Part shown: piece by piece, positions 1 to 64,000 of the stretch | How positions within the stretch are numbered: the stretch's first letter is position 1 | Layout: the number at the start of each line of letters is the position of its first letter | Assembly (NCBI RefSeq): GCF_000158035.1 | Contig: NZ_EQ973489.1 | Coordinates: 8,694 to 72,693 of the forward strand | Direction: 5' to 3' | DNA length: 64,000 bases | DNA from: Bacteroides cellulosilyticus DSM 14838 | GTDB lineage: Bacteria; Bacteroidota; Bacteroidia; Bacteroidales; Bacteroidaceae | Translations under genes and position numbers: made by a program | The notes under the pieces: generated by a model | Databases searched by the model: none | Told to the model about the DNA's origin: nothing | What the model saw: the letters and a program-made list of their open reading frames with translations, nothing else

Positions 1-31
1 CAAAGATAAGGGGTATTTTTTGAACGTGCAA
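1..31 (-). promoter_or_regulatory. Leftward Bacteroides-type promoter at window edge
   Basis: Read on the minus strand there is a TTG (29-31), a 20-base spacer and TATCTTTG (1-8). This fits the Bacteroides sigma-ABfr consensus of a -33 TTG/TTTG and a -7 TAnnTTTG. It would drive a gene to the left, outside the window, divergent from the capsule operon. The match is seen; activity is inferred. Confidence 0.4.
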
Positions 32-253
32 GATGTTTAATAAAAATATTTCTATTATTTCGAATTTTGTTACTTATATTACTAATAATCAATACGATAA
101 TACTAATGATATATATATTTAATATCCTTTCATTTTTATACCTTCAAACTTTATTTTAAAGGCATGATAATGTTGCCCATTAAACGAACGATTAAAAAAC
201 GCTTTTTTGAATTTAATATCTTCGTTTATAACGCATTAAGTTGAAATATCTAT

Positions 254-874
254 TTGCTACGGTTTGAAAGAGAATATGTCTCGTTCAAACCGCGAAGCGC
301 ACCCGAAACTATAGTAAAATCCTCGATTCTCTTTTTGCAAGTGATTGAAAATCAAAAACATTGGTTTGCTGCCCGCACTCGTGATAAGCAAGAGTTTGCT
401 GTCCGAAAATCCTTAGATAAGCTTAAGTCCGAAGAGAAGCTGGATCTTGACTATTATCTTCCCACGCGAATTGTGATATCACAGCTGAAGTATCGCCGTA
501 AACGTAGTGAGGTTCCTGTTATTCGAAATTTAATCTTCATCTGTGCTACTAAACAAACAGCTTGCGACATATCCAATGTTTATAATGTCCAGCTTTTCTA
601 CATGAAGGATCTATTTACTCATTCCATGTTGGTTGTTCCTGATAAGCAGATGGAAGACTTCATGTTTGTGATGGATTTGAATCCTGATGGGGTTAACTTT
701 GATAACGAACCTTTTGCTATTGGAGATAAAGTGAAAGTTGTCAAGGGGGATTTCAGTGGAATTGAAGGTGAGGTTGCTACGGAAGCTAATAAAACTTATG
801 TGGTTATCCGTATCAAGGGCGTTTTGGTCGCAAGCGTCAAAGTGCCCAAATCCTATCTAAAGTTTATAAAATAA
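254..874 (+). CDS. upxY: UpxY-family capsule transcription antiterminator
   Basis: This is a NusG-like antiterminator that lets RNA polymerase read through its own capsule operon. The N-terminal NusG-type domain contains WFAARTRDKQEFAVRK, and the C-terminal KOW-like segment contains GDKVKVVKGDFSGIEGEV. It is the first gene of the locus and is followed directly by upxZ, the usual order in Bacteroides capsule loci. The start is uncertain. The frame opens at a TTG (254), and a GTG at 341, just before the conserved Trp-Phe-Ala-Ala-Arg segment, is an alternative. No in-frame ATG precedes the conserved region. I did not find flanking inverted repeats of an invertible promoter in the 253 bases upstream, though such elements could lie further left. 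Confidence 0.88.
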   Translation: MLRFEREYVSFKPRSAPETIVKSSILFLQVIENQKHWFAARTRDKQEFAVRKSLDKLKSEEKLDLDYYLPTRIVISQLKYRRKRSEVPVIRNLIFICATKQTACDISNVYNVQLFYMKDLFTHSMLVVPDKQMEDFMFVMDLNPDGVNFDNEPFAIGDKVKVVKGDFSGIEGEVATEANKTYVVIRIKGVLVASVKVPKSYLKFIK

Positions 875-892
875 TATCATCTCAATTATAAA

Positions 893-1378
893 ATGAATTC
901 TTTACTTTCTCGTGCTGTTGAGCTTCAGCATGCCGCCCATACTTTAATGTATCTCGGCATGGATGGTGAGCCTCTTTATTCTGATGACTTTTGCCGTCAG
1001 AATAAAGATGTTCTCTTAAAATCCGATTCTCTTTTTGCTGCAAAAAGTTCCGATATTGAAGAAGAGGCCAACTTGTGTCTGGCTCTTTTGATGGGTTACA
1101 ATGCCACTATATACAATTATGGTGATAAGGAGCAGAAAAAGCAAGAGATTCTTGTACGTGCTTATGATGTTTTGGAACGGCTTCCGGACTCCTTGCTCAA
1201 AGTCAGGCTGTTGACCTATTGTTATGGTGAGACTTATGAAGAAGCTTTGTTGCAGTCTGCCCGTAAGATTGTGGATGGATGGGGGCAGGCTTCTCTTACA
1301 TCCGAACAGATTGAGGCTGTTGAAGAACTTCGTAATATAGAAGAGAATCCCTATCCATGGGAATATGTCGATGAGTAA
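893..1378 (+). CDS. upxZ: UpxZ-family antagonist of other UpxY antiterminators
   Basis: A 161-residue, mostly helical, acidic protein beginning MNSLLSRAVELQHAAHTLMY, the characteristic UpxZ N-terminus. In Bacteroides fragilis UpxZ proteins inhibit the UpxY proteins of other capsule loci, so that one polysaccharide predominates at a time. It lies 18 bases after upxY, starts with ATG and is second in the operon. Family assignment comes from sequence pattern and position. The specific UpxY targets cannot be read from the sequence. Confidence 0.88.
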   Translation: MNSLLSRAVELQHAAHTLMYLGMDGEPLYSDDFCRQNKDVLLKSDSLFAAKSSDIEEEANLCLALLMGYNATIYNYGDKEQKKQEILVRAYDVLERLPDSLLKVRLLTYCYGETYEEALLQSARKIVDGWGQASLTSEQIEAVEELRNIEENPYPWEYVDE

Positions 1379-1384
1379 AAAATA

Positions 1385-1465
1385 ACCGGGGATTTTGTTT
1401 GGAGCGTCTGGACTCTACGCATAAATATAAATCAATAAATCACCTCAGGCGTTCCCGTCCCCGGT
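1385..1465 (+). other. Possible stem-loop in the gap after upxZ
   Basis: An 8-base perfect inverted repeat (ACCGGGGA at 1385-1392, TCCCCGGT at 1458-1465) is separated by about 65 bases, in the 307-base gap between upxZ and the next gene. There is no U-tract, so it is not a simple intrinsic terminator. It could be part of an RNA structure where UpxY antitermination acts, but that is inference. Confidence 0.25.
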
Positions 1466-1521
1466 TTCTATTGCAATATAGGCTTGCTGTCAGAACTTTT
1501 GTCAGCGGATGATATATAATA

Positions 1522-1635
1522 ATGATGAACAAGTGTATGCGAATGAGTAAGAAGAATGGCATGAGAATTCTGTTTCTTTTTTGGCTTTTGATGATGTTCG
1601 GGCTGATTTATATGCTTTTCCTTTTACTTTTCTGA
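1522..1635 (+). CDS. Possible 37-residue membrane microprotein
   Basis: A short ATG-initiated frame lies in the gap between upxZ and the HAD gene. It encodes a basic start (MMNKCMRMSKKNGMR) followed by an uninterrupted hydrophobic stretch of about 22 residues ending at the stop. The topology suggests one membrane segment with a cytoplasmic basic N-terminus. I recognise no family and no clear ribosome binding site. It may be chance in an AT-rich spacer; only conservation in related capsule loci would make it convincing. Confidence 0.25.
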   Translation: MMNKCMRMSKKNGMRILFLFWLLMMFGLIYMLFLLLF

Positions 1636-1685
1636 CTTGTTGTCAAGTATACTTTGATATTTAATTTAACACAATCTGTTTTATT

Positions 1686-2117
1686 TTGGTTATAGCAGTA
1701 GATTTTGATGGTACCATAGTCGAGCATCGTTATCCCTCTATCGGTCGTGAGATTCCTTTCGCCATCGATACCCTAAAAAAACTGAGTTCCGAACGCCATA
1801 AGCTTATCCTCTGGAGTGTCCGTGAGGGTAAGCTTTTGGACGAGGCGGTTGCTTTTTGTCGTGAGCGTGGTCTTGAGTTTTATGCCGTCAACCGTGACTA
1901 TCCGGAAGAGGAGAAGAACTTGAATAACCATTTTTCCCGCAAGTTGAAAGCGGATGTATTTATTGACGATCGTAATCTTGGCGGTCTTCCCGACTGGGGA
2001 ATGATCTACGAGATGATTAACCGTAAACTTACCTATGAAGATCTCATACGCAAATATGAGTATGGTTCTGAACCGGAAAAACCGAAAAGTTTCTTTGCAC
2101 GCTTATTCGGGAAATAG
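1686..2117 (+). CDS. Small HAD-superfamily-like hydrolase
   Basis: A 143-residue protein with the HAD motif I near its start (AVDFDGTIVEHRYP, nucleophile Asp in DFDGT), a motif-II-like Ser in KLILWSVREG, and an acidic motif-IV-like segment (ADVFIDDRNLGG). There is no cap domain, so it resembles the short BT_0820-like hydrolases found in Bacteroides capsule loci. The substrate is unknown; a sugar phosphate is a reasonable guess. The frame opens with TTG at 1686 only two codons before the conserved Val-Ile-Ala-Val-Asp strand, so the start cannot be much further in. It sits between upxZ and the export genes. Confidence 0.8.
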   Translation: MVIAVDFDGTIVEHRYPSIGREIPFAIDTLKKLSSERHKLILWSVREGKLLDEAVAFCRERGLEFYAVNRDYPEEEKNLNNHFSRKLKADVFIDDRNLGGLPDWGMIYEMINRKLTYEDLIRKYEYGSEPEKPKSFFARLFGK

Positions 2118-2168
2118 AGACTTATTTTTATAACATCATTATTCTTGCTAAAAAAACAAGTAACAAAT

Positions 2169-2966
2169 ATGAAAATCAGAAAATTTCTCTTAGTATTGGC
2201 TATTCCTTTGGCACTGGCAGGCTGTACTTCTTATAAGAGTGTTCCTTACATGCAGAACCCTGAAGTTGTGAATAGTGGCAGTAATTCTCTTCCTCTTTAT
2301 GATGCTGAAATCATGCCGAAAGATTTGCTGAGTATCACCGTGAATACTACTGACCCTCAGGCTGCTGCTCCATTCAATTTGACAGTACAGACACCGTTGA
2401 ATGCTGCCTTGACCAATATCAATACTACTACGCAGCCCACTTTGCAGCAATATCTTGTGAATAATAAGGGTGAAATAGATTTTCCTGTCATTGGGCGTCT
2501 TCAAGTTGGTGGTTTGACTAAGAATCAGGCTGAAGACCTTATTCGGGAGAAGTTGCAACCTTATTTGAAAGAGAGTCCGATTGTGACCGTACGTATGGCT
2601 AATTACAAGATATCAGTTTTGGGTGAAGTTGCTCGTCCGGGAACGTTTACTGTTGGTAATGAAAAGGTAAATATTCTGGAAGCCCTTGCTATGGCCGGTG
2701 ATATGACTGTTTATGGTATTCGTGATAATGTGAAGCTAATTCGCGAGGATGCCACAGGAAAACGTGAGATAATCACTTTGAATCTGAATAATGCCGATTT
2801 GGTGCTTTCACCCTATTATTACTTGCGTCAGAACGATATCCTGTATGTCACTCCTAATAAGACGAAAGCCAAGAATTCAGATATTGGTAGTAGTACTACC
2901 CTTTGGTTCAGTGCTACTTCCATATTGGTATCCATTGCCAGTCTGATAGTTAATATCGTCCGGTAA
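2169..2966 (+). CDS. Wza-like polysaccharide export outer-membrane lipoprotein
   Basis: It forms the outer-membrane or periplasmic channel through which capsule leaves the cell. From the ATG at 2169 the product has a lipoprotein signal peptide (MKIRKFLLVLAIPLALAGC) with lipobox Leu-Ala-Gly-Cys. A poly-export domain follows (ILPKDLLSITV-type segment, here IMPKDLLSITVNTTDP), then a SLBB-like segment (ISVLGEVARPGTFTV) and a C-terminal hydrophobic helix. A longer frame from TTG at 2145 exists but would spoil the signal peptide. The tyrosine kinase follows 50 bases downstream, the usual Wza-Wzc pair. Confidence 0.92.
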   Translation: MKIRKFLLVLAIPLALAGCTSYKSVPYMQNPEVVNSGSNSLPLYDAEIMPKDLLSITVNTTDPQAAAPFNLTVQTPLNAALTNINTTTQPTLQQYLVNNKGEIDFPVIGRLQVGGLTKNQAEDLIREKLQPYLKESPIVTVRMANYKISVLGEVARPGTFTVGNEKVNILEALAMAGDMTVYGIRDNVKLIREDATGKREIITLNLNNADLVLSPYYYLRQNDILYVTPNKTKAKNSDIGSSTTLWFSATSILVSIASLIVNIVR

Positions 2967-3016
2967 TCAACCTTATTGTTATTTCAATCGTAAATTGTTA
3001 AATTGTAAATATTCCC

Positions 3017-5473
3017 ATGTTGCGAGACAACCAAAATTTAGATAGTGATCAATCAAAGAGTGACGAATCTATCAATCTGTATGCCATCTTCTTTAAATAC
3101 TTTGTCTATTGGCCCTGGTTTGTAGCCAGTGTGTTGATCTGTTTAGTAGGCTGCTATATTTATCTTCGTTATCAAGCTCCTGTTTATAATGTGAGTTCTT
3201 CTGTACTGATTAAAGAGAATGATAAGAGGGGCGGTAATTCGGTCAATAATCCTCTTGCTGCTATGCAAGACTTAGGTATGTTTTCCATGACTAACAATTT
3301 TGATAATGAGGTTGAAATTCTGAAATCTCGTACTTTGATAAAGAAAGTCGTGAATGATTTGGGACTTTATATTAATATTTCCGAGGAACGTACTTTCGGT
3401 TATAATACTCCTTTATATAAGAGTTCCCCTGTCAATGTCTACATGACTCCGGAAGAGGCTGAAAAACTAGAAGCGGGTATTAAGTTGCGAATGACTTATA
3501 CTAAGGATGGTGAATTATCTGTTAAAGGAGAGTATACTCTTGATGAAGTGGAGCAAGACTTTGAACATCGTTTTGATAAACTTCCTGCTGTCCTTCCTAC
3601 TCCTGTGGGAGTACTTAGTTTTACAGTGAATGAATTTATTGTGAATGATACTATTCAGTCTATAGAAGAAGATGTCTATTTGGCTGCTTATGTTGGTAGT
3701 CCTACAGTTATAGCAGAGAATTATGCAGAAAGCCTGAGCGTAGAACCTGCTTCTAAGACCACTACAATAGCCCTAATGAGTCTGCAAAGTACTGTTAAGC
3801 AGCGTGGAATTGATTTTATCAATCGACTTATAGCTTTCTATAATCAGGACACTAATGATGAAAAGAATGAAGTAGCTCAGAAAAGTGCAGAATTCATTGA
3901 GGAACGTATTGGTATCATTAATCGTGAGTTGGGAACAACTGAAAGTGAACTTGCTGATTTCAAACAACGTTCGGGTTTGACTGATTTGACGAGCGATGCC
4001 CAGCTTGCTTTACAGGAAAATTCCAAATACGAACAACAACGTACTGAAAATGCTACTCAAACTAGTTTAGTGACTTACCTACGTGATTACATCAATAATC
4101 CCAAGAATATTGATGAGGTAATTCCAGCTAATGTAGGGTTGCAGGATGCAAATCTAGCATCAATCATTGAACAATATAACACAATGTTGATTGAGCGCAA
4201 ACGTTTACTTCGTACGTCTTCAGAGAATAATCCTGCTGTGATTAATATGAACACAGGGATTGAGGCCATGCGTCATAATGTTCAGACTACTGTTAATAGT
4301 GTTTTGCGAGGTCTTCAGATAACTCGCGATGATATTGATCGTCAGGCTCGTAAATTTGAAGGTCGCATTAGTAATGCTCCTTTACAAGAGAAAGAGTTTA
4401 TGACCATCTCCCGCCAACAAGAAATTAAGGCAACTCTTTATATCATGCTTTTGCAGAAGCGTGAGGAGAATGCTATTACCCTTGCTGCTACCGCTAACAA
4501 CGGGCGTATCATTGAAGAACCGTTACCCAGTAAATATCCTGTATCACCTCGAAAAAAGATCTTTATGTTGGCTGCTTTAATATTGGGTTTAGGTATTCCT
4601 GTGGGGATTATTTTTCTAAATGATTTGTTGAAATATAAGATCGAAAATCGTGAAGATGTTGAAAGAATTACTGATGTTACAGTTTTGGGGGAAATTCCTT
4701 TAGGAGCCAAACCAGAAGAAGGAGCCATTGTAGTCCATGAGAATAGGAATGACATGATGGAAGAAACCTTCCGTGCTCTTCGTACTAACATGCTTTTCAT
4801 GCTGAGAAGTGATGAGAAAGTTATCCTTTTCAGTTCCAGCCAGCCAGGTGAAGGTAAGTCGTTTATTGCTGGTAATACCGCAGTCAGTCTTGCCTATATG
4901 GGTAAAAAAGTAATTATTGTTGGTATGGATATTCGTAAACCCGGTCTGAATAAAGTCTTTAATATGTCCCGTCGTGCGGAAGGTATCACTAATTATCTGA
5001 GTGATCCTAAGCATACAAACTTGCTTGAATTGATTCAACATAGTGATATCAGTCGTAATTTGGATATTCTTCCGGGGGGACTTATTCCTCCTAATCCAAC
5101 GGAACTGGTGGCGAGTGATGCTCTTGACAAAGCTATTGAACAGTTAAAAGAGTGTTATGACTATGTCATTTTGGATACTGCTCCTATTGGTTTGGTAACG
5201 GATACTGCCATTATTGGTCGTGTTGCTGATTTATGTGTTTACGTTTGTCGAGCTGATGTAACTCCAAAGGCTGCTTTTGGTTATATTAATACACTCCGTG
5301 ATGAGAAGAAATTTTCAAAGCTTGCTACTGTTATCAATAGTATTGATATGAGCAAGCGTAAGAATAGTTATGGCTATGGTTATGGCAAGAAATACGGCTA
5401 TGGCTACGGTAAAAAATATGGCTATGGCTATGGTTATGGCTATGGATACGAAACAGATGCTAAGAAGAAATAG
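3017..5473 (+). CDS. Wzc-like polysaccharide co-polymerase and tyrosine autokinase
   Basis: An 818-residue inner-membrane protein controlling chain length and export. It has an N-terminal Wzz domain with a first membrane helix near residues 30-55, a long coiled-coil periplasmic region, a second helix near 515-535, and a cytoplasmic BY-kinase domain. The kinase has Walker A at about 605-618 (SSSQPGEGKSF), Walker A' (IIVGMDIRKPG) and Walker B (YVILDTAPIG, about 716). The C-terminus is a tyrosine cluster of alternating Gly-Tyr with two Lys-Lys spacers, the expected site of autophosphorylation. All key motifs are intact. It follows the Wza-like gene and precedes a long non-coding stretch. Confidence 0.93.
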   Translation: MLRDNQNLDSDQSKSDESINLYAIFFKYFVYWPWFVASVLICLVGCYIYLRYQAPVYNVSSSVLIKENDKRGGNSVNNPLAAMQDLGMFSMTNNFDNEVEILKSRTLIKKVVNDLGLYINISEERTFGYNTPLYKSSPVNVYMTPEEAEKLEAGIKLRMTYTKDGELSVKGEYTLDEVEQDFEHRFDKLPAVLPTPVGVLSFTVNEFIVNDTIQSIEEDVYLAAYVGSPTVIAENYAESLSVEPASKTTTIALMSLQSTVKQRGIDFINRLIAFYNQDTNDEKNEVAQKSAEFIEERIGIINRELGTTESELADFKQRSGLTDLTSDAQLALQENSKYEQQRTENATQTSLVTYLRDYINNPKNIDEVIPANVGLQDANLASIIEQYNTMLIERKRLLRTSSENNPAVINMNTGIEAMRHNVQTTVNSVLRGLQITRDDIDRQARKFEGRISNAPLQEKEFMTISRQQEIKATLYIMLLQKREENAITLAATANNGRIIEEPLPSKYPVSPRKKIFMLAALILGLGIPVGIIFLNDLLKYKIENREDVERITDVTVLGEIPLGAKPEEGAIVVHENRNDMMEETFRALRTNMLFMLRSDEKVILFSSSQPGEGKSFIAGNTAVSLAYMGKKVIIVGMDIRKPGLNKVFNMSRRAEGITNYLSDPKHTNLLELIQHSDISRNLDILPGGLIPPNPTELVASDALDKAIEQLKECYDYVILDTAPIGLVTDTAIIGRVADLCVYVCRADVTPKAAFGYINTLRDEKKFSKLATVINSIDMSKRKNSYGYGYGKKYGYGYGKKYGYGYGYGYGYETDAKKK

Positions 5474-6018
5474 CTTAACGTTTAAGAGATAAAATGGACT
5501 TTTTTGTTTCTTGAATGTTGTGTATGATGATATGTGAGTGGAAGTAGTATGTGAACTGTATTTATACAGAATGTTTCTATTACTTGTTAGAAATGTTTTC
5601 GATATGATTTTAATAATATATCGTTGTTAATTAACAAATTGCTCTTCTAAGTTGTGTTCTTGTCTGCAAATCGTTAATTCTGCAATTTACTAATGTTGCG
5701 AATGTGTTTGTTAATGAATATTAGGCCGCTATACTATGTGGTAACTGATTCTTTATGTAATATAGCTAGCTTCTTTGGGATTGCTAATTCTACATATATC
5801 TTTTTTTATTTATAAGATGAATAGTATTTATGGAGTGGTAACTAATATTTATGTAAGCGTGGTTTGATATACTTGTAGTGTTCTTTATTGTCGATTTGCT
5901 TTTGGGTTGAATGGTACATTTTCCTTGTCTTTCTTTCTGTTTATAACATAATCTGTTTTCCTGATGTTTAGTAATATTATATAGATTATATGATAGGAAG
6001 GGGAATAAGAAATTTATA
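5474..6018 (+). other. 545-base AT-rich stretch with no gene seen
   Basis: Between the kinase and flippase genes there is no convincing reading frame on either strand. The sequence is AT-rich, with a small palindrome (CTGTA-TTTA-TACAG) near 5559-5572. It may hold a long leader for the sugar-specific part of the operon, or be a scar of past exchange of that part. I see no clear promoter or terminator in it. Confidence 0.5.
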
Positions 6019-6027
6019 TTGATAAAT

Positions 6028-7563
6028 ATGGATATATCATATAATAATAAACGTATTGCGAAAAATACATTACTTCTCTATTTTCGTATGCTCTTTACAA
6101 TGGGAGTTGCATTATATACATCTCGTATTGTACTTGCTACGCTAGGTGTAGAAGATTATGGTATATATAATGTTGTAGGTGGAGTCGTTGCCATGTTTGG
6201 ATTCTTGAACTCGGCTATGTCTAGTGTTACACAGCGATACTTAACATTTGAGCTTGAAAACGGAGATTTTGAAAGATTGCAGCGTATATTTTGTACAAGT
6301 ATCAATATTCATGTATTTATAGCTATTTGCATTTTTATACTAGGAGAAACTATTGGATTATGGTTTCTATACAACAAAATGGTAATCCCTGAATCTAGAA
6401 TGCAAGCTGCTATGTGGGTTTATCAAATGTCTATTTTGTCGACGATGATGCTGGTTGTAAGTGTACCTTATAACGCGGCTATTATTGCGCATGAGAAAAT
6501 GTCAGCATTCGCTTATATTTCTGTGTTTGAAGTTATATCAAAATTGTTAATAGTATATTTATTGGCAATTACTGTATGGGATAGATTAATAATTTATGCA
6601 ATACTTCTTTTTATTATTCAGTTACTGACTCGTATCGTTTATAGCAATTATTGCAATCACCATTTCAAGGAGACTAAATATCGCTTCATATTCGATAAAT
6701 CTCTATTTCAAGAGATGCTTGCTTTTGCGGGATGGAACTTATGTGGTAATATCGCTGGAATTCTTTCAACGCAAGGATTGAATATTTTGCTTAATATGTT
6801 CTTTGGCCCGGTAATAAATGCTGCTCGTGCAATTGCAGTACAGGTACAGAATGCAATACAAATGTTTTCAGCTAATTTTCAAATGGCATTAAATCCGCAG
6901 ATTACGAAGTCTTATGCTGTTAATGATATGCAGTATATGCATAGTTTGATATTCCGTAGTAGTAAGTATACATTTCTTCTATTATTCTTTTTGTCATTAC
7001 CTGTGATGATTAAAACACCCATGATTCTACATTTTTGGCTTAAAACGGTTCCTGACTATACTGTATCATTCTTACGCTTGATGCTTTGTGTTACGATACT
7101 TGATTGTATGGCTAACCCATTGATGATTTCAGCAGCTGCTACAGGCAGAGTGCGTCGGTATCAATCCATAGTAGGTGGAATTTTGCTTTCAATTGTTCCT
7201 TTATCGTATTTAGTCTTAAAATCAGGTGGGGATCCTATTTCCGTTTTTTTTGTTCATCTCTGTATTTGTATATGTGCATTTGTTGTACGTTTGTTTATTG
7301 TAAAACCAATGATCAAGCTATCTTTGAGTAACTATTCCCGAGAGGTCTTGCTCCGTATGTTTTATGTTGTATTATTGTCTGTGCCTCTGCCTCTATTGAT
7401 CAATTATTACCTATCCGATAATTTTGGGGCTTTATTCCTAATTTGTGTTGTATGTGTATTGATGACAATATTATCGACTTATTTCGTAGGTCTTAATTCG
7501 GTAGAACGAGAATTTGTTGCTTGTAAATTACTTCAATTCAAAGAAAAGATTTTTAAATATTAA
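6028..7563 (+). CDS. wzx: Wzx-like polysaccharide flippase
   Basis: A 511-residue polytopic membrane protein of the MOP/PST transporter superfamily that flips lipid-linked repeat units across the inner membrane. About 12-14 hydrophobic segments can be seen. The N-terminus (NKRIAKNTLLLYFRMLFTMG, then LGVEDYGIYNVVGG) is typical of Bacteroides capsule flippases. The ATG at 6028 is preferred over an upstream in-frame TTG at 6019. It opens the serotype-specific part of the locus after the long gap, and base composition becomes more AT-rich from here, as usual for exchanged capsule genes. Confidence 0.92.
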   Translation: MDISYNNKRIAKNTLLLYFRMLFTMGVALYTSRIVLATLGVEDYGIYNVVGGVVAMFGFLNSAMSSVTQRYLTFELENGDFERLQRIFCTSINIHVFIAICIFILGETIGLWFLYNKMVIPESRMQAAMWVYQMSILSTMMLVVSVPYNAAIIAHEKMSAFAYISVFEVISKLLIVYLLAITVWDRLIIYAILLFIIQLLTRIVYSNYCNHHFKETKYRFIFDKSLFQEMLAFAGWNLCGNIAGILSTQGLNILLNMFFGPVINAARAIAVQVQNAIQMFSANFQMALNPQITKSYAVNDMQYMHSLIFRSSKYTFLLLFFLSLPVMIKTPMILHFWLKTVPDYTVSFLRLMLCVTILDCMANPLMISAAATGRVRRYQSIVGGILLSIVPLSYLVLKSGGDPISVFFVHLCICICAFVVRLFIVKPMIKLSLSNYSREVLLRMFYVVLLSVPLPLLINYYLSDNFGALFLICVVCVLMTILSTYFVGLNSVEREFVACKLLQFKEKIFKY

Positions 7564-7565
7564 CA

Positions 7566-9938
7566 ATGATAAAAATAGAGGCTAAATATCTTTGTTGTGG
7601 ATGTGGTGCTTGTGAACAGAAATGTCCTTTGAAATGTATTCAACTTGTTGAGGATGATGAGGGGTTTCTTTATCCGTCTGTAGATGAAAGTGTTTGTGTA
7701 AATTGTGAATTATGTCAAAAAGTTTGTCCTATATTTAATAAAAAACGGTCAGAGATGGATGCGCTGGTTTCATTTGCTGTAAGGAATCCAATAGAAAGTG
7801 AGCGCATGCAAAGTTCGTCTGGAGGATTGTTCATTGCTTTCGCTAAAGAAATTATTCGTCAAAATGGTATAGTGTTCGGAGCTCGATTTACTGAAAATTT
7901 TGAGCTTGTACATGATTGGACGGATAATTTTGATCAGCTTCTAGCTTTCATGAAAAGTAAATACGTACAGAGTAAAATAGGTCGTAGTTATAAAATAGCA
8001 CAAGAGTTCTTGAAAGAAGGGCGTAAAGTTCTTTTTGTAGGTACTCCTTGTCAGGTGGCAGGTCTCTACAAGTTTTTGAATAAAAGATTTGATAATCTTT
8101 ATACTATTGATATCGTTTGTCATGGTGTTCCTAGTCCTGGGGTTTGGAGAACTTTCGTTGAAGCTAAGCAAAAAGAATATAGAAAATTCGGAAAATGTAA
8201 AATTCAGAGTATTCAGTTTCGTGAAAAAATAGAAACAGGATGGAGAAAATATAGTTTCGTACTCAATTATAATTTAGATGGTAATGTTGTTGATAATGAG
8301 GAACGTAGCGAGTTTAATTACTCCTCTTGGGGAAAACCATTTGTGCAAAATTTATTTTTGCGACCTTCATGCCATCAATGTAGTTTTAAATCGTTGTCTT
8401 CTGGTAGTGATTTGACTATTTCAGACTTTTGGGGCATTGAGAATATATATCCATTATTGGATGATGATAAAGGGGTAAGTGCTTTAATTGTTAATACAAC
8501 TCATGGACAGAAATTATTTGAAATAGTTCCACTAGAATCATATAGGTGTAAACTACAGGATATTATTGAAAATAATAAAGCTCTAGTTACATCATGTGAT
8601 CCTAGTCCTTACAGAACTATTTTTTTTAATAAATATAAAAAAGGAGAATCGATTCTTTCTATTTTGAAAGAATACTCGGACAAGTTGTCACTAAAATCAA
8701 GAATTAGGAAAATACTAAAATCTTATCCATATACTATTATTCTACTAAAGAATATAAAGAGAATTGTTAGTGATATTATAGCATTGTTTGATCTAAATCT
8801 GGCTATTATTTTGAGCCATTTATTTCGATGTAGGTGTAATGGTAAACATATATTGTTAATACCTGCTGACAGTCTTTCGGGAGGATTCGGAGAAGATATT
8901 ATGGTGGCGGGCTTTCTAAAAGGTTGTCATTTTCCTGTGACAATATTAGAAAATAAAATTGAACCTTATGACTATATAACAGAAAGGAAAAATGTCGTTT
9001 GTAAATTAGGACTAATAGGGTATTTCCCTTGTTTGTCAATGCTTAATGAAATTAAACGTTACTCAGATCTTTATGTGATTGGAGCTGACATTATGGATGG
9101 CATTTATACAAACAACCGTTTGCGATTTGCTGCTTTGCAGATGGCACATAATATGGGAGTTGAGGCTCATATAACAGGTTTCAGTATTCGTAAAGAACCA
9201 TCTGACTATTTCAAGCATCAGATACGGAAAGTTTCGAAATATATGAAAATAAAGGTGCGCGATCTTGATTCCTATAATCGGATGAGAAAATATGTAGATG
9301 TGGAGTATTTGCAGCAAACCGCAGATATTGCTTTTCTATGCGGAAAATCGATGACTTCTTATGACATGGAATTCCTTAGATGGGTAGAAAAAACTAAAGC
9401 ACAATCTAAAAGAATTATTGCATATTGCCCAAATACAATACAGGCCGAAATTATGGGTTTAAAGCAATATGTAGAGACGCAGATTCTTTTGTTGCGGAAA
9501 TTTGAAGAAGAAAATTGTTGTATTGCTTTCTTGTATCATGATTTAAGGAAATATGCATTGGGTATAAATGATAAGCAATTAAGCTATATGATTTATAATT
9601 ATTTTCAAGTCAATGGATTTTTTATAGATTCTGTTAAAAATGGCGTTGAGCTTAAAAAATATATTGAAGTTGCGGAATTTACAGTAACCGGACGGATGCA
9701 TTTTGGTATATCCGGCTATACTCTTCAAAAACCAATGTTTGGTGTTTGCTATTTCAATAAGTTTGAGGGTTTGCAAAAAATGTTTGGTATAGATCCTATG
9801 ATTTCACTTATTAATTATGAAAATGTGAAAAATGAGTTGGAGCATGTGACAGAATTTATGAAAGCTCTTCCTCGTTATACTTTCTTTATGTATAATCATT
9901 TACAAAATGTTTTAAAGTTGGCCCAGTATAATTATTAA
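7566..9938 (+). CDS. Ferredoxin / F420-type reductase beta subunit fused to polysaccharide pyruvyltransferase
   Basis: This is a 790-residue fusion. Residues 1-60 carry two 4Fe-4S clusters (CCGCGACEQKCPLKC and CVNCELCQKVCP). Residues about 70-385 match the coenzyme F420 hydrogenase/dehydrogenase beta-subunit family (SSSGGLFIAFAKEI, FVGTPCQVAGLYKFL, CHGVPSPGVW). From about residue 423 it is a polysaccharide pyruvyltransferase (GGFGEDIMVAGFL, VRDLDSYNRM, TGRMHFGISGY). In many Bacteroides loci these are separate adjacent genes. The pyruvyl domain probably adds a pyruvate ketal to a sugar. The redox domain has no established role in capsule synthesis. It starts 2 bases after wzx. Confidence 0.87.
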   Translation: MIKIEAKYLCCGCGACEQKCPLKCIQLVEDDEGFLYPSVDESVCVNCELCQKVCPIFNKKRSEMDALVSFAVRNPIESERMQSSSGGLFIAFAKEIIRQNGIVFGARFTENFELVHDWTDNFDQLLAFMKSKYVQSKIGRSYKIAQEFLKEGRKVLFVGTPCQVAGLYKFLNKRFDNLYTIDIVCHGVPSPGVWRTFVEAKQKEYRKFGKCKIQSIQFREKIETGWRKYSFVLNYNLDGNVVDNEERSEFNYSSWGKPFVQNLFLRPSCHQCSFKSLSSGSDLTISDFWGIENIYPLLDDDKGVSALIVNTTHGQKLFEIVPLESYRCKLQDIIENNKALVTSCDPSPYRTIFFNKYKKGESILSILKEYSDKLSLKSRIRKILKSYPYTIILLKNIKRIVSDIIALFDLNLAIILSHLFRCRCNGKHILLIPADSLSGGFGEDIMVAGFLKGCHFPVTILENKIEPYDYITERKNVVCKLGLIGYFPCLSMLNEIKRYSDLYVIGADIMDGIYTNNRLRFAALQMAHNMGVEAHITGFSIRKEPSDYFKHQIRKVSKYMKIKVRDLDSYNRMRKYVDVEYLQQTADIAFLCGKSMTSYDMEFLRWVEKTKAQSKRIIAYCPNTIQAEIMGLKQYVETQILLLRKFEEENCCIAFLYHDLRKYALGINDKQLSYMIYNYFQVNGFFIDSVKNGVELKKYIEVAEFTVTGRMHFGISGYTLQKPMFGVCYFNKFEGLQKMFGIDPMISLINYENVKNELEHVTEFMKALPRYTFFMYNHLQNVLKLAQYNY

Positions 9939-9951
9939 ATAAATAATTGTT

Positions 9952-11154
9952 ATGAGTGATATACGCATAATCTATATTGTTATAAATGCATTATTCTTGG
10001 TTTTTATGCTTTGGTCAGCAGTATGGATTTCTAACGCAAGTTCTGATAGGAGCTATTGGAAAAGAGCTTTAATACCTATTTTGTTGTTTGCTTTTGTACA
10101 TGGATTGAGATTTGGGCGTGATCAAGATTATAATGGTTATTATCATATTTTTACTTCTTTATCAAATGGGCGTAATGAAAATGGATATGAATTAGTTTTT
10201 TTTCATATCTGTAATATACTTAATGCTTGGAAAGTAGAGTATTGGGGATTTATATTGGCAACATCTACATTTCTTATTTATTCATTAATGTATTTTTTTA
10301 AAGATTATAGGAAGGCTCTTCCTTTTATTTTTTTGTTTATGTTTTATGAATTAAGGCAATGTGATAATCTTATACGTTGGTATTTAGCCTTTAGCTTCTA
10401 TTTTATAGGATTATCACTATTGATTAATAATAAACAATGGTGGAAACCATTAATCTTTTTCTTGCTATCTTGTAATGTACATTCAGGTTTCTGGGTCATG
10501 TTTCCATTATTTTTTCTTATAAAGCCGTTAGATAAGAAAGAAATTATTCCTCCTTTTATCGCTGGCATAATTTTCGTTGTCTTTACATTTATTTCATCTG
10601 TGGGGATGTTGTCTTTCTTGTCAGATTGGTTGACGGCAGCAAATCAACTTATTGGATACGACCGGTTTGATTTTTATGCTAATCAAGCTGAAGATATAGT
10701 ATCGGGAAATTTTGGTTATAATGCTGGTGGAACTGGTATGTTAAGAAGCTTTTCAAATAATATACGCGTTATATTCTGTTATCTGCCAGGTATTCTGTGG
10801 GGAAACAGAGTTCTTAAAAAGTACAAGAGTGGTATATTTATTTATAATGTGTATGTTTTTGGATGTTTGACTTTTACTGTGTTTACTTTAGTTGAACTTT
10901 TAGATCGCATTAATAGTAATTTTATTATATTGAGTTGTATTGTTAATGGGCTACTGTGGTATGAAGTTGTCAGAAGGAAAATAAAGGTTCGAAAATATGT
11001 TTATATAGCATGTTTGTTGGCTATTATTGGAGGATTTTGGCCGTCAATAAGTGGACTTAATGCAAGGAAAAAAGACAACTATATGTTGTTTATTTGGGAT
11101 GCCCATGGTCGTAATTATATTCCTGCTAATAATCAACCAATGATCGGGAAGTAG
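9952..11154 (+). CDS. EpsG-like O-antigen/capsule polymerase (Wzy role)
   Basis: A 400-residue membrane protein with roughly ten hydrophobic helices and a central loop containing LRFGRDQDYNGYYHIF, the pattern of the EpsG family of polymerases. It is the only Wzy candidate in the locus, and Wzx, a co-polymerase and an initiating transferase are all present, so a Wzy-dependent pathway needs it. It starts with ATG 13 bases after the preceding gene. Polymerases diverge too far for linkage specificity to be predicted. Confidence 0.75.
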   Translation: MSDIRIIYIVINALFLVFMLWSAVWISNASSDRSYWKRALIPILLFAFVHGLRFGRDQDYNGYYHIFTSLSNGRNENGYELVFFHICNILNAWKVEYWGFILATSTFLIYSLMYFFKDYRKALPFIFLFMFYELRQCDNLIRWYLAFSFYFIGLSLLINNKQWWKPLIFFLLSCNVHSGFWVMFPLFFLIKPLDKKEIIPPFIAGIIFVVFTFISSVGMLSFLSDWLTAANQLIGYDRFDFYANQAEDIVSGNFGYNAGGTGMLRSFSNNIRVIFCYLPGILWGNRVLKKYKSGIFIYNVYVFGCLTFTVFTLVELLDRINSNFIILSCIVNGLLWYEVVRRKIKVRKYVYIACLLAIIGGFWPSISGLNARKKDNYMLFIWDAHGRNYIPANNQPMIGK

Positions 11155-11205
11155 TATTGAATTACTGTGTAGCGATTATAATATATATATATAGCGTAAT
11201 TATTT

Positions 11206-12420
11206 ATGAAATTACTTGTCGTTTTGCCTTGGATGCCTTATCCTTTAAATGATGGAGGAAAACAAGGGTCTTTTAATATGTTGGAACAACTTCAATATAA
11301 ATTAGATATTGTTTTAATATATCCTGTTGAGTCTGTAAATCAGTTGAAGTATCAGATGGAACTTCAAGAACGTTTGTTGAATATAAAGATATATCCATTT
11401 GAATATTATCATCATAAAGGCAATGTCTTCTCACAGTTTTTTTTGTTTAGGCTACATCGATTACTTACAAAAAAAATATTGAAACAACCTTATTTGGCAA
11501 CTCCTGTTTATGAAGAAACTTATATTAATTTTGTAAATGATGTTATATTAAAAGAAAAAATAGATGTTGTGCAAAATGAGTATGTTGAGTTACTTTATTT
11601 GGTATATACTCTTCCTCAACATGTAAAAAGAATATTTGTTCAGCATGAAATACAATATATTAATAAAAAGCGTAATATTCAAACCCGTGATTTTGTATCT
11701 TCTGAATTACAGTATCTTTTTAATAAAATAAAGCAGGATGAAATATCTGCGATGAATCAATATGATTTTATAGTTACAATGACTGAAGCTGATAAAGAAA
11801 TACTTGTAAATGATGGGGTTAGGACTCCTATTTATTCATCTCCTTCTTTTATTCCATTACATAAAGGAGCTTCATTTAAGGCATGTACGGAAAATAACCT
11901 TACGTTTATTGGAGGTTCTGTACATTATCCAAATCTGAATGGTATTTGTTGGTTTTTAAAGGAAGTATGGCCTCTTATTTTAGAAGAAAATGGTGATATG
12001 AAGCTTAATATTATAGGCCGGTGGACAAAGCAAGCTAAAAAAAATATTCAACGTAAGTATAGCAACGTTAATTTTTTGGGTTTTGTACCTCGTTTGTGTG
12101 ATGCGATTACAGGCACTATTATGGTGGTGCCAATTTTAATAGGTAGTGGTATTAGAATGAAAATATTTGAATCGGTAAACTGTTATACGCCTTTTGTTAC
12201 GACAAAGATTGGAGTAGAAGGATTAGATTTTAAGTCAGGAGAAGAATGTATTGTTGCAGATGATCCTAGGGAATTTGCAAAAAGCATTTTAGAACTAACT
12301 AAAAATGTAGATTTACAGCAAATGTTAGCGGAGAATGCTCATAAAAAATTATTGGATAAATACTCTTCGGAAACATCTTCACAACGACGATTGTGTATAT
12401 ATGAAGAACTTTATAAGTAA
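11206..12420 (+). CDS. Glycosyltransferase, GT4-like
   Basis: A 404-residue GT-B-fold transferase. The C-terminal half has the donor-binding pattern LTFIGGSVHYPNLNGICWFL, then GSGIRMKIFESVNCYTPFVTT, the E-x7-E-like region of GT4 enzymes. It probably acts on the cytoplasmic face of the membrane, adding one sugar of the repeat unit to the undecaprenyl-linked chain. Donor and acceptor cannot be told from sequence. It has its own ATG and a 51-base spacer, with GT2 and heptose genes following. Confidence 0.85.
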   Translation: MKLLVVLPWMPYPLNDGGKQGSFNMLEQLQYKLDIVLIYPVESVNQLKYQMELQERLLNIKIYPFEYYHHKGNVFSQFFLFRLHRLLTKKILKQPYLATPVYEETYINFVNDVILKEKIDVVQNEYVELLYLVYTLPQHVKRIFVQHEIQYINKKRNIQTRDFVSSELQYLFNKIKQDEISAMNQYDFIVTMTEADKEILVNDGVRTPIYSSPSFIPLHKGASFKACTENNLTFIGGSVHYPNLNGICWFLKEVWPLILEENGDMKLNIIGRWTKQAKKNIQRKYSNVNFLGFVPRLCDAITGTIMVVPILIGSGIRMKIFESVNCYTPFVTTKIGVEGLDFKSGEECIVADDPREFAKSILELTKNVDLQQMLAENAHKKLLDKYSSETSSQRRLCIYEELYK

Positions 12421-12449
12421 TATTGATTTGGTTCAAACTTAAATAATTT

Positions 12450-13397
12450 ATGTCAGACTTAGCTATTATTATTCCTGCCTATAAAAGTGATTATTTTAGG
12501 TATACATTAGATTCCTTTGTAAATCAAACGTGTAAAAATTTTACGGTTTACATTGGTGATGATTGTAGTTCTGATGATTTCAGAAAATTGATTGAGGAAT
12601 ATAAAGATAAAATAGATATTGTATATTATAGATTTTCAGAAAATATAGGTGGTAAAAACTTGGTCGCCCAATGGAAAAGATGCATAGACTTGTCACAAGG
12701 AGAACGATGGATTTGGCTCTTTTCAGATGATGATGTATTAGGGAGAAAGTGCGTTGAATTATTTTTTAAAGAAATAGAATGTGCTCAATCTTATTATGAA
12801 GTATATCATTTCGATGTAAGAATTGTAGATGATAAAAATAAACAGGTAAGGACTCCTCGTAGTTATCCAATAGTCTTATCTAATGAACATTTTTATCGGA
12901 AAAAAGCATCTGCTCAATTGGATAGTTTTGTTGTTGAATATATTTTTTCAAGGAGTATTTATGCAAAAGTAGATGGTTTTGAGGTTTTTGATTTAGCTTG
13001 GGGAAGTGATATTGCAACTTGGATAAAAATGGGGCGGAATGGCATAAAGACAATTCAAGGTGATTATGTGTATTGGAGGCAAAGTCAGAAAAATATTACT
13101 CCGAATCATCGAAATGATATCGTTTTTCAAAAATTTAATATTGATGTTGATTTTTTATCATGGGTCAATGCTTTTTTTGGAAGAACTAGAATTGCTAGAT
13201 TTAATCGGTACATTTTTTTTCGATTATTATTTTATTACTCGCTTATACTTGATCAAGAACAAGTGGCTAAAATTATTATTAAAGCAAGGGATAGAAATGT
13301 TATCACTCAGCTATTGTATTATTGTTTGAAACATACTTATCCTGTCATTTCATTCTTAAAATTAATTAAAGTAAATATATATGATAATTCGAAGTAA
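12450..13397 (+). CDS. Glycosyltransferase, GT2 family
   Basis: A 315-residue GT-A-fold transferase. The N-terminus [20 protein letters not shown] and the [13 protein letters not shown] segment form the nucleotide-sugar binding site, and LFSDDDVLG carries the DxD metal-binding motif. It is expected to add one residue of the capsule repeat. Its last 17 bases overlap the start of the heptose kinase gene, so the two are translationally close. Sugar specificity is unknown; the placement next to heptose genes makes a heptosyl donor possible, but this is only position-based. Confidence 0.9.
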
Positions 13398-14421
13398 GGC
13401 TCCTCTCCGCCTTGGGCTGGCTGGTGGTGGTAGTGATGTTTCTCCTTATAGTGATCTTTATGGGGGACTAATATTAAATGCAACAATAAATTTGTATGCA
13501 TATTGTACGATTGAAGAGATAAATAATGGGTTTATAACTATTAATAGTTATGATTCTCATTGTTTTAAGAGTTACCCTTCTGCTAAATATTTGAATATTG
13601 ATGGGGAGGCTAGTCTTATTAAAGGAGTTTATAATCGTATTATTAAAGATTTTCAATTAGAACCTAAGAGCTTTAAAATAGTAACTTATAATGATGCTCC
13701 AGCGGGTTCTGGATTAGGAACGTCTTCTACAATGGTTGTATGTATTTTGAAAGCATTTATTGAGTGGTTGAGTTTGCCTTTGGGTGATTATGAAACATCA
13801 CGTTTGGCTTATGAGATAGAACGTAAAGATTTAGGTTTGTCTGGTGGTAAACAGGACCAATATGCTGCGGCTTTTGGAGGATTTAACTATATGGAATTTA
13901 AAAAAGATGATATCGTAATAGTGAACCCGTTGAAAATAAAGCGATGGATTATAGATGAATTAGAGGCCTCAATAGTACTTTACTTTACTGGAGCATCTCG
14001 TAGTAGTGCTGCTATTATTGATGAGCAAAAGAAGAATACATCGTTAGGAAATTCTGTTGCTATAGTTGCTATGCATAAAATAAAGCAAAGTGCAATTGAT
14101 ATGAAATTAGCATTATTAAAAGGAGATATGCATGAGTTTGCTCGTATTCTTGGTGAAGGATGGGAAAACAAGAAAAGAATGGCAAATGCTATTACTAACT
14201 CTACGATTCAAAAAGCTTTCGATGTTGCTATATCAGCAGGAGCTATTGCTGGTAAGGTGTCTGGTGCTGGAGGTGGAGGCTTTATTATGTTTGTTGTTGA
14301 ACCTACGAAAAAAAAGGATGTGATTAATGCGTTGGCTAAGTTAGATGGCTTTGTAATGCCCTTTCAATTTAGCGATGGCGGAGCACATGGATGGAAAATA
14401 TATCCAACAGATAAAGTGTAA
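13381..14421 (+). CDS. hddA: D-glycero-alpha-D-manno-heptose-7-phosphate kinase (GHMP family)
   Basis: It phosphorylates D-glycero-alpha-D-manno-heptose 7-phosphate at C1, giving the 1,7-bisphosphate. The protein starts [20 protein letters not shown], the GHMP N-terminal motif typical of HddA. The ATP-binding glycine-serine loop [14 protein letters not shown] lies near residues 106-120, and the C-terminal [13 protein letters not shown] motif is present. At 346 residues it has the normal length. It overlaps the GT2 gene by 17 bases and is followed 15 bases later by gmhA. With gmhA, hddC and gmhB it completes the GDP-D-glycero-D-manno-heptose pathway in this cluster. Confidence 0.88.
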
Positions 14422-14436
14422 AACAAAGATGAAATT

Positions 14437-15027
14437 ATGGATACAATAAAAATTATTAGAAGGCAAATTGCAAATTCTGCTTTAGTAAAAGAAGAATTGC
14501 TGAAAGATGAAAATGCCATGGTACAAATTTCAAAGGCAGCGGAAATATGTACAGATGCTTATAAAAGAGGAAATAAAACTCTATTGGCTGGTAATGGTGG
14601 TAGTGCTGCTGATGCTCAGCATTTTGCGGGGGAGTTTGTTAGTAAATTTTGTTTTGACCGTCCGGGTATTCCTTCCATAGCATTGACAACAGATACTTCT
14701 ATTCTTACTGCTATTGGTAATGATTATGGTTATGATAAATTATTTGCTCGTCAAGTACAGGCTCAAGGGGTGAAAGGAGATGTTTTCATAGGTATTTCTA
14801 CTTCTGGTAATTCTGAAAATATAGTAAAAGCATTGCCTGTATGTAGAGAAATTGGAATTGTTACTATAGCATTGACTGGTGCTAACCCATGCAAAATGGA
14901 TGAATTTGATATCGTAATAAAAATGCCTAGTCATGAAACACCACGTATTCAAGAGTGCCAGACTTTGGTAGGGCATATTATCTGTTGTATTGTAGAAGAA
15001 AATATATTTGGTAATTTAAAACCATGA
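14437..15027 (+). CDS. gmhA: Sedoheptulose-7-phosphate isomerase
   Basis: It converts sedoheptulose 7-phosphate to D-glycero-D-manno-heptose 7-phosphate, the first step of heptose synthesis. The 196-residue SIS-domain protein has the family signatures LLAGNGGSAADAQHFAGEFVSKF and GDVFIGISTSGNSENI, and the metal-ligand pattern near its end (ECQTLVGHIICCIVE). Length and motifs match GmhA. The ATG at 14437 follows hddA by 15 bases, and the last bases overlap the next gene's ATG. It supplies the substrate of the kinase just upstream. Confidence 0.93.
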   Translation: MDTIKIIRRQIANSALVKEELLKDENAMVQISKAAEICTDAYKRGNKTLLAGNGGSAADAQHFAGEFVSKFCFDRPGIPSIALTTDTSILTAIGNDYGYDKLFARQVQAQGVKGDVFIGISTSGNSENIVKALPVCREIGIVTIALTGANPCKMDEFDIVIKMPSHETPRIQECQTLVGHIICCIVEENIFGNLKP

Positions 15028-15728
15028 CTCTGATGCCTGTTCACATATTCGCTAAAATTAAGGATTTAATTTGTACTATATATTTTAATTTTAAATATTT
15101 GCCATATAGACAAGCTTGTAAATTACCAATTTTTGTTCATAATATTAAATTTGTGGATATGAAAGGTAATATTAGAATTGAGTGTGATAATATTAGAATG
15201 GGGATGATATCATTCGGTTATTGGGGAGTGTGTATTTTTCCTAATACTGGATTTGTTTGGCAAAATCATGGTGGAACAGTTGTTTTTAAGGGGGCTTGTT
15301 GTATTGGAGCAGGGTCAGCTCTTAGTATAAATGCTCATGCTACATTGATTTTTGGAGATGATTTTTTAAATACAGCTGGGTTGAAAATAATAGCTTCACG
15401 AACTATTGAATTTGGACAAAGCGCAAGACTTGGTTGGAACTCTTTTGTTTTAGACACCAATATGCATCCTTTAAAGAATTCTATTACAAATGAGAAAGGT
15501 CGTTGCGGGGCTAATATTAAAATTGGAGATTATAATTGGTTTGGTACTAATTGCATCATATTGCCCGGGGTGCAAACTCCTGAGAGAATAATATGTGGCC
15601 TTGGAACAATTGTTCCTAGAAACATAGAATGGAAATCTTTTTGTTTGTATGGCGGTTCTCCTATAAAAATTTTAAGAGAGAATGTTTATCGAGATTATAA
15701 CGACGATAAGGATGATATGATTATTTAA
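15024..15728 (+). CDS. Left-handed beta-helix acyltransferase
   Basis: A 234-residue protein with degenerate hexapeptide repeats through its middle and C-terminal half (for example AGSALSINAHATLIFGDD and NWFGTNCIILPGVQTPERI, closing with GLGTIVPRNI), the pattern of LbH acyl or acetyltransferases. It probably O-acetylates, or otherwise acylates, a capsule sugar. A His in the turn TNMHPLKN may take part in catalysis, judged by analogy only. The ATG overlaps the gmhA stop region by 4 bases, so it is translationally coupled to gmhA. Acceptor sugar unknown. Confidence 0.8.
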   Translation: MTLMPVHIFAKIKDLICTIYFNFKYLPYRQACKLPIFVHNIKFVDMKGNIRIECDNIRMGMISFGYWGVCIFPNTGFVWQNHGGTVVFKGACCIGAGSALSINAHATLIFGDDFLNTAGLKIIASRTIEFGQSARLGWNSFVLDTNMHPLKNSITNEKGRCGANIKIGDYNWFGTNCIILPGVQTPERIICGLGTIVPRNIEWKSFCLYGGSPIKILRENVYRDYNDDKDDMII

Positions 15729-15884
15729 TGAAAATATATATATAAATATTTATGATCGAAATTTAAACATGATAATTATATCTTTTGAAGAATGATGTTA
15801 AAGAGTGAGGATGGTAGCATATAATAACGTGTGAATAGTAAAACGTTCTATTTGAATATATAGGAATTAGCAAAAAACATAATA

Positions 15885-16586
15885 ATGGAAATAATCATAT
15901 TAGCAGGCGGTCTAGGAACCCGCCTGCGTTCTGTCGTGAGTGAAGTGCCAAAGTGCATGGCTCCTGTCGCGGGTAAGCCCTTTCTTTGGTATTTGTTGAA
16001 ATATCTTGCTCGGTACGATGTTTCAAAAGTTGTGTTGTCCGTAGGTTATTTGCGTGAAGTGATTTACAAATGGATTGATGAAGTGAGAGATGACTTCTCT
16101 TTTGGTTTTGATTATGCGGTGGAGGAAGAACCACTGGGTACAGGTGGGGGGATAAAACTTGCTTTATCAAAGACATTGGCTGATGATGTATTGGTTTTGA
16201 ATGGAGACACTTATTTTAATGTGGATTTGAATGTTTTTTATGAAGAACATCATTCGCATTCGGCTGCTGTATCATTGGCACTGAAGCCGATGGCAGTATT
16301 TGACCGTTATGGTGCGGTAGAAGTAGATGAAAATTGTGTAATAAAGGCTTTTCACGAAAAGCAATATTGTAAGGCAGGCTTGATTAATGGAGGTGTTTAT
16401 CTTATTAATAAGCATAAGTCTGATTATGAGGTTTTACCTGCTAAGTTCTCATTTGAGAAAGAAGTGTTGGAGCTTGGAGTGCAAAATCGCAATATTTATG
16501 GTTTTGATTTTGATGATTATTTTATTGATATAGGAATACCAGAAGACTATGCAACGGCAAATAAAGAACTTCTTTCACTATTTTAA
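15885..16586 (+). CDS. hddC: D-glycero-alpha-D-manno-heptose 1-phosphate guanylyltransferase
   Basis: A 233-residue nucleotidyltransferase that joins GMP to heptose 1-phosphate, giving GDP-D-glycero-alpha-D-manno-heptose. It has the N-terminal signature ILAGGLGTRLRSVVSEVPKC with MAPVAGKPFLWYLL, the VLNGDTYFN metal-binding segment, and FDDYFIDIGIPEDYA at the end. The HddC name rests on these motifs together with gmhA, hddA and gmhB alongside. Alone it would be called only a sugar nucleotidyltransferase. A 156-base AT-rich spacer without a recognisable gene precedes it; gmhB follows 9 bases later. Confidence 0.88.
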   Translation: MEIIILAGGLGTRLRSVVSEVPKCMAPVAGKPFLWYLLKYLARYDVSKVVLSVGYLREVIYKWIDEVRDDFSFGFDYAVEEEPLGTGGGIKLALSKTLADDVLVLNGDTYFNVDLNVFYEEHHSHSAAVSLALKPMAVFDRYGAVEVDENCVIKAFHEKQYCKAGLINGGVYLINKHKSDYEVLPAKFSFEKEVLELGVQNRNIYGFDFDDYFIDIGIPEDYATANKELLSLF

Positions 16587-16595
16587 TTATGAGTT

Positions 16596-17069
16596 ATGAA
16601 TTTATTGGATATTGACGTTTCGGGGTATGATACATTACTTTTGGATAGAGATGGTGTGATCAATAAACTGCGCCCAGGTGACTATGTGAAATGTTGGGAA
16701 GAATTTGAATTCTTACCTGGTGTATTTGAAGCATTAGTGAAATGGAATATGCAATTTAGGTACATTATCATTGTTACTAATCAACGTGGAATAGGTAAGG
16801 GGGTAATGACTGATGAAGATCTAAGCAATATTCATGACCGGATGGTGGAAGAAATTGAGCGACAAGGCGGAAGGGTGGATAAGATATATTATTGTACGGC
16901 CTTAACAGAAGCAGACATTAATCGTAAACCTGGTATTGGAATGTTTCTACAAATTTTGAAAGATTATCCAAATATAAAGAAGGAGAACTGCCTTATGATA
17001 GGAGATAGTGATACTGATATGATGTTTGCTCGTAATTGTGGAATCGATGGAGTGAAGGTAGTGCAATAA
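16596..17069 (+). CDS. gmhB: D-glycero-D-manno-heptose-1,7-bisphosphate 7-phosphatase
   Basis: A 157-residue HAD phosphatase that removes the 7-phosphate of heptose 1,7-bisphosphate. Visible are [19 protein letters not shown] (DxD nucleophile and acid), [12 protein letters not shown] (motif II) and [17 protein letters not shown] (motif IV Asp pair). The usual GmhB zinc-binding Cys/His cluster is reduced: the loop reads [18 protein letters not shown] and lacks the classic CxH..CxC pattern, so this may be a zinc-less variant. It closes the four-gene GDP-heptose set. Confidence 0.9.
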
Positions 17070-17086
17070 ATACAATAATATTGAGG

Positions 17087-18193
17087 ATGAAGAAAATATT
17101 ATTTCTAACAGCTTTTGTTCCGAATGAAGCTGCTGCTGCCGAGAAAAATACGAAAATTATGTTAGATGATTTAGGACGTTTTTATCTAGTTGATTTAGTA
17201 TATTTCAAGTATGATATAGATGAATCTTACATTCCAACACACAAAAATGTACGAGTTCTTCGAGTTTGTAAAAATTCTGTTTTGGTCAAATTTTTGAATG
17301 TACTTCTATTCCCATTTATTCATCCCATGTTTTCAGTTAGATTTAATTGGAGCATTTTTAAATGGGTAAAAAAACGAATTAAAGAAGATAATTATTCAGC
17401 AATTATTTGTGATCACAGTCAGATGTTTCTTTATGCGAAGTTTCTTGAAAAATCTATTCCTAAGATTCTCCTTTCTCATGATATTATAGCTCAGCGTGTA
17501 GGTAGAACCTCAAATTCATTTGTTAAATTTTTATGTGCTAAATCTGAAAGCTATTGTTTAAATGTAAAGAATGCACACATATTTTCCTTCAGTCAAAAAG
17601 ATTGTAATCTTATATCTGACTTGTATCATAAAGATGCAAATTTATGCCTTGATTATATTGACGAGAAGGTTGTTTCAGCTATTCCCACTTGCATTACTAA
17701 TGAATTTATTTTTATAGGAAAATGGAGCCGTGCGGATAATTTAGATGGTGTATTGTGGTTTTTTAAAACTGTGGTTCCTCATATCACAGAAACTGTTGAA
17801 ATTTCGATTATAGGAAAAGAGTTCCCTAAAGAACGGATTGAGAATAAAAACCATAAGGTTAAAGTAAACATATTAGGTTTTGTGGATAATCCATATCCAA
17901 GAATAGCTAACTGTAAAGCGGTTTTATCGCCGTTATTTACAGGGGCTGGGATAAAAGTGAAAGTGGTTGAAGCCTTGGCTTGCGGAGTACCAGTAATAGG
18001 TACAGATATAGCATTTGAAGGAATAAGCTCTGATTATAAGTCGTTTATGATTGCCTCTAATACTCCGGATGTCTTTTTAAAGACAATGAAAGAAGTGAAT
18101 ATTTCGCTTGCTGATAGAGTTGAAATGAAAAAAAAGTTTTTGAATGGTTATCAGTCGGAAACGATTCCTAATTTTTTGAATAATAATCTGTAA
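17087..18193 (+). CDS. Glycosyltransferase, GT4-like
   Basis: A GT-B-fold transferase of 368 residues counted from the ATG at 17087. A longer frame from 17036 would run back into gmhB, while the product from 17087 begins MKKILFLTAFVPNEAAAAEK, a normal GT4 opening. The C-terminal half carries EFIFIGKWSRADNLDGVLWF and GAGIKVKVVEALACGVPVIGTDIAFEG, the GT4 donor-binding segment. It adds a sugar of the repeat unit, with unknown donor. It directly follows the heptose genes and ends one base before the TTG of the next frame. Confidence 0.85.
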   Translation: MKKILFLTAFVPNEAAAAEKNTKIMLDDLGRFYLVDLVYFKYDIDESYIPTHKNVRVLRVCKNSVLVKFLNVLLFPFIHPMFSVRFNWSIFKWVKKRIKEDNYSAIICDHSQMFLYAKFLEKSIPKILLSHDIIAQRVGRTSNSFVKFLCAKSESYCLNVKNAHIFSFSQKDCNLISDLYHKDANLCLDYIDEKVVSAIPTCITNEFIFIGKWSRADNLDGVLWFFKTVVPHITETVEISIIGKEFPKERIENKNHKVKVNILGFVDNPYPRIANCKAVLSPLFTGAGIKVKVVEALACGVPVIGTDIAFEGISSDYKSFMIASNTPDVFLKTMKEVNISLADRVEMKKKFLNGYQSETIPNFLNNNL

Positions 18194-18202
18194 TTGCTGT
18201 TT

Positions 18203-19165
18203 ATGGAAAAGATTTTAATAACAGGCGGCAGTGGCTTTATAGGTACCAATCTGATAGCTTATCTTCTAATAAAGAATACATACTGTCTTTTAAATCTGGA
18301 TAGAGAAATGCCTAAAATAACTGAACATCAGTCTATTTGGAAACAAGTTGATTTATGTGATAAGGATGCACTTAAGAAGATTGTGATCGATTTTTCACCA
18401 GAATATGTTATTCATTTAGCAGCTCGCACGGACTTACGAGGAAAAGAGTTAAAAGATTACGATACAAATATGTTGGGAGTATCCAATTTGCTTGATGTAT
18501 TGGAGTTAATTCCAAATTTGAAGCGGGTTATATTTGCTTCTTCTATGTATGTATGTATTCCTGGTTATATGCCGAAGAGCTTTGAAGATTATGCTCCGCA
18601 TACACTTTATGGTGAAAGTAAAGTGGAAACTGAAAAACGTATTAAAGAGAAGAATCCTAAATATACTTGGTCTATTATACGTCCTACGTCTATTTGGGGA
18701 CCATGGTTTGGAGAACCTTATGATAAGTTCTTTCGTATTGTACTAAATCGTATGTATTTTCATATGGGTAAACGGGCATGTGAAAAAACGTATGGCTATA
18801 TTGATAATGCAATATATCAGATTTTGTCTATATTAAAAGCACCAGAAGAAAAGGTAATGCGTAAAGTGTTTTATTTAGGTGACTATGAGAGTTATGATAT
18901 CACAGAGTGGGCAAATGAAATAGCTACTTGTATAGGTATTAAGATACCAAGAATTCCCTACTTTTTATTTGTATTGGCAGGTTGGTTAGGTGATGTTCTG
19001 AAGTTATTTGGAATAGCATTTCCAATGACTAGTTTTCGCCTAAAAAATATGACTACAGATAATGTACATAATCTGGAACCGATTCGGAAAATTGCTCCTG
19101 AATTACCTACAAGCCGCCAAGAAGGTAATAAAAAAACTATAGAGTGGATTAACTCGCAAAAATAG
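18203..19165 (+). CDS. NAD(P)-dependent sugar epimerase/dehydratase (extended SDR)
   Basis: A roughly 320-residue extended short-chain dehydrogenase. It has the Rossmann motif ILITGGSGFIGTNLIAYLL at the start, VIHLAARTDLRG, and the catalytic Ser and Tyr-x3-Lys (IFASSMYVC, LYGESKVETEK). The family covers 4-epimerases, dehydratases and 4-reductases of nucleotide sugars, and I cannot pick the reaction. Start: the ATG at 18203 gives MEKILITGG, preferred over an in-frame TTG at 18194. It lies between two glycosyltransferase genes and may tailor one of the capsule sugars. Confidence 0.85.
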   Translation: MEKILITGGSGFIGTNLIAYLLIKNTYCLLNLDREMPKITEHQSIWKQVDLCDKDALKKIVIDFSPEYVIHLAARTDLRGKELKDYDTNMLGVSNLLDVLELIPNLKRVIFASSMYVCIPGYMPKSFEDYAPHTLYGESKVETEKRIKEKNPKYTWSIIRPTSIWGPWFGEPYDKFFRIVLNRMYFHMGKRACEKTYGYIDNAIYQILSILKAPEEKVMRKVFYLGDYESYDITEWANEIATCIGIKIPRIPYFLFVLAGWLGDVLKLFGIAFPMTSFRLKNMTTDNVHNLEPIRKIAPELPTSRQEGNKKTIEWINSQK

Positions 19166-19169
19166 AATA

Positions 19170-19940
19170 ATGTCTTTAAAAGTATCTATTATCACCTCCT
19201 GTTACAATCGGGAAATTACTATCCAAAGTGCCATTGAAAGTGTTTTAAGCCAAGACTATCCTTATATTGAGTATATAATTGTAGATGGGGCTTCGAAGGA
19301 TGGCTCAATGTCAATTATAAATAAATATAGCGATCGTATAGCAACAATTATTTGCGAGCCTGATAGAGGAATGTATGAAGCTATAAATAAAGGTATAAGG
19401 GTTGCAACTGGCGATATTATCGGTTTGCTACATTCAGATGATTTCTTCTATGCGAAGGATACAATTAGTCAAATAGTAGCTGAATATGAAAAGACCAATG
19501 CTGATCTTATTTATGGGAATGGTCTTTTTGTCGATTTTAATAATACATCTCTTATTGTGCGTAATTGGATTAGTGGAATCTATACAAAATCTAAGGTGCG
19601 AAGGGGATGGTTACCATTGCATCCCACGGTATACATTCGCCGTGAATGTTTTGGTAAATGGGGACTCTATGATGAAAGTTTTAAGATTGCGGCAGATTCT
19701 GATTTTCTAGTTCGTTATTTGTATGAAACAAATATAAAAGTAGCTTATTTGAATGAATATATTGTGCGTATGCGTATGGGTGGTCTCTCTACAGATCGCA
19801 AAAGAATGAAACAAAAATGGAGGGAAGATTTTAAGTTGTACCGTTCTCATGGTTTTAATCCTTATTGGGCATTAGGATTAAAAATAGCAAGTAAAATACC
19901 ACAATTTATTCAGGCAAAATTTATGAATAGAAGGGATTAA
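19170..19940 (+). CDS. Glycosyltransferase, GT2 family
   Basis: A 256-residue GT-A-fold transferase. It has VSIITSCYNREITIQSAIES, YIIVDGASKDGSM and the acidic metal-binding segment GLLHSDDFFYA. The C-terminal portion (GGLSTDRKRMKQKWREDF) is common in WcaA/WfgS-like capsule GT2 enzymes of Bacteroides. The donor is unknown. It starts 4 bases after the epimerase gene. Its last 4 bases overlap a possible small antisense frame. Confidence 0.9.
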   Translation: MSLKVSIITSCYNREITIQSAIESVLSQDYPYIEYIIVDGASKDGSMSIINKYSDRIATIICEPDRGMYEAINKGIRVATGDIIGLLHSDDFFYAKDTISQIVAEYEKTNADLIYGNGLFVDFNNTSLIVRNWISGIYTKSKVRRGWLPLHPTVYIRRECFGKWGLYDESFKIAADSDFLVRYLYETNIKVAYLNEYIVRMRMGGLSTDRKRMKQKWREDFKLYRSHGFNPYWALGLKIASKIPQFIQAKFMNRRD

Positions 19941-20044
19941 TATTTTTCCCTATTGTTAATCCGTAGTATAAAAAAGAAGGCGGATGCTAACCACGCAAGA
20001 AAGAATAAAAAGAAGCGTTCAAAAAAAGATGTTTTATGTGTCAT
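19937..20044 (-). CDS. Possible 35-residue antisense membrane microprotein
   Basis: A short ATG-initiated frame runs against the operon in the 151-base gap before the YjbH gene. It starts MTHKTSFFERFFLFFLAWL, continues with a hydrophobic stretch (ASAFFFIL) and ends in basic and polar residues, so it looks like a single-helix membrane peptide. On the same strand a TATTTTTG -7-like element (20061-20068 in plus coordinates) lies where it could give a leader of about 10 bases. No family is recognised, and an AT-rich chance frame is possible. Confidence 0.25.
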   Translation of the reverse strand: MTHKTSFFERFFLFFLAWLASAFFFILRINNREKY

Positions 20045-20091
20045 ATAATTTTATTTGTGGCAAAAATACGACAAATATATAATAATCTAAA

Positions 20092-20892
20092 ATGAGAAAG
20101 TTCTTATTTCTGTTATTTCTAATCCTGTTTTTCAAAATTGATGTGTATGGACAGTTTGCTTATGGTACGACTGGACTTTTGCATATGCCTACTGCTGAAA
20201 TGCAGAAAGATAAGACTTTTATGTTTGGTGGCAGTGTCTTAAATCCTGAAACATTGCCTTCTAAAGAATGGTGGGGAAATTACTATACTTTTAATTATTA
20301 TCTGAATATTACAATATTTCCTTGGTTGGAAGTTGGGTATAATTGTGTTTTAGTAAAGGGAAAACCTGGAATCTATCATTGGCCGGAGCAGACTTATGGG
20401 AAGTTTGTTAACCAGGATCGTTCATTTCATGGGAGGTTGAGGGTTTGGAAAGAAGGATGGTGGAAAGATTGGACACCACAAATTGTGATAGGCGCCAATG
20501 ACCCGACTACGGGTAGTTGGGAGGGGGGCTCATCCAGCGATGACCAACGATACAATGGTTTTTTCTGTCGTTATTATGTTGCATTGACGAAACATATAGA
20601 GTTTGCAGATTATGGTACTTTGGGAGGTCATGCTGCCTATGTTTATAATAGGAAAGAAATAAATCATTTGAACGGTCCTGCTCTAGGTGCTAATTATCGT
20701 TTTTGTCTACCTGAAATATCTTTCTTGAATAAGATTTTAAATGGAGTTAATCTTATGATTGAATATGATTCAAAGCAGGTGAATATAGGAGGTTGTTACT
20801 CTTTTTGGAAAGACCGCATTAATATTTATGGAGAGTTGTATAAGTGTATACATCCATCTGTGGGGTTGAATTTTAAAATCTGTTTGAAATAA
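20092..20892 (+). CDS. YjbH-domain outer-membrane protein
   Basis: A 266-residue exported protein with a signal peptide ([20 protein letters not shown], cleavage near GQF). It then shows the YjbH-family opening [21 protein letters not shown] and alternating, aromatic-rich strands typical of a small beta-barrel. YjbH-type proteins accompany exopolysaccharide export systems in many Gram-negative bacteria and are common inside Bacteroides capsule loci; a role in outer-membrane secretion is inferred. It is shorter than the E. coli protein and seems to be one YjbH domain only. It precedes gmd by 31 bases. Confidence 0.75.
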
Positions 20893-20923
20893 ATCAAAGT
20901 TTTATATAACATCATTGATTATT

Positions 20924-22009
20924 ATGAGAAAAGTAGCATTAATTACCGGCATTACCGGTCAAGATGGCTCCTATCTGGCCGAGTTTCTAATAGAAAAAGG
21001 ATATGAGGTTCACGGCATTCTTCGTCGTTCTTCATCATTTAATACATCCCGAATAGAACATCTCTACTTGGATGAATGGGTCCGAGACATGAAAAAAAAT
21101 CGTTTGGTAAATCTTCATTGGGGGGATATGACAGATAGTAGTTCGTTGATACGTATTATTAGCGATGTCCATCCGACAGAAATCTATAATCTTGCTGCGC
21201 AGAGCCATGTAAAGGTGTCTTTTGATGTACCGGAATATACAGCAGAAGCTGATGCAGTAGGTACGCTTCGACTGTTGGAAGCCGTACGCATATGTGGCTT
21301 GGAACGTACTTGTCGTATTTATCAAGCTTCTACTTCGGAGTTATTCGGTAAAGTGCAGGAAGTACCGCAAAAAGAAACGACCCCATTTTATCCGCGTAGT
21401 CCTTACGGTGTTGCCAAACAATATGGTTTTTGGATAACTAAGAACTATCGCGAAAGCTATGATATGTTTGCCGTGAACGGCATCTTGTTTAATCATGAGA
21501 GTGAACGTCGTGGCGAGACTTTTGTGACTCGTAAGATAACATTGGCTGCTGCCCGTATCAAACAAGGTTTTCAAGATAAGCTTTATTTGGGCAATCTGGA
21601 CTCATTGCGCGACTGGGGGTATGCAAAGGATTATGTGGAATGTATGTGGCTTATCCTTCAGCATGATACACCAGAGGATTTTGTAATTGCTACAGGTGAA
21701 ATGCATACAGTTCGTGAATTTGCAACCCTAGCCTTCCGGCATTTGGATATAGAATTAAAATGGGAGGGGACAGGCGTTAATGAAAAAGGTGTTGATGTTT
21801 CTACCGGTAAGATTCTGGTGGAGGTCGATCCTAAATATTTTCGTCCTTGCGAAGTAGAACAACTTTTGGGTGATCCGACTAAGGCTAAGACTTTGTTAGG
21901 TTGGAATCCGACGAAAACATCGTTTGAACAGCTGGTTCAGATAATGGTGAATCACGACATGAACTTTGTGAAGAAGCTTCACCTGAAAGCGCGACTCGAC
22001 AAAGAATAA
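20924..22009 (+). CDS. gmd: GDP-mannose 4,6-dehydratase (possibly GDP-heptose acting)
   Basis: An extended SDR of 361 residues. It has [20 protein letters not shown] (GxxGxxG), [36 protein letters not shown], the catalytic Ser-Tyr-Lys set ([22 protein letters not shown]) and the substrate loop [17 protein letters not shown]. The standard reaction makes GDP-4-keto-6-deoxy-mannose, feeding fcl next door to GDP-L-fucose. Because this locus also makes GDP-heptose, a 4,6-dehydratase for that sugar is an alternative, as in Campylobacter capsule pathways. Motifs do not separate the two. The ATG at 20924 is chosen over an in-frame TTG at 20915. Confidence 0.92.
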
Positions 22010-22019
22010 AAAGTTGGTA

Positions 22020-23126
22020 ATGCTTGACAGGACTGTGAAAATATATGTGGCCGGGCATCGAGGGCTTGTAGGTTCGGCCATTTGGAATAACTTAAAACAA
22101 CGTGGCTATGACAATCTGGTAGGCTATAGCCATGAAGAATTGGACCTTTTAGATAGTGTAGCCGTGAAACGCTTTTTTGATGAGGAACGACCGGATGTTG
22201 TTGTGCTGGCTGCTGCTCATGTAGGTGGAATTATGGCTAATCTGCAATATCGTGCAGATTTTATTTATAAGAATTTGCAGATACAACAGAATGTGATAGG
22301 GGAGAGTTTCCGCCATGGGGTGAAGAAACTCCTTTTTCTCGGTTCTACTTGTATTTATCCTTGTGAAACTCGACAGCCCATGTGTGAGGATAGTTTATTA
22401 TCGTCTCCACTAGAATATACTAATGAACCTTATGCCATTGCAAAGATTGCCGGATTGAAAATGTGCGAGAGTTTCAATATTCAGTATGGTACAAACTATA
22501 TAGCTGTCATGCCGACTAATCTCTATGGACCGAATGATAACTTCCATCTGGAAAATAGCCATGTGCTTCCTGCTATAATTCGTAAGATTTATCTGGCTAA
22601 GTGTTTGAGTGAAGGTGACTGGAATGCAGTTCGTAATGATATCAACTTTCGACCAGTTGAAGGCATTAATGGTGATAATAGTGATGAGGATATTCTTGTT
22701 CGACTAGCTAAGTTTGGTATAACTCCTGATGCTGTAACCCTTTGGGGGAGTGGTACTCCTATGCGTGAATTTCTTTGGAGTGAGGATATGGCGGATGCTA
22801 GTGTATATGTGCTTTTGAATGTGGATTTTAAAGATACATATGCTTCCACACTGAAGGACATTCGTAATAGCCATATCAATGTGGGGACTGGAAAGGAATT
22901 GAGTATAAAAGATGTTGCCGGTAAAGTCATACGTGAGATTGGTTTCAAGGGAGAGCTTTGCTGGGATACTTCGAAGCCTGATGGAACATTACGGAAATTG
23001 ACAGACGTAACGAAGTTACATAATTTGGGATGGCATCACAAGGTAGAGATTGATGAAGGTATTCATCGGTTGTATCAGTGGTATCTGGAGGGATTGCAGA
23101 GTTTGAATATGCCAGAAAAAAGGTGA
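22020..23126 (+). CDS. fcl: GDP-L-fucose synthase / GDP-4-keto-6-deoxy-sugar epimerase-reductase
   Basis: It normally 3,5-epimerises and 4-reduces GDP-4-keto-6-deoxy-mannose to GDP-L-fucose. The N-terminus IYVAGHRGLVGSAIW is the typical Rossmann motif. AAAHVGGIMANLQYRADF and the catalytic LGSTCIYP, then EYTNEPYAIAKIAG, give the Ser and Tyr-x3-Lys. The protein is longer (about 369 residues) than the usual 310-320, with an inserted segment near residues 195-225 (DWNAVRNDINFRPVEGINGD), a form common in Bacteroides. It starts 10 bases after gmd at the ATG 22020; a TTG at 22014 is less likely. Confidence 0.92.
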   Translation: MLDRTVKIYVAGHRGLVGSAIWNNLKQRGYDNLVGYSHEELDLLDSVAVKRFFDEERPDVVVLAAAHVGGIMANLQYRADFIYKNLQIQQNVIGESFRHGVKKLLFLGSTCIYPCETRQPMCEDSLLSSPLEYTNEPYAIAKIAGLKMCESFNIQYGTNYIAVMPTNLYGPNDNFHLENSHVLPAIIRKIYLAKCLSEGDWNAVRNDINFRPVEGINGDNSDEDILVRLAKFGITPDAVTLWGSGTPMREFLWSEDMADASVYVLLNVDFKDTYASTLKDIRNSHINVGTGKELSIKDVAGKVIREIGFKGELCWDTSKPDGTLRKLTDVTKLHNLGWHHKVEIDEGIHRLYQWYLEGLQSLNMPEKR

Positions 23127-23149
23127 ACTCTTGAAATGAATATAGAAGA

Positions 23150-23722
23150 ATGGAAATAATAAAAACAGAGATAGACGGTGTGGTGATTATTGAACCCCGT
23201 ATTTTTTGTGACGAGAGAGGCTATTTTTTCGAATCATTCTCACAACTAGAATTTGATGAGAAAGTTATGCCCATAAACTTTGTACAAGATAATGAGAGTA
23301 TGTCCAGTTATGGTGTGATGCGCGGGCTTCATTTTCAGAAGATGCCTTACACTCAGAGTAAATTGGTACGATGTGTAAAAGGCGCAGTTTTGGATGTAGC
23401 AGTGGATATCCGCAAAGGAAGTCCGACCTACGGGCAGCATGTGGCTGTGGAATTATCTGAGGATAATCATCGTCAGTTTTTTATACCTCGTGGCTTTGCA
23501 CATGGCTTTTCTGTACTCACGGAAATAGCCGTTTTCCAGTACAAGTGTGATAATTTTTATGCTCCTCAGGCGGATGGTGGTATTCAGCTGATTGATGGAA
23601 GTTTGGGCATTGATTGGCGAATACCGACCAACAAGGTTATTCTGAGTGAAAAAGATTTGAAGCATCCTCTGTTGGCTGAATATGATTCTCCCTTTGATTA
23701 CAATACAAATTTATACAAATGA
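23150..23722 (+). CDS. rfbC: RmlC-type nucleotide-sugar 3,5-epimerase
   Basis: A 190-residue cupin very like dTDP-4-dehydrorhamnose 3,5-epimerase. It has PRIFCDERGYFFESF, FVQDNESMSSYGVMRGLHFQ (catalytic His), FIPRGFAHGF and FQYKCDNFYAPQAD (catalytic Tyr). Sequence alone suggests the standard dTDP-rhamnose enzyme, but rmlA, rmlB and rmlD are absent from this window. It follows gmd-fcl by 23 bases, so it is either completing a dTDP-rhamnose pathway encoded elsewhere or acting on a GDP-6-deoxy-4-keto sugar made here. Catalytic residues are intact. Confidence 0.9.
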   Translation: MEIIKTEIDGVVIIEPRIFCDERGYFFESFSQLEFDEKVMPINFVQDNESMSSYGVMRGLHFQKMPYTQSKLVRCVKGAVLDVAVDIRKGSPTYGQHVAVELSEDNHRQFFIPRGFAHGFSVLTEIAVFQYKCDNFYAPQADGGIQLIDGSLGIDWRIPTNKVILSEKDLKHPLLAEYDSPFDYNTNLYK

Positions 23723-23815
23723 TGAATAATCATCAGGCAATTAAGCAACACGTAAAGACCGTATAAAACTAACGTAGGATAATATCCTCACTTTCTTAAT
23801 AAAAACGTACTTACT

Positions 23816-25222
23816 ATGAAACCGCTGACTTCTGATCGGGCAGAATCTATCCGCGACGTCGCCATATTTGGTGACTTTCTGCTGTTAAACTTCTCGATGC
23901 TGGCAGTATATTTTCTATTGAAAATGGTAAATGTGCCGGCTGTTGCTTTTCCATTTAAAACCTATCTGGTAATGTCAAATCTGTGTTACGTGCCTTGTAT
24001 TTCAATTTTTAAAGTGATTTTGCATTATCGGATTGTTCGTCCTGAACAAATTGTAGGTCGTTTGCTAGGAACTGTGACTTTGCATATCGTAGTGTTTTTA
24101 ACAGCGCTGGCTTTAATAAAAGTTGGAAATTTTTCCCGTATTTATCTTTTGTCTTTTTATCTGTTGTTCCTGCCTTTACTCGTCGGCTGGAGATTGACTC
24201 TAAGACATATAGTGAAACTTGTTCGCAAACATGGAAAAAATGTACGCACGGTTGTATTGGTAGGTGGAGGTGATAATATGGCCGAACTTTATCAGGTACT
24301 AAGTGATGTGACTTATGGGTATAGAGTAAAGAAAGTCTTTTTTGCGAAGGATGGGGTAGAGGGAGACACATTGTCTGAATCTTTCTGTCGAGCAGAAATG
24401 CAAAGGTTGAAGGAATGGCTTTCTGAGAATGAAGTTCAGGAATTATATTGTGGTCTTTCTGCTGTGTACAAGGATGATATTTTATCTATTATTCGTTATT
24501 GTGAAAATAATCTGATCCGCTTTTATAGTGTACCTTCTCTTCGCAATTATGTGAAACGGCAGTTGCAGTTGACTTTACTGGGGGATGTGCCTGTGCTGTC
24601 TATTCGATGTGAGCCTTTGCAGAAACCTATGAACCGTTGGATGAAAAGGTGTTTTGATTTACTATGTTCTTCTTTGTTTCTGATAACTGTCTTTCCGATA
24701 TTATATATTGTTGTGGGAACGATCATTAAAATCACTTCTCCGGGACCTATCTTTTTCAAGCAGGACCGTAACGGTGAAAATGGGGAGATCTTTCAGTGTT
24801 ATAAGTTCCGCTCGATGAAAGTGAACAAGGATTCTGATAAGATTCAGGCTACGAAGAATGATCCGCGCAAGACAAAATTCGGTAACTTCTTAAGAAAGAG
24901 TAATCTGGATGAGATGCCCCAATTTATCAATGTCTTTAAAGGGGAAATGTCTCTTGTAGGTCCTCGTCCCCATATGTTGAAGCATACAGAAGAATATTCC
25001 CAGCTGGTGGATAAATATATGATGCGTCATTTGGTGAAACCCGGCATTACGGGCTGGGCACAAGTGACAGGCTTTCGCGGAGAGACTAAAAAGGTATCTC
25101 AGATGGAAGGACGTGTGAAACGTGATCTTTGGTACATTGAGAATTGGACTTTCTTGCTGGACCTTCGTATTATGGTGATGACAGTGGTGAATATGTTCCG
25201 TGGAGAAAAGAATGCTTATTGA
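23816..25222 (+). CDS. WbaP/WcaJ-like undecaprenyl-phosphate sugar phosphotransferase
   Basis: It starts each repeat unit by moving a sugar phosphate to undecaprenyl phosphate in the inner membrane. The 468-residue protein has four N-terminal helices (about 15-125), a CoA-binding-like middle domain (RTVVLVGGGDNMAELY), a further hydrophobic segment (about 280-305), and the conserved catalytic C-terminus: KRCFDLLCSSLFL, GPIFFKQDRNGENGEIFQCY, KFRSMKVN, RKSNLDEMPQFINVFKGEMS, VGPRPHMLKH, GITGWAQVTGFRGET. All signature motifs are intact. It is near the end of the capsule operon and overlaps the small gene that follows. Confidence 0.92.
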   Translation: MKPLTSDRAESIRDVAIFGDFLLLNFSMLAVYFLLKMVNVPAVAFPFKTYLVMSNLCYVPCISIFKVILHYRIVRPEQIVGRLLGTVTLHIVVFLTALALIKVGNFSRIYLLSFYLLFLPLLVGWRLTLRHIVKLVRKHGKNVRTVVLVGGGDNMAELYQVLSDVTYGYRVKKVFFAKDGVEGDTLSESFCRAEMQRLKEWLSENEVQELYCGLSAVYKDDILSIIRYCENNLIRFYSVPSLRNYVKRQLQLTLLGDVPVLSIRCEPLQKPMNRWMKRCFDLLCSSLFLITVFPILYIVVGTIIKITSPGPIFFKQDRNGENGEIFQCYKFRSMKVNKDSDKIQATKNDPRKTKFGNFLRKSNLDEMPQFINVFKGEMSLVGPRPHMLKHTEEYSQLVDKYMMRHLVKPGITGWAQVTGFRGETKKVSQMEGRVKRDLWYIENWTFLLDLRIMVMTVVNMFRGEKNAY

Positions 25223-25457
25223 TATGAATTATAAAGAAATAGATACGCAGCGTATCATTGACTATATAGGGACGTTTGCTAATGGAGTTTCGGTGGATGA
25301 TATCATTTTGCACTCCGGTGCCGATAAATTAAGGGTATATCCTGCTCTGTTTGAGTTGGAGCAAAGCGGATGGCTGGAAGTGTTGGAAAGAGAAGAACTA
25401 GGAGCTCCCTCAATGGTCCGTAAGAAGAAGGTTGAAGAGAAGAAAAATGACAGGTAA
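25212..25457 (+). CDS. Small predicted winged-helix protein
   Basis: An 81-residue protein whose middle (IIDYIGTFANGVSVDDIILH, then LRVYPALFELEQSGWLEVLE) has the helix-turn-helix plus wing outline of small winged-helix domains such as those at the end of DprA. The C-terminus is very charged (VRKKKVEEKKNDR). The function is unknown; DNA binding or a regulatory role in the locus is a guess from the fold. The start could be GTG 25200, ATG 25212 or ATG 25224; all but the last overlap the transferase gene. It is the last gene before the operon terminator. Confidence 0.6.
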   Translation: MLIDMNYKEIDTQRIIDYIGTFANGVSVDDIILHSGADKLRVYPALFELEQSGWLEVLEREELGAPSMVRKKKVEEKKNDR

Positions 25458-25480
25458 CAGCGGTTACTTTGTTTTAGGCG

Positions 25481-25524
25481 GCAGCCGGGATTGCTCTATA
25501 AAAGGAGTGGTTCCGGCTGTTTTG
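25481..25524 (+). terminator. Intrinsic terminator of the capsule operon
   Basis: A GC-rich stem (CAGCCGG pairing with CCGGCTG, extended by partly paired flanks around a TATAAA loop) is followed directly by TTTT. It lies 24 bases after the last capsule gene and ends the operon on the + strand. Confidence 0.75.
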
Positions 25525-25676
25525 ATAATAATGGACTATAGAAATGTAAGCATCCGTTCAAGTTCCCGTTGTGTGCGGTTATAGTTAAGTCCATAAGAAG
25601 TATATAGTAAAGTTTGAAAAGTCTCTAAGTCTTTAACTTAGCGGTAATTTATTAAATGTTAAAAATAAGATAAAGT

Positions 25677-25718
25677 AGAAATAATTCCCAAAAACATGGA
25701 ATTATTTCTGTATTTTTG
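25677..25718 (+). promoter_or_regulatory. Palindromic operator overlapping the toxin-antitoxin promoter
   Basis: A perfect 12-base inverted repeat, AGAAATAATTCC (25677-25688) and GGAATTATTTCT (25698-25709), is separated by 9 bases. It is followed two bases later by TATTTTTG (25711-25718), a Bacteroides -7 element. The operator would cover the -33 to -7 region. Autorepression by the XRE-domain antitoxin encoded downstream is the natural reading, as in HigBA systems. The repeat is seen; binding is inferred. Confidence 0.7.
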
Positions 25719-25741
25719 TGCTAGAAATTAAGAATAAACCG

Positions 25742-26059
25742 ATGGAAATATCTTTCGATGATAAAGACTTAGAGGAACTTATTTTTACAGGAAAGAATCG
25801 TAAATATAAAAAGCTCTCTAAGGATAAGGTATTTATGAAAGCCTTGGTTGATGTGTACAACTATATGAATGCAGTAAGTTGTGTCAAGGATTTGCAACCC
25901 TATAGCTTCTTGCATTATGAAGTGCTGAAACATATAGGTCTAAGTTCTGTTAGAATAATGAATGGAAGGGTTGAGCGTCTATTATTTGCAGAATATGAAA
26001 ATGGAATCAGAATAACCATAATTGAATTAAATGAAACGCATTATGGAAGAAAAAAATGA
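25742..26059 (+). CDS. higB: HigB-type RelE-superfamily toxin
   Basis: A 105-residue protein with the HigB/GraT outline: MEISFDDKDLEELIFTGKNR at the start, LQPYSFLHYEVLKHIGLSSV in the middle, NGRVERLLFAEYENGIRITI, and a C-terminal HYG ending. The family are ribosome-dependent mRNA interferases. The toxin-first order followed by an HTH antitoxin is typical of HigBA. The ATG at 25742 is preferred over GTG 25718, which lies inside the -7 element. Its end overlaps a possible early start of the antitoxin frame and encloses much of the antitoxin's ribosome binding site, consistent with coupled expression. Confidence 0.85.
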   Translation: MEISFDDKDLEELIFTGKNRKYKKLSKDKVFMKALVDVYNYMNAVSCVKDLQPYSFLHYEVLKHIGLSSVRIMNGRVERLLFAEYENGIRITIIELNETHYGRKK

Positions 26060-26075
26060 AAGGAGAGTGCCGTTT

Positions 26076-27131
26076 ATGGCAACTCATCCGGGGCGAATTT
26101 TAAAGAATGAATTGATAGAACGAGGGATTTCTCAAAAGAACTTCGCAAAGTCTGTTGATATGCAACCCTCCCATATTAGTGAAATTATTAAAGGGAAAAG
26201 AAGTGTGACGATGATGATTGCCGATAAATTTGAAGCTGTACTAGGAATACCTTCTATTTCATGGGTGAATCTTCAGACGCAGTATGATTATGACACCAAA
26301 GCTATAGAAAAGCGTGAATTGAAGGCAATAGAAGCAAAAAATATGATAGATGATTACAACCTTTCTTTTGATGTTAAAACTATAGCGGAAAGGCTGTTGA
26401 TTAATCTTGAGAGACCTTTTGTGGATTTTCTAAATGAATTAAAAGCTATGTTGGACTTACCGGAACCGGCGGAATTACAATTGGCGGCGTGTAGGTTTAA
26501 AAAGTCGTTAAAAACAGGACTGGATGATAGGATGCTTATGACATGGGTTTTACTTGCAAAATATCAGTCGGGTAAGACTGAGGTCAAAGGGACTTATGAT
26601 AAGAATAAAACCGAGGAATTGATTTCTGAGTTGAAGTCTGTATTTAATGAAAACAAGGATACTGTAAAAAGGGTACAGGGGATATTTTCAAATTATGGCA
26701 TAAAATTCAATATCGTTCAGAAAGTTGAAAAAGCATCTGTTGACGGCTTTTCTTTTATGGATAATGGTATTCCATCTATTGTTCTCACAATGCGGTATAA
26801 TATGATTGACCATTTAGCTTTTGATGCGTTGCATGAATTAGGACATATTGACTTGCACTTAAACGGTGGTGACGATTCAAGAATTAGTATAGAAGGGTAT
26901 GAGGAATCTCCGGAAGAAAAGGAAGCAAATCAATATGCTGCAAATGCGCTGATACCCGATAAATTATGGAATACAACTCCCAAGGTTAGGATAAATCCGT
27001 TTTTGATACAGCGTGATTATACGAAATGGGCGATTGACAATAATATTAATAAATGGATTGTGCTTGGAAGAATTTCTAAAGAAACGGGAATGTATAGATT
27101 TAAGTCCGACAGCTATAGAAAAGTTTATTAA
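26076..27131 (+). CDS. higA: HigA-type XRE antitoxin fused to ImmA/IrrE metallopeptidase domain
   Basis: Residues 1-75 form an XRE helix-turn-helix (MATHPGRILKNELIERGISQ, then KNFAKSVDMQPSHISEIIKG), the HigA class that neutralises HigB and represses the operon. The C-terminal half has a zinc-peptidase motif HELGH (about residue 253, in ALHELGHIDLHL) with a downstream acidic segment (EEKEANQYAANALIP), as in ImmA/IrrE proteases. It may therefore be removable by its own or regulated proteolysis. The start at 26076 is chosen because AGGAGAG ends 8 bases upstream and HigA proteins typically begin near H-P-G; ATGs at 26031 and 26043 are alternatives. Confidence 0.83.
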   Translation: MATHPGRILKNELIERGISQKNFAKSVDMQPSHISEIIKGKRSVTMMIADKFEAVLGIPSISWVNLQTQYDYDTKAIEKRELKAIEAKNMIDDYNLSFDVKTIAERLLINLERPFVDFLNELKAMLDLPEPAELQLAACRFKKSLKTGLDDRMLMTWVLLAKYQSGKTEVKGTYDKNKTEELISELKSVFNENKDTVKRVQGIFSNYGIKFNIVQKVEKASVDGFSFMDNGIPSIVLTMRYNMIDHLAFDALHELGHIDLHLNGGDDSRISIEGYEESPEEKEANQYAANALIPDKLWNTTPKVRINPFLIQRDYTKWAIDNNINKWIVLGRISKETGMYRFKSDSYRKVY

Positions 27132-27533
27132 TGGATTTTTGGGCAATGCGCAAAAAAACACTATTTTTCACAGGAAAAGAATCTGTTATGATAGCAAGAG
27201 GTAGTTATAAAGAGAGAATTCTGAAAATTTGTCTGAATGCAGAATTAAATGGCTTGCTACTGCTTGATGAATTTCAGTTTATATAGGGAATTTCTACTAT
27301 GTTGAAACTGTTGACTGATAAATTTGGTAATTTGCGTATTCTTTGTTCCGGTAGTTCAAGTCTGGATATCCTTCAAAATATCGAAGAATCTTTGATGGAA
27401 CGGGTACGTGTGATAGAAGTTCTTTCACTCTCATTAGGCTTATCCTTCGTTGATTAATTTTGCTGATGATGAAAAATTAAGTTACGTTATGTATCTGGCG
27501 CCGGATGTATTAGTGAATGGAATAGGAAAATGA
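27131..27533 (+). pseudogene. Remnant of an AAA-type ATPase-like gene
   Basis: An open stretch starts with an ATG overlapping the antitoxin stop (27131) and runs to a TAG at 27284-27286. It resumes in the same frame to a TAA at 27455-27457. Around the TAG it reads LLLLDEFQFI, then KLLTDKFGNLRILCSGSSSLD and ERVRVIEVLSLSLG. This matches the Walker B to sensor region of the AAA_14/DUF4143 class of Bacteroides ATPases (LLDE, TGSSS, GR, PLSF), with key residues drifted. A further short open stretch in another frame ends near 27533. The N-terminal P-loop is missing. The first 45 residues may belong to something else. Confidence 0.5.
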
Positions 27534-27701
27534 ATGAACGTATAAGTCGTTGTTCTATATGTGTTTATAACTTTTCTCAGAAAAACCGTCGCTGACATGC
27601 TTTTTTCTTCTTCTCATTTGAGATTTTATCCTCACCTTTGTATCGTTGATCAACACAACGAGTGAATTAAAACAGAATTTAAATCTCTAAATGAAAAAAG
27701 T

Positions 27702-28211
27702 ATGAGTGTAATTTTTAGAACGGTGGAGAGACCGTCCGACCCTCGGGTTGAGAATTCTCCCAAAAAGTATTTTCCGCAGTTAATAACTTTAGGACAGACT
27801 GTAGATTTGGCATTTATTGCGCAGAAGATGCAGGATCGTTCTTCACTCTCTATTGGTGATATCAAGAGTACCATGCAGAACTTTGTGGAGAAATTGAAAG
27901 AGCAGTTGTTGGAAGGTAAGACAGTGAATATTGCCGGGTTGGGTGTGTTTTTGCTGGCTGCTAAGTCGAAAGGAGAGGAAAAGGCAGAAGATGTGACTGC
28001 CAAGAGCGTGGACAGCGTTCGCATATTTTTTCAAGCCAATAAAGAGTTGAAGATAACCAAGACTGCTACGCGTGCCGGTGAAAAGTTGGATCTGGTCAGT
28101 TTGGACGATTATCTGAAAGGTCTATCAAACGTTCCTGCGGGAGGCGGCTCGGACGGTGGATCGGGAGATAACTCGGGCGATGGAGGACTGGATGAGAATC
28201 CACTCGGATAA
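27702..28211 (+). CDS. HU-family DNA-binding protein (HU-HIG type)
   Basis: A 169-residue protein with the HU-HIG fold seen widely in Bacteroides. It has LITLGQTVDLAFIAQKMQDR, SLSIGDIKSTMQNFVEKLKE and KTVNIAGLGVFLLAAKSKG, then a C-terminal low-complexity Gly-Ser-Asp tail (GGGSDGGSGDNSGDGG). It is expected to bind and bend DNA, but this longer class is separate from the housekeeping HU. The small membrane protein that usually follows is present 47 bases downstream. No clear promoter was found; CACCTTTG at 27633-27640 is a one-mismatch -7 candidate. Confidence 0.85.
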   Translation: MSVIFRTVERPSDPRVENSPKKYFPQLITLGQTVDLAFIAQKMQDRSSLSIGDIKSTMQNFVEKLKEQLLEGKTVNIAGLGVFLLAAKSKGEEKAEDVTAKSVDSVRIFFQANKELKITKTATRAGEKLDLVSLDDYLKGLSNVPAGGGSDGGSGDNSGDGGLDENPLG

Positions 28212-28258
28212 GGAGAGCTGAAAAGTAAAAGTTGAGAATGAAAATCAAAAGAATCGCT

Positions 28259-28354
28259 ATGAAGAAAACGAATTGGAAGGTGATTTTTAAAGTGATTATT
28301 GCCGTTGCTACTGCCATCGCAGGTGTGATTGGAGGGCAGGCTATGACATTTTAA
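28259..28354 (+). CDS. Smalltalk-type small membrane protein
   Basis: A 31-residue peptide, MKKTNWKVIFKVIIAVATAI followed by AGVIGGQAMTF, with a basic start and one hydrophobic helix. It is very like the short proteins called smalltalk that lie after HU-family genes in Bacteroides. An earlier in-frame ATG at 28238 would give 38 residues; the internal ATG fits the usual length. Function unknown. It ends 22 bases before a strong terminator, so HU and this gene form a unit. Confidence 0.75.
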   Translation: MKKTNWKVIFKVIIAVATAIAGVIGGQAMTF

Positions 28355-28376
28355 GTATAGTTGATAGACGAAGAGA

Positions 28377-28420
28377 AGCCGTTATCCGAGAAGTTGAAGT
28401 TCGGATAGCGGCTCTTTTTT
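28377..28420 (+). terminator. Intrinsic terminator after the HU/smalltalk unit
   Basis: Stem AGCCGTTATCCGA (28377-28389) pairs with TCGGATAGCGGCT (28401-28413), with one G-U wobble, and is followed by CTTTTTT. The T-tract reaches the stop codon of the convergent nadK gene. Confidence 0.85.
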
Positions 28421-29288
28421 ATCTTACATCCGCTCCCCACATCAATTTATTGCGAAGCGTATCAAAGAAAACATGGTTGAAGCGTTTGATTACCTTAATG
28501 CTATAATCAGCCCGTGAGATTCGCAGACGGGTTGTTTCTTTGCAGGATTCACTACGACCGTCGATGGCAACCAGGAAACTGTGGCTACGGCTTTCTACGT
28601 CAAGAGTGATTTCCCAATCATCACAAATAACGATAGGGCGGACATTCAAACTATGCGGAGCCACCGGAGTGATAGCAATCGTTTTGCTATGGGGCACGAT
28701 AACCGGACCACCGACACTCAGTGAATAAGCCGTGGAACCGGTAGGGGTGGATACCACCAACCCGTCAGCCTGATAAGTGGTGAGATGGGCACCGTTGATA
28801 GCAGTATGAATGCTGATCATTGAAGAACTATCACGTTTCAATACAGCAATTTCATTGAGTGCATAAGGCGATTCCATCAATTTTTTGTCATCACAATATA
28901 ATTGCAACACGCTACGTTCTTCCACCTTATAGTGGTTATTATAAATCTCATCGAAAGTCTCTTCCATCTCTTCCGGAGAAATGTCTGCCAGGAAGCCGAG
29001 GCGGCCGGTATTGATACCCAGAATGGGAATATTCTTTTTGCCTACCCGACTGGCTGCTTTCAGGAACGTACCATCGCCCCCGATACTGATGACCATATCT
29101 GCTGTAAAATCGTCTCCGTCAAAGAGTTCGGCGGAAGCGATAGTCATGTGCAGGTCGGAAGTCAGGAAGTTATAGAACTCCCTGCAAATGCAAAGCTGGG
29201 CATTACGCCGCTCCAACAAACGGAATAAAGTTTCCGCATGTGTTGATTTTTTTGCTTGGTAAGTATTTCCAAATATGGCAAATTTCAT
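28419..29288 (-). CDS. nadK: NAD kinase
   Basis: It phosphorylates NAD to NADP. The protein from the ATG at 29288 begins [13 protein letters not shown], and the frame extends upstream to another ATG at 29315 which would add nine residues. It has the signatures [14 protein letters not shown] (GGDG, catalytic Asp), [28 protein letters not shown] (NE/D motif) and [17 protein letters not shown]. Length about 289 residues is normal. It is divergent from pdxJ; a -7-like CATATTTG on its strand (29313-29320 in plus coordinates) could be its promoter if the inner start is used. Confidence 0.94.
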
Positions 29289-29363
29289 CGTCTGTACTTT
29301 CTTAATGAAATGCAAATATGGCGTTTTTTTCTCAGAACGCTGCCAATGTATCGCTATTATTTG

Positions 29364-29371
29364 TACATTTG
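29364..29371 (+). promoter_or_regulatory. Putative -7 element for pdxJ
   Basis: TACATTTG matches TAnnTTTG and lies 21 bases before the pdxJ ATG. A good -33 TTG is not obvious at the right distance. Confidence 0.4.
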
Positions 29372-29392
29372 CGGCAAACTATGATCCGAATT

Positions 29393-30106
29393 ATGACTAG
29401 ATTAAGTGTAAACATAAACAAGATTGCGACGTTGCGTAATGCGCGTGGAGGGGATGTCCCTAATGTGGTGAAAGTAGCACTGGATTGTGAAAGCTTTGGT
29501 GCGGAAGGAATTACCGTACATCCACGCCCTGATGAACGTCATATACGCCAAAGGGATGTGTATGATCTTCGCCCGTTGCTTCGTACTGAATTTAATATCG
29601 AAGGATATCCTGCCCCCGAATTTATTGATCTGGTATTGAAAGTGAAACCGCATCAGGTGACTCTGGTTCCGGATAGTCCGACTCAGCTGACTTCTAATGC
29701 AGGCTGGGATACCAAGCAGAATCTGGAATTTCTGACCGAAGTACTCGAAACCTTTAATGATGCAGGCATCCGTACTTCTGTATTTGTATCGGCGGATGCG
29801 GAGATGATAGAGTATGCTGCCAAAGCTGGTGCCGACCGGGTGGAACTCTATACCGAACCCTATGCGACCGCTTATCCGCAGAATAAGGAAGCAGCCGTTG
29901 CGCCTTTTGTAGAAGCCGCCAAAGTGGCACGTAGTCTGGGGCTGGGTCTGAATGCCGGACATGACCTGAGTTTGGTGAATCTGAATTATTTATATCAAAA
30001 CATTCCATGGATGGATGAAGTCTCTATCGGACACTCGCTGATAAGCGATGCTCTGTATCTGGGATTGGAACGTACCATTCAGGAATATAAAAACTGTCTT
30101 CGTTGA
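29393..30106 (+). CDS. pdxJ: Pyridoxine 5'-phosphate synthase
   Basis: It condenses 3-amino-2-oxopropyl phosphate with deoxyxylulose 5-phosphate in vitamin B6 synthesis. The ATG at 29393 gives [20 protein letters not shown], the standard PdxJ opening; the longer frame from 29318 adds an unrelated N-terminus and covers the promoter. Other motifs: [57 protein letters not shown] and [17 protein letters not shown]. At 237 residues it is full length. Its TGA overlaps the next ATG (TGATG), coupling it to exbB. Confidence 0.96.
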
Positions 30107-30819
30107 TGAATGCAATGTTGTTATTAGCCCAAGTGGCTCCGGCGCTGACCGATTCTATTGCGGGCGCCAATCCGGTATTAACTCCGGTAGCTGGTCCTGA
30201 AGAGATGAACTTATGGAGCATGGCTGTCAAGGGTGGTTGGATTATGATCGTTCTTGGATTGCTGTCCATCCTTTGTTTCTACATCTTGTTCGAACGCAAC
30301 TATGTGATTAGGAAAGCCGGCAAAGAGGACCCGATGTTCATGGATAAGATAAAGGATTATATCCTGGATGGAGAAATAAAAGCCGCCATAGCTTATTGCC
30401 GCAGCGTAAATACTCCGGCTGCCCGTATGATTGAGAAAGGTATCAGCCGTTTGGGACGTCCGGTGAATGATGTGCAGGCTGCGATTGAGAATGTGGGAAA
30501 CATTGAGGTAGCGAAACTGGAAAAAGGATTGACGATTATGGCAACCATCTCCGGAGGTGCGCCGATGATTGGTTTCCTCGGTACGGTGACCGGTATGGTG
30601 CGTGCTTTCTACGAAATGGCTAATGCGGGTAACAACATCGATATCACATTGCTTTCGGGCGGTATCTACGAGGCTATGATCACTACGGTAGGTGGTTTGA
30701 TCGTGGGTATTATTGCGATGTTTGCCTATAACTACCTCGTGACTCTGGTAGACGGCGTGGTGAATAAGATGGAGGCTAAAACGATGGCATTCATGGACCT
30801 CTTGAATGAACCCGCATAA
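30106..30819 (+). CDS. exbB: MotA/TolQ/ExbB proton channel family protein
   Basis: A 237-residue inner-membrane protein with three predicted helices: about residues 40-62, and two in the C-terminal half (ATISGGAPMIGFLGTVTGMV and the stretch around YEAMITTVGGLIVGIIAMFA). The second contains the GLLGT-like family signature FLGTVTGMV. With ExbD it forms the motor that uses the proton gradient to energise TonB. Start at 30106 overlaps the pdxJ stop. exbD and tonB follow, so the full energising complex is encoded together. Confidence 0.92.
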   Translation: MNAMLLLAQVAPALTDSIAGANPVLTPVAGPEEMNLWSMAVKGGWIMIVLGLLSILCFYILFERNYVIRKAGKEDPMFMDKIKDYILDGEIKAAIAYCRSVNTPAARMIEKGISRLGRPVNDVQAAIENVGNIEVAKLEKGLTIMATISGGAPMIGFLGTVTGMVRAFYEMANAGNNIDITLLSGGIYEAMITTVGGLIVGIIAMFAYNYLVTLVDGVVNKMEAKTMAFMDLLNEPA

Positions 30820-30851
30820 TCAATTAATAACTAATAATTAAAAATTAAAGC

Positions 30852-31265
30852 GTGCTACAACGTAGAGCTAAAATATCGCCCAATTTCAGTATGGCATCCA
30901 TGACGGACGTCATCTTTCTGTTGCTGATCTTTTTTATGATCACGTCTACGGTTGTTTCGCCGAACGCTATCAAGGTGTTGCTTCCGCAGGGAAAACAGCA
31001 GACGTCGGCTAAGCCCTTGACGCGAGTGATTATAGATAAGGATCTGAATTTTTATGCGGCGTTTGGAAATGATAAGGAGCAGGCGATTTCTTTGGAAGAA
31101 TTGACTCCTTTCCTGCAATCGTGCGCTGCGAAAGAACCGGAAATGTATGTGGCGCTTTATGCTGATGAAGCTGTGCCTTACAGGGAAATCGTGAAAGTGC
31201 TGAATATTGCCAATGAGAATAAGTTCAAGATGGTGCTGGCTACACGCCCGCCTGAAGGGAAATAA
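30852..31265 (+). CDS. exbD: ExbD/TolR-family biopolymer transport protein
   Basis: A 137-residue protein with one N-terminal membrane helix (VIFLLLIFFMITSTVV) preceded by the conserved Asp-containing segment ASMTDVIF, whose Asp carries protons in the ExbB-ExbD motor. The periplasmic C-terminal domain follows (YVALYADEAVPYREIVKVLN). It begins with GTG at 30852; no ATG lies before the membrane helix other than internal ones that would remove the basic N-terminus. It sits between exbB and tonB. Confidence 0.92.
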   Translation: MLQRRAKISPNFSMASMTDVIFLLLIFFMITSTVVSPNAIKVLLPQGKQQTSAKPLTRVIIDKDLNFYAAFGNDKEQAISLEELTPFLQSCAAKEPEMYVALYADEAVPYREIVKVLNIANENKFKMVLATRPPEGK

Positions 31266-31309
31266 ATGTACGATGGGTAAATTGTACATTGTAAATGGTT
31301 AAATAGTAA

Positions 31310-32143
31310 ATGGCAATGGTGGATCCGAAGAAGAAAGGCAAATATATAGGAATGGTAGGTGCGCTGCTGGTACATGTAGCGTTCATTCTCCTGTTGATAC
31401 TGGTTGGCTTCGCTTTGCCGGAGCAGCAGGATGAAGACGGTATGCCGGTAATGCTGGGTGAAGTGCCCAATGCATTTGGAAGTGCTGATCCCTCCCTGGT
31501 GAAAGTGGATGTGATGCCTGAGACCGTTGCCCCTAAAGTGCAGGAGACGGTAGAACAGGAGATGCTTACCCAGGAGGATGAAGAAACCGTTGTTATCAAG
31601 CCTAAAGCGGAACCTAAAAAGGAAGAAGTAAAGAAGAAGCCGGAAAAACCGGAGAAGACGGAAGCCGAGAAAGCGGAAGAAGCCCGGAAGTTGGCGGAAG
31701 CTAAAGCCGAGCGGGAACGCAGGGAGGCGGAAGAGGCTGCCCGTAAGAGGGTGGCAGGTGCCTTCGGAAAAGGAGCACAAATGGGAAGCAAAGGTACGAC
31801 TGAGGGAACAGGTATCCAGGGAAGTCCCACCGGAAATGCGCCGGAAGGTGCGTCGAGCGGAACGGGAGGTTATGGAACTTTTGACCTCGGCGGACGTTCT
31901 ATAGGACAAGGTGGTTTGCCGCGTCCGGCATATAATGTGCAGGATGAAGGGATTGTGGTGGTTTCTATTACTGTAAATCCGGCAGGACATGTTATTGCTA
32001 CCAGTATTGACCGGAAGACCAATACCATTAATTCTGCCTTGCGGAAGGCGGCTGAAGATGCTGCTAAGAAAGCGCGTTTCAATGCTGTAAGCGGTTTGAA
32101 TAACCAGACAGGAACGATAACATATTACTTTAAACTAAAATAA
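31310..32143 (+). CDS. TonB-like energy transducer
   Basis: A 277-residue protein with an N-terminal membrane anchor (about 17-40: MVGALLVHVAFILLLILVGF), then a long charged Lys/Glu/Pro linker (residues about 95-150, EPKKEEVKKKPEKPEK and further repeats) spanning the periplasm. A Gly-rich section follows and then a short TonB-type C-terminal domain (VVVSITVNPAGHVIATSIDR). It transfers energy from ExbBD to outer-membrane receptors. A second in-frame ATG at 31316 is possible. Third gene of the exb cluster. Confidence 0.88.
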   Translation: MAMVDPKKKGKYIGMVGALLVHVAFILLLILVGFALPEQQDEDGMPVMLGEVPNAFGSADPSLVKVDVMPETVAPKVQETVEQEMLTQEDEETVVIKPKAEPKKEEVKKKPEKPEKTEAEKAEEARKLAEAKAERERREAEEAARKRVAGAFGKGAQMGSKGTTEGTGIQGSPTGNAPEGASSGTGGYGTFDLGGRSIGQGGLPRPAYNVQDEGIVVVSITVNPAGHVIATSIDRKTNTINSALRKAAEDAAKKARFNAVSGLNNQTGTITYYFKLK

Positions 32144-32157
32144 TAAGGAGAACAATT

Positions 32158-32706
32158 ATGGGTACAGTTTATGTTTTTTTTGCAGACGGATTTGAAGAAG
32201 TGGAAGCTTTCACCTCTGTGGATGTAATGAGACGTGCAGGGCTGAACGTGGAAATGATAACGGTGACTCCCGATGAGATAGTAACAGGTGCACATGATGT
32301 ACCGGTGCTTTGCGATAAGAATGTAGTGAACTGTGATTTCTATGACGCAGATTTAGTTCTTTTACCCGGTGGAATGCCCGGAGCTGCTACTTTGGAGAAG
32401 TGCCCGGAACTTCGGAAACTGGTCTTGGATTTTGCTGAAAAGAATAAACCGATTGCTGCCATTTGTGCCGCTCCTATGATATTGGGTAAGCTTGGCTTGC
32501 TGAAAGGCCGCAAGGCAACTTGCTATCCCGGCTTCGAGCAATACCTGGAAGGTGCTGAATGTACAGGTGCTCCGGTGGAAAGAGACGGTAACATCATTAC
32601 CGGAAAAGGACCGGGTGCTGCGATGGAATTTGCTCTGACGGTTGTAGATATGATGCTCGGAAAAGAGAAGGTACAGGAATTGAAAGAGGCAATGTGCGTC
32701 ATCTAA
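32158..32706 (+). CDS. DJ-1/PfpI-family protein
   Basis: A 182-residue class-I glutamine amidotransferase-like protein. It has VYVFFADGFEEVEAFTSVDV with the conserved acidic residue, LLPGGMPGAATLEKC, and the nucleophilic elbow AAICAAPMILGKLGLLKGRK with Cys flanked by Ala. It resembles YajL/DJ-1 (glyoxalase III or protein-repair activities have been reported for the family). Starts 14 bases after tonB with a weak GGAG upstream (AAGGAGAAC). Confidence 0.9.
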   Translation: MGTVYVFFADGFEEVEAFTSVDVMRRAGLNVEMITVTPDEIVTGAHDVPVLCDKNVVNCDFYDADLVLLPGGMPGAATLEKCPELRKLVLDFAEKNKPIAAICAAPMILGKLGLLKGRKATCYPGFEQYLEGAECTGAPVERDGNIITGKGPGAAMEFALTVVDMMLGKEKVQELKEAMCVI

Positions 32707-32729
32707 CTTTCATTTTTAATTTTTAATTG

Positions 32730-33401
32730 ATGGAGTATGCTCTGATAGTTGCCGGTGGTAAAGGGTTGCGCATGGGAGGCGAACTTCCCAAACAGTTTCT
32801 GCCTATAGGTGGAAAACCTGTTTTGATGCGTACTTTGGAAGCCTTTTATGCCTACAATCCGGAGATACATATAATATTAGTGCTCCCGCATAGCCAGCAG
32901 TCTTATTGGACAGAGCTATGTGCGGAGCATTCTTTTTCTTTGCCGCATACAGTGGCGGACGGAGGTGAAACTCGCTTCCATTCGGTAAAGAATGGATTGG
33001 CTTATGTTACTACTCCGGGATTGGTTGGTGTCCATGATGGGGTACGCCCGTTTGTTTCCCAGGAAGTCATAGCCCGTTGTTATGAATTGGCTGCCGAAAA
33101 AAAGGCGGTGATTCCCGTGATAGATGTGGTGGAGACTGTACGCCATCTTAAAGGAGAAGAAAGCGTGACCGTCAGCCGGGATGAGTATAAATTGGTACAG
33201 ACTCCCCAGGTGTTTGATGCCGATTTACTGAAACAGGCCTATGAACAACCTTATACTTCTTTCTTTACGGACGACGCTTCGGTAGTGGAAGCGATGGGAG
33301 TATCTGTATACCTCGCGGCAGGTAATCGGGAAAACATTAAAATTACGACTCCCTTTGATTTGAAAATAGCCGCTGCTTTGTTGGATTCATGTTTGATTTA
33401 G
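32730..33401 (+). CDS. ispD: 2-C-methyl-D-erythritol 4-phosphate cytidylyltransferase
   Basis: It makes CDP-methylerythritol in the MEP isoprenoid pathway. The 223-residue protein has the CTP-binding loop [20 protein letters not shown], the [10 protein letters not shown] motif and [12 protein letters not shown] near its end, all IspD signatures. ATG at 32730 follows an in-frame TTG three bases earlier. Its 3' end overlaps the recG start by 13 bases. Confidence 0.95.
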
Positions 33402-35485
33402 CTTCTCGTGACATAAAATACCTGTCGGGTGTAGGGCCGCAACGTGCCTCAGTACTCAATAAGGAATTGAATATCTATTCCCTTCACGACTTATTGTATT
33501 ATTTCCCCTATAAATATGTAGACCGTAGCCGTATCTATTATATCCATGAGATAGACGGTACGATGCCTTATATCCAGTTGAAAGGCGAAATCCTGGGCTT
33601 TGAGACGATTGGAGAAGGTAGGCAGCGCCGTCTGATTGCCCATTTCTCGGATGGTACGGGGATTGTGGATTTAGTCTGGTTTCAGGGAATTAAATTTCTC
33701 GTCGGTAAGTATAAGGTACATCAGGAATATATTGTATTTGGTAAACCCAGCGTCTTCAACGGACGGATTAACATTGCTCATCCGGATATCGATAATGCTT
33801 CGGAACTGAAGCTCTCGACAATGGGATTGCAACCTTATTATAATACAACGGAGAAAATGAAGCGGAGTTCCCTCAATTCTCATGCAATAGAGAAGATGAT
33901 GAGCGCCGTAGTGCAGCAACTCCGCGAACCGCTGCCCGAAACGCTTTCTCCCGCTATATTGACAGAACATCATTTGATGCCGCTGACGGAAGCTTTGATG
34001 AATATTCATTTTCCGGCAAATCCGGAATTGCTTCGTAAAGCGCAATATCGCTTGAAGTTTGAAGAACTTTTTTATGTACAGTTGAATATTCTCCGCTATG
34101 CCAAAGACAGGCAACGGAAATATCGTGGATATGTATTTGAAACGGTAGGAGAGATATTCAATACTTTCTATGCCAAGAATCTGCCTTTCGAACTGACCGG
34201 CGCCCAGAAGCGTGTACTGAAAGAAATACGCCGGGATGTGGGGAGCGGTAAGCAAATGAACCGTCTGTTGCAAGGGGATGTAGGTAGTGGAAAAACGTTG
34301 GTGGCACTGATGAGTATGCTGATAGCGTTGGATAACGGTTACCAGGCTTGTATGATGGCGCCTACCGAGATTCTGGCTAACCAGCATTTTGAAACAATCC
34401 GCGAGTTGTTGTACGGAATGGATATACGCGTGGAATTGCTAACCGGTTCTGTGAAAGGAAAAAAGCGGGAAGCCATTCTCACCGGTCTGTTGACAGGAGA
34501 TGTACGAATACTGATCGGTACGCATGCCGTGATAGAAGATACCGTGAATTTCTCTTCACTGGGTCTGGTCGTGATAGATGAACAACACCGTTTCGGTGTG
34601 GCACAACGCGCACGTTTATGGACTAAGAATGCACAGCCCCCCCATGTGCTAGTCATGACAGCTACCCCTATTCCGCGTACGCTGGCCATGACATTATACG
34701 GTGATCTCGATGTTTCCGTCATTGATGAACTGCCGCCGGGACGTAAACCTATTGTGACCATTCATAAATATGATGCGCACCGTGTAAGCTTGTACCAATC
34801 CGTCCATAGGCAGATTGCAGAGGGCAGACAGGTATATATTGTATATCCTTTGATTAAGGAAAGTGAGAAAATCGACTTGAAGAACCTGGAAGAAGGCTAC
34901 CTTCATATTTGTGAGGAATTTCCGGATTGTAAAGTCTGCAAAGTACATGGCAAGATGAAAGCGGCTGAGAAGGATGCGCAGATGCAGCTTTTTGTTTCGG
35001 GCGAAGCACAGATAATGGTAGCGACTACTGTGATTGAGGTAGGCGTAAATGTACCGAATGCTTCCGTGATGATTATTGAGAATGCAGAGCGCTTCGGTTT
35101 GTCACAGCTCCATCAGTTGCGTGGTCGTGTAGGTCGTGGAGCAGAACAGTCTTATTGTATTTTAGTGACCGGATATAAGTTGGTCGAGGAAACCCGCAAG
35201 CGCCTGGAAATTATGGTACGGACAAATGACGGCTTTGAAATAGCTGAAGCCGATCTGAAGCTACGAGGTCCCGGTGATTTGGAAGGCACACAGCAAAGTG
35301 GTATTGCCTTCGACCTGAAAATTGCCGATATAGCACGTGACGGACAGCTACTGCAATATGTGCGCAATGTTGCTGAAGAAGTGGTGGATGCTGATCCTAC
35401 CGGTATTCGTCCGGAGAATGAAATCCTGTGGCGCCAGCTAAAGGCACTTCGGAAAACTAACGTTAACTGGGCTTCCATTAGTTGA
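33389..35485 (+). CDS. recG: ATP-dependent DNA helicase RecG
   Basis: A 698-residue helicase that remodels stalled forks and branched DNA. It has an N-terminal wedge/OB domain (ISGVGPQRA-type opening, here [15 protein letters not shown]), then superfamily 2 motifs: Walker [16 protein letters not shown], the DEQH box [14 protein letters not shown], motif [17 protein letters not shown], and motif [17 protein letters not shown]. The C-terminal RecG motif ([17 protein letters not shown]) is present. Full length and intact. Confidence 0.97.
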
Positions 35486-35647
35486 ATAACGGTTAAACAT
35501 ACACTTTATTTGCATTTTTATGTTGTAAAACATATAAGGTCTTATCTTGCCGATATACAGGGAGTTAGGAGGTGGTTTAATATGTACCTTTTAGTCCCTT
35601 ACCGAAAAAATAGTTAAGAACAGCCTTTTCATTTAGAGAAGAAATAC

Positions 35648-35655
35648 TACCTTTG
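35648..35655 (+). promoter_or_regulatory. Putative -7 element for the M23/LysM gene
   Basis: TACCTTTG, a good TAnnTTTG match, lies 31 bases before the ATG at 35687. The -33 region has only a TTTT. Confidence 0.5.
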
Positions 35656-35686
35656 GGAGAATTTTTTAAAAGAATGACGAAACGGA

Positions 35687-36556
35687 ATGAATTTCAATTG
35701 CATTAAAACGATCCTAATAGCTGCGACGGCAATGGTCAGCCTGAATTCTTTTTCTCAGGATTTGATTGCCCGACAAGCCCCCATCGACAGGAAACTAAAG
35801 AGCGTTGACTCGTTGGCTTTACAGAAACAGATACGTGCTGAACAATCTGCTTATCCAGGTCTAAGTCTATATCCGACTTGGAACAATGAGTATGTACAAG
35901 CTTATGGCGATGCTATCGTTCCTGAAAGTTATAAAGTGGACCTGACAGGTTTCTGTATGCCTACCACGCATACGAAGATTACCGATGTATTCGGTTATCG
36001 CCCCAGAAGACGCAGAATGCACTATGGCTTGGATGTTAAAGTATTCATCGGTGATACGATTCGAGCTGCTTTCGATGGTAAAGTACGCGTAGTAAAGAAT
36101 CAGGGACGCCGTGGCTATGGTAAGTATATCGTTATTCGTCATGACAATGGACTGGAAACTGTTTACGGACACTTGTCCAAACAGATCGTAGAAATTAATC
36201 AATTGGTTAAAGCCGGAGAACCTATCGCTTTAGGTGGCAATACGGGACGTTCTACCGGTTCGCATCTTCACTTTGAAACCCGTTTCCTGGGAATTCCTAT
36301 CGACCCCGCTTTAATGTTTGACTTTGAAAAGCAAGACGTTGTTGCTGATCATTATACTTTTACTAAGACCAAGACTTCAAAAGGAACTGCTCGCAGCATG
36401 GCTTCCGGTGAAGGTTTGTTCTATAAAGTGAAGAGTGGCGATACATTGTCTAAGATTGCATCCCGTCAGGGAGTATCTATTGACAAGCTCTGTCAGTTGA
36501 ATCGCATTACACGGAAAACAATCTTACGTCCGGGACAGGTATTACGTTGTTCGTAA
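35687..36556 (+). CDS. Secreted M23-family peptidase with LysM domain
   Basis: A 289-residue exported cell-wall protein. It has a signal peptide (MNFNCIKTILIAATAMVSLN, cleavage near SFSQ), then an M23 (LytM) zinc endopeptidase domain: GYRPRRRRMHYGLDVKVFIG contains the H-x3-D ligand set, and GRSTGSHLHFETRFLG contains the HxH. A C-terminal LysM repeat follows (YKVKSGDTLSKIASRQGVSI, ending at RPGQVLRC). It cleaves peptidoglycan cross-links or activates amidases. Own promoter upstream and strong terminator downstream mark it as a single-gene unit. Confidence 0.92.
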   Translation: MNFNCIKTILIAATAMVSLNSFSQDLIARQAPIDRKLKSVDSLALQKQIRAEQSAYPGLSLYPTWNNEYVQAYGDAIVPESYKVDLTGFCMPTTHTKITDVFGYRPRRRRMHYGLDVKVFIGDTIRAAFDGKVRVVKNQGRRGYGKYIVIRHDNGLETVYGHLSKQIVEINQLVKAGEPIALGGNTGRSTGSHLHFETRFLGIPIDPALMFDFEKQDVVADHYTFTKTKTSKGTARSMASGEGLFYKVKSGDTLSKIASRQGVSIDKLCQLNRITRKTILRPGQVLRCS

Positions 36557-36578
36557 GATATCAATAAACCCATAAAGA

Positions 36579-36618
36579 AGAGGGCACTTTAATATAATTT
36601 AGAGTGCCCTCTTTTCTT
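36579..36618 (+). terminator. Intrinsic terminator after the M23/LysM gene
   Basis: A perfect 10-base stem, AGAGGGCACT (36579-36588) with AGTGCCCTCT (36603-36612), is followed by a T-rich run (TTTCTTTTTT). Textbook terminator on the + strand. Confidence 0.88.
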
Positions 36619-36635
36619 TTTTCTTTAATTATTCC

Positions 36636-36643
36636 TACCTTTG
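36636..36643 (+). promoter_or_regulatory. Putative -7 element for the DUF1599-tpiA group
   Basis: TACCTTTG lies just after the previous terminator and 19 bases before the ATG at 36662. No clear -33 TTG. Confidence 0.5.
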
Positions 36644-36661
36644 CAACCAATTTGTAAGGAA

Positions 36662-37204
36662 ATGAAAGATACCAAACAACAATTTGAGCATGTCATTGCC
36701 ATCTGTCGTGATTTGTTCTCCAAGAAACTACATGATTACGGTCCGGCATGGCGTATTCTCCGTCCGGCTTCCGTGACTGACCAGATATTCATTAAAGCCA
36801 ATCGTATCAGGAGTATTGAAACCAAAGGAGTGACGTTGGTGGACGAAGGAATACGTTCCGAGTTCATTGCGATAGTCAACTATGGCATTGTCGGATTGAT
36901 ACAGCTGGAACTGGGATATGCGGAATCAGCCGATATCACGAATGAAGAAGCAATGGCGTTGTATGACAAATATGCTAAAACTTCATTGGATCTGATGCTT
37001 GCTAAGAATCATGATTACGATGAGGCATGGCGCAGCATGCGTGTCAGTTCATACACTGATCTGATATTGATGAAAATCTACCGTACGAAACAGATTGAAA
37101 GCCTGTCAGGACAGACTTTGGTTTCGGAAGGAGTGGATGCTAATTATATGGACATGATTAATTATTCCGTATTCGGTTTGATTAAGATTGAATTTGGAGA
37201 CTAA
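36662..37204 (+). CDS. DUF1599 protein (two Nmad-like repeats)
   Basis: A 180-residue protein built of two similar halves. The first has AICRDLFSKKLHDYGPAWRI and the second has DLMLAKNHDYDEAWRSMRVS, each followed by a TDQI/TDLI-type helix, an ExxG turn and an NYGIVGLIQLE or NYSVFGLIKIE helix. The family has been linked by others to nucleotide modification domains, but its function is not established. The ATG at 36662 is preferred over an upstream in-frame codon at 36641 that lies within the -7 element. Its end overlaps the next frame by 17 bases. Confidence 0.88.
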   Translation: MKDTKQQFEHVIAICRDLFSKKLHDYGPAWRILRPASVTDQIFIKANRIRSIETKGVTLVDEGIRSEFIAIVNYGIVGLIQLELGYAESADITNEEAMALYDKYAKTSLDLMLAKNHDYDEAWRSMRVSSYTDLILMKIYRTKQIESLSGQTLVSEGVDANYMDMINYSVFGLIKIEFGD

Positions 37205-38534
37205 ACAGAAACATATAATCTGGAAGAGCTGGGTGAATGTTTGCCGTTTTTTATTGGCGGCAGTATTCATCTTTTCCGGCTTTGTGAAGGCAGTCGATCC
37301 GTTAGGCTCTTTTTATAAGATTCAGGATTATCTGACGGCTTTCGGAATGATCGCGTGGTTTCCTACATATTTGCAGCTACTGTTTGCCATCGTATTGTCG
37401 GCGTTGGAATTTTCCGTGGGAGTATTCCTGTTCTTCGGTATACGGCGGCGGTTTGCTACGACTCTGGCATTGTTGCTGATGATCGTGATGACACCGCTGA
37501 CACTGTATCTGGCGTTAGCGAATCCGGTGTCCGATTGTGGTTGTTTCGGTGATGCATGGGTGTTGACAAATTGGGAAACGTTCGGTAAGAATGTGGTATT
37601 GTTTATTGCAGCCGTATCTGTCTTCAAAGGTGGAAAACAAATCATCCGCTTTATTACGGCAAAGATGGCATGGATGGTTTCTATGTATACGTTCTTTTTC
37701 GTATTTGTGCTTTCGTTCTATTGTCTGGACAATCTGCCTATCCTGGATTTCCGTCCTTACAAGATCGGAAAAAATATCAAAGAAGGCATGGAAATACCCG
37801 AAGGAGCAAAACCCAGTGTGTTTGAGAGCAAGTTCATTCTGGAGAAGGACGGAAAAAAGCAGGAATTTACACTGGATAATTATCCGGATAGCACATGGAC
37901 GTTTGTTGAAACACGTACGGTGTTGAAGGAAAAAGGATACGAGCCTCCGATTCACGACTTTTCTATTGTAAGTCTGGAAACCGGAGAGGATCTGACCGAT
38001 AGCATTTTATCAGATAAGGGATATACATTCCTGTTAGTAGCTCATCGTATTGAAAATGCTGACGATAGCAATATAGACCTTATTAACGAGATCTATGATT
38101 ATAGTGTGGAGCATGGGTACGGCTTTTATGCCCTGACTTCTTCGCCGGAGGAACAAATAGAGTTGTGGCGTGACAAGACCGGTGCAGAATATCCTTTCTG
38201 CCAGATGGACGACATCACTTTGAAGACCATTATTCGTTCCAATCCCGGACTGATGCTGATAAAGGATGGTGTCATTCTGAATAAGTGGAGTGATAACAGC
38301 TTGCCGGATGAATACGTGCTGACGGATAGTCTGGATAAACTGGAACTCGGTCAGCAGAAACAAGAAAGTGATTTGCGCACGATTGGTTACGTTCTTTTGT
38401 GGTTTATCATTCCGTTGCTGATGGTTATCGGCGTGGACATCCTGGTTGTGAAGCGCAGGGAAAGGAAGAGAGCGAAAAATAAAGTGATTAGCGATGGAGT
38501 GATAAGTGATAAGCAAGAGCTCCCTCAGCCATAA
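37188..38534 (+). CDS. DoxX/MauE-like membrane protein with C-terminal thioredoxin-like region (BT_3928 family)
   Basis: A 448-residue membrane protein. The N-terminal four helices (about 15-165) carry FLLAAVFIFSGFVKAVDPLG and the Cys motif SDCGCFGD, typical of DoxX/MauE redox-associated proteins. After a further helix the soluble part (about 240-390) resembles a thioredoxin-like fold without a CxxC pair, and a final helix ends near 420. The role is unknown. The frame opens with TTG at 37188, overlapping DUF1599 by 17 bases. The same neighbours (DUF1599 before, tpiA after) are expected in B. thetaiotaomicron. Confidence 0.85.
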   Translation: MNLETKQKHIIWKSWVNVCRFLLAAVFIFSGFVKAVDPLGSFYKIQDYLTAFGMIAWFPTYLQLLFAIVLSALEFSVGVFLFFGIRRRFATTLALLLMIVMTPLTLYLALANPVSDCGCFGDAWVLTNWETFGKNVVLFIAAVSVFKGGKQIIRFITAKMAWMVSMYTFFFVFVLSFYCLDNLPILDFRPYKIGKNIKEGMEIPEGAKPSVFESKFILEKDGKKQEFTLDNYPDSTWTFVETRTVLKEKGYEPPIHDFSIVSLETGEDLTDSILSDKGYTFLLVAHRIENADDSNIDLINEIYDYSVEHGYGFYALTSSPEEQIELWRDKTGAEYPFCQMDDITLKTIIRSNPGLMLIKDGVILNKWSDNSLPDEYVLTDSLDKLELGQQKQESDLRTIGYVLLWFIIPLLMVIGVDILVVKRRERKRAKNKVISDGVISDKQELPQP

Positions 38535-38588
38535 ATCACAAATTATAAATCAAAAATACATTAACCCTTTTAATAAATAAAAAACAAA

Positions 38589-39344
38589 ATGAGAAAAAAC
38601 ATTGTTGCAGGAAACTGGAAAATGAACAAAACCCTTCAGGAGGGTATTGCTCTTGCAAAAGAACTGAATGAAGTACTGGCTAACGAAAAGCCTAACTGTG
38701 ATGTAATCATCTGTACTCCTTTTATCCACCTGGCATCGGTTACTCCGCTGGTAGACCCCGCTAAGATTGGCGTAGGTGCTGAAAACTGTGCTGATAAAGA
38801 ATCAGGTGCTTACACTGGTGAAGTTTCAGCTGCTATGGTTGCTTCTACAGGCGCTAAATATGTAATCCTGGGTCACTCAGAACGTCGTGCTTACTATGGC
38901 GAAACAGTTACCATCCTGGAAGAAAAAGTAAAATTGGCTTTGGCTAACGGTCTGACTCCGATCTTCTGTATCGGTGAAGTGCTGGAAGAACGCGAAGCTA
39001 ACAAGCAGAATGAAGTAGTTGCCGCTCAGTTGGCTTCTGTATTCTCTCTGTCTGCTGAAGATTTCTCTAAGATCGTATTGGCTTACGAACCGGTTTGGGC
39101 TATCGGTACAGGTAAAACAGCTACTCCCGACCAAGCTCAGGAAATCCACGCTTTCATCCGTTCATTAGTTGCTGACAAGTACGGTAAGGAAGTTGCTGAT
39201 AACTGCTCTATCCTTTACGGTGGTAGCGCTAAACCGTCTAACGCTAAGGAATTGTTCGCTAATCCTGACGTTGATGGCGGCTTGATCGGTGGTGCAGCTC
39301 TGAAGGTAGCGGACTTCAAAGGTATCATTGATGCTTTTAATTAA
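38589..39344 (+). CDS. tpiA: Triosephosphate isomerase
   Basis: It interconverts dihydroxyacetone phosphate and glyceraldehyde 3-phosphate. The 251-residue barrel has the N-terminal [19 protein letters not shown] (catalytic Lys), [13 protein letters not shown] (catalytic His), [19 protein letters not shown] (catalytic Glu) and [13 protein letters not shown] near the end. Codon use is strongly biased to preferred codons, consistent with a highly expressed glycolytic gene. Confidence 0.98.
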
Positions 39345-39355
39345 TAGATAATGGA

Positions 39356-39404
39356 AGACTGATAATTGATAACCGGTGAAGTGCCGGTTGTCGGTTATCA
39401 GTCT
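39356..39404 (+). terminator. Stem-loop after tpiA
   Basis: An outer stem AGACTGATAA / TTATCAGTCT encloses an inner AACCGG / CCGGTT hairpin. The following sequence is AT-rich but lacks a pure T-run, so it may stabilise the mRNA end or attenuate read-through into the SPOR gene. Confidence 0.5.
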
Positions 39405-39446
39405 CTATAATCATATTATCAATCGTCTATTATTATATTATTCATT

Positions 39447-39902
39447 ATGAAGAAGCTTGGTTTACTTTTAATTGCATGCTTTGCTTTCGCCGCTTTTGCT
39501 TCGGCGCAGAATAACATTGTGAAGAGTTTGGAACGCAATGTGCCGGGACAGGGTAAGGTAACCATCCATCAGGATGCCCGCATCGAGGCCTTGATAGGTC
39601 AGGAATATATCCCCAACGGAACGGAGAACAGAGTGCTTAAAAGTCAGGGTTTCCGTGTACAGGTGTATGCCGGAAACAATACCAGTAGAGCCAAGAACGA
39701 AGCTCACGCTGTGGGCTCACGAATCAAAGAATATTTCCCGGAACTTTCTGTTTATACCTCTTTCAACTCTCCCCGCTGGCTGTGCCGTGTAGGAGACTTC
39801 CGCAGTATTGAAGAAGCAGATGCCATGATGCGCCAGTTGCGTGCTACAGGCGTATTCAAAGAAGTTTCTATTGTGAAAGAGCAGATAAACATCCCCTTAT
39901 AA
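39447..39902 (+). CDS. Secreted SPOR-domain protein
   Basis: A 151-residue exported protein with a signal peptide ([20 protein letters not shown]) and a C-terminal SPOR domain ([20 protein letters not shown], then [20 protein letters not shown]). SPOR domains bind denuded glycan strands at the septum, so a role in division or envelope maintenance is likely. It lies 102 bases after tpiA and 10 before folE. Confidence 0.88.
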
Positions 39903-39912
39903 AAACTTACTC

Positions 39913-40506
39913 ATGTTAGGAAAAGAAGAAATCGTATCTCCTGCACTGGATGAACTGAAAGAACACTATCAGCGTATTATAACTTTATTGGGCGAAGATG
40001 CCGAACGCGAAGGACTACTGAAAACCCCCGAACGTGTAGCAAAGGCTATGCTGAGTTTGACAAAAGGCTATTTCATGGACCCGCACGAAGTGCTCCGCTC
40101 TGCCAAGTTCAAGGAAGAATACAGCCAGATGGTGATTGTGAAAGACATTGATTTCTTCTCACTTTGTGAACATCACATGCTTCCATTCTACGGAAAAGCA
40201 CACGTGGCTTATATCCCCAACGGTTACATTACAGGGCTGAGCAAGATTGCCCGTGTAGTGGATATCTTTTCCCATCGCCTTCAGGTGCAGGAACGCATGA
40301 CGCTCCAGATTAAAGAATGCATCCAGGAAACACTGAATCCTCTGGGTGTAATGGTGGTTGTGGAAGCCAAGCACATGTGTATGCAGATGCGTGGGGTTGA
40401 AAAGCAAAATTCCATAACGACCACTTCCGATTTTACAGGTGCTTTCAATCAGGCAAAGACTCGTGAAGAGTTTATGAATCTCATTCGTCAGAATTCATTC
40501 ACATAA
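39913..40506 (+). CDS. folE: GTP cyclohydrolase I
   Basis: First enzyme of tetrahydrofolate synthesis. The 197-residue protein has [20 protein letters not shown], the zinc ligand motif [40 protein letters not shown] and a second Cys in [17 protein letters not shown]. Intact and of normal length. It is the last + strand gene before dnaG, facing it across a repeat array. Confidence 0.96.
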
Positions 40507-40517
40507 CAGTCCCGTAC

Positions 40518-40672
40518 GTTATTTCATGAAAGGAAACTACAGTTCCATGAAGGAAAACTGTTGTTCCCATTAAAGGAAACGCGCGTTCCCTTTAGGAGAG
40601 ACCGTCGTTCCCATTAGGGGAAGCTGTCGTTTCTGTATGAGGGAGCTATCGTTCTCATTAGGAGTAAGGTGA
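40518..40672. repeat. Seven-copy 22-bp tandem repeat of small palindromes
   Basis: Copies begin with GTT at about 40518, 40542, 40563, 40585, 40607, 40629 and 40651, spaced 24, 21, 22, 22, 22 and 22 bases. The best copy has the core TTCCCATTAGGGGAA, a TTCCC/GGGAA-type palindrome around a 4-base loop; the others are degenerate versions. It fills the gap between convergent folE and dnaG. Function unknown; a bidirectional transcription end is possible. Confidence 0.7.
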
Positions 40673-40673
40673 T

Positions 40674-42758
40674 TTAACCGAGTACAACTCTGTCTCCCAA
40701 CCGTTTGGCCATAATACTTTTGATCTCACGCAGTTCTGAGTAGCGTTTCATGATAGAGGTGCATTGTTCTTCATCATTGGCTACGGCAGGGTCTTGCAAG
40801 GCATACATCATGTGTTTCATTTCTTCACTGATGATGGCGAACTTGAAATTAATCATGAGCGTAGGTACCAATTCGAATAGGCGTTCCTCATCGGTCACCA
40901 ACCTTTGGGCTTTGGAGTGATACTTACTCAGTTGGTAGCGGTCGGCAATCAACTCTGTACTTAGCTTACTGATAATAGGGTCGGGATGTGCCAGGAAATA
41001 CCGTTCTGCGGTGAACCCTTCATTATGTATATGCTCTGCTGCTTCTGTCAACATCTGCCTGTGCAGCGGGTTGTGGAAAGCCAGTTCATCCTCCTTCAAG
41101 TCATTGACTACGTATTCCGTTACCGTGATGGGAATTTCTTTCCCTTCCTCATCGGGAACGTTGCACAATACTTTCTCTCCGTAGCGTACTACCATTTGCA
41201 GGATAAGGCGCTCGTATTTGTAGAATTCCTGTCCTTCTTTTCCTTCCTGCGGGATATAAGATACGTATTCGGCAGCTTCCGGTGGAAGCGGTGCACCACC
41301 GTCAGGCATTTCTCCATCCATGGGATAAGGAGGTATGTCTTCAGGGTAGGGTGGTTGCATTCCGTCGGGAAGCGGTGCTTGTGCAGCGTCGCGGGCTGCA
41401 TTATTCTTTCTTGTTTCCCGGTTTCTTTGTTCCGCCTGCTTCTCAGCCTGCGTTTCGCGTCGTTTGGCAACTTCCGAAACCAATAGCTTGTCTTCTATAC
41501 GAAGCAGTTGGCTACATTCTTTAATATATACATCGCGGACAATTGCTTCAGGAATAATAGATATACTTTGTACAAGATTACCAATTAACTCAGCACGCTT
41601 GATAGGATCTTTTCCTGCATCTTCCAGCAGAAGATTGGTTTTGAAACGTATAAAGTCAGTTTCATTATCTTGTATGAATTTCTGGAATTCTGTAGCGTTG
41701 TGCTTGCGTGCGAAGGAGTCCGGGTCTTCCCCGTCGGGAAGCAGGCAAACTTTGATATTCATTCCTTCTTCCAGCAGCATGTCGATACCACGGAGAGAAG
41801 CCTTGATACCTGCCACGTCACCGTCATAGAGTACCGTAATGTTATTGGTGAAGCGGTGAATGAGCTTAATTTGTCCCGGAGTCAGTGCCGTACCCGAAGA
41901 AGCTACCACATTCTCCACACCTGACTGGTGCATGGAAATAACGTCCGTGTATCCTTCCACCAGGAAGCAACGGTCTTGTTTCACAATAGCCTGTTTGGCA
42001 AAATAAATGCCATACAACTCACTACTCTTATGATAGATTTCCGATTCGGGAGAATTGACATATTTAACTTTGACTCCCTTCGTCGCACTGCTAAGCACGC
42101 GCCCGCCGAAAGCGACCACCTTACCGGAAAGTGTGTGTACTGGAAAAATAACACGTCCCCAAAAGCGGTCACGCAAGCGGTGATCGTCCGTTTCGTAACA
42201 AAGCCCTGTCTTGACAAGATATTCTTTCTTGAATCCCTTCCTGATGGCTTCCTGAGCCATGGCATCGTGACTTTCGGTGCAATAGCCTAACTGGAACTTT
42301 TCGATGATGTCATCCCGGAAACCACGATTGCGGAAGTATGCCATACCAATGCTACGTCCGTCCACATGGTTTTTAAGTATATTTTGGAAGTAATCACGTG
42401 CAAAGTTATTCACAATGAACAAACTTTCACGTTCGCTCTGCATCAGCTTCTCTTCACTGGACAGTTCGCGCTCCTTGATTTCGATACCGTATTTCTTTGC
42501 CAGATATTTCAGAGCTTCAGGGTAGCTCATCTGCTCGTGCTCCATAATGAAGTGCACCGCATTGCCACCCTTACCGCAGGAAAAGCATTTGCACAACCCT
42601 TTGGAAGGCGATACATAAAAAGATGGCGTCTTGTCATCATGGAACGGACACAAGCCTACATAATTCACACCTCGCTTGCGCAACGTAACGAAGTCCGATA
42701 CAATGTCTACAATCTGTGCGGCATCCAGAATTCTGTCTATGGTAGGTTGGTCTATCAT
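40674..42758 (-). CDS. dnaG: DNA primase
   Basis: It makes RNA primers for replication. The 694-residue protein has the N-terminal CHC2 zinc finger (Cys37, His40, Cys58, Cys61 in GLCPFHDDKTPSFYVS and CKCFSCGKGG), the TOPRIM domain (FLVEGYTDVISMHQSG, ITVLYDGDVAGIKASLRGID) and an extended C-terminal helicase-interaction region with a Pro-rich linker (PPYPEDIPPYPMDG). Start at 42758; a -7 element overlaps the end of the divergent-locus tracrRNA just upstream. Confidence 0.97.
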   Translation of the reverse strand: MIDQPTIDRILDAAQIVDIVSDFVTLRKRGVNYVGLCPFHDDKTPSFYVSPSKGLCKCFSCGKGGNAVHFIMEHEQMSYPEALKYLAKKYGIEIKERELSSEEKLMQSERESLFIVNNFARDYFQNILKNHVDGRSIGMAYFRNRGFRDDIIEKFQLGYCTESHDAMAQEAIRKGFKKEYLVKTGLCYETDDHRLRDRFWGRVIFPVHTLSGKVVAFGGRVLSSATKGVKVKYVNSPESEIYHKSSELYGIYFAKQAIVKQDRCFLVEGYTDVISMHQSGVENVVASSGTALTPGQIKLIHRFTNNITVLYDGDVAGIKASLRGIDMLLEEGMNIKVCLLPDGEDPDSFARKHNATEFQKFIQDNETDFIRFKTNLLLEDAGKDPIKRAELIGNLVQSISIIPEAIVRDVYIKECSQLLRIEDKLLVSEVAKRRETQAEKQAEQRNRETRKNNAARDAAQAPLPDGMQPPYPEDIPPYPMDGEMPDGGAPLPPEAAEYVSYIPQEGKEGQEFYKYERLILQMVVRYGEKVLCNVPDEEGKEIPITVTEYVVNDLKEDELAFHNPLHRQMLTEAAEHIHNEGFTAERYFLAHPDPIISKLSTELIADRYQLSKYHSKAQRLVTDEERLFELVPTLMINFKFAIISEEMKHMMYALQDPAVANDEEQCTSIMKRYSELREIKSIMAKRLGDRVVLG

Positions 42759-42780
42759 TGGATAATTGTTTTTGCGAATG

Positions 42781-42788
42781 CAAAGATA
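42781..42788 (-). promoter_or_regulatory. Putative -7 element of dnaG
   Basis: On the minus strand TATCTTTG lies 22 bases before the dnaG ATG. It abuts the T-run that ends the tracrRNA, so transcription of the two units is very tightly packed. No clear -33 TTG, because that region is the tracrRNA terminator. Confidence 0.45.
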
Positions 42789-42869
42789 AAAAAAATCCCC
42801 CGTTGAGGACGAGGGAACCTAATGTTTTCACAACGGAATAATCCTTATTGTGATTTGCTTCATTTTAGT
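42788..42869 (-). ncRNA. tracrRNA of the type II-C system
   Basis: The minus strand here opens with an anti-repeat (ACTAAAATGAAGCAAATCAC, 42869 downwards) matching the CRISPR repeat except for one missing A and end differences. AAGGATTATTCCGTT follows, the counterpart of the AAGGCTAGTCCGTT nexus of S. pyogenes tracrRNA. Last comes a hairpin (CCCTCGT with ACGGGGG, one G-U) and a run of T's. It lies upstream of and divergent from cas9. It should pair with crRNA repeats for processing by RNase III and for Cas9 loading. Exact ends are estimated from the promoter and the T-run. Confidence 0.82.
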
Positions 42870-42873
42870 CTGA

Positions 42874-42903
42874 CAAATATATGAAATAAATTGGGAAAAG
42901 CAA
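42874..42903 (-). promoter_or_regulatory. tracrRNA promoter
   Basis: On the minus strand: TTG (42901-42903), a 19-base spacer, TATATTTG (42874-42881). Transcription would begin about 7 bases on, at the anti-repeat. The spacing equals that of the promoter-like element inside the CRISPR repeat. Confidence 0.65.
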
Positions 42904-42925
42904 TAGAATATAGAAAGTTTTTTAC

Positions 42926-42933
42926 TATATTTG
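42926..42933 (+). promoter_or_regulatory. Putative -7 element of cas9
   Basis: TATATTTG lies 22 bases before the cas9 ATG. It is divergent from the tracrRNA promoter. No good -33 TTG at the usual distance. Confidence 0.4.
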
Positions 42934-42954
42934 ACAAAACATCAAAATAATATC

Positions 42955-45900
42955 ATGAAAAAAATATTAGGATTAGATTTAGGTTGCAATAGCATTGGTT
43001 GGGCATTGGTCAATGAGGCTGAAAATACTGAGGAAATATCGTCTATTATCAAACTTGGTGTAAGAGTGAATCCTTTGACTGTGGATGAAATGCAGAATTT
43101 TGAAAAAGGAAAAAGTATTACCACGAATGCTGACAGAACTCTTAAAAGAAGTATGCGTCGTAATTTGCAACGTTATAAATTGCGTCGTGACACTCTCATT
43201 GAAGTGTTAAAAGAGCACGGTTTCATAACAGATAGCACTTTACTTTCTGAACATGGTAATAAAACAACATTTGAAACATATCGTCTAAGAGCGAAAGCTG
43301 CAGTTGAAGAAATTTCATTAGAGAAGTTTGCTCGAGTGTTACTGATGATTAACAAGAAACGTGGTTATAAAAGTAGCCGAAAAGCCAAAGGAAGTGAAGA
43401 TGGTGTATTGATTGATGGTATGGATGTAGCTAGAAAACTTTATGAAGAGGGCTTGACCCCAGGGGAACTCTGCCTACAAATACTTGAAGCTGGAAAAAAA
43501 AATCTACCGGATTTTTATCGTTCTGATTTACAGAATGAGTTTGACAGGATTTGGAACTTCCAAAAGCTAGTTTAATCCGGAATTATTTTGTGATGCAGTG
43601 AAAGAAGAAGTTAGAGGTAAAAATCGTAGTCAGACTTGGGCCATTCTAGCAAAGTTCTTTGTTTGGTCAGAAAAAGAATCTGTTTGGAATGAGAAAGAGG
43701 CAAGGACAGAAGAAAGAGTAAAGGAGTATAAGCTTGTCGGTCTTAAACGAGATACCAAAGGGAATGAATTAAAATTGGAAAATTATCGTTGGCGTGTACA
43801 AGCTCTTTCTGAACAACTAAATCCGGAAATAGTTGCTATTGTACTACAAGAAATCAATGGTCAGATAAGTGCTTCTAGTGGTTATCTGGGGGCAATCAGC
43901 GATCGTAGTAAGCAGCTTTACTTCAATCGTCAGACGGTTGGACAGTATTTGATGTCTGAGTTGGAAAAAGACCCTAATGTAAGTTTACGCAACCGAGTGT
44001 TCTATCGGCAAGATTATTTGGATGAATTTGACAGGATATGGGAGAAGCAGGCTGAGTTTCATGAGGAGTTGACTGTGGAACTAAAGAAAGAAATTCGTGA
44101 CATCATTATTTTTTATCAACGTCGTCTGAAGAGTCAAAAAGGATTAATAAGTTTCTGCGAATTTGAGAAGCGAGAAGTTGTAGTAGAAGAGGATGGCAGA
44201 AAAAAAAATAAGACAGTGGGTTGCCGAGTGATTCCCCGTTCGCATCCGTTATTCCAAGAGTTCAAAATATGGCAGACCTTGAATGATATTGAAGTTTTTG
44301 CGTGGGATAAACAGAGTAAACGCAAGAAAGCGGATAAATCTTCTATATTGTTTGATAACTCGGAAGATGCTTTGCTCGTAGAAGGAAAACGGTTTTTGTA
44401 TCAGGAAGAAAAAGAGTTGCTAGCTAAGGAACTTTTTGTAAAAGAGAGTATGAAAAAGGCTGAGGTTCTGAAACTGTTGTTCGAAAATTACCAGGAACTG
44501 GATCTGAATTTTAAGCAGATTGATGGTAATCATACAGGATTTGCTCTTTTCTCAGCATATAGCAAGATGATTGAGAAGTATGGTTATGAACCTGTGGATT
44601 TTAAGAGATCTGCAGATGAGATTATAGAAAAGCTGGAAACCATATTCACTAATTTAGGATGGAATACAGAACTACTTTCTATTGATTTGAGTAAAGAGGA
44701 TAAAGAACTTGAGAGGCAGTCTTATTTCAGACTTTGGCATTTATTGTATTCTTTTGAGGGGGATAATACACCGACTGGGAATGGTAAACTGCTTGAGAAA
44801 ATTATGCAACTTTGTGACGTGGAAAAAGAGTATGCTGTAGAACTTGCTAATGTGTCATTTCAAGAAGATTACGGAAGTCTGAGTGCAAAGGCTATTAAAA
44901 AGATACTACCTTATTTGAAAGAAGGTAATCAATATGACGTTGCATGTGACTATGCGGGGTATCGTCATTCCAGATCCTCATTGACCAAAGATGAAATAGA
45001 AAATAAGATATTGAAGGACAAATTGGAAATTCTTCCCAAGAATAGCCTGCGTAACCCTGTGGTTGAAAAGATTTTGAACCAAATGGTTAATCTGATTAAT
45101 ACACTCATTGATACCTATGGTAAACCTGATGAAATTCGTGTGGAACTAGCCCGTGAACTAAAGAAAAATGCTAAAGAACGAGAAGAATTAACAAAATCCA
45201 TAGCACGAAATACTCGTGAACATGATGAAATCCGTCAGTTACTGCGAACAGAATTTGGCATGATGAATGTTAGCCGTAATGATATTATACGTTATAAACT
45301 CTATGAAGAATTAAAAGATAACGGGTATAAGACTTTGTATTCTAATGAGTATATTCCGAGAGAAAAAATATTCAGTAAAGAGATTGATATTGAACATGTC
45401 ATTCCGCAAGCTCGCCTTTTCGATGATTCACTGTCTAATAAAACTTTGGAATACAGGGCTATCAATATAGAAAAAGGTAATAAGACGGCTTATGATTTTG
45501 TAAAAGAGAAATATGGAAATGATGGTTTAGAGAAGTTTCTCAATCGTTGCGAGACCTTATTCAAGGATAAAAGGACAAAGCTTAGGAAATTAAAAATGGA
45601 AGAGAAAGATATTCCGGAAGGATTTATCGATCGGGATTTGCGGAATACGCAGTATATCTCCAAGAAAGCTTTTGCTATGTTGAATGAAATTAGTCGCAGA
45701 GTGGTGGCTACTACTGGTTCCATAACTGATAAATTGCGTGAGGATTGGCAACTTGTGGATCTTATGAAAGAATTGAATCTGCCTAAATATGAAAAGCTTG
45801 GTATGGTAGAGATGTTTGAGGACAAAGATGGGAGAAAGATCAAAAAAATAACGGACTGGACTAAGAGAAATGACCATCGGCATCATGCGGTGGATGCTCT

Positions 45901-47257
45901 GACGGTAGCTTTCACAAAAGATGTATTTATTCAATTCTATAATAATAAGAATGCTGCCTGGATGCCCGCCTCCAAGGAACATGCTAATATTACAGGTATA
46001 AAGGCTCGTTACTTTGAAAATGGAAAGGCTCTTGCTCCCATGCCTTTGGCGCAATTTCGCGCTGAGGCGAAACGCCATTTGGAAAACTTGTTGGTATCTA
46101 TCAAGGCTAAAAATAAGGTAATTACTTCTAATGTAAACCGTACAAAGAACAAAAATGGTGAAAACAGGAAACTGCAACAAACACCGCGAGGACAGCTACA
46201 TTTAGAAACTGTTTATGGAAGTCATCGGCAATATGCCACGAAAATAGAAAAGGTGAATGCTGCTTTTGATGTTACCAAGATTGCTACTGTAAGTAAGCTT
46301 GCTTATCGGAATGCTTTACTAAAACGTTTGGAGGCTTTTGGAAATGATCCAAAGAAAGCATTTACTGGTAAAAATACATTGGAAAAGAATCCGCTCTATC
46401 TTGATGAGAACCAAACGGAGATGGTTCCAGAAAAAGTACAGACGGTAGAGTTTGAAACTGTTTATACTATACGAAAACCGATTGATCCCAATTTAAGTAT
46501 AGATAAGGTGGTAGATGTGAAAATTCGTAGTGTCTTGGAAAAAAGGCTAAAAGAGTATGGTGGAGATGCCAAAAAGGCATTCGTCAACTTGGATGAAAAT
46601 CCAATATGGCTGAATGAAGCTAAAGGAATATCGATTAAACGCGTGAGTATTCGAGGCATTAGCAATGCTCAATCGCTGCATGAAAAGAAAGATAAAGATG
46701 GTAACTTGATTTTGGGCAAAGAAGGAAGAAAAATCCCAGTGGATTTTGTGAATACTGGTAACAATCATCATGTGGCTATCTATAAAAAGCCTGTCTTGGA
46801 CAAGGTGGGACAGGTAGTACTTGATGAAGAAGGTAATCCGAAGTATGAACTTGATGAAGTAGTGGTTTCTTTCTTTGATGCGGTGACACGGGCAAACCTT
46901 GGTCAACCTATTATAGATAAGGATTATAGAAGAAGTGAAGGATGGCAGTTTCTGTTTAGTATGAAGCAAAATGAATATTTTGTATTTCCCAATGATAAGA
47001 CAGGATTCAATCCCAAAGAGGTAGATTTGTTGAATCCGGAGAATTATGCATTGATAAGTCCTAATTTGTTTAGGGTACAAAAGTTTGCCTATAAAAACTA
47101 TGTTTTTAGACATCATTTGGAAACTACTATTAAAGATACAAGTTCAACTCTAAAAGGTATAACATGGACTGATTTTCGTAGTTCAAAAGGGTTAGATAAA
47201 ATAGTGAAAGTTAGAGTTGATCATATTGGGCAAATAGTATCGATTGGTGAGTATTAA
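42955..47257 (+). pseudogene. cas9: cas9 (type II-C) interrupted by a single-base insertion
   Basis: Cas9 is the crRNA-guided DNA nuclease. Read across the break, the product is about 1433 residues, the length of Bacteroides II-C Cas9. RuvC-I (ILGLDLGCNSIGWALVNE, Asp8), the Arg-rich bridge helix (RTLKRSMRRNLQRYKLRR), RuvC-II (IRVELARELK), HNH (DIEHVIPQARLF, His near residue 812) and RuvC-III (HHAVDALTVAF) all look intact. Frame 1 ends at a TAA at 43573-43575. The next frame resumes FNPELFCDAVKEEV directly behind FQK: four bases CTAG at 43567-43570 stand where three are expected, so one extra base (probably T43568) breaks the gene. No second lesion was seen. Sequencing error is possible. The ATG at 42955 is chosen over an in-frame TTG at 42931. 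Confidence 0.93.
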
Positions 47258-47269
47258 AAATATAGGGTA

Positions 47270-47935
47270 ATGAATAATATTAGTTGTTTCAAGATAAGAA
47301 AATCTATTTTACGTGGAATGAAGAAGAGTAACAATGGTAATTTTCAATTGTCGATGTGGCGGAGGCGTTGACTGATAGTGTTAATCTTAAACAGTATATA
47401 AAGCGAATGTGTTCACGGGACGAGGTTTATCATTGAACCAAGGTACACTTTATACCTCGGTTCAAATGATAGTATAGGATGTTAAAAAGAGCAAAATTCA
47501 AGCAGTATATATAAAGGATTATTTCGTATTATACAGTCTATTTCTTCTAAAATAGTACACTTTAAACTTTGACTAGCTCAGGTGAGGGATGAACGTGTGC
47601 AAGAGATAGAGAAGTCAGAGCTTGCCCAAGAGTATATGAAAGAACTCTATGAGCAGAAGGTTATCCTAAGGGTTGGATTGTCAGACGTGTGGTATAGTTA
47701 TCCGTCTTCACAATGTTTGGCGAACATGTTACAGTGGAAATCCTCTCAAAAGAGTAGTCGAATACATCTAAAAAAGTAAGCAAGTTGTAAATCGTGGAGG
47801 AATGTAACTAGAGTAGTTCATGAGCAAGCAGAGAAGGAGTTAGGAAGAAGCAATATATCTTTTCGAAACTTCTTAGCAAATTTAGGAAAAGGAGAAAAAC
47901 CGCCCCAATTGTCTTTTGAAGCGGATAGTGAGTAG
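47270..47935 (+). pseudogene. Decayed Bro-N / DinD-family gene
   Basis: No full frame remains in this 703-base gap, but joining frames gives a continuous match to the Bro-N/DNA-damage-inducible protein D type. The segments are FQDKKIYFTWNEEE, FSIVDVAEALTDSVNLKQYI, KRMCSRDE, LSLNQGTLYTSVQMIV, KIQAVYIKD, RIIQSIS, LAQVRDERVQEIEKSELAQE, YMKELYEQK and YPKGWIVRRV. The end reads HEQAEKELGRSNISFRNFLA up to a TAG at 47935. Several in-frame stops (for example TAA after WNEEE) and frame changes are present. It separates cas9 from cas1, which usually lie together. Such genes are typical of phages and mobile elements. Confidence 0.72.
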
Positions 47936-47960
47936 TAGATAATTTAAAAAGTAGAATACT

Positions 47961-49224
<1,264 letters not shown>

Positions 49225-49228
49225 AAAA

Positions 49229-49254
49229 AGAAATCCCACTTAAATGCGGGATTC
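49229..49254 (-). terminator. Probable terminator of the minus-strand crRNA transcript
   Basis: Stem AATCCCAC (49232-49239) with GCGGGATT (49246-49253) has one mismatch. On the minus strand it is followed by TTTCTTTTTCT, whereas on the + strand the T content is weak. This fits termination of array transcription coming from the 50607 side, just before the end of cas2, and may serve cas2 less well. Confidence 0.55.
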
Positions 49255-49332
49255 TTAATTGAAAACAGCATCGTTTTTGTATTTCAAAAATGGTTTATAA
49301 CTAATTGAAAATCAATTTGTAATGTAGGTTGT

Positions 49333-50607
49333 ACTGTTTTCTATGGTTCAAAGATACTAAAATGAAAGCAAATCACAACCTCAGTCACGGTTTCCACGTC
49401 CGTTGCTTACTGTTTTCTATGGTTCAAAGATACTAAAATGAAAGCAAATCACAACTATAGTATCTTTACTATCTGTTAAATATGGACTGTTTTCTATGGT
49501 TCAAAGATACTAAAATGAAAGCAAATCACAACGGACTTTGAGTGTTTCTAAAGACGAATGAACTGTTTTCTATGGTTCAAAGATACTAAAATGAAAGCAA
49601 ATCACAACATATCTTTGTTTTATTTCATTGCAATGATAACTGTTTTCTATGGTTCAAAGATACTAAAATGAAAGCAAATCACAACGGACAGATGGAAGGC
49701 TGACCAGATAGAAAACTGTTTTCTATGGTTCAAAGATACTAAAATGAAAGCAAATCACAACTGAATACTTATATTCTTTTGTCGTCGCATCACTGTTTTC
49801 TATGGTTCAAAGATACTAAAATGAAAGCAAATCACAACACCGCAAGCGGTGTTATGGTAGTCTTGATACTGTTTTCTATGGTTCAAAGATACTAAAATGA
49901 AAGCAAATCACAACAAGGGGGAAACAGATAACTACCGTGAAAAACTGTTTTCTATGGTTCAAAGATACTAAAATGAAAGCAAATCACAACCAGTGGCAAT
50001 CTGTGGGCGAAGATGAACCTACTGTTTTCTATGGTTCAAAGATACTAAAATGAAAGCAAATCACAACATTGATACGATCGGAGAAGGCGCGGGCGTAACT
50101 GTTTTCTATGGTTCAAAGATACTAAAATGAAAGCAAATCACAACCGAGTATAAGTTCTCAGTTGAGGAGGCCAGACTGTTTTCTATGGTTCAAAGATACT
50201 AAAATGAAAGCAAATCACAACAGGATATTAAGATTAAGCGCCTGAAGAAAAACTGTTTCCTATGGTTCAAAGATACTAAAATGAAAGCAAATCACAACTA
50301 CAGATTTCACGCTGTCGGAGTTGACGTTACTGTTTCCTATGGTTCAAAGATACTAAAATGAAAGCAAATCACAACGTACGTCTTTGGGTTGGGTTTGTAT
50401 AGCCAACTGTTTCCTATGGTTCAAAGATACTAAAATGAAAGCAAATCACAACAGGTAAACAAGTTCATTGCCCATGTCCTCCACTGTTTCCTATGGTTCA
50501 AAGATACTAAAATGAAAACAAATCACAACAATCGAGCATATTCGTATCTACGCCAACAGGCTGTTTCTAATGGTTCAAAAATACAAAGATGAGAAACAAA
50601 TTACAAC
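49333..50607 (-). CRISPR. CRISPR array: 17 repeats of 47 bp, 16 spacers of 29-30 bp
   Basis: Repeat 1 is 49333-49379; further repeats start at 49409, 49486, 49562, 49639, 49715, 49792, 49868, 49944, 50021, 50098, 50175, 50252, 50329, 50406 and 50483, and a degenerate last repeat is about 50561-50607. On the minus strand (crRNA sense) each begins GTTGTGATTTGCTTTCATTT. Repeats 1-12 are identical; 13-16 share one base change (TTTCCT for TTTTCT on +), and 16 has another. Spacers are unique to the eye. Sense is assigned from the tracrRNA anti-repeat. The last repeat's drift marks the old end at 50607. Confidence 0.98.
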
Positions 50608-50709
50608 AGAATTTTATTTCATTCCTGCCTATATTTGACTATTTTTAATAATTTTAGAAATAAGTATGCTCCCCCAATCCTAAATATCATCCCTTCTCTT
50701 TATTAACGA

Positions 50710-50759
50710 ATTGAAGAGAGAAGCCCCACTTCCTTTTCCGTACCCCTCCTCTCTTCAAT
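50710..50759 (-). other. Hairpin downstream of tyrA
   Basis: A perfect 11-base inverted repeat, ATTGAAGAGAG (50710-50720) and CTCTCTTCAAT (50749-50759), has a 28-base loop. It lies just after the aromatic operon in its direction of transcription. It has no T-run, so its role as transcript end is uncertain. Confidence 0.35.
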
Positions 50760-50776
50760 CCCTTAATTCCACCTAT

Positions 50777-51550
50777 CTATTTTATCTTTTCCCTAATCTT
50801 CGTCAGATACAGCTTCATCCCTTCCGCATCCTTCGTACTGATAATTTCCAGCAAATTCTTTAGCTCCAGACGAATATTTTCCACTTGCGAGGGAGTGCGC
50901 GGATTAAAGAGAATTTCCTGAAGTAAGTAATCATCTTCACTCAGCAAACCCTTGGCAATAGCCATATGCTTCTTGAACGTAGTACCCGGAGCCTCCTGGT
51001 GCTTCATCACCGCTGCAAAAACAAACGTAGAGACAAAAGGAATAGACAGAGAATAGGCTACCGTCTCATCATGTTCGTCGAAAGTATATTCGAAGATATT
51101 GAGGCGGAGCGTCTGGTAAAGGTCCTTGAAGAAAATTTTTCCCAGGTGGTCACCTTCACTGATGATGATAGCATTCTCGCTGCTCAGATTGCTGAGGCTG
51201 GCAAACGTAGGGCCAAACATCGGATGCGACGATACATAACGGAAACCACTTTCCTCATAGAATTTCTTCAATCCCGTCTTCACTGAGGCGATATCACTGA
51301 TGATACAATCCTTGGGCAGCACAGGCAGCACCTTGCGGAATGCGTCCAGCGTATATCTCACCGTGGCGGCATTGATTACCAACTCCGGTTCGAAGTCCTT
51401 TATCTCTTCCAACGTGGTGAAACGATACGTGTTATAGACAAAACGCAACTGGTGCGGATTCACGTCGAACACTGCCGTTTCATGTTGGAAACTTAGAATA
51501 TCTGTAAAGAAAGAGCCCATCTTGCCGGCTCCGAGTATTAAAATACGCAT
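50777..51550 (-). CDS. tyrA: Prephenate dehydrogenase
   Basis: It oxidises prephenate to 4-hydroxyphenylpyruvate, the tyrosine branch. The 257-residue protein has the NAD-binding start RILILGAGKMGSFFTDILSF, the motif DCIISDIASVKTGLKKFYEE and the substrate-region His in YVSSHPMFGPTFASL. It lacks a fused chorismate mutase, which is supplied by the upstream gene. Last gene of the pheA-aminotransferase-aroF-tyrA operon, 79 bases after the preceding gene. Confidence 0.92.
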   Translation of the reverse strand: MRILILGAGKMGSFFTDILSFQHETAVFDVNPHQLRFVYNTYRFTTLEEIKDFEPELVINAATVRYTLDAFRKVLPVLPKDCIISDIASVKTGLKKFYEESGFRYVSSHPMFGPTFASLSNLSSENAIIISEGDHLGKIFFKDLYQTLRLNIFEYTFDEHDETVAYSLSIPFVSTFVFAAVMKHQEAPGTTFKKHMAIAKGLLSEDDYLLQEILFNPRTPSQVENIRLELKNLLEIISTKDAEGMKLYLTKIREKIK

Positions 51551-51629
51551 AAATTTAGTGTTTAGGTATTAATGATTAGTGATAAGTGAAAGATAGCGTA
51601 GCCATTAATCACTTATCACCAGTCGCTAA

Positions 51630-52697
51630 TCACTTGTTTATAATTTCCATTTGTTGCCTCACACTCTCCTCGTGTATCAGCTCGAATACCTTCTTGATAA
51701 ATTCCGAATCCACGCCCAGAAGCACACCTTGAGAACCGCGTTTATCCAGAATTTCATTGTAACGTCCCGTTTGCAGAATCGTCATATCGTGCTCTTTCTT
51801 GAACGTACCGATTTCACGTGCCACACGCATACGCTTGGCAAGTTCCTGCATCAGGTTGTTGTCGCACTCATCAATCTGCTTGCGCAGTTCGCTGAGGTTT
51901 TCTGTGGTCTGGGTCTCTTTACGGATGACGAGCAGGTTCAGGATGTAATCCAGTACGTCCGGAGTTACTTGCTGCGAAGCATCACTCCATGCACAGTCGG
52001 GGTTGCAGTGACTTTCGATAATCAGACCGTTGAAACCGAGGTCCATAGCCTGCTGGCAAAGCGGTGCGATGAGTTCGCGCTTACCACCGATATGGCTGGG
52101 ATCGCAGATGATCGGCAAGTTTGGGATGCGACGACGCAACTCGATGGGGATATGCCATTGCGGCAGATTGCGGTACAACTTCTTGTCGTAACTGCTGAAA
52201 CCGCGGTGGATGGCTGCCAGACGTTTCAGACCGGCATTGTTGATACGTTCCAGGGCACCGATCCAGAGTTCCAAATCCGGGTTTACCGGGTTCTTCACAA
52301 ACACAGGAATATCCACACCCTTCAGTGCATCGGCAATTTCCTGCATGGCAAACGGGTTGGCAGTGGTGCGTGCGCCAATCCAAAGGATATCGATACCTGC
52401 TTTCAGACACTCGTATACATGCTTCGAAGTGGCTACTTCGGTAGAAACGTACATTCCGGTTTCTTTCTTCACCTCTTTCAGCCATGCCAGACCGTCTACG
52501 CCTACACCTTCGAAACCACCCGGTTTGGTACGCGGTTTCCAGATTCCGGCACGGAATATCTTCATTCCTTTTTCGGCCAGTTGTTTGGCGGTGCACATTA
52601 CTTGTTCTTCTGTCTCGGCGCTGCAAGGACCTGCAATTACCATGGGACGTTTGTCCTCAATACCCGGCAGCAAAATCGATTCTAATTCAAGTTCCAT
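51630..52697 (-). CDS. Bifunctional DAHP synthase / chorismate mutase
   Basis: A 355-residue fusion. Residues about 1-260 are a type I-beta DAHP synthase (PMVIAGPCSAETEEQVM, FRAGIWKPRTKPGGFEGVG, IHRGFSSYD, PIICDPSHIGGKRELIAPL, IESHCNPDCAWSDASQQVTP), the first step of the shikimate pathway. Residues about 268-355 form an AroQ chorismate mutase (LSELRKQIDECDNNLMQELA, RVAREIGTFKKEHDMTIL). Joining first and branch-point steps allows feedback by prephenate or chorismate products, as known for this fusion class. Its starting ATG is at 52697, and a small tandem repeat lies between it and the aminotransferase. Confidence 0.94.
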   Translation of the reverse strand: MELELESILLPGIEDKRPMVIAGPCSAETEEQVMCTAKQLAEKGMKIFRAGIWKPRTKPGGFEGVGVDGLAWLKEVKKETGMYVSTEVATSKHVYECLKAGIDILWIGARTTANPFAMQEIADALKGVDIPVFVKNPVNPDLELWIGALERINNAGLKRLAAIHRGFSSYDKKLYRNLPQWHIPIELRRRIPNLPIICDPSHIGGKRELIAPLCQQAMDLGFNGLIIESHCNPDCAWSDASQQVTPDVLDYILNLLVIRKETQTTENLSELRKQIDECDNNLMQELAKRMRVAREIGTFKKEHDMTILQTGRYNEILDKRGSQGVLLGVDSEFIKKVFELIHEESVRQQMEIINK

Positions 52698-52813
52698 ATT
52701 CTTTTATTTTTGTTCAATTATATTTTTATTGTATAGATATTTCTCAGTGTCTTCTGAACCCTCTGCAACCCCCGTCGATAAAGCCTTTCGAACGTGTTAA
52801 TAAATACAGGCCT

Positions 52814-52871
52814 CGTTTTTTAAAAACGTTGCCCTTATTCTTTAAAAACGTCGGGCACGTTTTTTAAAACG
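52814..52871. repeat. Three-copy 22-bp tandem repeat of AT-rich palindromes
   Basis: Copies start at 52814, 52836 and 52858, each 22 bases apart, with the core CGTTTTTTAAAAACG or close to it. The core is a near-perfect palindrome. It lies in the 215-base gap between the aminotransferase and the DAHP synthase genes, inside the operon. The core differs from that of the array at 40518, but the period is the same. Confidence 0.55.
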
Positions 52872-52912
52872 GTGAGTGACTTGTGTTACAGGACTTCTTT
52901 TTTGTAAATATA

Positions 52913-54094
52913 TTACTTCATCTCCCTGATGCGCTTCAATGCCTCTTCCAATTTATGGTCTTTGCAGCAAAGCGAGATGCGGATATACCGTTTTCCGTTA
53001 CTTCCAAAGATAAATCCCGGCGTGATGAACACGCGTGCGTTGTGCAACACCTTTTCAGTCAGTTCTTCAACGTCGGCACAGCTATCGGGAATTTTTCCCC
53101 AGAGGAACATACCTACCTGTTTTTCATCGTATGTACATTCCAGTGCATGCATGATTTCCCCTGCCAGATGGCGGCGGCTGCGGTAGTTCTTGTTATTTCC
53201 GTCGTACCATTCCTGTTCGGCTTCCAGAGCGTTGGCGGCTGCCAGTTGCATGGCGCGGAACATACCGCTGTCGATGTTGCTCTTCACTTTCAGGATCCAT
53301 TGCACAAAGTCGGCGTTGCTTGCCAGCATACCGATACGCCAACCCGGCATATTGTGGCTCTTGCTCATGGAGTTGAACTCGATGCAACACTCTTTGGCGC
53401 CCGGCACACTGAGGATGCTGAGGGGGTGGTCGTTCAGGATGAAGCTGTACGGGTTATCGTTTACAATCACGATGTCCTTACGGCGTGCAAAGTCCACCAG
53501 TTTTGCATAAAGTTCCGGGGTGGCGTTAGCTCCGGTCGGCATGTTCGGATAGTTGGTCCACATCAGCTTTACGCGGCTCATGTCCATCTTTTCCAGTTCG
53601 TCGAAGTCGGGCATCCAGCCGTTTTCCTCTTTCAGGTTGTAGTTGATGACTTCCGCGCCCAGTATCTTGCTCAATGAGGTATAAGTGGGGTAGCCCGGAT
53701 TGGGAACCAATACCTGTTCGCCCGGATTGACGAAGGCCAGTGTGACGTGCAGGATACCTTCTTTCGAGCCGATGAGCGGCTGTATCTCAGTATTAGGATT
53801 CAGCTCCACGCCGTACCATTTCTTATACCAGGCGGCAAAGCTGCGGCGAAGTTCGGGGATGCCGACATAAGGCATATAACCGTGTCCGTCAGGATTTTGT
53901 GCTTCGCGGCACAGGGTCTGTATGGTTGCTTCCGAGGGAGGCATGTCGGGGCTGCCGATTCCGAGGCTGATTACGTCTTTTCCTTCGGCATTCATTTGTG
54001 CCACCTCTTTCAACTTCTTGGAGAAGTAGTATTCGCTCACGCTGGCCAACCGGTCGGCGGGCTTGATCTTAGATGTTTGATTTTCCGTCTGCAT
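52913..54094 (-). CDS. PLP-dependent aminotransferase (class I/II), probably aromatic
   Basis: A 393-residue fold-type I aminotransferase. Motifs: VISLGIGSPDMPPSEATIQT, YMPYVGIPELRRSFAAWYKK, LVPNPGYPTYTSLSKILGAE, MWTNYPNMPTGANATPELYA, IVNDNPYSFILND and the PLP Lys in FNSMSKSHNMPGWRIGMLAS. The family includes LL-diaminopimelate aminotransferase-like and aromatic enzymes. Its place between pheA and the DAHP synthase points to transamination of phenylpyruvate and hydroxyphenylpyruvate, or of prephenate; the exact substrate is inferred. It overlaps pheA by 26 bases. Confidence 0.9.
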   Translation of the reverse strand: MQTENQTSKIKPADRLASVSEYYFSKKLKEVAQMNAEGKDVISLGIGSPDMPPSEATIQTLCREAQNPDGHGYMPYVGIPELRRSFAAWYKKWYGVELNPNTEIQPLIGSKEGILHVTLAFVNPGEQVLVPNPGYPTYTSLSKILGAEVINYNLKEENGWMPDFDELEKMDMSRVKLMWTNYPNMPTGANATPELYAKLVDFARRKDIVIVNDNPYSFILNDHPLSILSVPGAKECCIEFNSMSKSHNMPGWRIGMLASNADFVQWILKVKSNIDSGMFRAMQLAAANALEAEQEWYDGNNKNYRSRRHLAGEIMHALECTYDEKQVGMFLWGKIPDSCADVEELTEKVLHNARVFITPGFIFGSNGKRYIRISLCCKDHKLEEALKRIREMK

Positions 54095-54917
54095 ATTCGC
54101 CTAATATTTTAAGTTCTTTGGTTAGCGGTGTGATGGCCGCGATGGATTGTTTATATCTCAGTAGGTTGTCGAAAACAACGTCTACGTAAAATTGGTATTC
54201 CCATTCCCGCCCGATGATGGGCAGTGACTGTATTTTGGTCAGGTTGATGCTGTAGAACGAAAGAATGGACAGTACTTGCGAGAGGCTTCCTTCCGTGTGG
54301 GGCAGTGTGAATACCATGCTTGCCTTGTTGGTTTCCGGGTGTGGATGGCGGCGTATTTCGTCTACTTGCCAGGGATCGGCAACTACCAGAAAACGGGTGA
54401 AGTTGTGCTTGTTTGTTTCGATGCCTTCCTGCAACACCTTCATGCCGTAACGCTCGGCAGCAGCCTTGGAGCAGATGGCGGCGTGTCCTTTCAGGTTCTC
54501 CCGCTTGATGATTTCGGCGCTGAGGGCGGTGTCTTCCGCTTCCACTACTTTCATCTTCGGGTGCTGGGCAAGGAACTCGCGGCATTGCATCAGTGCGATG
54601 GGGTGGGAGTTGACTTCCGTCAGATCGTTCCAGTCCTCATCGGGCAGGCAGACAAAGCTGTGTGAAATGCGTAGTTTGTATTCGCCTATGATTTGTGTTC
54701 CGCTCTGCCGCAGCAACTCGTTGTTGTGCAACAGGCTACCTGCAATGGTATTCTCTATTGCCAACATTCCTATGGTCTTGCTGTCCTTCTTCACGGCTGC
54801 AAACACGTCCTCAAAAGTAGCGCAACAGATTAACTCTATTTCTTCTCCTTCGAAGTACTTGTGTGCGGCAATGTCGTGATACGACCCTAATGTTCCTTGA
54901 ATGGCTATTCTTTTCAT
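54069..54917 (-). CDS. pheA: Prephenate dehydratase
   Basis: It converts prephenate to phenylpyruvate, the phenylalanine branch. The 282-residue protein has the catalytic domain (IAIQGTLGSYHDIAAHKYFE, FEDVFAAVKKDSKTIGMLAI, ENTIAGSLLHNNELLRQS, NKHNFTRFLVVADP) and a C-terminal ACT domain (KASMVFTLPHTEGSLSQVLS) for Phe feedback. It lacks the fused chorismate mutase of enterobacteria. It is the first structural gene of the operon; its transcript begins with a leader holding a Phe/Tyr-rich peptide and an attenuator. Confidence 0.95.
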   Translation of the reverse strand: MKRIAIQGTLGSYHDIAAHKYFEGEEIELICCATFEDVFAAVKKDSKTIGMLAIENTIAGSLLHNNELLRQSGTQIIGEYKLRISHSFVCLPDEDWNDLTEVNSHPIALMQCREFLAQHPKMKVVEAEDTALSAEIIKRENLKGHAAICSKAAAERYGMKVLQEGIETNKHNFTRFLVVADPWQVDEIRRHPHPETNKASMVFTLPHTEGSLSQVLSILSFYSINLTKIQSLPIIGREWEYQFYVDVVFDNLLRYKQSIAAITPLTKELKILGEYADGKSNI

Positions 54918-54933
54918 ACTGTTTCTTTAAAAT

Positions 54934-54967
54934 AAAAAATCCCGCTTCCATACAATGGAGCGGGATT
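54934..54967 (-). terminator. Attenuator terminator in the pheA leader
   Basis: On the minus strand AATCCCGCTCCA (54967-54956), loop TTGTA, and TGGAAGCGGGATT (54950-54938, one bulged base) form a strong stem followed by TTTTTTATTTT. It lies about 17 bases before the pheA ATG, between leader peptide and gene, which is where a transcription attenuator should be. Confidence 0.88.
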
Positions 54968-55039
54968 AAGTATATTACTTTAGTTCTCTATTCAGTTCTT
55001 AAGCATCACTGTCACTTGACACATACAAACTCCCGCTCT
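54956..55039 (-). promoter_or_regulatory. Antiterminator pairing that competes with the attenuator
   Basis: The sequence GAGCGGGA within codons 21-23 of the leader peptide (about 55031-55038) is exactly complementary to TCCCGCTC in the 5' arm of the terminator (about 54958-54965). When free it can pair with that arm and prevent the terminator. If a ribosome stalls at the Phe/Tyr codons, this segment is left uncovered; if translation runs on, it is covered and the terminator forms. The complementarity is seen; the mechanism is inferred from known phe and trp attenuators. Confidence 0.7.
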
Positions 55040-55098
55040 ACTTTCTGGCTAAAGTAAAAGTAAAAAAAGAAGTAATATGTATAAGTAAACAAATTCAT
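55012..55098 (-). CDS. Phe/Tyr-rich leader peptide of the aromatic operon
   Basis: A 28-residue frame starting with ATG at 55098 and ending with TGA at 55012. Residues 4-16 read FTYTYYFFFYFYF: eleven of thirteen are Phe or Tyr, and the whole peptide has 7 Phe and 5 Tyr. It precedes, on the same strand, a terminator and then pheA, so it has all the parts of a PheL-type leader, here sensing both products of the operon. A promoter lies 34 bases upstream of the start codon. No annotated homologue is known to me, because such peptides are too short for ordinary gene calling. Confidence 0.88.
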   Translation of the reverse strand: MNLFTYTYYFFFYFYFSQKVEREFVCVK

Positions 55099-55131
55099 AC
55101 TTTCGTTTTCTTTTTGTTTTTAATTTCGTGG

Positions 55132-55160
55132 CAAAAGTAATACTTTTCTCTTATATGCAA
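55132..55160 (-). promoter_or_regulatory. Promoter of the aromatic operon
   Basis: On the minus strand TTG (55158-55160), an 18-base spacer and TACTTTTG (55132-55139). The expected start near 55124 gives a leader of about 207 bases that contains the whole peptide and attenuator. Confidence 0.62.
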
Positions 55161-55245
55161 GCAAAAAATGATATTTTTTTTATTTCTTCTTCAAAATTAG
55201 CTTTCAGACGAGTGCTTCCGGTTGTCTTTTTCTGCCGGAAATCCA

Positions 55246-56829
55246 TCAATCGTCGTGCATGATTCCCTTGATTTGCTCCCATTTGTTCACGGCATCGTTG
55301 GACTGTGCTTTTCCCGGAGTGCTCCGGCCTTCGCGGATGTACTTTTGCAATAGGTCTTTCAGCTCGCTGACTATTTCGGGATGTTCTTGATAGACATTTT
55401 TGCTTTCGGTGGGATCGTCTTTCATATTATAGAGTTGAATCGGTGGGAGTTGGGCAATGGCTTCCTTGTCCACACCCGGTTTGGGGTAGCTCCAACCGCC
55501 GGAACTGGGGGAACACAACAGTTTCCAGTCTCCTTTACGGATGGCAAACTCTCCGCGGATGGAGTGGTGCACGGTTGCTTCACGGATGGTTGGCATGTGG
55601 TGCGGATTCCGGATGAGGGGAAGAATGTTGTAGCTGTCTTCCGCTTCGTTATCTTTCAGGGGATAATGGTTGAGGGCGGCAAAAGAAGCGTAGAAGTCGT
55701 TGAGGCAGACAGTTTGCGCACAGGTGCCTCGACCTGCACCGTTGACCCATTCCACGATGGTGGGTACGCGGTGACCGCCGTCGAAGAGATCGGCTTTCAT
55801 GCCTCGCCAGATGTAGTTGGCATGATGCCCTTTAGCTGCCATTTCGGGGATACCTCCGGCGGGAGAGCAACCGTTGTCGGTGGTGAAAACTACGATGGTA
55901 TTGGAATCTATACCGTTGCGTCGCAGGGCTTCGCGCACTTGTCCCACTACATCGTCCACCATCAGGACGAAGTCGCCGTAATCACCCAGTCCGGTTTTTC
56001 CTTTGAAGGCTTCGGCGGGCAGGATGGGGGTATGCGGGGCGGGCAGGGGCAGATAGAGGAAGAAGGGGCGTTCGTCTTGTGCGTGGCGGTTGATATAGTC
56101 TACTGCGCGGTGGGTTAGGTTGGGCAGACAGTCCTGGTGGTTGAAGTCGTTGCCTATGGCGCCTGCACGCCAGAAGCCCGGTTTCTTTCCTGCGGGTACG
56201 GTGCCTATTTGCGTGGTGGTGGGCTGGCGGTTTTCTATATATACATAGGGAGCCATGTCGAGGGAACCGCAGAAGCCGTAGAAGTAGTCGAAGCCTAAGT
56301 CGACAGGACCGTTGGTGATGGGTTTAGAGTAGTCCACGTCTTCGTCGTTGAGGGCGTTGGCGTCGGGTTTCTCATGTCCCGGTTTCGTGCCCCAGTTCCA
56401 GCCTAAATGCCATTTGCCGATGCAGGCGGTGGTATATCCATTTGCTTTCAGCATGGATGCCATGGTACTGCGGGTGGTGGGGATGATAGGGCGGGAGTAG
56501 CCATAGAGTACACCGCTTTTGAGGCTGGAACGCCAGTTGTAGCGCCCTGTGAGGATGCCATAGCGGGTGGGGGTGCTGACGGCTGAACAAGAATGAGCAT
56601 CGGTGAACATTACGCCGTTGGCGGCCATCTGGTCGATGTGGCGGGTTTGGATATGCGAGTCTTTGTTGTAGGCGGAGACATCTCCATAGCCCATATCGTC
56701 GGCGAGGATGAAAATGATGTTCGGCTTTTGCTGGGGTTGTGTGTCGGGGTGAGGGGATGACTGTGCATGGGCATGTTGTCCAAGGCAGAAGGGAACGGAT
56801 AATAATCCGAGATAGGTGAGGTTTTTCAT
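55246..56829 (-). CDS. Secreted S1-family sulfatase (Ser-type formylglycine motif)
   Basis: A 527-residue exported arylsulfatase-like enzyme. It has a signal peptide (MKNLTYLGLLSVPFCLGQHA, cleavage near HAQS), the metal-binding start NIIFILADDMGYGDVSAYNK, the formylglycine site CSAVSTPTRYGILTGR (S-x-P-x-R, so the Ser form matured by an anaerobic radical-SAM enzyme), IGKWHLGW and VVFTTDNGCSPAGG. It probably removes sulfate from host glycans or polysaccharides; the substrate class cannot be told. The maturase is not in this window. A -7 element TAATTTTG lies about 42 bases upstream of its start. Confidence 0.92.
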   Translation of the reverse strand: MKNLTYLGLLSVPFCLGQHAHAQSSPHPDTQPQQKPNIIFILADDMGYGDVSAYNKDSHIQTRHIDQMAANGVMFTDAHSCSAVSTPTRYGILTGRYNWRSSLKSGVLYGYSRPIIPTTRSTMASMLKANGYTTACIGKWHLGWNWGTKPGHEKPDANALNDEDVDYSKPITNGPVDLGFDYFYGFCGSLDMAPYVYIENRQPTTTQIGTVPAGKKPGFWRAGAIGNDFNHQDCLPNLTHRAVDYINRHAQDERPFFLYLPLPAPHTPILPAEAFKGKTGLGDYGDFVLMVDDVVGQVREALRRNGIDSNTIVVFTTDNGCSPAGGIPEMAAKGHHANYIWRGMKADLFDGGHRVPTIVEWVNGAGRGTCAQTVCLNDFYASFAALNHYPLKDNEAEDSYNILPLIRNPHHMPTIREATVHHSIRGEFAIRKGDWKLLCSPSSGGWSYPKPGVDKEAIAQLPPIQLYNMKDDPTESKNVYQEHPEIVSELKDLLQKYIREGRSTPGKAQSNDAVNKWEQIKGIMHDD

Positions 56830-56870
56830 GATATGATGTTTTGGGTTTGATTTTACTTGGTTATTATGTA

Positions 56871-56878
56871 CAAAATTA
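56871..56878 (-). promoter_or_regulatory. Putative -7 element of the sulfatase gene
   Basis: TAATTTTG on the minus strand, with no good -33 match at the usual spacing. The rest of the 410-base gap to 57240 holds only the divergent promoter at 57028-57058. Confidence 0.35.
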
Positions 56879-57027
56879 GCTGTTCGATGGAAAGGGCTTT
56901 ATTAGTTCTGTCTCAAAAGTTTGAGATATTGTTGCAAGTGCGGAGTGGTTATTACGAATTTAAACAAGGGAAGAATTCTGTTAATGTATTATTCTTTTTC
57001 TGATCCCATAAAAAAGCATTCTTCCTT

Positions 57028-57058
57028 TTGGCTATTCCCTGCAATTCATCTATCTTTG
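57028..57058 (+). promoter_or_regulatory. Promoter of the hypothetical gene at 57240
   Basis: TTG (57028-57030), a 20-base spacer and TATCTTTG (57051-57058), a full match to the Bacteroides consensus. It implies an untranslated leader of about 175 bases, in which I found no convincing frame or terminator. Confidence 0.55.
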
Positions 57059-57239
57059 CATTAGCCGAAGAGAAATGCGGCGTGTTGAAGCTATTTTTGA
57101 TAACGAAAAAAACTGGTAATTTTATTTAAGTCAAGAAACAGAACTTCAATAAAGATGTTTCACGCAGACCAAAAAGGGTCGGGCGTGCAAGCATGTTTAT
57201 GAGTTCTGTGGGTATACCAGTGCCTTTCGTTACATAAAT

Positions 57240-57716
57240 ATGAACTATACGTCCGACTTCTTTTTGTATAAGGGGGATGAGGGCGATTTTAAATATTTAA
57301 AATCCGAAGAAGACATGAATACCCCGAAGGATGAAATGATAACAGAGGCCATCCACTGCATGGTAGAACAGAGGAAACACGAGATATGGGAAGTGCTCTA
57401 CCCATTAAGTATAAAATATGGTTTTACGCTCGACTCCGACTATGCCAGCATTAAGCTGGAACCTCCCTGTAAAGACTTTCCGGAAGAAAAATGCGGATGT
57501 AAATTACCGCTTGATTCCGTGTACAGTGCCTTTGTGAAAGGTGATTTTCTTTATGTGATGTGCCGTGGGAAAGTGTATTTTATCCTTGATCTGGAAAGTG
57601 GTTTGTGGAGACTGTATTTGCCAATGCACCGACCTCCAAGGCTGAAAGTACTGTGGTGGAGGATTCAAGAGACAACAAGGGATTTGGTGTGGTTGGTGAG
57701 ACATTGGAAGGACTGA
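57240..57716 (+). CDS. Hypothetical protein, 158 residues
   Basis: I do not recognise a family. The protein is cytosolic by appearance, with no signal peptide. It has an acidic N-terminal part (FLYKGDEGDFKYLKSEEDMN), a possible Cys pair region (EPPCKDFPEEKCGCKLP) and a Trp-rich basic end (VLWWRIQETTRDLVWLVRHW). The ATG at 57240 is preceded by a good promoter, which supports it being a real gene. It ends 17 bases before the end of the convergent ATPase gene. Confidence 0.6.
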   Translation: MNYTSDFFLYKGDEGDFKYLKSEEDMNTPKDEMITEAIHCMVEQRKHEIWEVLYPLSIKYGFTLDSDYASIKLEPPCKDFPEEKCGCKLPLDSVYSAFVKGDFLYVMCRGKVYFILDLESGLWRLYLPMHRPPRLKVLWWRIQETTRDLVWLVRHWKD

Positions 57717-57733
57717 AATAATTCACTACATAG

Positions 57734-59464
57734 TCACACCTCTTCTACTCGTGCCAACTCCCAGCCGGAGAACTGCATCACGATGCAATGCAGCGTTGTC
57801 CCTTGGCACATCAACTGTACCTTAGGCCCTTCGGCATAGCGGTGAATTTGTGCTATGGCATCCTCCCACTGGGCTTCGCCTTTGGCGTCATAGTCCTTGA
57901 CAGGAAGATATTTTAACTCCAGAATGTAGCTGTGTTCCACTTCGGGATAGCGTTGTAGGTCAGGCATCAGGAACAAATCACAAAAGCCGTGGTTCAACTC
58001 TACTTCGGGCGCAGTAAGGTAATAGGAATTGATGCTGAGATAGGCTTGGAAGAAGCCCTGAATGTTACGCTCGCCTTCAATCAGACTGCGTACGGAGGAA
58101 TTCTCTTTGTAATCGTAGGCAATCTTCTCCATGGCAGGACGCCAGTCACCATCGAAGGCCATGTTATCGTACAGGTTCTTCAGGTCGTTCAGGCTGATGC
58201 GCTCCTTATTCTGATATTGCTCCAGCATATAATCGTAGTATTGTTTACGTACATTATTATTAGGGATGCCCAGAATAAGACGGTCGCCACGGGTACCGAT
58301 GATGGTAAGCATACCGTAGTAGAACAGTAGGCTGGTGAACAGTTCCGGGTTAACCAGGTCCTTGGCGGGAAAGGAGAGGGCTAAGTCTGCTACAATCTGT
58401 CCTTCTTCCGCGATACGGCGGATGACGCCTTTACGGTCACCGTCCAGATGGTCGAGGTTGAGGAGTTTCTTCATCTTGCTGTAGTCCGTGCGGGTATTGG
58501 GATCAATCATCTGCTTGGGAGAGTATCCCAAGTCTATTTTCTGTCTCAGATAATAAAGCACCATGTCGCAGTTGAACATCTTCGGGTCACGGTTCAGGCT
58601 CTCTTCAGAGAAGCAATAATTGTCATACCACGGTTTTATCTCAGTTATCATTTCGTCGATGTCACCCTTTAGTTGTTCGCAATCCTTGTAATATTGGAAC
58701 ATCTGGCGTACATCCGTCTCGGAGAATCCCAGCATGGTGTTGAATTGCTGTTTGGTACTAATGTTCCAGCCAATATTGAAGCCGCTTGTCAGGTCGTCCA
58801 GTGTGACGGGGCTGACGCCCATCATAAGGATGCGGTCGAAAGTACCCTTGAACTTTTTGAAAGCATTACGGTAAAAACCGTCGGCATGGGTGAGGGTGTG
58901 ATAAACGTTTTCGCCATGCTCGTTCAGTACCACATTCGTGAAGTTGTCGTACTCATCGACGATGAGATAGAGGGGATAGTTGCGTAGGTGGGCTTCTCCC
59001 AGTATCACTTGCAGCTTGGCCTCGAAGGTGGGAGCTGCTTCGAACTGAGCCCGGATGTGGTCGGAATAGAAGTCATGGTATTTGTTCATAAAGATGTTCA
59101 GCTCTCCGGTGCAGTAAATCTGAAAATTCACTTCCAATTGTTCCCTGCTACCTCCTACCCGTGAGAAGTCGAACGACATAATCTGGAATGTACCTTGCAG
59201 GCGGGTGGGATGACTACCTATCCAGAGGTTGCCGAAAAGACGTTCGAAATCATCCTTTCGGGCAATGTCGTAGTATGCACCCATCATGCTTAGGAAGATA
59301 CTCTTGCCGAAGCGCCGGGGACGGATGAGGAACAAGTTACTGGGCTGATCCTCCAACAAAGGCAGGTACATCGTCTTGTCCACATAATACTGGTTCTGTT
59401 CAATGACATCCACAAAGTTGGACACACCGTAAGGTATTCGTTTAACTTCTTCCATATACATCAT
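57734..59464 (-). CDS. AAA-ATPase-like / PD-(D/E)XK nuclease-fold protein
   Basis: A 576-residue member of a family with many copies in Bacteroides. It has an N-terminal AAA-ATPase-like domain (RIPYGVSNFVDVIEQNQYYV, DKTMYLPLLED, FLIRPRRFGKSIFLSMMGAY as the P-loop variant, YLIVDEYDNFTNVVL) and a C-terminal PDDEXK-type domain (HGFCDLFLMPDLQRYPEVEH, SYILELKYLPVKDYD with the ExK). The function is unproven; roles in mobile elements or defence have been suggested for the class. Start: ATGs at 59464, 59461 and 59455 are possible; 59455 (MEEVKRIPYG) fits the family best. Confidence 0.88.
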   Translation of the reverse strand: MMYMEEVKRIPYGVSNFVDVIEQNQYYVDKTMYLPLLEDQPSNLFLIRPRRFGKSIFLSMMGAYYDIARKDDFERLFGNLWIGSHPTRLQGTFQIMSFDFSRVGGSREQLEVNFQIYCTGELNIFMNKYHDFYSDHIRAQFEAAPTFEAKLQVILGEAHLRNYPLYLIVDEYDNFTNVVLNEHGENVYHTLTHADGFYRNAFKKFKGTFDRILMMGVSPVTLDDLTSGFNIGWNISTKQQFNTMLGFSETDVRQMFQYYKDCEQLKGDIDEMITEIKPWYDNYCFSEESLNRDPKMFNCDMVLYYLRQKIDLGYSPKQMIDPNTRTDYSKMKKLLNLDHLDGDRKGVIRRIAEEGQIVADLALSFPAKDLVNPELFTSLLFYYGMLTIIGTRGDRLILGIPNNNVRKQYYDYMLEQYQNKERISLNDLKNLYDNMAFDGDWRPAMEKIAYDYKENSSVRSLIEGERNIQGFFQAYLSINSYYLTAPEVELNHGFCDLFLMPDLQRYPEVEHSYILELKYLPVKDYDAKGEAQWEDAIAQIHRYAEGPKVQLMCQGTTLHCIVMQFSGWELARVEEV

Positions 59465-59598
59465 AATTGTTGGGATAAATGCAACAACACTACAAAGATA
59501 GGAAAAGTTCCTGGAAATCGGGGAGCGGGTATGCCGGATTTTTCCGGTCTTATAAAAGAATACGGGGTCAGGAGCTTTCCCTGTCTATCAGTAACTCT

Positions 59599-62500
59599 TT
59601 AGTTTTTCCTGTATATCGGCAGCTCTTTCCCCAACTCCGTATGAACCACCTCGAAATTGACAAAGCCATTCACGGACTCCGGTTCTAACAGCGTTACCGC
59701 AAGGTTCGCATTCTTCTGTGAAAGACGAATGATGAAACAACCTGCCGGGAAGTTCTTCTTTTCCTTTACCGTCCGTGTAGAGACTGTGACCGGATAAATC
59801 TTTTCCCATTCCTTGGTGGCTTTCTTGTATCCGGTAACCATATACTTCTCTACGGTGATTGTGAAGGGTTTTCCTATCTCTTCTACCTCTATTCCTAAAG
59901 CCCGCAATTTCTCTGCTTGCATCCGGCAGGTATCCGGCAGAATATATGCTTTGGGACGTTTGCGTACTAACTCAGCTTTCAGTTGAAGCGCATCGAAAGT
60001 AGGCAGAGGCTCCGTAAAGCGTTCGTTTTTAGTAAGATCTATAAATGTAACGGAAAGCTCTGTCCGTGCAGATTGAAAAGTGACGGATATATCACTCTTT
60101 CCGCTGCAAGTCTCTTTTACGGCCTTTCGTATCTCACTTCTTACTTCTTTTGAATGAAGAGCCGCCGTTTCCAAAAGACTGCGGGATACCAGAAAACCAC
60201 ATTCTGCACGACGGGCAAAACACGCTCTTCCCAATCCTATTCCACGGATTTCTATGAATAGAGATACCGCATTGGTGAGTCCCTGAAACGTGGAACTGGA
60301 TTGCGGACTCTTAGCATCTTTCATTGCATACAAACTATCATTCCTGACACTGGGTGTAAAGTAAAAGCCTGAATGATAACCGTTAGCCTCCAATGCCTTC
60401 TCTGCTTCTTCACGGAATAAGCCGTTGGAAAGTGTACGTATTCCGGCAGGGATGTTCAAATGCCCGCTGGGTAGGAAAAGGACATCGGCGGCCGTAGCTG
60501 CTTTAGTACCCCGCAGCAATTCAAACTCCTTGCGGAAAGGATTGAATTCGTGGATGTCCAGCGCTATTTCGGGGTTCCATTCCTTGTACGCTTTTTTAAG
60601 AAGAAGAGTCACCGGATCGGCAAGTTTACTTTGATCCCGGTTCAAATCATAGCCATTGCCCGATTTACGGCTTTGCATGGCATAACCATCCGTATTGGCT
60701 ACAGGTACAAGCGCAAGAGACACCTTTTTCAGTAGTTCAGTACCTTCGGGCGTATTCAGTAAATAATCGACAAGCATACAGGTTGCTTCCGGCCCGGCAG
60801 GTTCGTTGCCGTGCAGTCCTGCTTGTATCCAGACTCTTATTTTCTTTTTCTTGTTGGGAGTTCCGAAATAGAGCACGGGGATATCCCTGCCCTGTGGAGT
60901 CTTTCCTATATTGGATAGCGTAACCTTATCGGGATGCCTGTCGGCTAAATCCTTCAAATACCTGTTTATCTCGAACAAGGAAGCCAGACCTTCTTCAAGC
61001 GGTTTGCTGAGGGTGGGAGTGGAATATTGCTGCTCCGGTTCGGGATAGAAACGGTGGGCTACCTCTTTCGGTTGCATCGTGGGCTGGATATTCCAGAGAG
61101 AAGGGTTGCTGAATACGGTTTCTTGCGCAATACGTTGCAGATAGAGTGCTTCCTCTTCAGGCAGTCCGGCATAATAAGTACCTGTATAGGGTTTCTGAAA
61201 AAATACGCTACAGAATACATTGGCGACAAGATAAGAGCCTTGCCGGGAAGGGTGGCTGTGATCGTTATTGTAAAGCGTGATGCTTGGATTTTCCGTGCGG
61301 ACACGCTTCCAGGCGATGCCGACGGGGGCACACCAGGCATTCAGTTGTGCGGTCATCTTCAAATAACTTTCAGCCAGTCGTTGTTGCATTTCGGCATACG
61401 TGTCGATGTCGTGTCCCCAGGTCATGTAGAAGACGGTTTTTCCTTTCGGATTGTAGAGGCGGCGCAGGCTGTCGAGGGAGTGGGCGGGCTTGTACACATT
61501 CTCCCGTACCCATTCCTTTTCGCGGGCAGGCGCTTTACTTTGGTCTTGCAGGATGACGAAATCCCAATTTCCTTCACGAATGGCATCCAGGGTTTCAGGG
61601 TTGGCGGCATGTTTCTTCAATGTCCAGCCGCCGTGTTCCACTAATTTTACAGAAAGCTTGTGGCCGGTGGAGGCGGCAAGGGCCTGCACTTGTCGGACTA
61701 AACGGTTGTATTGTGTGTAGCTGTTACCTATGAACAGCGCACGGAGAGAGTCTCCCAACATGACAGGAACGGCACGTCTGCCCATTCCGGTGGAGTGGTG
61801 TCCGATGCCTTGTTCTTCTATTTTCTGCCAGTTGCAAGGCCAGTTGTGTTCGGCTGCTATCCGGTGGAGGTATTGGTAGAACTGATTGCCACGCTCGTAA
61901 CGATTGCATCCCTGTGCTTCGGCTTCGGGAGTCTTCCTTAAATATGATTCGCGGATGGTGTCTCCCGTAGCCAATTGGAGGATAATCGGTTTGGCAAGAT
62001 ACTTCCTGATTGTTTCGGGAGTAACATACGGAATGTTACGTACTCCGTAGGGAAAATCTTGCGAAGCATCGGGGAAAGTGTACCATCCCGGACTGCCGAT
62101 AACAGCTTTCTCCACATACGGGCTGTCATGGAAAAGCATGAAACGCTGCACAAACTGCCCTCCGGCTGAGTGACCGTAAATCATATATCCTTTCCGTTCA
62201 CTACCTGAAGATTGGTGGACGTACTCGAAGATTTTATCAACCAGTGCCGGAGTTCGCTTTTCAGCCGGACGTATCGTATGATCCTTATCGTCCATGACAC
62301 CGATTTCCTGATAATCGGGTAAAGGAAACCTCTCCAAATCGAAGTGGAGAATGAAGACCATGAATTTATGCTTCTCTGCCTCCTGCTTCCAGGCTTTGAG
62401 CAGATAGGTGTAACCGCGGTCGGCACCTTCAAAGACAAAAACAATGGGCATACGGCGTACATCGCCCGAAGCCGGAATGTAGTAGTGCACATCTACCGGA

Positions 62501-62622
62501 CGGTCGGCAAAGGGAGGATAGTCTTTGTAGGTGAACTTGCCTTCACCTACGGGAAGCACGGAGGCGGCACGGAGTCCGGTGCCCAGAAAAACAATAGCAA
62601 GAAGTAGAATTAATCTTTTCAT
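59599..62622 (-). CDS. Three-domain secreted hydrolase: alpha/beta esterase, SGNH hydrolase, M14 carboxypeptidase
   Basis: A 1007-residue exported protein (signal MKRLILLLAIVFLGTGLRAA). Residues about 25-285 are an alpha/beta hydrolase with nucleophile Ser152 in YGHSAGGQF. Residues about 293-490 are an SGNH/GDSL-like hydrolase with ALFIGNSYTQYNRL (Ser301) and the DHSH block (Asp454, His457). Residues about 540-830 are an M14 zinc carboxypeptidase with HGNE (His604, Glu607), NRD (661-663), His691 in LDIHEFNP and Glu791 in LFIEIRGIG. The C-terminal 170 residues look like a beta-sandwich add-on. All three active sites appear complete. Its start overlaps iadA by 4 bases, so it belongs to that operon. 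Confidence 0.88.
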   Translation of the reverse strand: MKRLILLLAIVFLGTGLRAASVLPVGEGKFTYKDYPPFADRPVDVHYYIPASGDVRRMPIVFVFEGADRGYTYLLKAWKQEAEKHKFMVFILHFDLERFPLPDYQEIGVMDDKDHTIRPAEKRTPALVDKIFEYVHQSSGSERKGYMIYGHSAGGQFVQRFMLFHDSPYVEKAVIGSPGWYTFPDASQDFPYGVRNIPYVTPETIRKYLAKPIILQLATGDTIRESYLRKTPEAEAQGCNRYERGNQFYQYLHRIAAEHNWPCNWQKIEEQGIGHHSTGMGRRAVPVMLGDSLRALFIGNSYTQYNRLVRQVQALAASTGHKLSVKLVEHGGWTLKKHAANPETLDAIREGNWDFVILQDQSKAPAREKEWVRENVYKPAHSLDSLRRLYNPKGKTVFYMTWGHDIDTYAEMQQRLAESYLKMTAQLNAWCAPVGIAWKRVRTENPSITLYNNDHSHPSRQGSYLVANVFCSVFFQKPYTGTYYAGLPEEEALYLQRIAQETVFSNPSLWNIQPTMQPKEVAHRFYPEPEQQYSTPTLSKPLEEGLASLFEINRYLKDLADRHPDKVTLSNIGKTPQGRDIPVLYFGTPNKKKKIRVWIQAGLHGNEPAGPEATCMLVDYLLNTPEGTELLKKVSLALVPVANTDGYAMQSRKSGNGYDLNRDQSKLADPVTLLLKKAYKEWNPEIALDIHEFNPFRKEFELLRGTKAATAADVLFLPSGHLNIPAGIRTLSNGLFREEAEKALEANGYHSGFYFTPSVRNDSLYAMKDAKSPQSSSTFQGLTNAVSLFIEIRGIGLGRACFARRAECGFLVSRSLLETAALHSKEVRSEIRKAVKETCSGKSDISVTFQSARTELSVTFIDLTKNERFTEPLPTFDALQLKAELVRKRPKAYILPDTCRMQAEKLRALGIEVEEIGKPFTITVEKYMVTGYKKATKEWEKIYPVTVSTRTVKEKKNFPAGCFIIRLSQKNANLAVTLLEPESVNGFVNFEVVHTELGKELPIYRKN

Positions 62623-63764
62623 TCTTCATACCTCCCTTTTTTAATGACTTCCTTGTCTTTTAGGACGAGTTTGCCGCGTGCTATGACGTGCGTCAGTTGA
62701 AGTTCGGAATCAAGGAAACAAAGGTCGGCATCGAAACCGGCGGCTATTCTGCCTTTGGTGCGCAGTTTGAGGTTGTGTGCCGGATTGCTGGTGATAAGGG
62801 TCAGTGCCTGTTCCAGAGGCAGAAGGCCTTCTTTTACGAGCAATGTCATCTCCTGCAAGTTGAGGTGCAGGGGAGCGGGTCGATAGGTCGTTTCTCCTGT
62901 TTCAGGATTGGTGCGGCGCACTCCGCCACGGCCGTCACTGGAGAAGGTGATGCGGTCGAGGGGCACGTGGGCTTCGAGGGCTTTCATGACGCAGCGGTGG
63001 GGAGCGTCGAATTTGGTTCCTCCGGTGGAGAAATCTACCATGCCACCCATGCAGGCAAATTCTACGGCTTGCCGGAATAAGGCTTCCGTGCGTATCAGGT
63101 GGGTGGGCGAGAGGTAGGAAATCAGCGTGGGATACTTGCGGGCGATATCCAGTAACGGAGTGATACCATCGGGCAAGGCTCCCAGATGAATATGCAGGAT
63201 ACCTCCTTTGCCGGAAGTGAAACCGCCGAGGCGTACCTGGTTGATGAGGCGCAGTATCTCCAGTTCGGTGGGGAAAGCGCTGCGGTCGTCACTCATGGCG
63301 AGTTTGCAACCGATCACTTTGTCGATGAAGATGAGATCGTCGGCTACGCAGGACATCAGTGTTTTGGGAGGTAATCCGTAGAAACTGGTAAGCATGTAGG
63401 CACTGAGGCCGTCGTCTTCCAGGGCTTTGGTTTTGGCGTAAAGGGTGGTCAGTTCTTTTACGAAACCGTCCGTGCCGAGTAGCCCTACCACGGTGGTGGT
63501 TCCACAAGCCACCAGTTCGCTCATGGAGACGTCGGGGACTAAGGAAGCATAGCCGGTTTGTCCGCCGCCACCGGTGATGTGGACGTGCTGGTCAATAAAG
63601 CCGGGGGTGACGGCACATCCGCCGGCGTCTATGGTATTCAACGGGATACCGGTCAATTCTATCTTCCGGTCTATGAGGGCTATTTTGTCATCTGCCAGTA
63701 GAACGTCGTTCATGCCGAGATGCTCCGGAGAGTATAAGTTTGCATTTTTAATGAGTGTGAACAT
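62619..63764 (-). CDS. iadA: Isoaspartyl (beta-aspartyl) dipeptidase
   Basis: It hydrolyses beta-aspartyl dipeptides, which arise from damaged or host-processed protein. The 381-residue amidohydrolase-fold protein has PGFIDQHVHITGGGGQTGYA (metal HxH), LVACGTTTVVGLLGTDGF, GILHIHLGALPDG and FSSDGRGGVRRTNPETGE with the conserved Asp. It lies between a DcuC-like transporter gene upstream and the triple hydrolase downstream, all on the minus strand. A released aspartate or its fumarate could be moved by the transporter. Confidence 0.93.
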   Translation of the reverse strand: MFTLIKNANLYSPEHLGMNDVLLADDKIALIDRKIELTGIPLNTIDAGGCAVTPGFIDQHVHITGGGGQTGYASLVPDVSMSELVACGTTTVVGLLGTDGFVKELTTLYAKTKALEDDGLSAYMLTSFYGLPPKTLMSCVADDLIFIDKVIGCKLAMSDDRSAFPTELEILRLINQVRLGGFTSGKGGILHIHLGALPDGITPLLDIARKYPTLISYLSPTHLIRTEALFRQAVEFACMGGMVDFSTGGTKFDAPHRCVMKALEAHVPLDRITFSSDGRGGVRRTNPETGETTYRPAPLHLNLQEMTLLVKEGLLPLEQALTLITSNPAHNLKLRTKGRIAAGFDADLCFLDSELQLTHVIARGKLVLKDKEVIKKGRYEE

Positions 63765-63778
63765 GATTCGGAGTTGTT

Positions 63779-64000
63779 TTATAGTGTTATGAAATGATAA
63801 GCTATCAGGAACAGGATGCTGCCTATAAGGGGCAGGGTGTTTCTCTTTGCCAGTTCAATGGGCGATACACCCGCCACACCGGCAATGGCGACAATGATTC
63901 CCGCTATGGGAGATGCGGCACGCCCCATGCTGGCGGATAACTGCAAGGGAAGCACGAGGGAATAGGCAGGCATACCCAACTGTCCGGCAATTCCGGGCAG
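63779..64000 (-). CDS. DcuC-family C4-dicarboxylate transporter (C-terminal part, cut by window end)
   Basis: Only the last 73 codons are in the window, and the frame stays open to base 64000. Two hydrophobic helices are seen, with PLQLSASMGRAASPIAGIIV and VAIAGVAGVSPIELAKRNTL, close to the C-terminal pattern of DcuC carriers (MQL.SNLGRTMSPV.GV, AG.SP.E..KR). Such carriers exchange C4-dicarboxylates or aspartate. It is upstream of iadA by 14 bases and so probably co-transcribed with it. Confidence 0.8.
   Translation of the reverse strand: MPGIAGQLGMPAYSLVLPLQLSASMGRAASPIAGIIVAIAGVAGVSPIELAKRNTLPLIGSILFLIAYHFITL

Follow-up and report, generated by a model that had tools for sequence, protein, structure and literature searches.

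The four-gene aromatic amino acid operon of Bacteroides cellulosilyticus DSM 14838 is preceded by a Phe/Tyr-rich leader which, judged from comparative sequence evidence, is with high probability best explained as an attenuator that works through the ribosome and responds to phenylalanine as well as tyrosine. The parts of this switch, their conservation, their covarying pairings and the match between leader codons and operon content are visible in the sequence and in its comparison with relatives. The leader elements and operon genes described below lie on the reverse strand of the window, the 64,000-nucleotide stretch of contig NZ_EQ973489.1 that was analyzed.

Leader peptide, terminator and operon organization

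Sequence and ORF translation revealed a leader frame of 28 codons, encoding MNLFTYTYYFFFYFYFSQKVEREFVCVK and followed by a stop codon, at 55012-55098. Codons 4-16 (55051-55089) form the regulatory codon run with 11 aromatic residues, six Phe and five Tyr, and the 3' part of the run constitutes segment 1. Segment 2 (55030-55046), supported by folds, swap tests and a triple change in a relative, can pair either with the codon run (1:2 stem) or with the 5' arm of the terminator (2:3 antiterminator). This 5' arm, AATCCCGCTCC (54957-54967), is segment 3 and doubles as the 3' strand in the antiterminator; its sequence TCCCGCTC (54965-54958) is complementary to GAGCGGGA (55038-55031) in leader codons 21-23. 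The intrinsic terminator is a stem-loop at 54938-54967 with a predicted stability of -17.6 kcal/mol and a run of six T at 54934-54939, and it sits 16 nt upstream of pheA. It was not listed by a consensus terminator scan, perhaps because of its bulge, and was found by sequence reading and folding. The initial annotation of this DNA had described the Phe/Tyr frame, the T-run terminator just before pheA and the 8-base complementarity to its 5' arm, and all three were confirmed.

The downstream genes were pheA, encoding prephenate dehydratase (54069-54917; PF00800, 1.6e-55), a class I/II aminotransferase presumed to be an aromatic or prephenate aminotransferase (52913-54094; PF00155, 2.1e-59), a DAHP synthase-chorismate mutase gene (DAHPS-CM; 51630-52697; PF00793 and PF01817) and tyrA, encoding prephenate dehydrogenase (50777-51550; PF02153, 5.3e-10). 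These Pfam matches agree with the four-gene aromatic operon that had been proposed earlier. A stretch of 215 nt (52698-52912), longer than its counterpart in some relatives, separates the aminotransferase gene from DAHPS-CM. Directly downstream of tyrA there is a CRISPR array (49333-50607) with 17 repeats matching Rfam CRISPR-DR49, and a cas2-like frame (48811-49224) lies beside it.

RNA folding and proposed mechanism

The transcript region folded with a z score of -4.1, and none of 200 shuffles was equally stable. In the predicted fold, the antiterminator segment finds a partner in the Phe/Tyr codons of the leader; this 1:2 stem, which was absent from the initial annotation, completes the classical three-way RNA choice. 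Simulated folding of the window's nascent RNA gave the antiterminator when the stalled ribosome was placed at codons 4-16 and transcription had only just passed the 5' arm, and it left the terminator alone when the ribosome stood at codon 20 or beyond. When the full-length RNA was folded with the ribosome at six stall positions in codons 4-16, the terminator was the minimum-energy fold in five and the antiterminator for codon 12 only. Since the full terminator is the more stable structure for five of the six positions, the attenuation choice would be kinetic.

From these parts we infer where transcription starts, that the leader is translated, that ribosomes stall in it, and that termination and read-through take place in the cell. 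RNA polymerase would start approximately 30 nt upstream of the leader frame, and a ribosome would follow through the six Phe and five Tyr codons. When both charged tRNAs are plentiful, the ribosome would continue and cover GAGCGGGA in codons 21-23, the terminator hairpin would form and a leader RNA of approximately 190 nt would be released. When either tRNA is scarce, the ribosome would stall in the run and cover segment 1, releasing GAGCGGGA from the 1:2 stem; the freed GAGCGGGA would then pair with the emerging TCCCGCTC, blocking the terminator and allowing transcription of pheA, the aminotransferase gene, DAHPS-CM and tyrA. Without translation, the 1:2 stem would hold segment 2, making termination the default. 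That Phe/Tyr stalling frees the antiterminator and turns on the four genes had been proposed in the initial annotation, and the comparative evidence presented below favors it.

Conservation of the leader among Bacteroides relatives

PheA was searched for in genome contigs and the best 80 of 560 relatives were kept, which together with the window gave 81 upstream regions. The top relative was a Bacteroides timonensis contig whose PheA is identical to that of the window. Conservation of the frame in relatives had been set as a test, and the leader was present in 77 of the 81 genus-level regions, the window among them. In three of the four regions missing it, the upstream sequence was 143 nt or less. 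The fourth kept the codon run in its 3' portion, without the leader start or a complete -7 element; the leader was apparently lost there by deletion, an assembly artefact also being possible. Two metagenome-derived loci kept the leader while the terminator 5' arm was absent, either through real loss or through an assembly artefact, and another locus had one mismatch in this arm.

Codon variation was judged on 69 leaders of exactly 28 residues, representing 51 distinct DNA sequences. Codons 4, 6, 8, 10 and 11 vary synonymously (TTT/TTC, TAT/TAC) and mostly keep Phe or Tyr, the exceptions being one Leu at codon 4, one His and one Asn at codon 6, and two Pro at codon 11; codon 9 showed seven non-aromatic residues. 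Synonymous variation of this kind, in the first half of the run, points to a coding signal. Codons 13-16 (TAC TTT TAC TTT), which can pair with segment 2, were invariant at the DNA level across the 69 leaders, and codons 20-26 showed hardly any variation, silent positions included, as is expected where the DNA must also pair.

The hydrophobic run and the tail KVEREFVC, which hardly varies at genus level and is partly retained in two other loci (L084 and L196), would also fit a small hydrophobic or membrane peptide with a function of its own, as opposed to a leader that regulates. However, the pairing of segment 2 accounts for the invariance of the tail, silent positions included, and distant relatives lose the tail and keep both the Phe/Tyr run and the complementarity to their own terminator arm. 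A functional peptide is regarded as scarcely credible, the least so of the explanations weighed here.

Conservation across Bacteroidia and comparison with chance

Two overlapping draws of Bacteroidales genomes, comprising 198 and 393, were also searched for PheA and gave matches in 88 and 185, respectively; the search further covered seven genomes of one family and 247 genomes of the phylum, 215 of the latter giving a match. A subset of all PheA matches, 160 loci in sets of 60, 40 and 60, was fetched, and 14 of the last 60 were picked since their families had shown a lone pheA or absence of the leader. The leader was scored as a frame with at least six Phe/Tyr in 12 residues at loci with enough upstream sequence. 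It was found upstream of pheA in 108 of 119 Bacteroidales loci (103 when at least seven Phe/Tyr were required), in 18 of 19 loci from other Bacteroidia orders and in 3 of 21 loci from classes outside Bacteroidia. For two of the 108 leaders, the automatic pick was a distant spurious frame and the gene-adjacent frame was substituted by hand. Among 3,960 dinucleotide shuffles of 99 pheA upstream regions, at least six Phe/Tyr in 12 residues occurred in 5.8%, seven in 1.1% and eight in 0.23%, compared to 62 of the 99 actual regions with at least eight. These findings show that the Phe/Tyr leader at pheA is real and far above chance.

A leader together with a simple terminator was found at 122 of the 160 loci, and the script accepted no terminator for seven leaders with a good Phe/Tyr run. 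No leader was found at loci L159 and L240, nor at two loci from genomes of 1.0-1.2 Mb that kept the four-gene operon. Three loci outside Bacteroidia with a Phe/Tyr leader had a PheA nearer to that of the window than most others drawn from their own classes, possibly reflecting transfer of the whole operon.

Leader codons follow operon content

Each locus was assigned to an operon class according to whether tblastn placed the aminotransferase, DAHPS-CM or TyrA of the window downstream of pheA and on its strand. Of the 160 loci, 31 had no leader and two with short downstream sequence were excluded. Across 47 families, the 119 operon leaders had cores with 629 Phe and 465 Tyr in total and at least two Tyr in every one, and the cores of the eight lone-pheA leaders (four families) held 53 Phe and 3 Tyr, with zero or one Tyr in every one; these are raw counts that ignore ancestry, and by Tyr fraction one pair is inverted. 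Four loci considered as exceptions on account of zero or one Tyr were dismissed because all of them were lone-pheA loci. The gene after the lone pheA in one of these (L137) was ilvD by Pfam, this being the sole such downstream frame tested. No leader was found at 8 of the 16 Bacteroidales lone-pheA loci.

DAHPS-CM was sought in 10 lone-pheA genomes, two of them without a pheA leader. A separate Tyr-rich leader was found upstream of the detached aromatic genes in seven of the 10, for example MIKNISVFAYFYYYFYFSKK in genome G024 and MNNTFGYYAFYYYFFYNN upstream of a prephenate dehydrogenase in genome G014. A terminator followed the detached Tyr-rich leader in five of the seven. Two of the seven, G089 and G500, had two tandem leaders, and the script found one terminator in G089 and none in G500. 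No leader was found at the detached DAHPS-CM of G533 or within 390 nt upstream of the DAHPS-CM match in G470, and the DAHPS-CM locus of G034 begins at the contig end. Tandem Tyr/Phe(/Trp) leaders of this kind stand upstream of a detached aminotransferase-DAHPS operon at loci L261 and L262. Trp was present in 18 leaders of the 99-locus set, all of them with DAHPS-CM; no Trp-sensing role is claimed, most DAHPS-CM operons having no Trp in their leader.

These counts bear on whether Tyr is sensed at all. The same attenuator might sense Phe alone, with the Tyr codons acting as filler that keeps segment 1 pairable with segment 2, and both the DNA invariance of the pairing codons 13-16 and the presence of Phe in every leader listed at class level are in line with this. 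However, zero or one Tyr was found in 8 of 8 lone-pheA leaders compared to 0 of 119 others, Tyr-rich leaders stand at the detached genes in 7 of 10 lone-pheA genomes, and the Tyr positions 6 and 8 vary synonymously. Sensing of Phe alone is considered unlikely. Tyr codons that follow operon content are what sensing of both amino acids would predict, unlike a structural filler role, and in the operon leaders the amino acids of the regulatory codons are those that the operon makes, genes for both Phe and Tyr synthesis lying downstream.

Aromatic operons in other bacteria are under T-box or protein control, and the terminator could in principle respond to such a signal (a T-box, or a metabolite- or protein-binding leader), the frame being incidental. 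At gathering thresholds, only CRISPR-DR49 matched Rfam in the whole window. No T-box was found at gathering score in the window or among matches with E<=5 for positions 54900-55250, and the Phe_leader family RF01859 scored 18.8 bits against a cut-off of 55, missing the gathering score. No credible Rfam family appeared at gathering or permissive thresholds. The frame and the identity of its codons recur class-wide and follow operon content, which also argues against control by another signal, and this explanation is judged to be very improbable.

Covariation of the alternative pairings

Alignment of the leader had been proposed as a way to look for compensatory changes, and covariation was seen both in a swap test and in an individual genome. 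In the swap test, the stretch that follows the codon run was paired in turn with the terminator 5' arm of the same locus and with the arms of all other loci. Over 122 loci, the mean for own pairs was -13.96 kcal/mol compared to -9.17 kcal/mol (sd 0.22) for permuted pairs, and none of 20,000 permutations reached the own value. With one locus per family (n=49), which is the only way the permutations control for ancestry, the means were -13.91 and -9.47 kcal/mol (sd 0.34), respectively, with 0 of 50,000 reaching the own value. The 1:2 stem, likewise with one locus per family (n=49), gave -15.54 compared to -11.01 kcal/mol (sd 0.40; 0 of 50,000). A composition control with the arm reversed covered the antiterminator duplex only; in it, own pairs gave -8.70 and permuted pairs -7.73 kcal/mol (0 of 20,000), and thus approximately 1 of the 4.4 kcal/mol antiterminator excess is due to shared composition.

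A Bacteroides metagenome-assembled genome (L009) carried a matched triple change, C to T in the leader, G to A in the 5' arm and C to T in the 3' arm. Its leader had GAGTGGGA in place of GAGCGGGA, changing Arg to Trp, and in its terminator the 5' arm CCCGCT was changed to CCCACT and the 3' arm GCGGG to GTGGG. The antiterminator is exclusive with the terminator, and its strands covary both in the swap tests and in this genome.

Candidate promoter element and candidate pause site

A promoter had been placed upstream of the leader at 55132-55160. This agrees with the sequence TACTTTTG (TAnnTTTG) at 55139-55132, a candidate element which, following the consensus of the Bacteroides sigma factor, we take to be a Bacteroides-type -7 element, and with TTTG at 55165-55162, a candidate -33 element, separated from it by a 22-nt spacer. 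The -7 element recurs at genus level, TAnnTTTG being found 15-75 nt upstream of the leader ATG at 75 of 76 loci with enough sequence; a control window 120-180 nt upstream gave one match among an uncounted number of loci long enough for it.

The sequence GTATG at 55022-55026 is a candidate RNA polymerase pause site or an extension of the antiterminator helix. TATG occurred 8-18 nt past the start of the antiterminator core at 53 of 120 loci, whereas two windows further downstream held it in 8 of 106 and 2 of 68 cases, and it is also present after the his, trp and ilv leaders of the window's genome. A G at -10 relative to TATG was found in 40 of 56 cases and fits the RNA polymerase pause consensus; as a pause signal it is only a lead, the G-rich core occupying that position anyway. 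We infer that the polymerase may pause at GTATG.

Other amino acid leaders in the same genome

Three further leaders, each followed by a terminator, were found in the window's genome: MKNIVAHHHHHHYLTNNR, with a His run, upstream of hisG; MLINTYWWWRPLQLRQS, with a Trp run, upstream of a trpB-like gene (PF00291) and trpE; and the Ile/Leu/Val-rich MNLHTSINLAVLHIIRVVVLESRA upstream of ilvD. Antiterminator pairing as good as the observed one occurred in 31, 123, 1 and 2 of 1,000 mononucleotide shuffles for his, trp, ilv and phe, respectively. The pairing is clear at ilv and phe and not convincingly above the shuffles at his and trp, and for the latter two operons only a leader and a terminator are therefore claimed. 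The region presumed to contain the start of thrA yielded no Thr/Ile leader followed by a terminator. The His, Trp and Ile/Leu/Val leaders suggest that attenuation is general in this genome.

Relation to known attenuation systems

In Enterobacteriaceae, pheL is a Phe-run leader upstream of pheA with a terminator, an antiterminator and a three-way RNA choice. The locus described here resembles pheL (Phe_leader, RF01859) in each of these respects and differs from it in that the Bacteroides leader also has Tyr codons, precedes a four-gene operon with DAHPS-CM and tyrA, and has a TAnnTTTG promoter element and an A-rich region upstream of the ATG. The initial annotation had called sensing of two amino acids by one leader unusual. 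This was overstated, since enterobacteria have leaders that respond to two or more amino acids, namely those of thr (thrL) and ilv; the present leader is like them in this and differs in reading aromatic amino acids and in belonging to Bacteroidia. A 2004 abstract by Vitreschak reportedly names some Bacteroidetes/Chlorobi candidates, and earlier predictions of such leaders may exist.

The claim that the mechanism is little described in Bacteroidota also went too far. For B. thetaiotaomicron, Table 7 of PMC1173090 (2005), drawing on an attenuator-prediction website, gives a putative attenuator upstream of pheA>hisHb>aroA-aroQ>tyrA. It concerns the same operon and genus and is likewise a prediction; the words 'leader' and 'codon' are absent from the main text of that paper, which therefore describes neither a leader peptide nor any codon specificity. 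PMC9723704 (2021), on Flavobacterium psychrophilum, presents strong clues that amino acid operons are attenuated through leader peptides, with 5' elements before pheA and hisG, the former conserved in Flavobacteriaceae and without an Rfam match. Leader-peptide attenuation is suggested there as it is here, and the section on these elements is silent on the peptide, its codons and Bacteroides. According to the relevant passage of PMC7366714 (2020), short frames resembling leader peptides occur in some long 5' UTRs of B. thetaiotaomicron, for example at BT_4401. The authors of PMC2965389 (2010) state in the passage concerned that, to their knowledge, leader-peptide systems had previously been shown only in Proteobacteria and Actinobacteria, their own case being from Firmicutes (ermC set aside). 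A word search of PMC10994844 for a statement on the pheA operon gave 0 matches, and none was found in the accessible portions of PMC4833913, PMC8305728 and PMC1262725. Among the matches listed from the open-licence literature, which leaves subscription papers mostly outside, no title or abstract dealt with the peptide of this leader, its codon logic or its class-wide spread. Taken together with the comparative evidence, this is very probably a classical mechanism in a class-wide Phe and Tyr variant, with codons re-tuned as operons split, and not a categorically new one.

Significance for Bacteroidia

One joint reading of these findings appears somewhat more probable than its negation. According to it, the leader would be a class-wide re-tunable sensor whose codons are rewritten as operons split or merge, being Phe-only with a lone pheA, Tyr-rich and sometimes with Trp where DAHPS-CM and tyrA are apart, and mixed when the genes are together; ribosome-mediated attenuation would be a general control of amino acid operons in Bacteroidia, seen at his, trp, ilv and the aromatic genes in the window's genome; and it would operate without Shine-Dalgarno initiation, with a built-in polymerase pause at GTATG and with close coupling of transcription and translation in the phylum.

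The present analysis names a likely control switch for Phe and Tyr synthesis in dominant gut bacteria. It offers a natural experiment in which leader codons change along with the genes they would control, and a readable code by which the amino acids of a leader predict the product of the downstream operon. Ribosome-mediated attenuation, if Bacteroidia do rely on it, would require close coupling of transcription and translation in these organisms.
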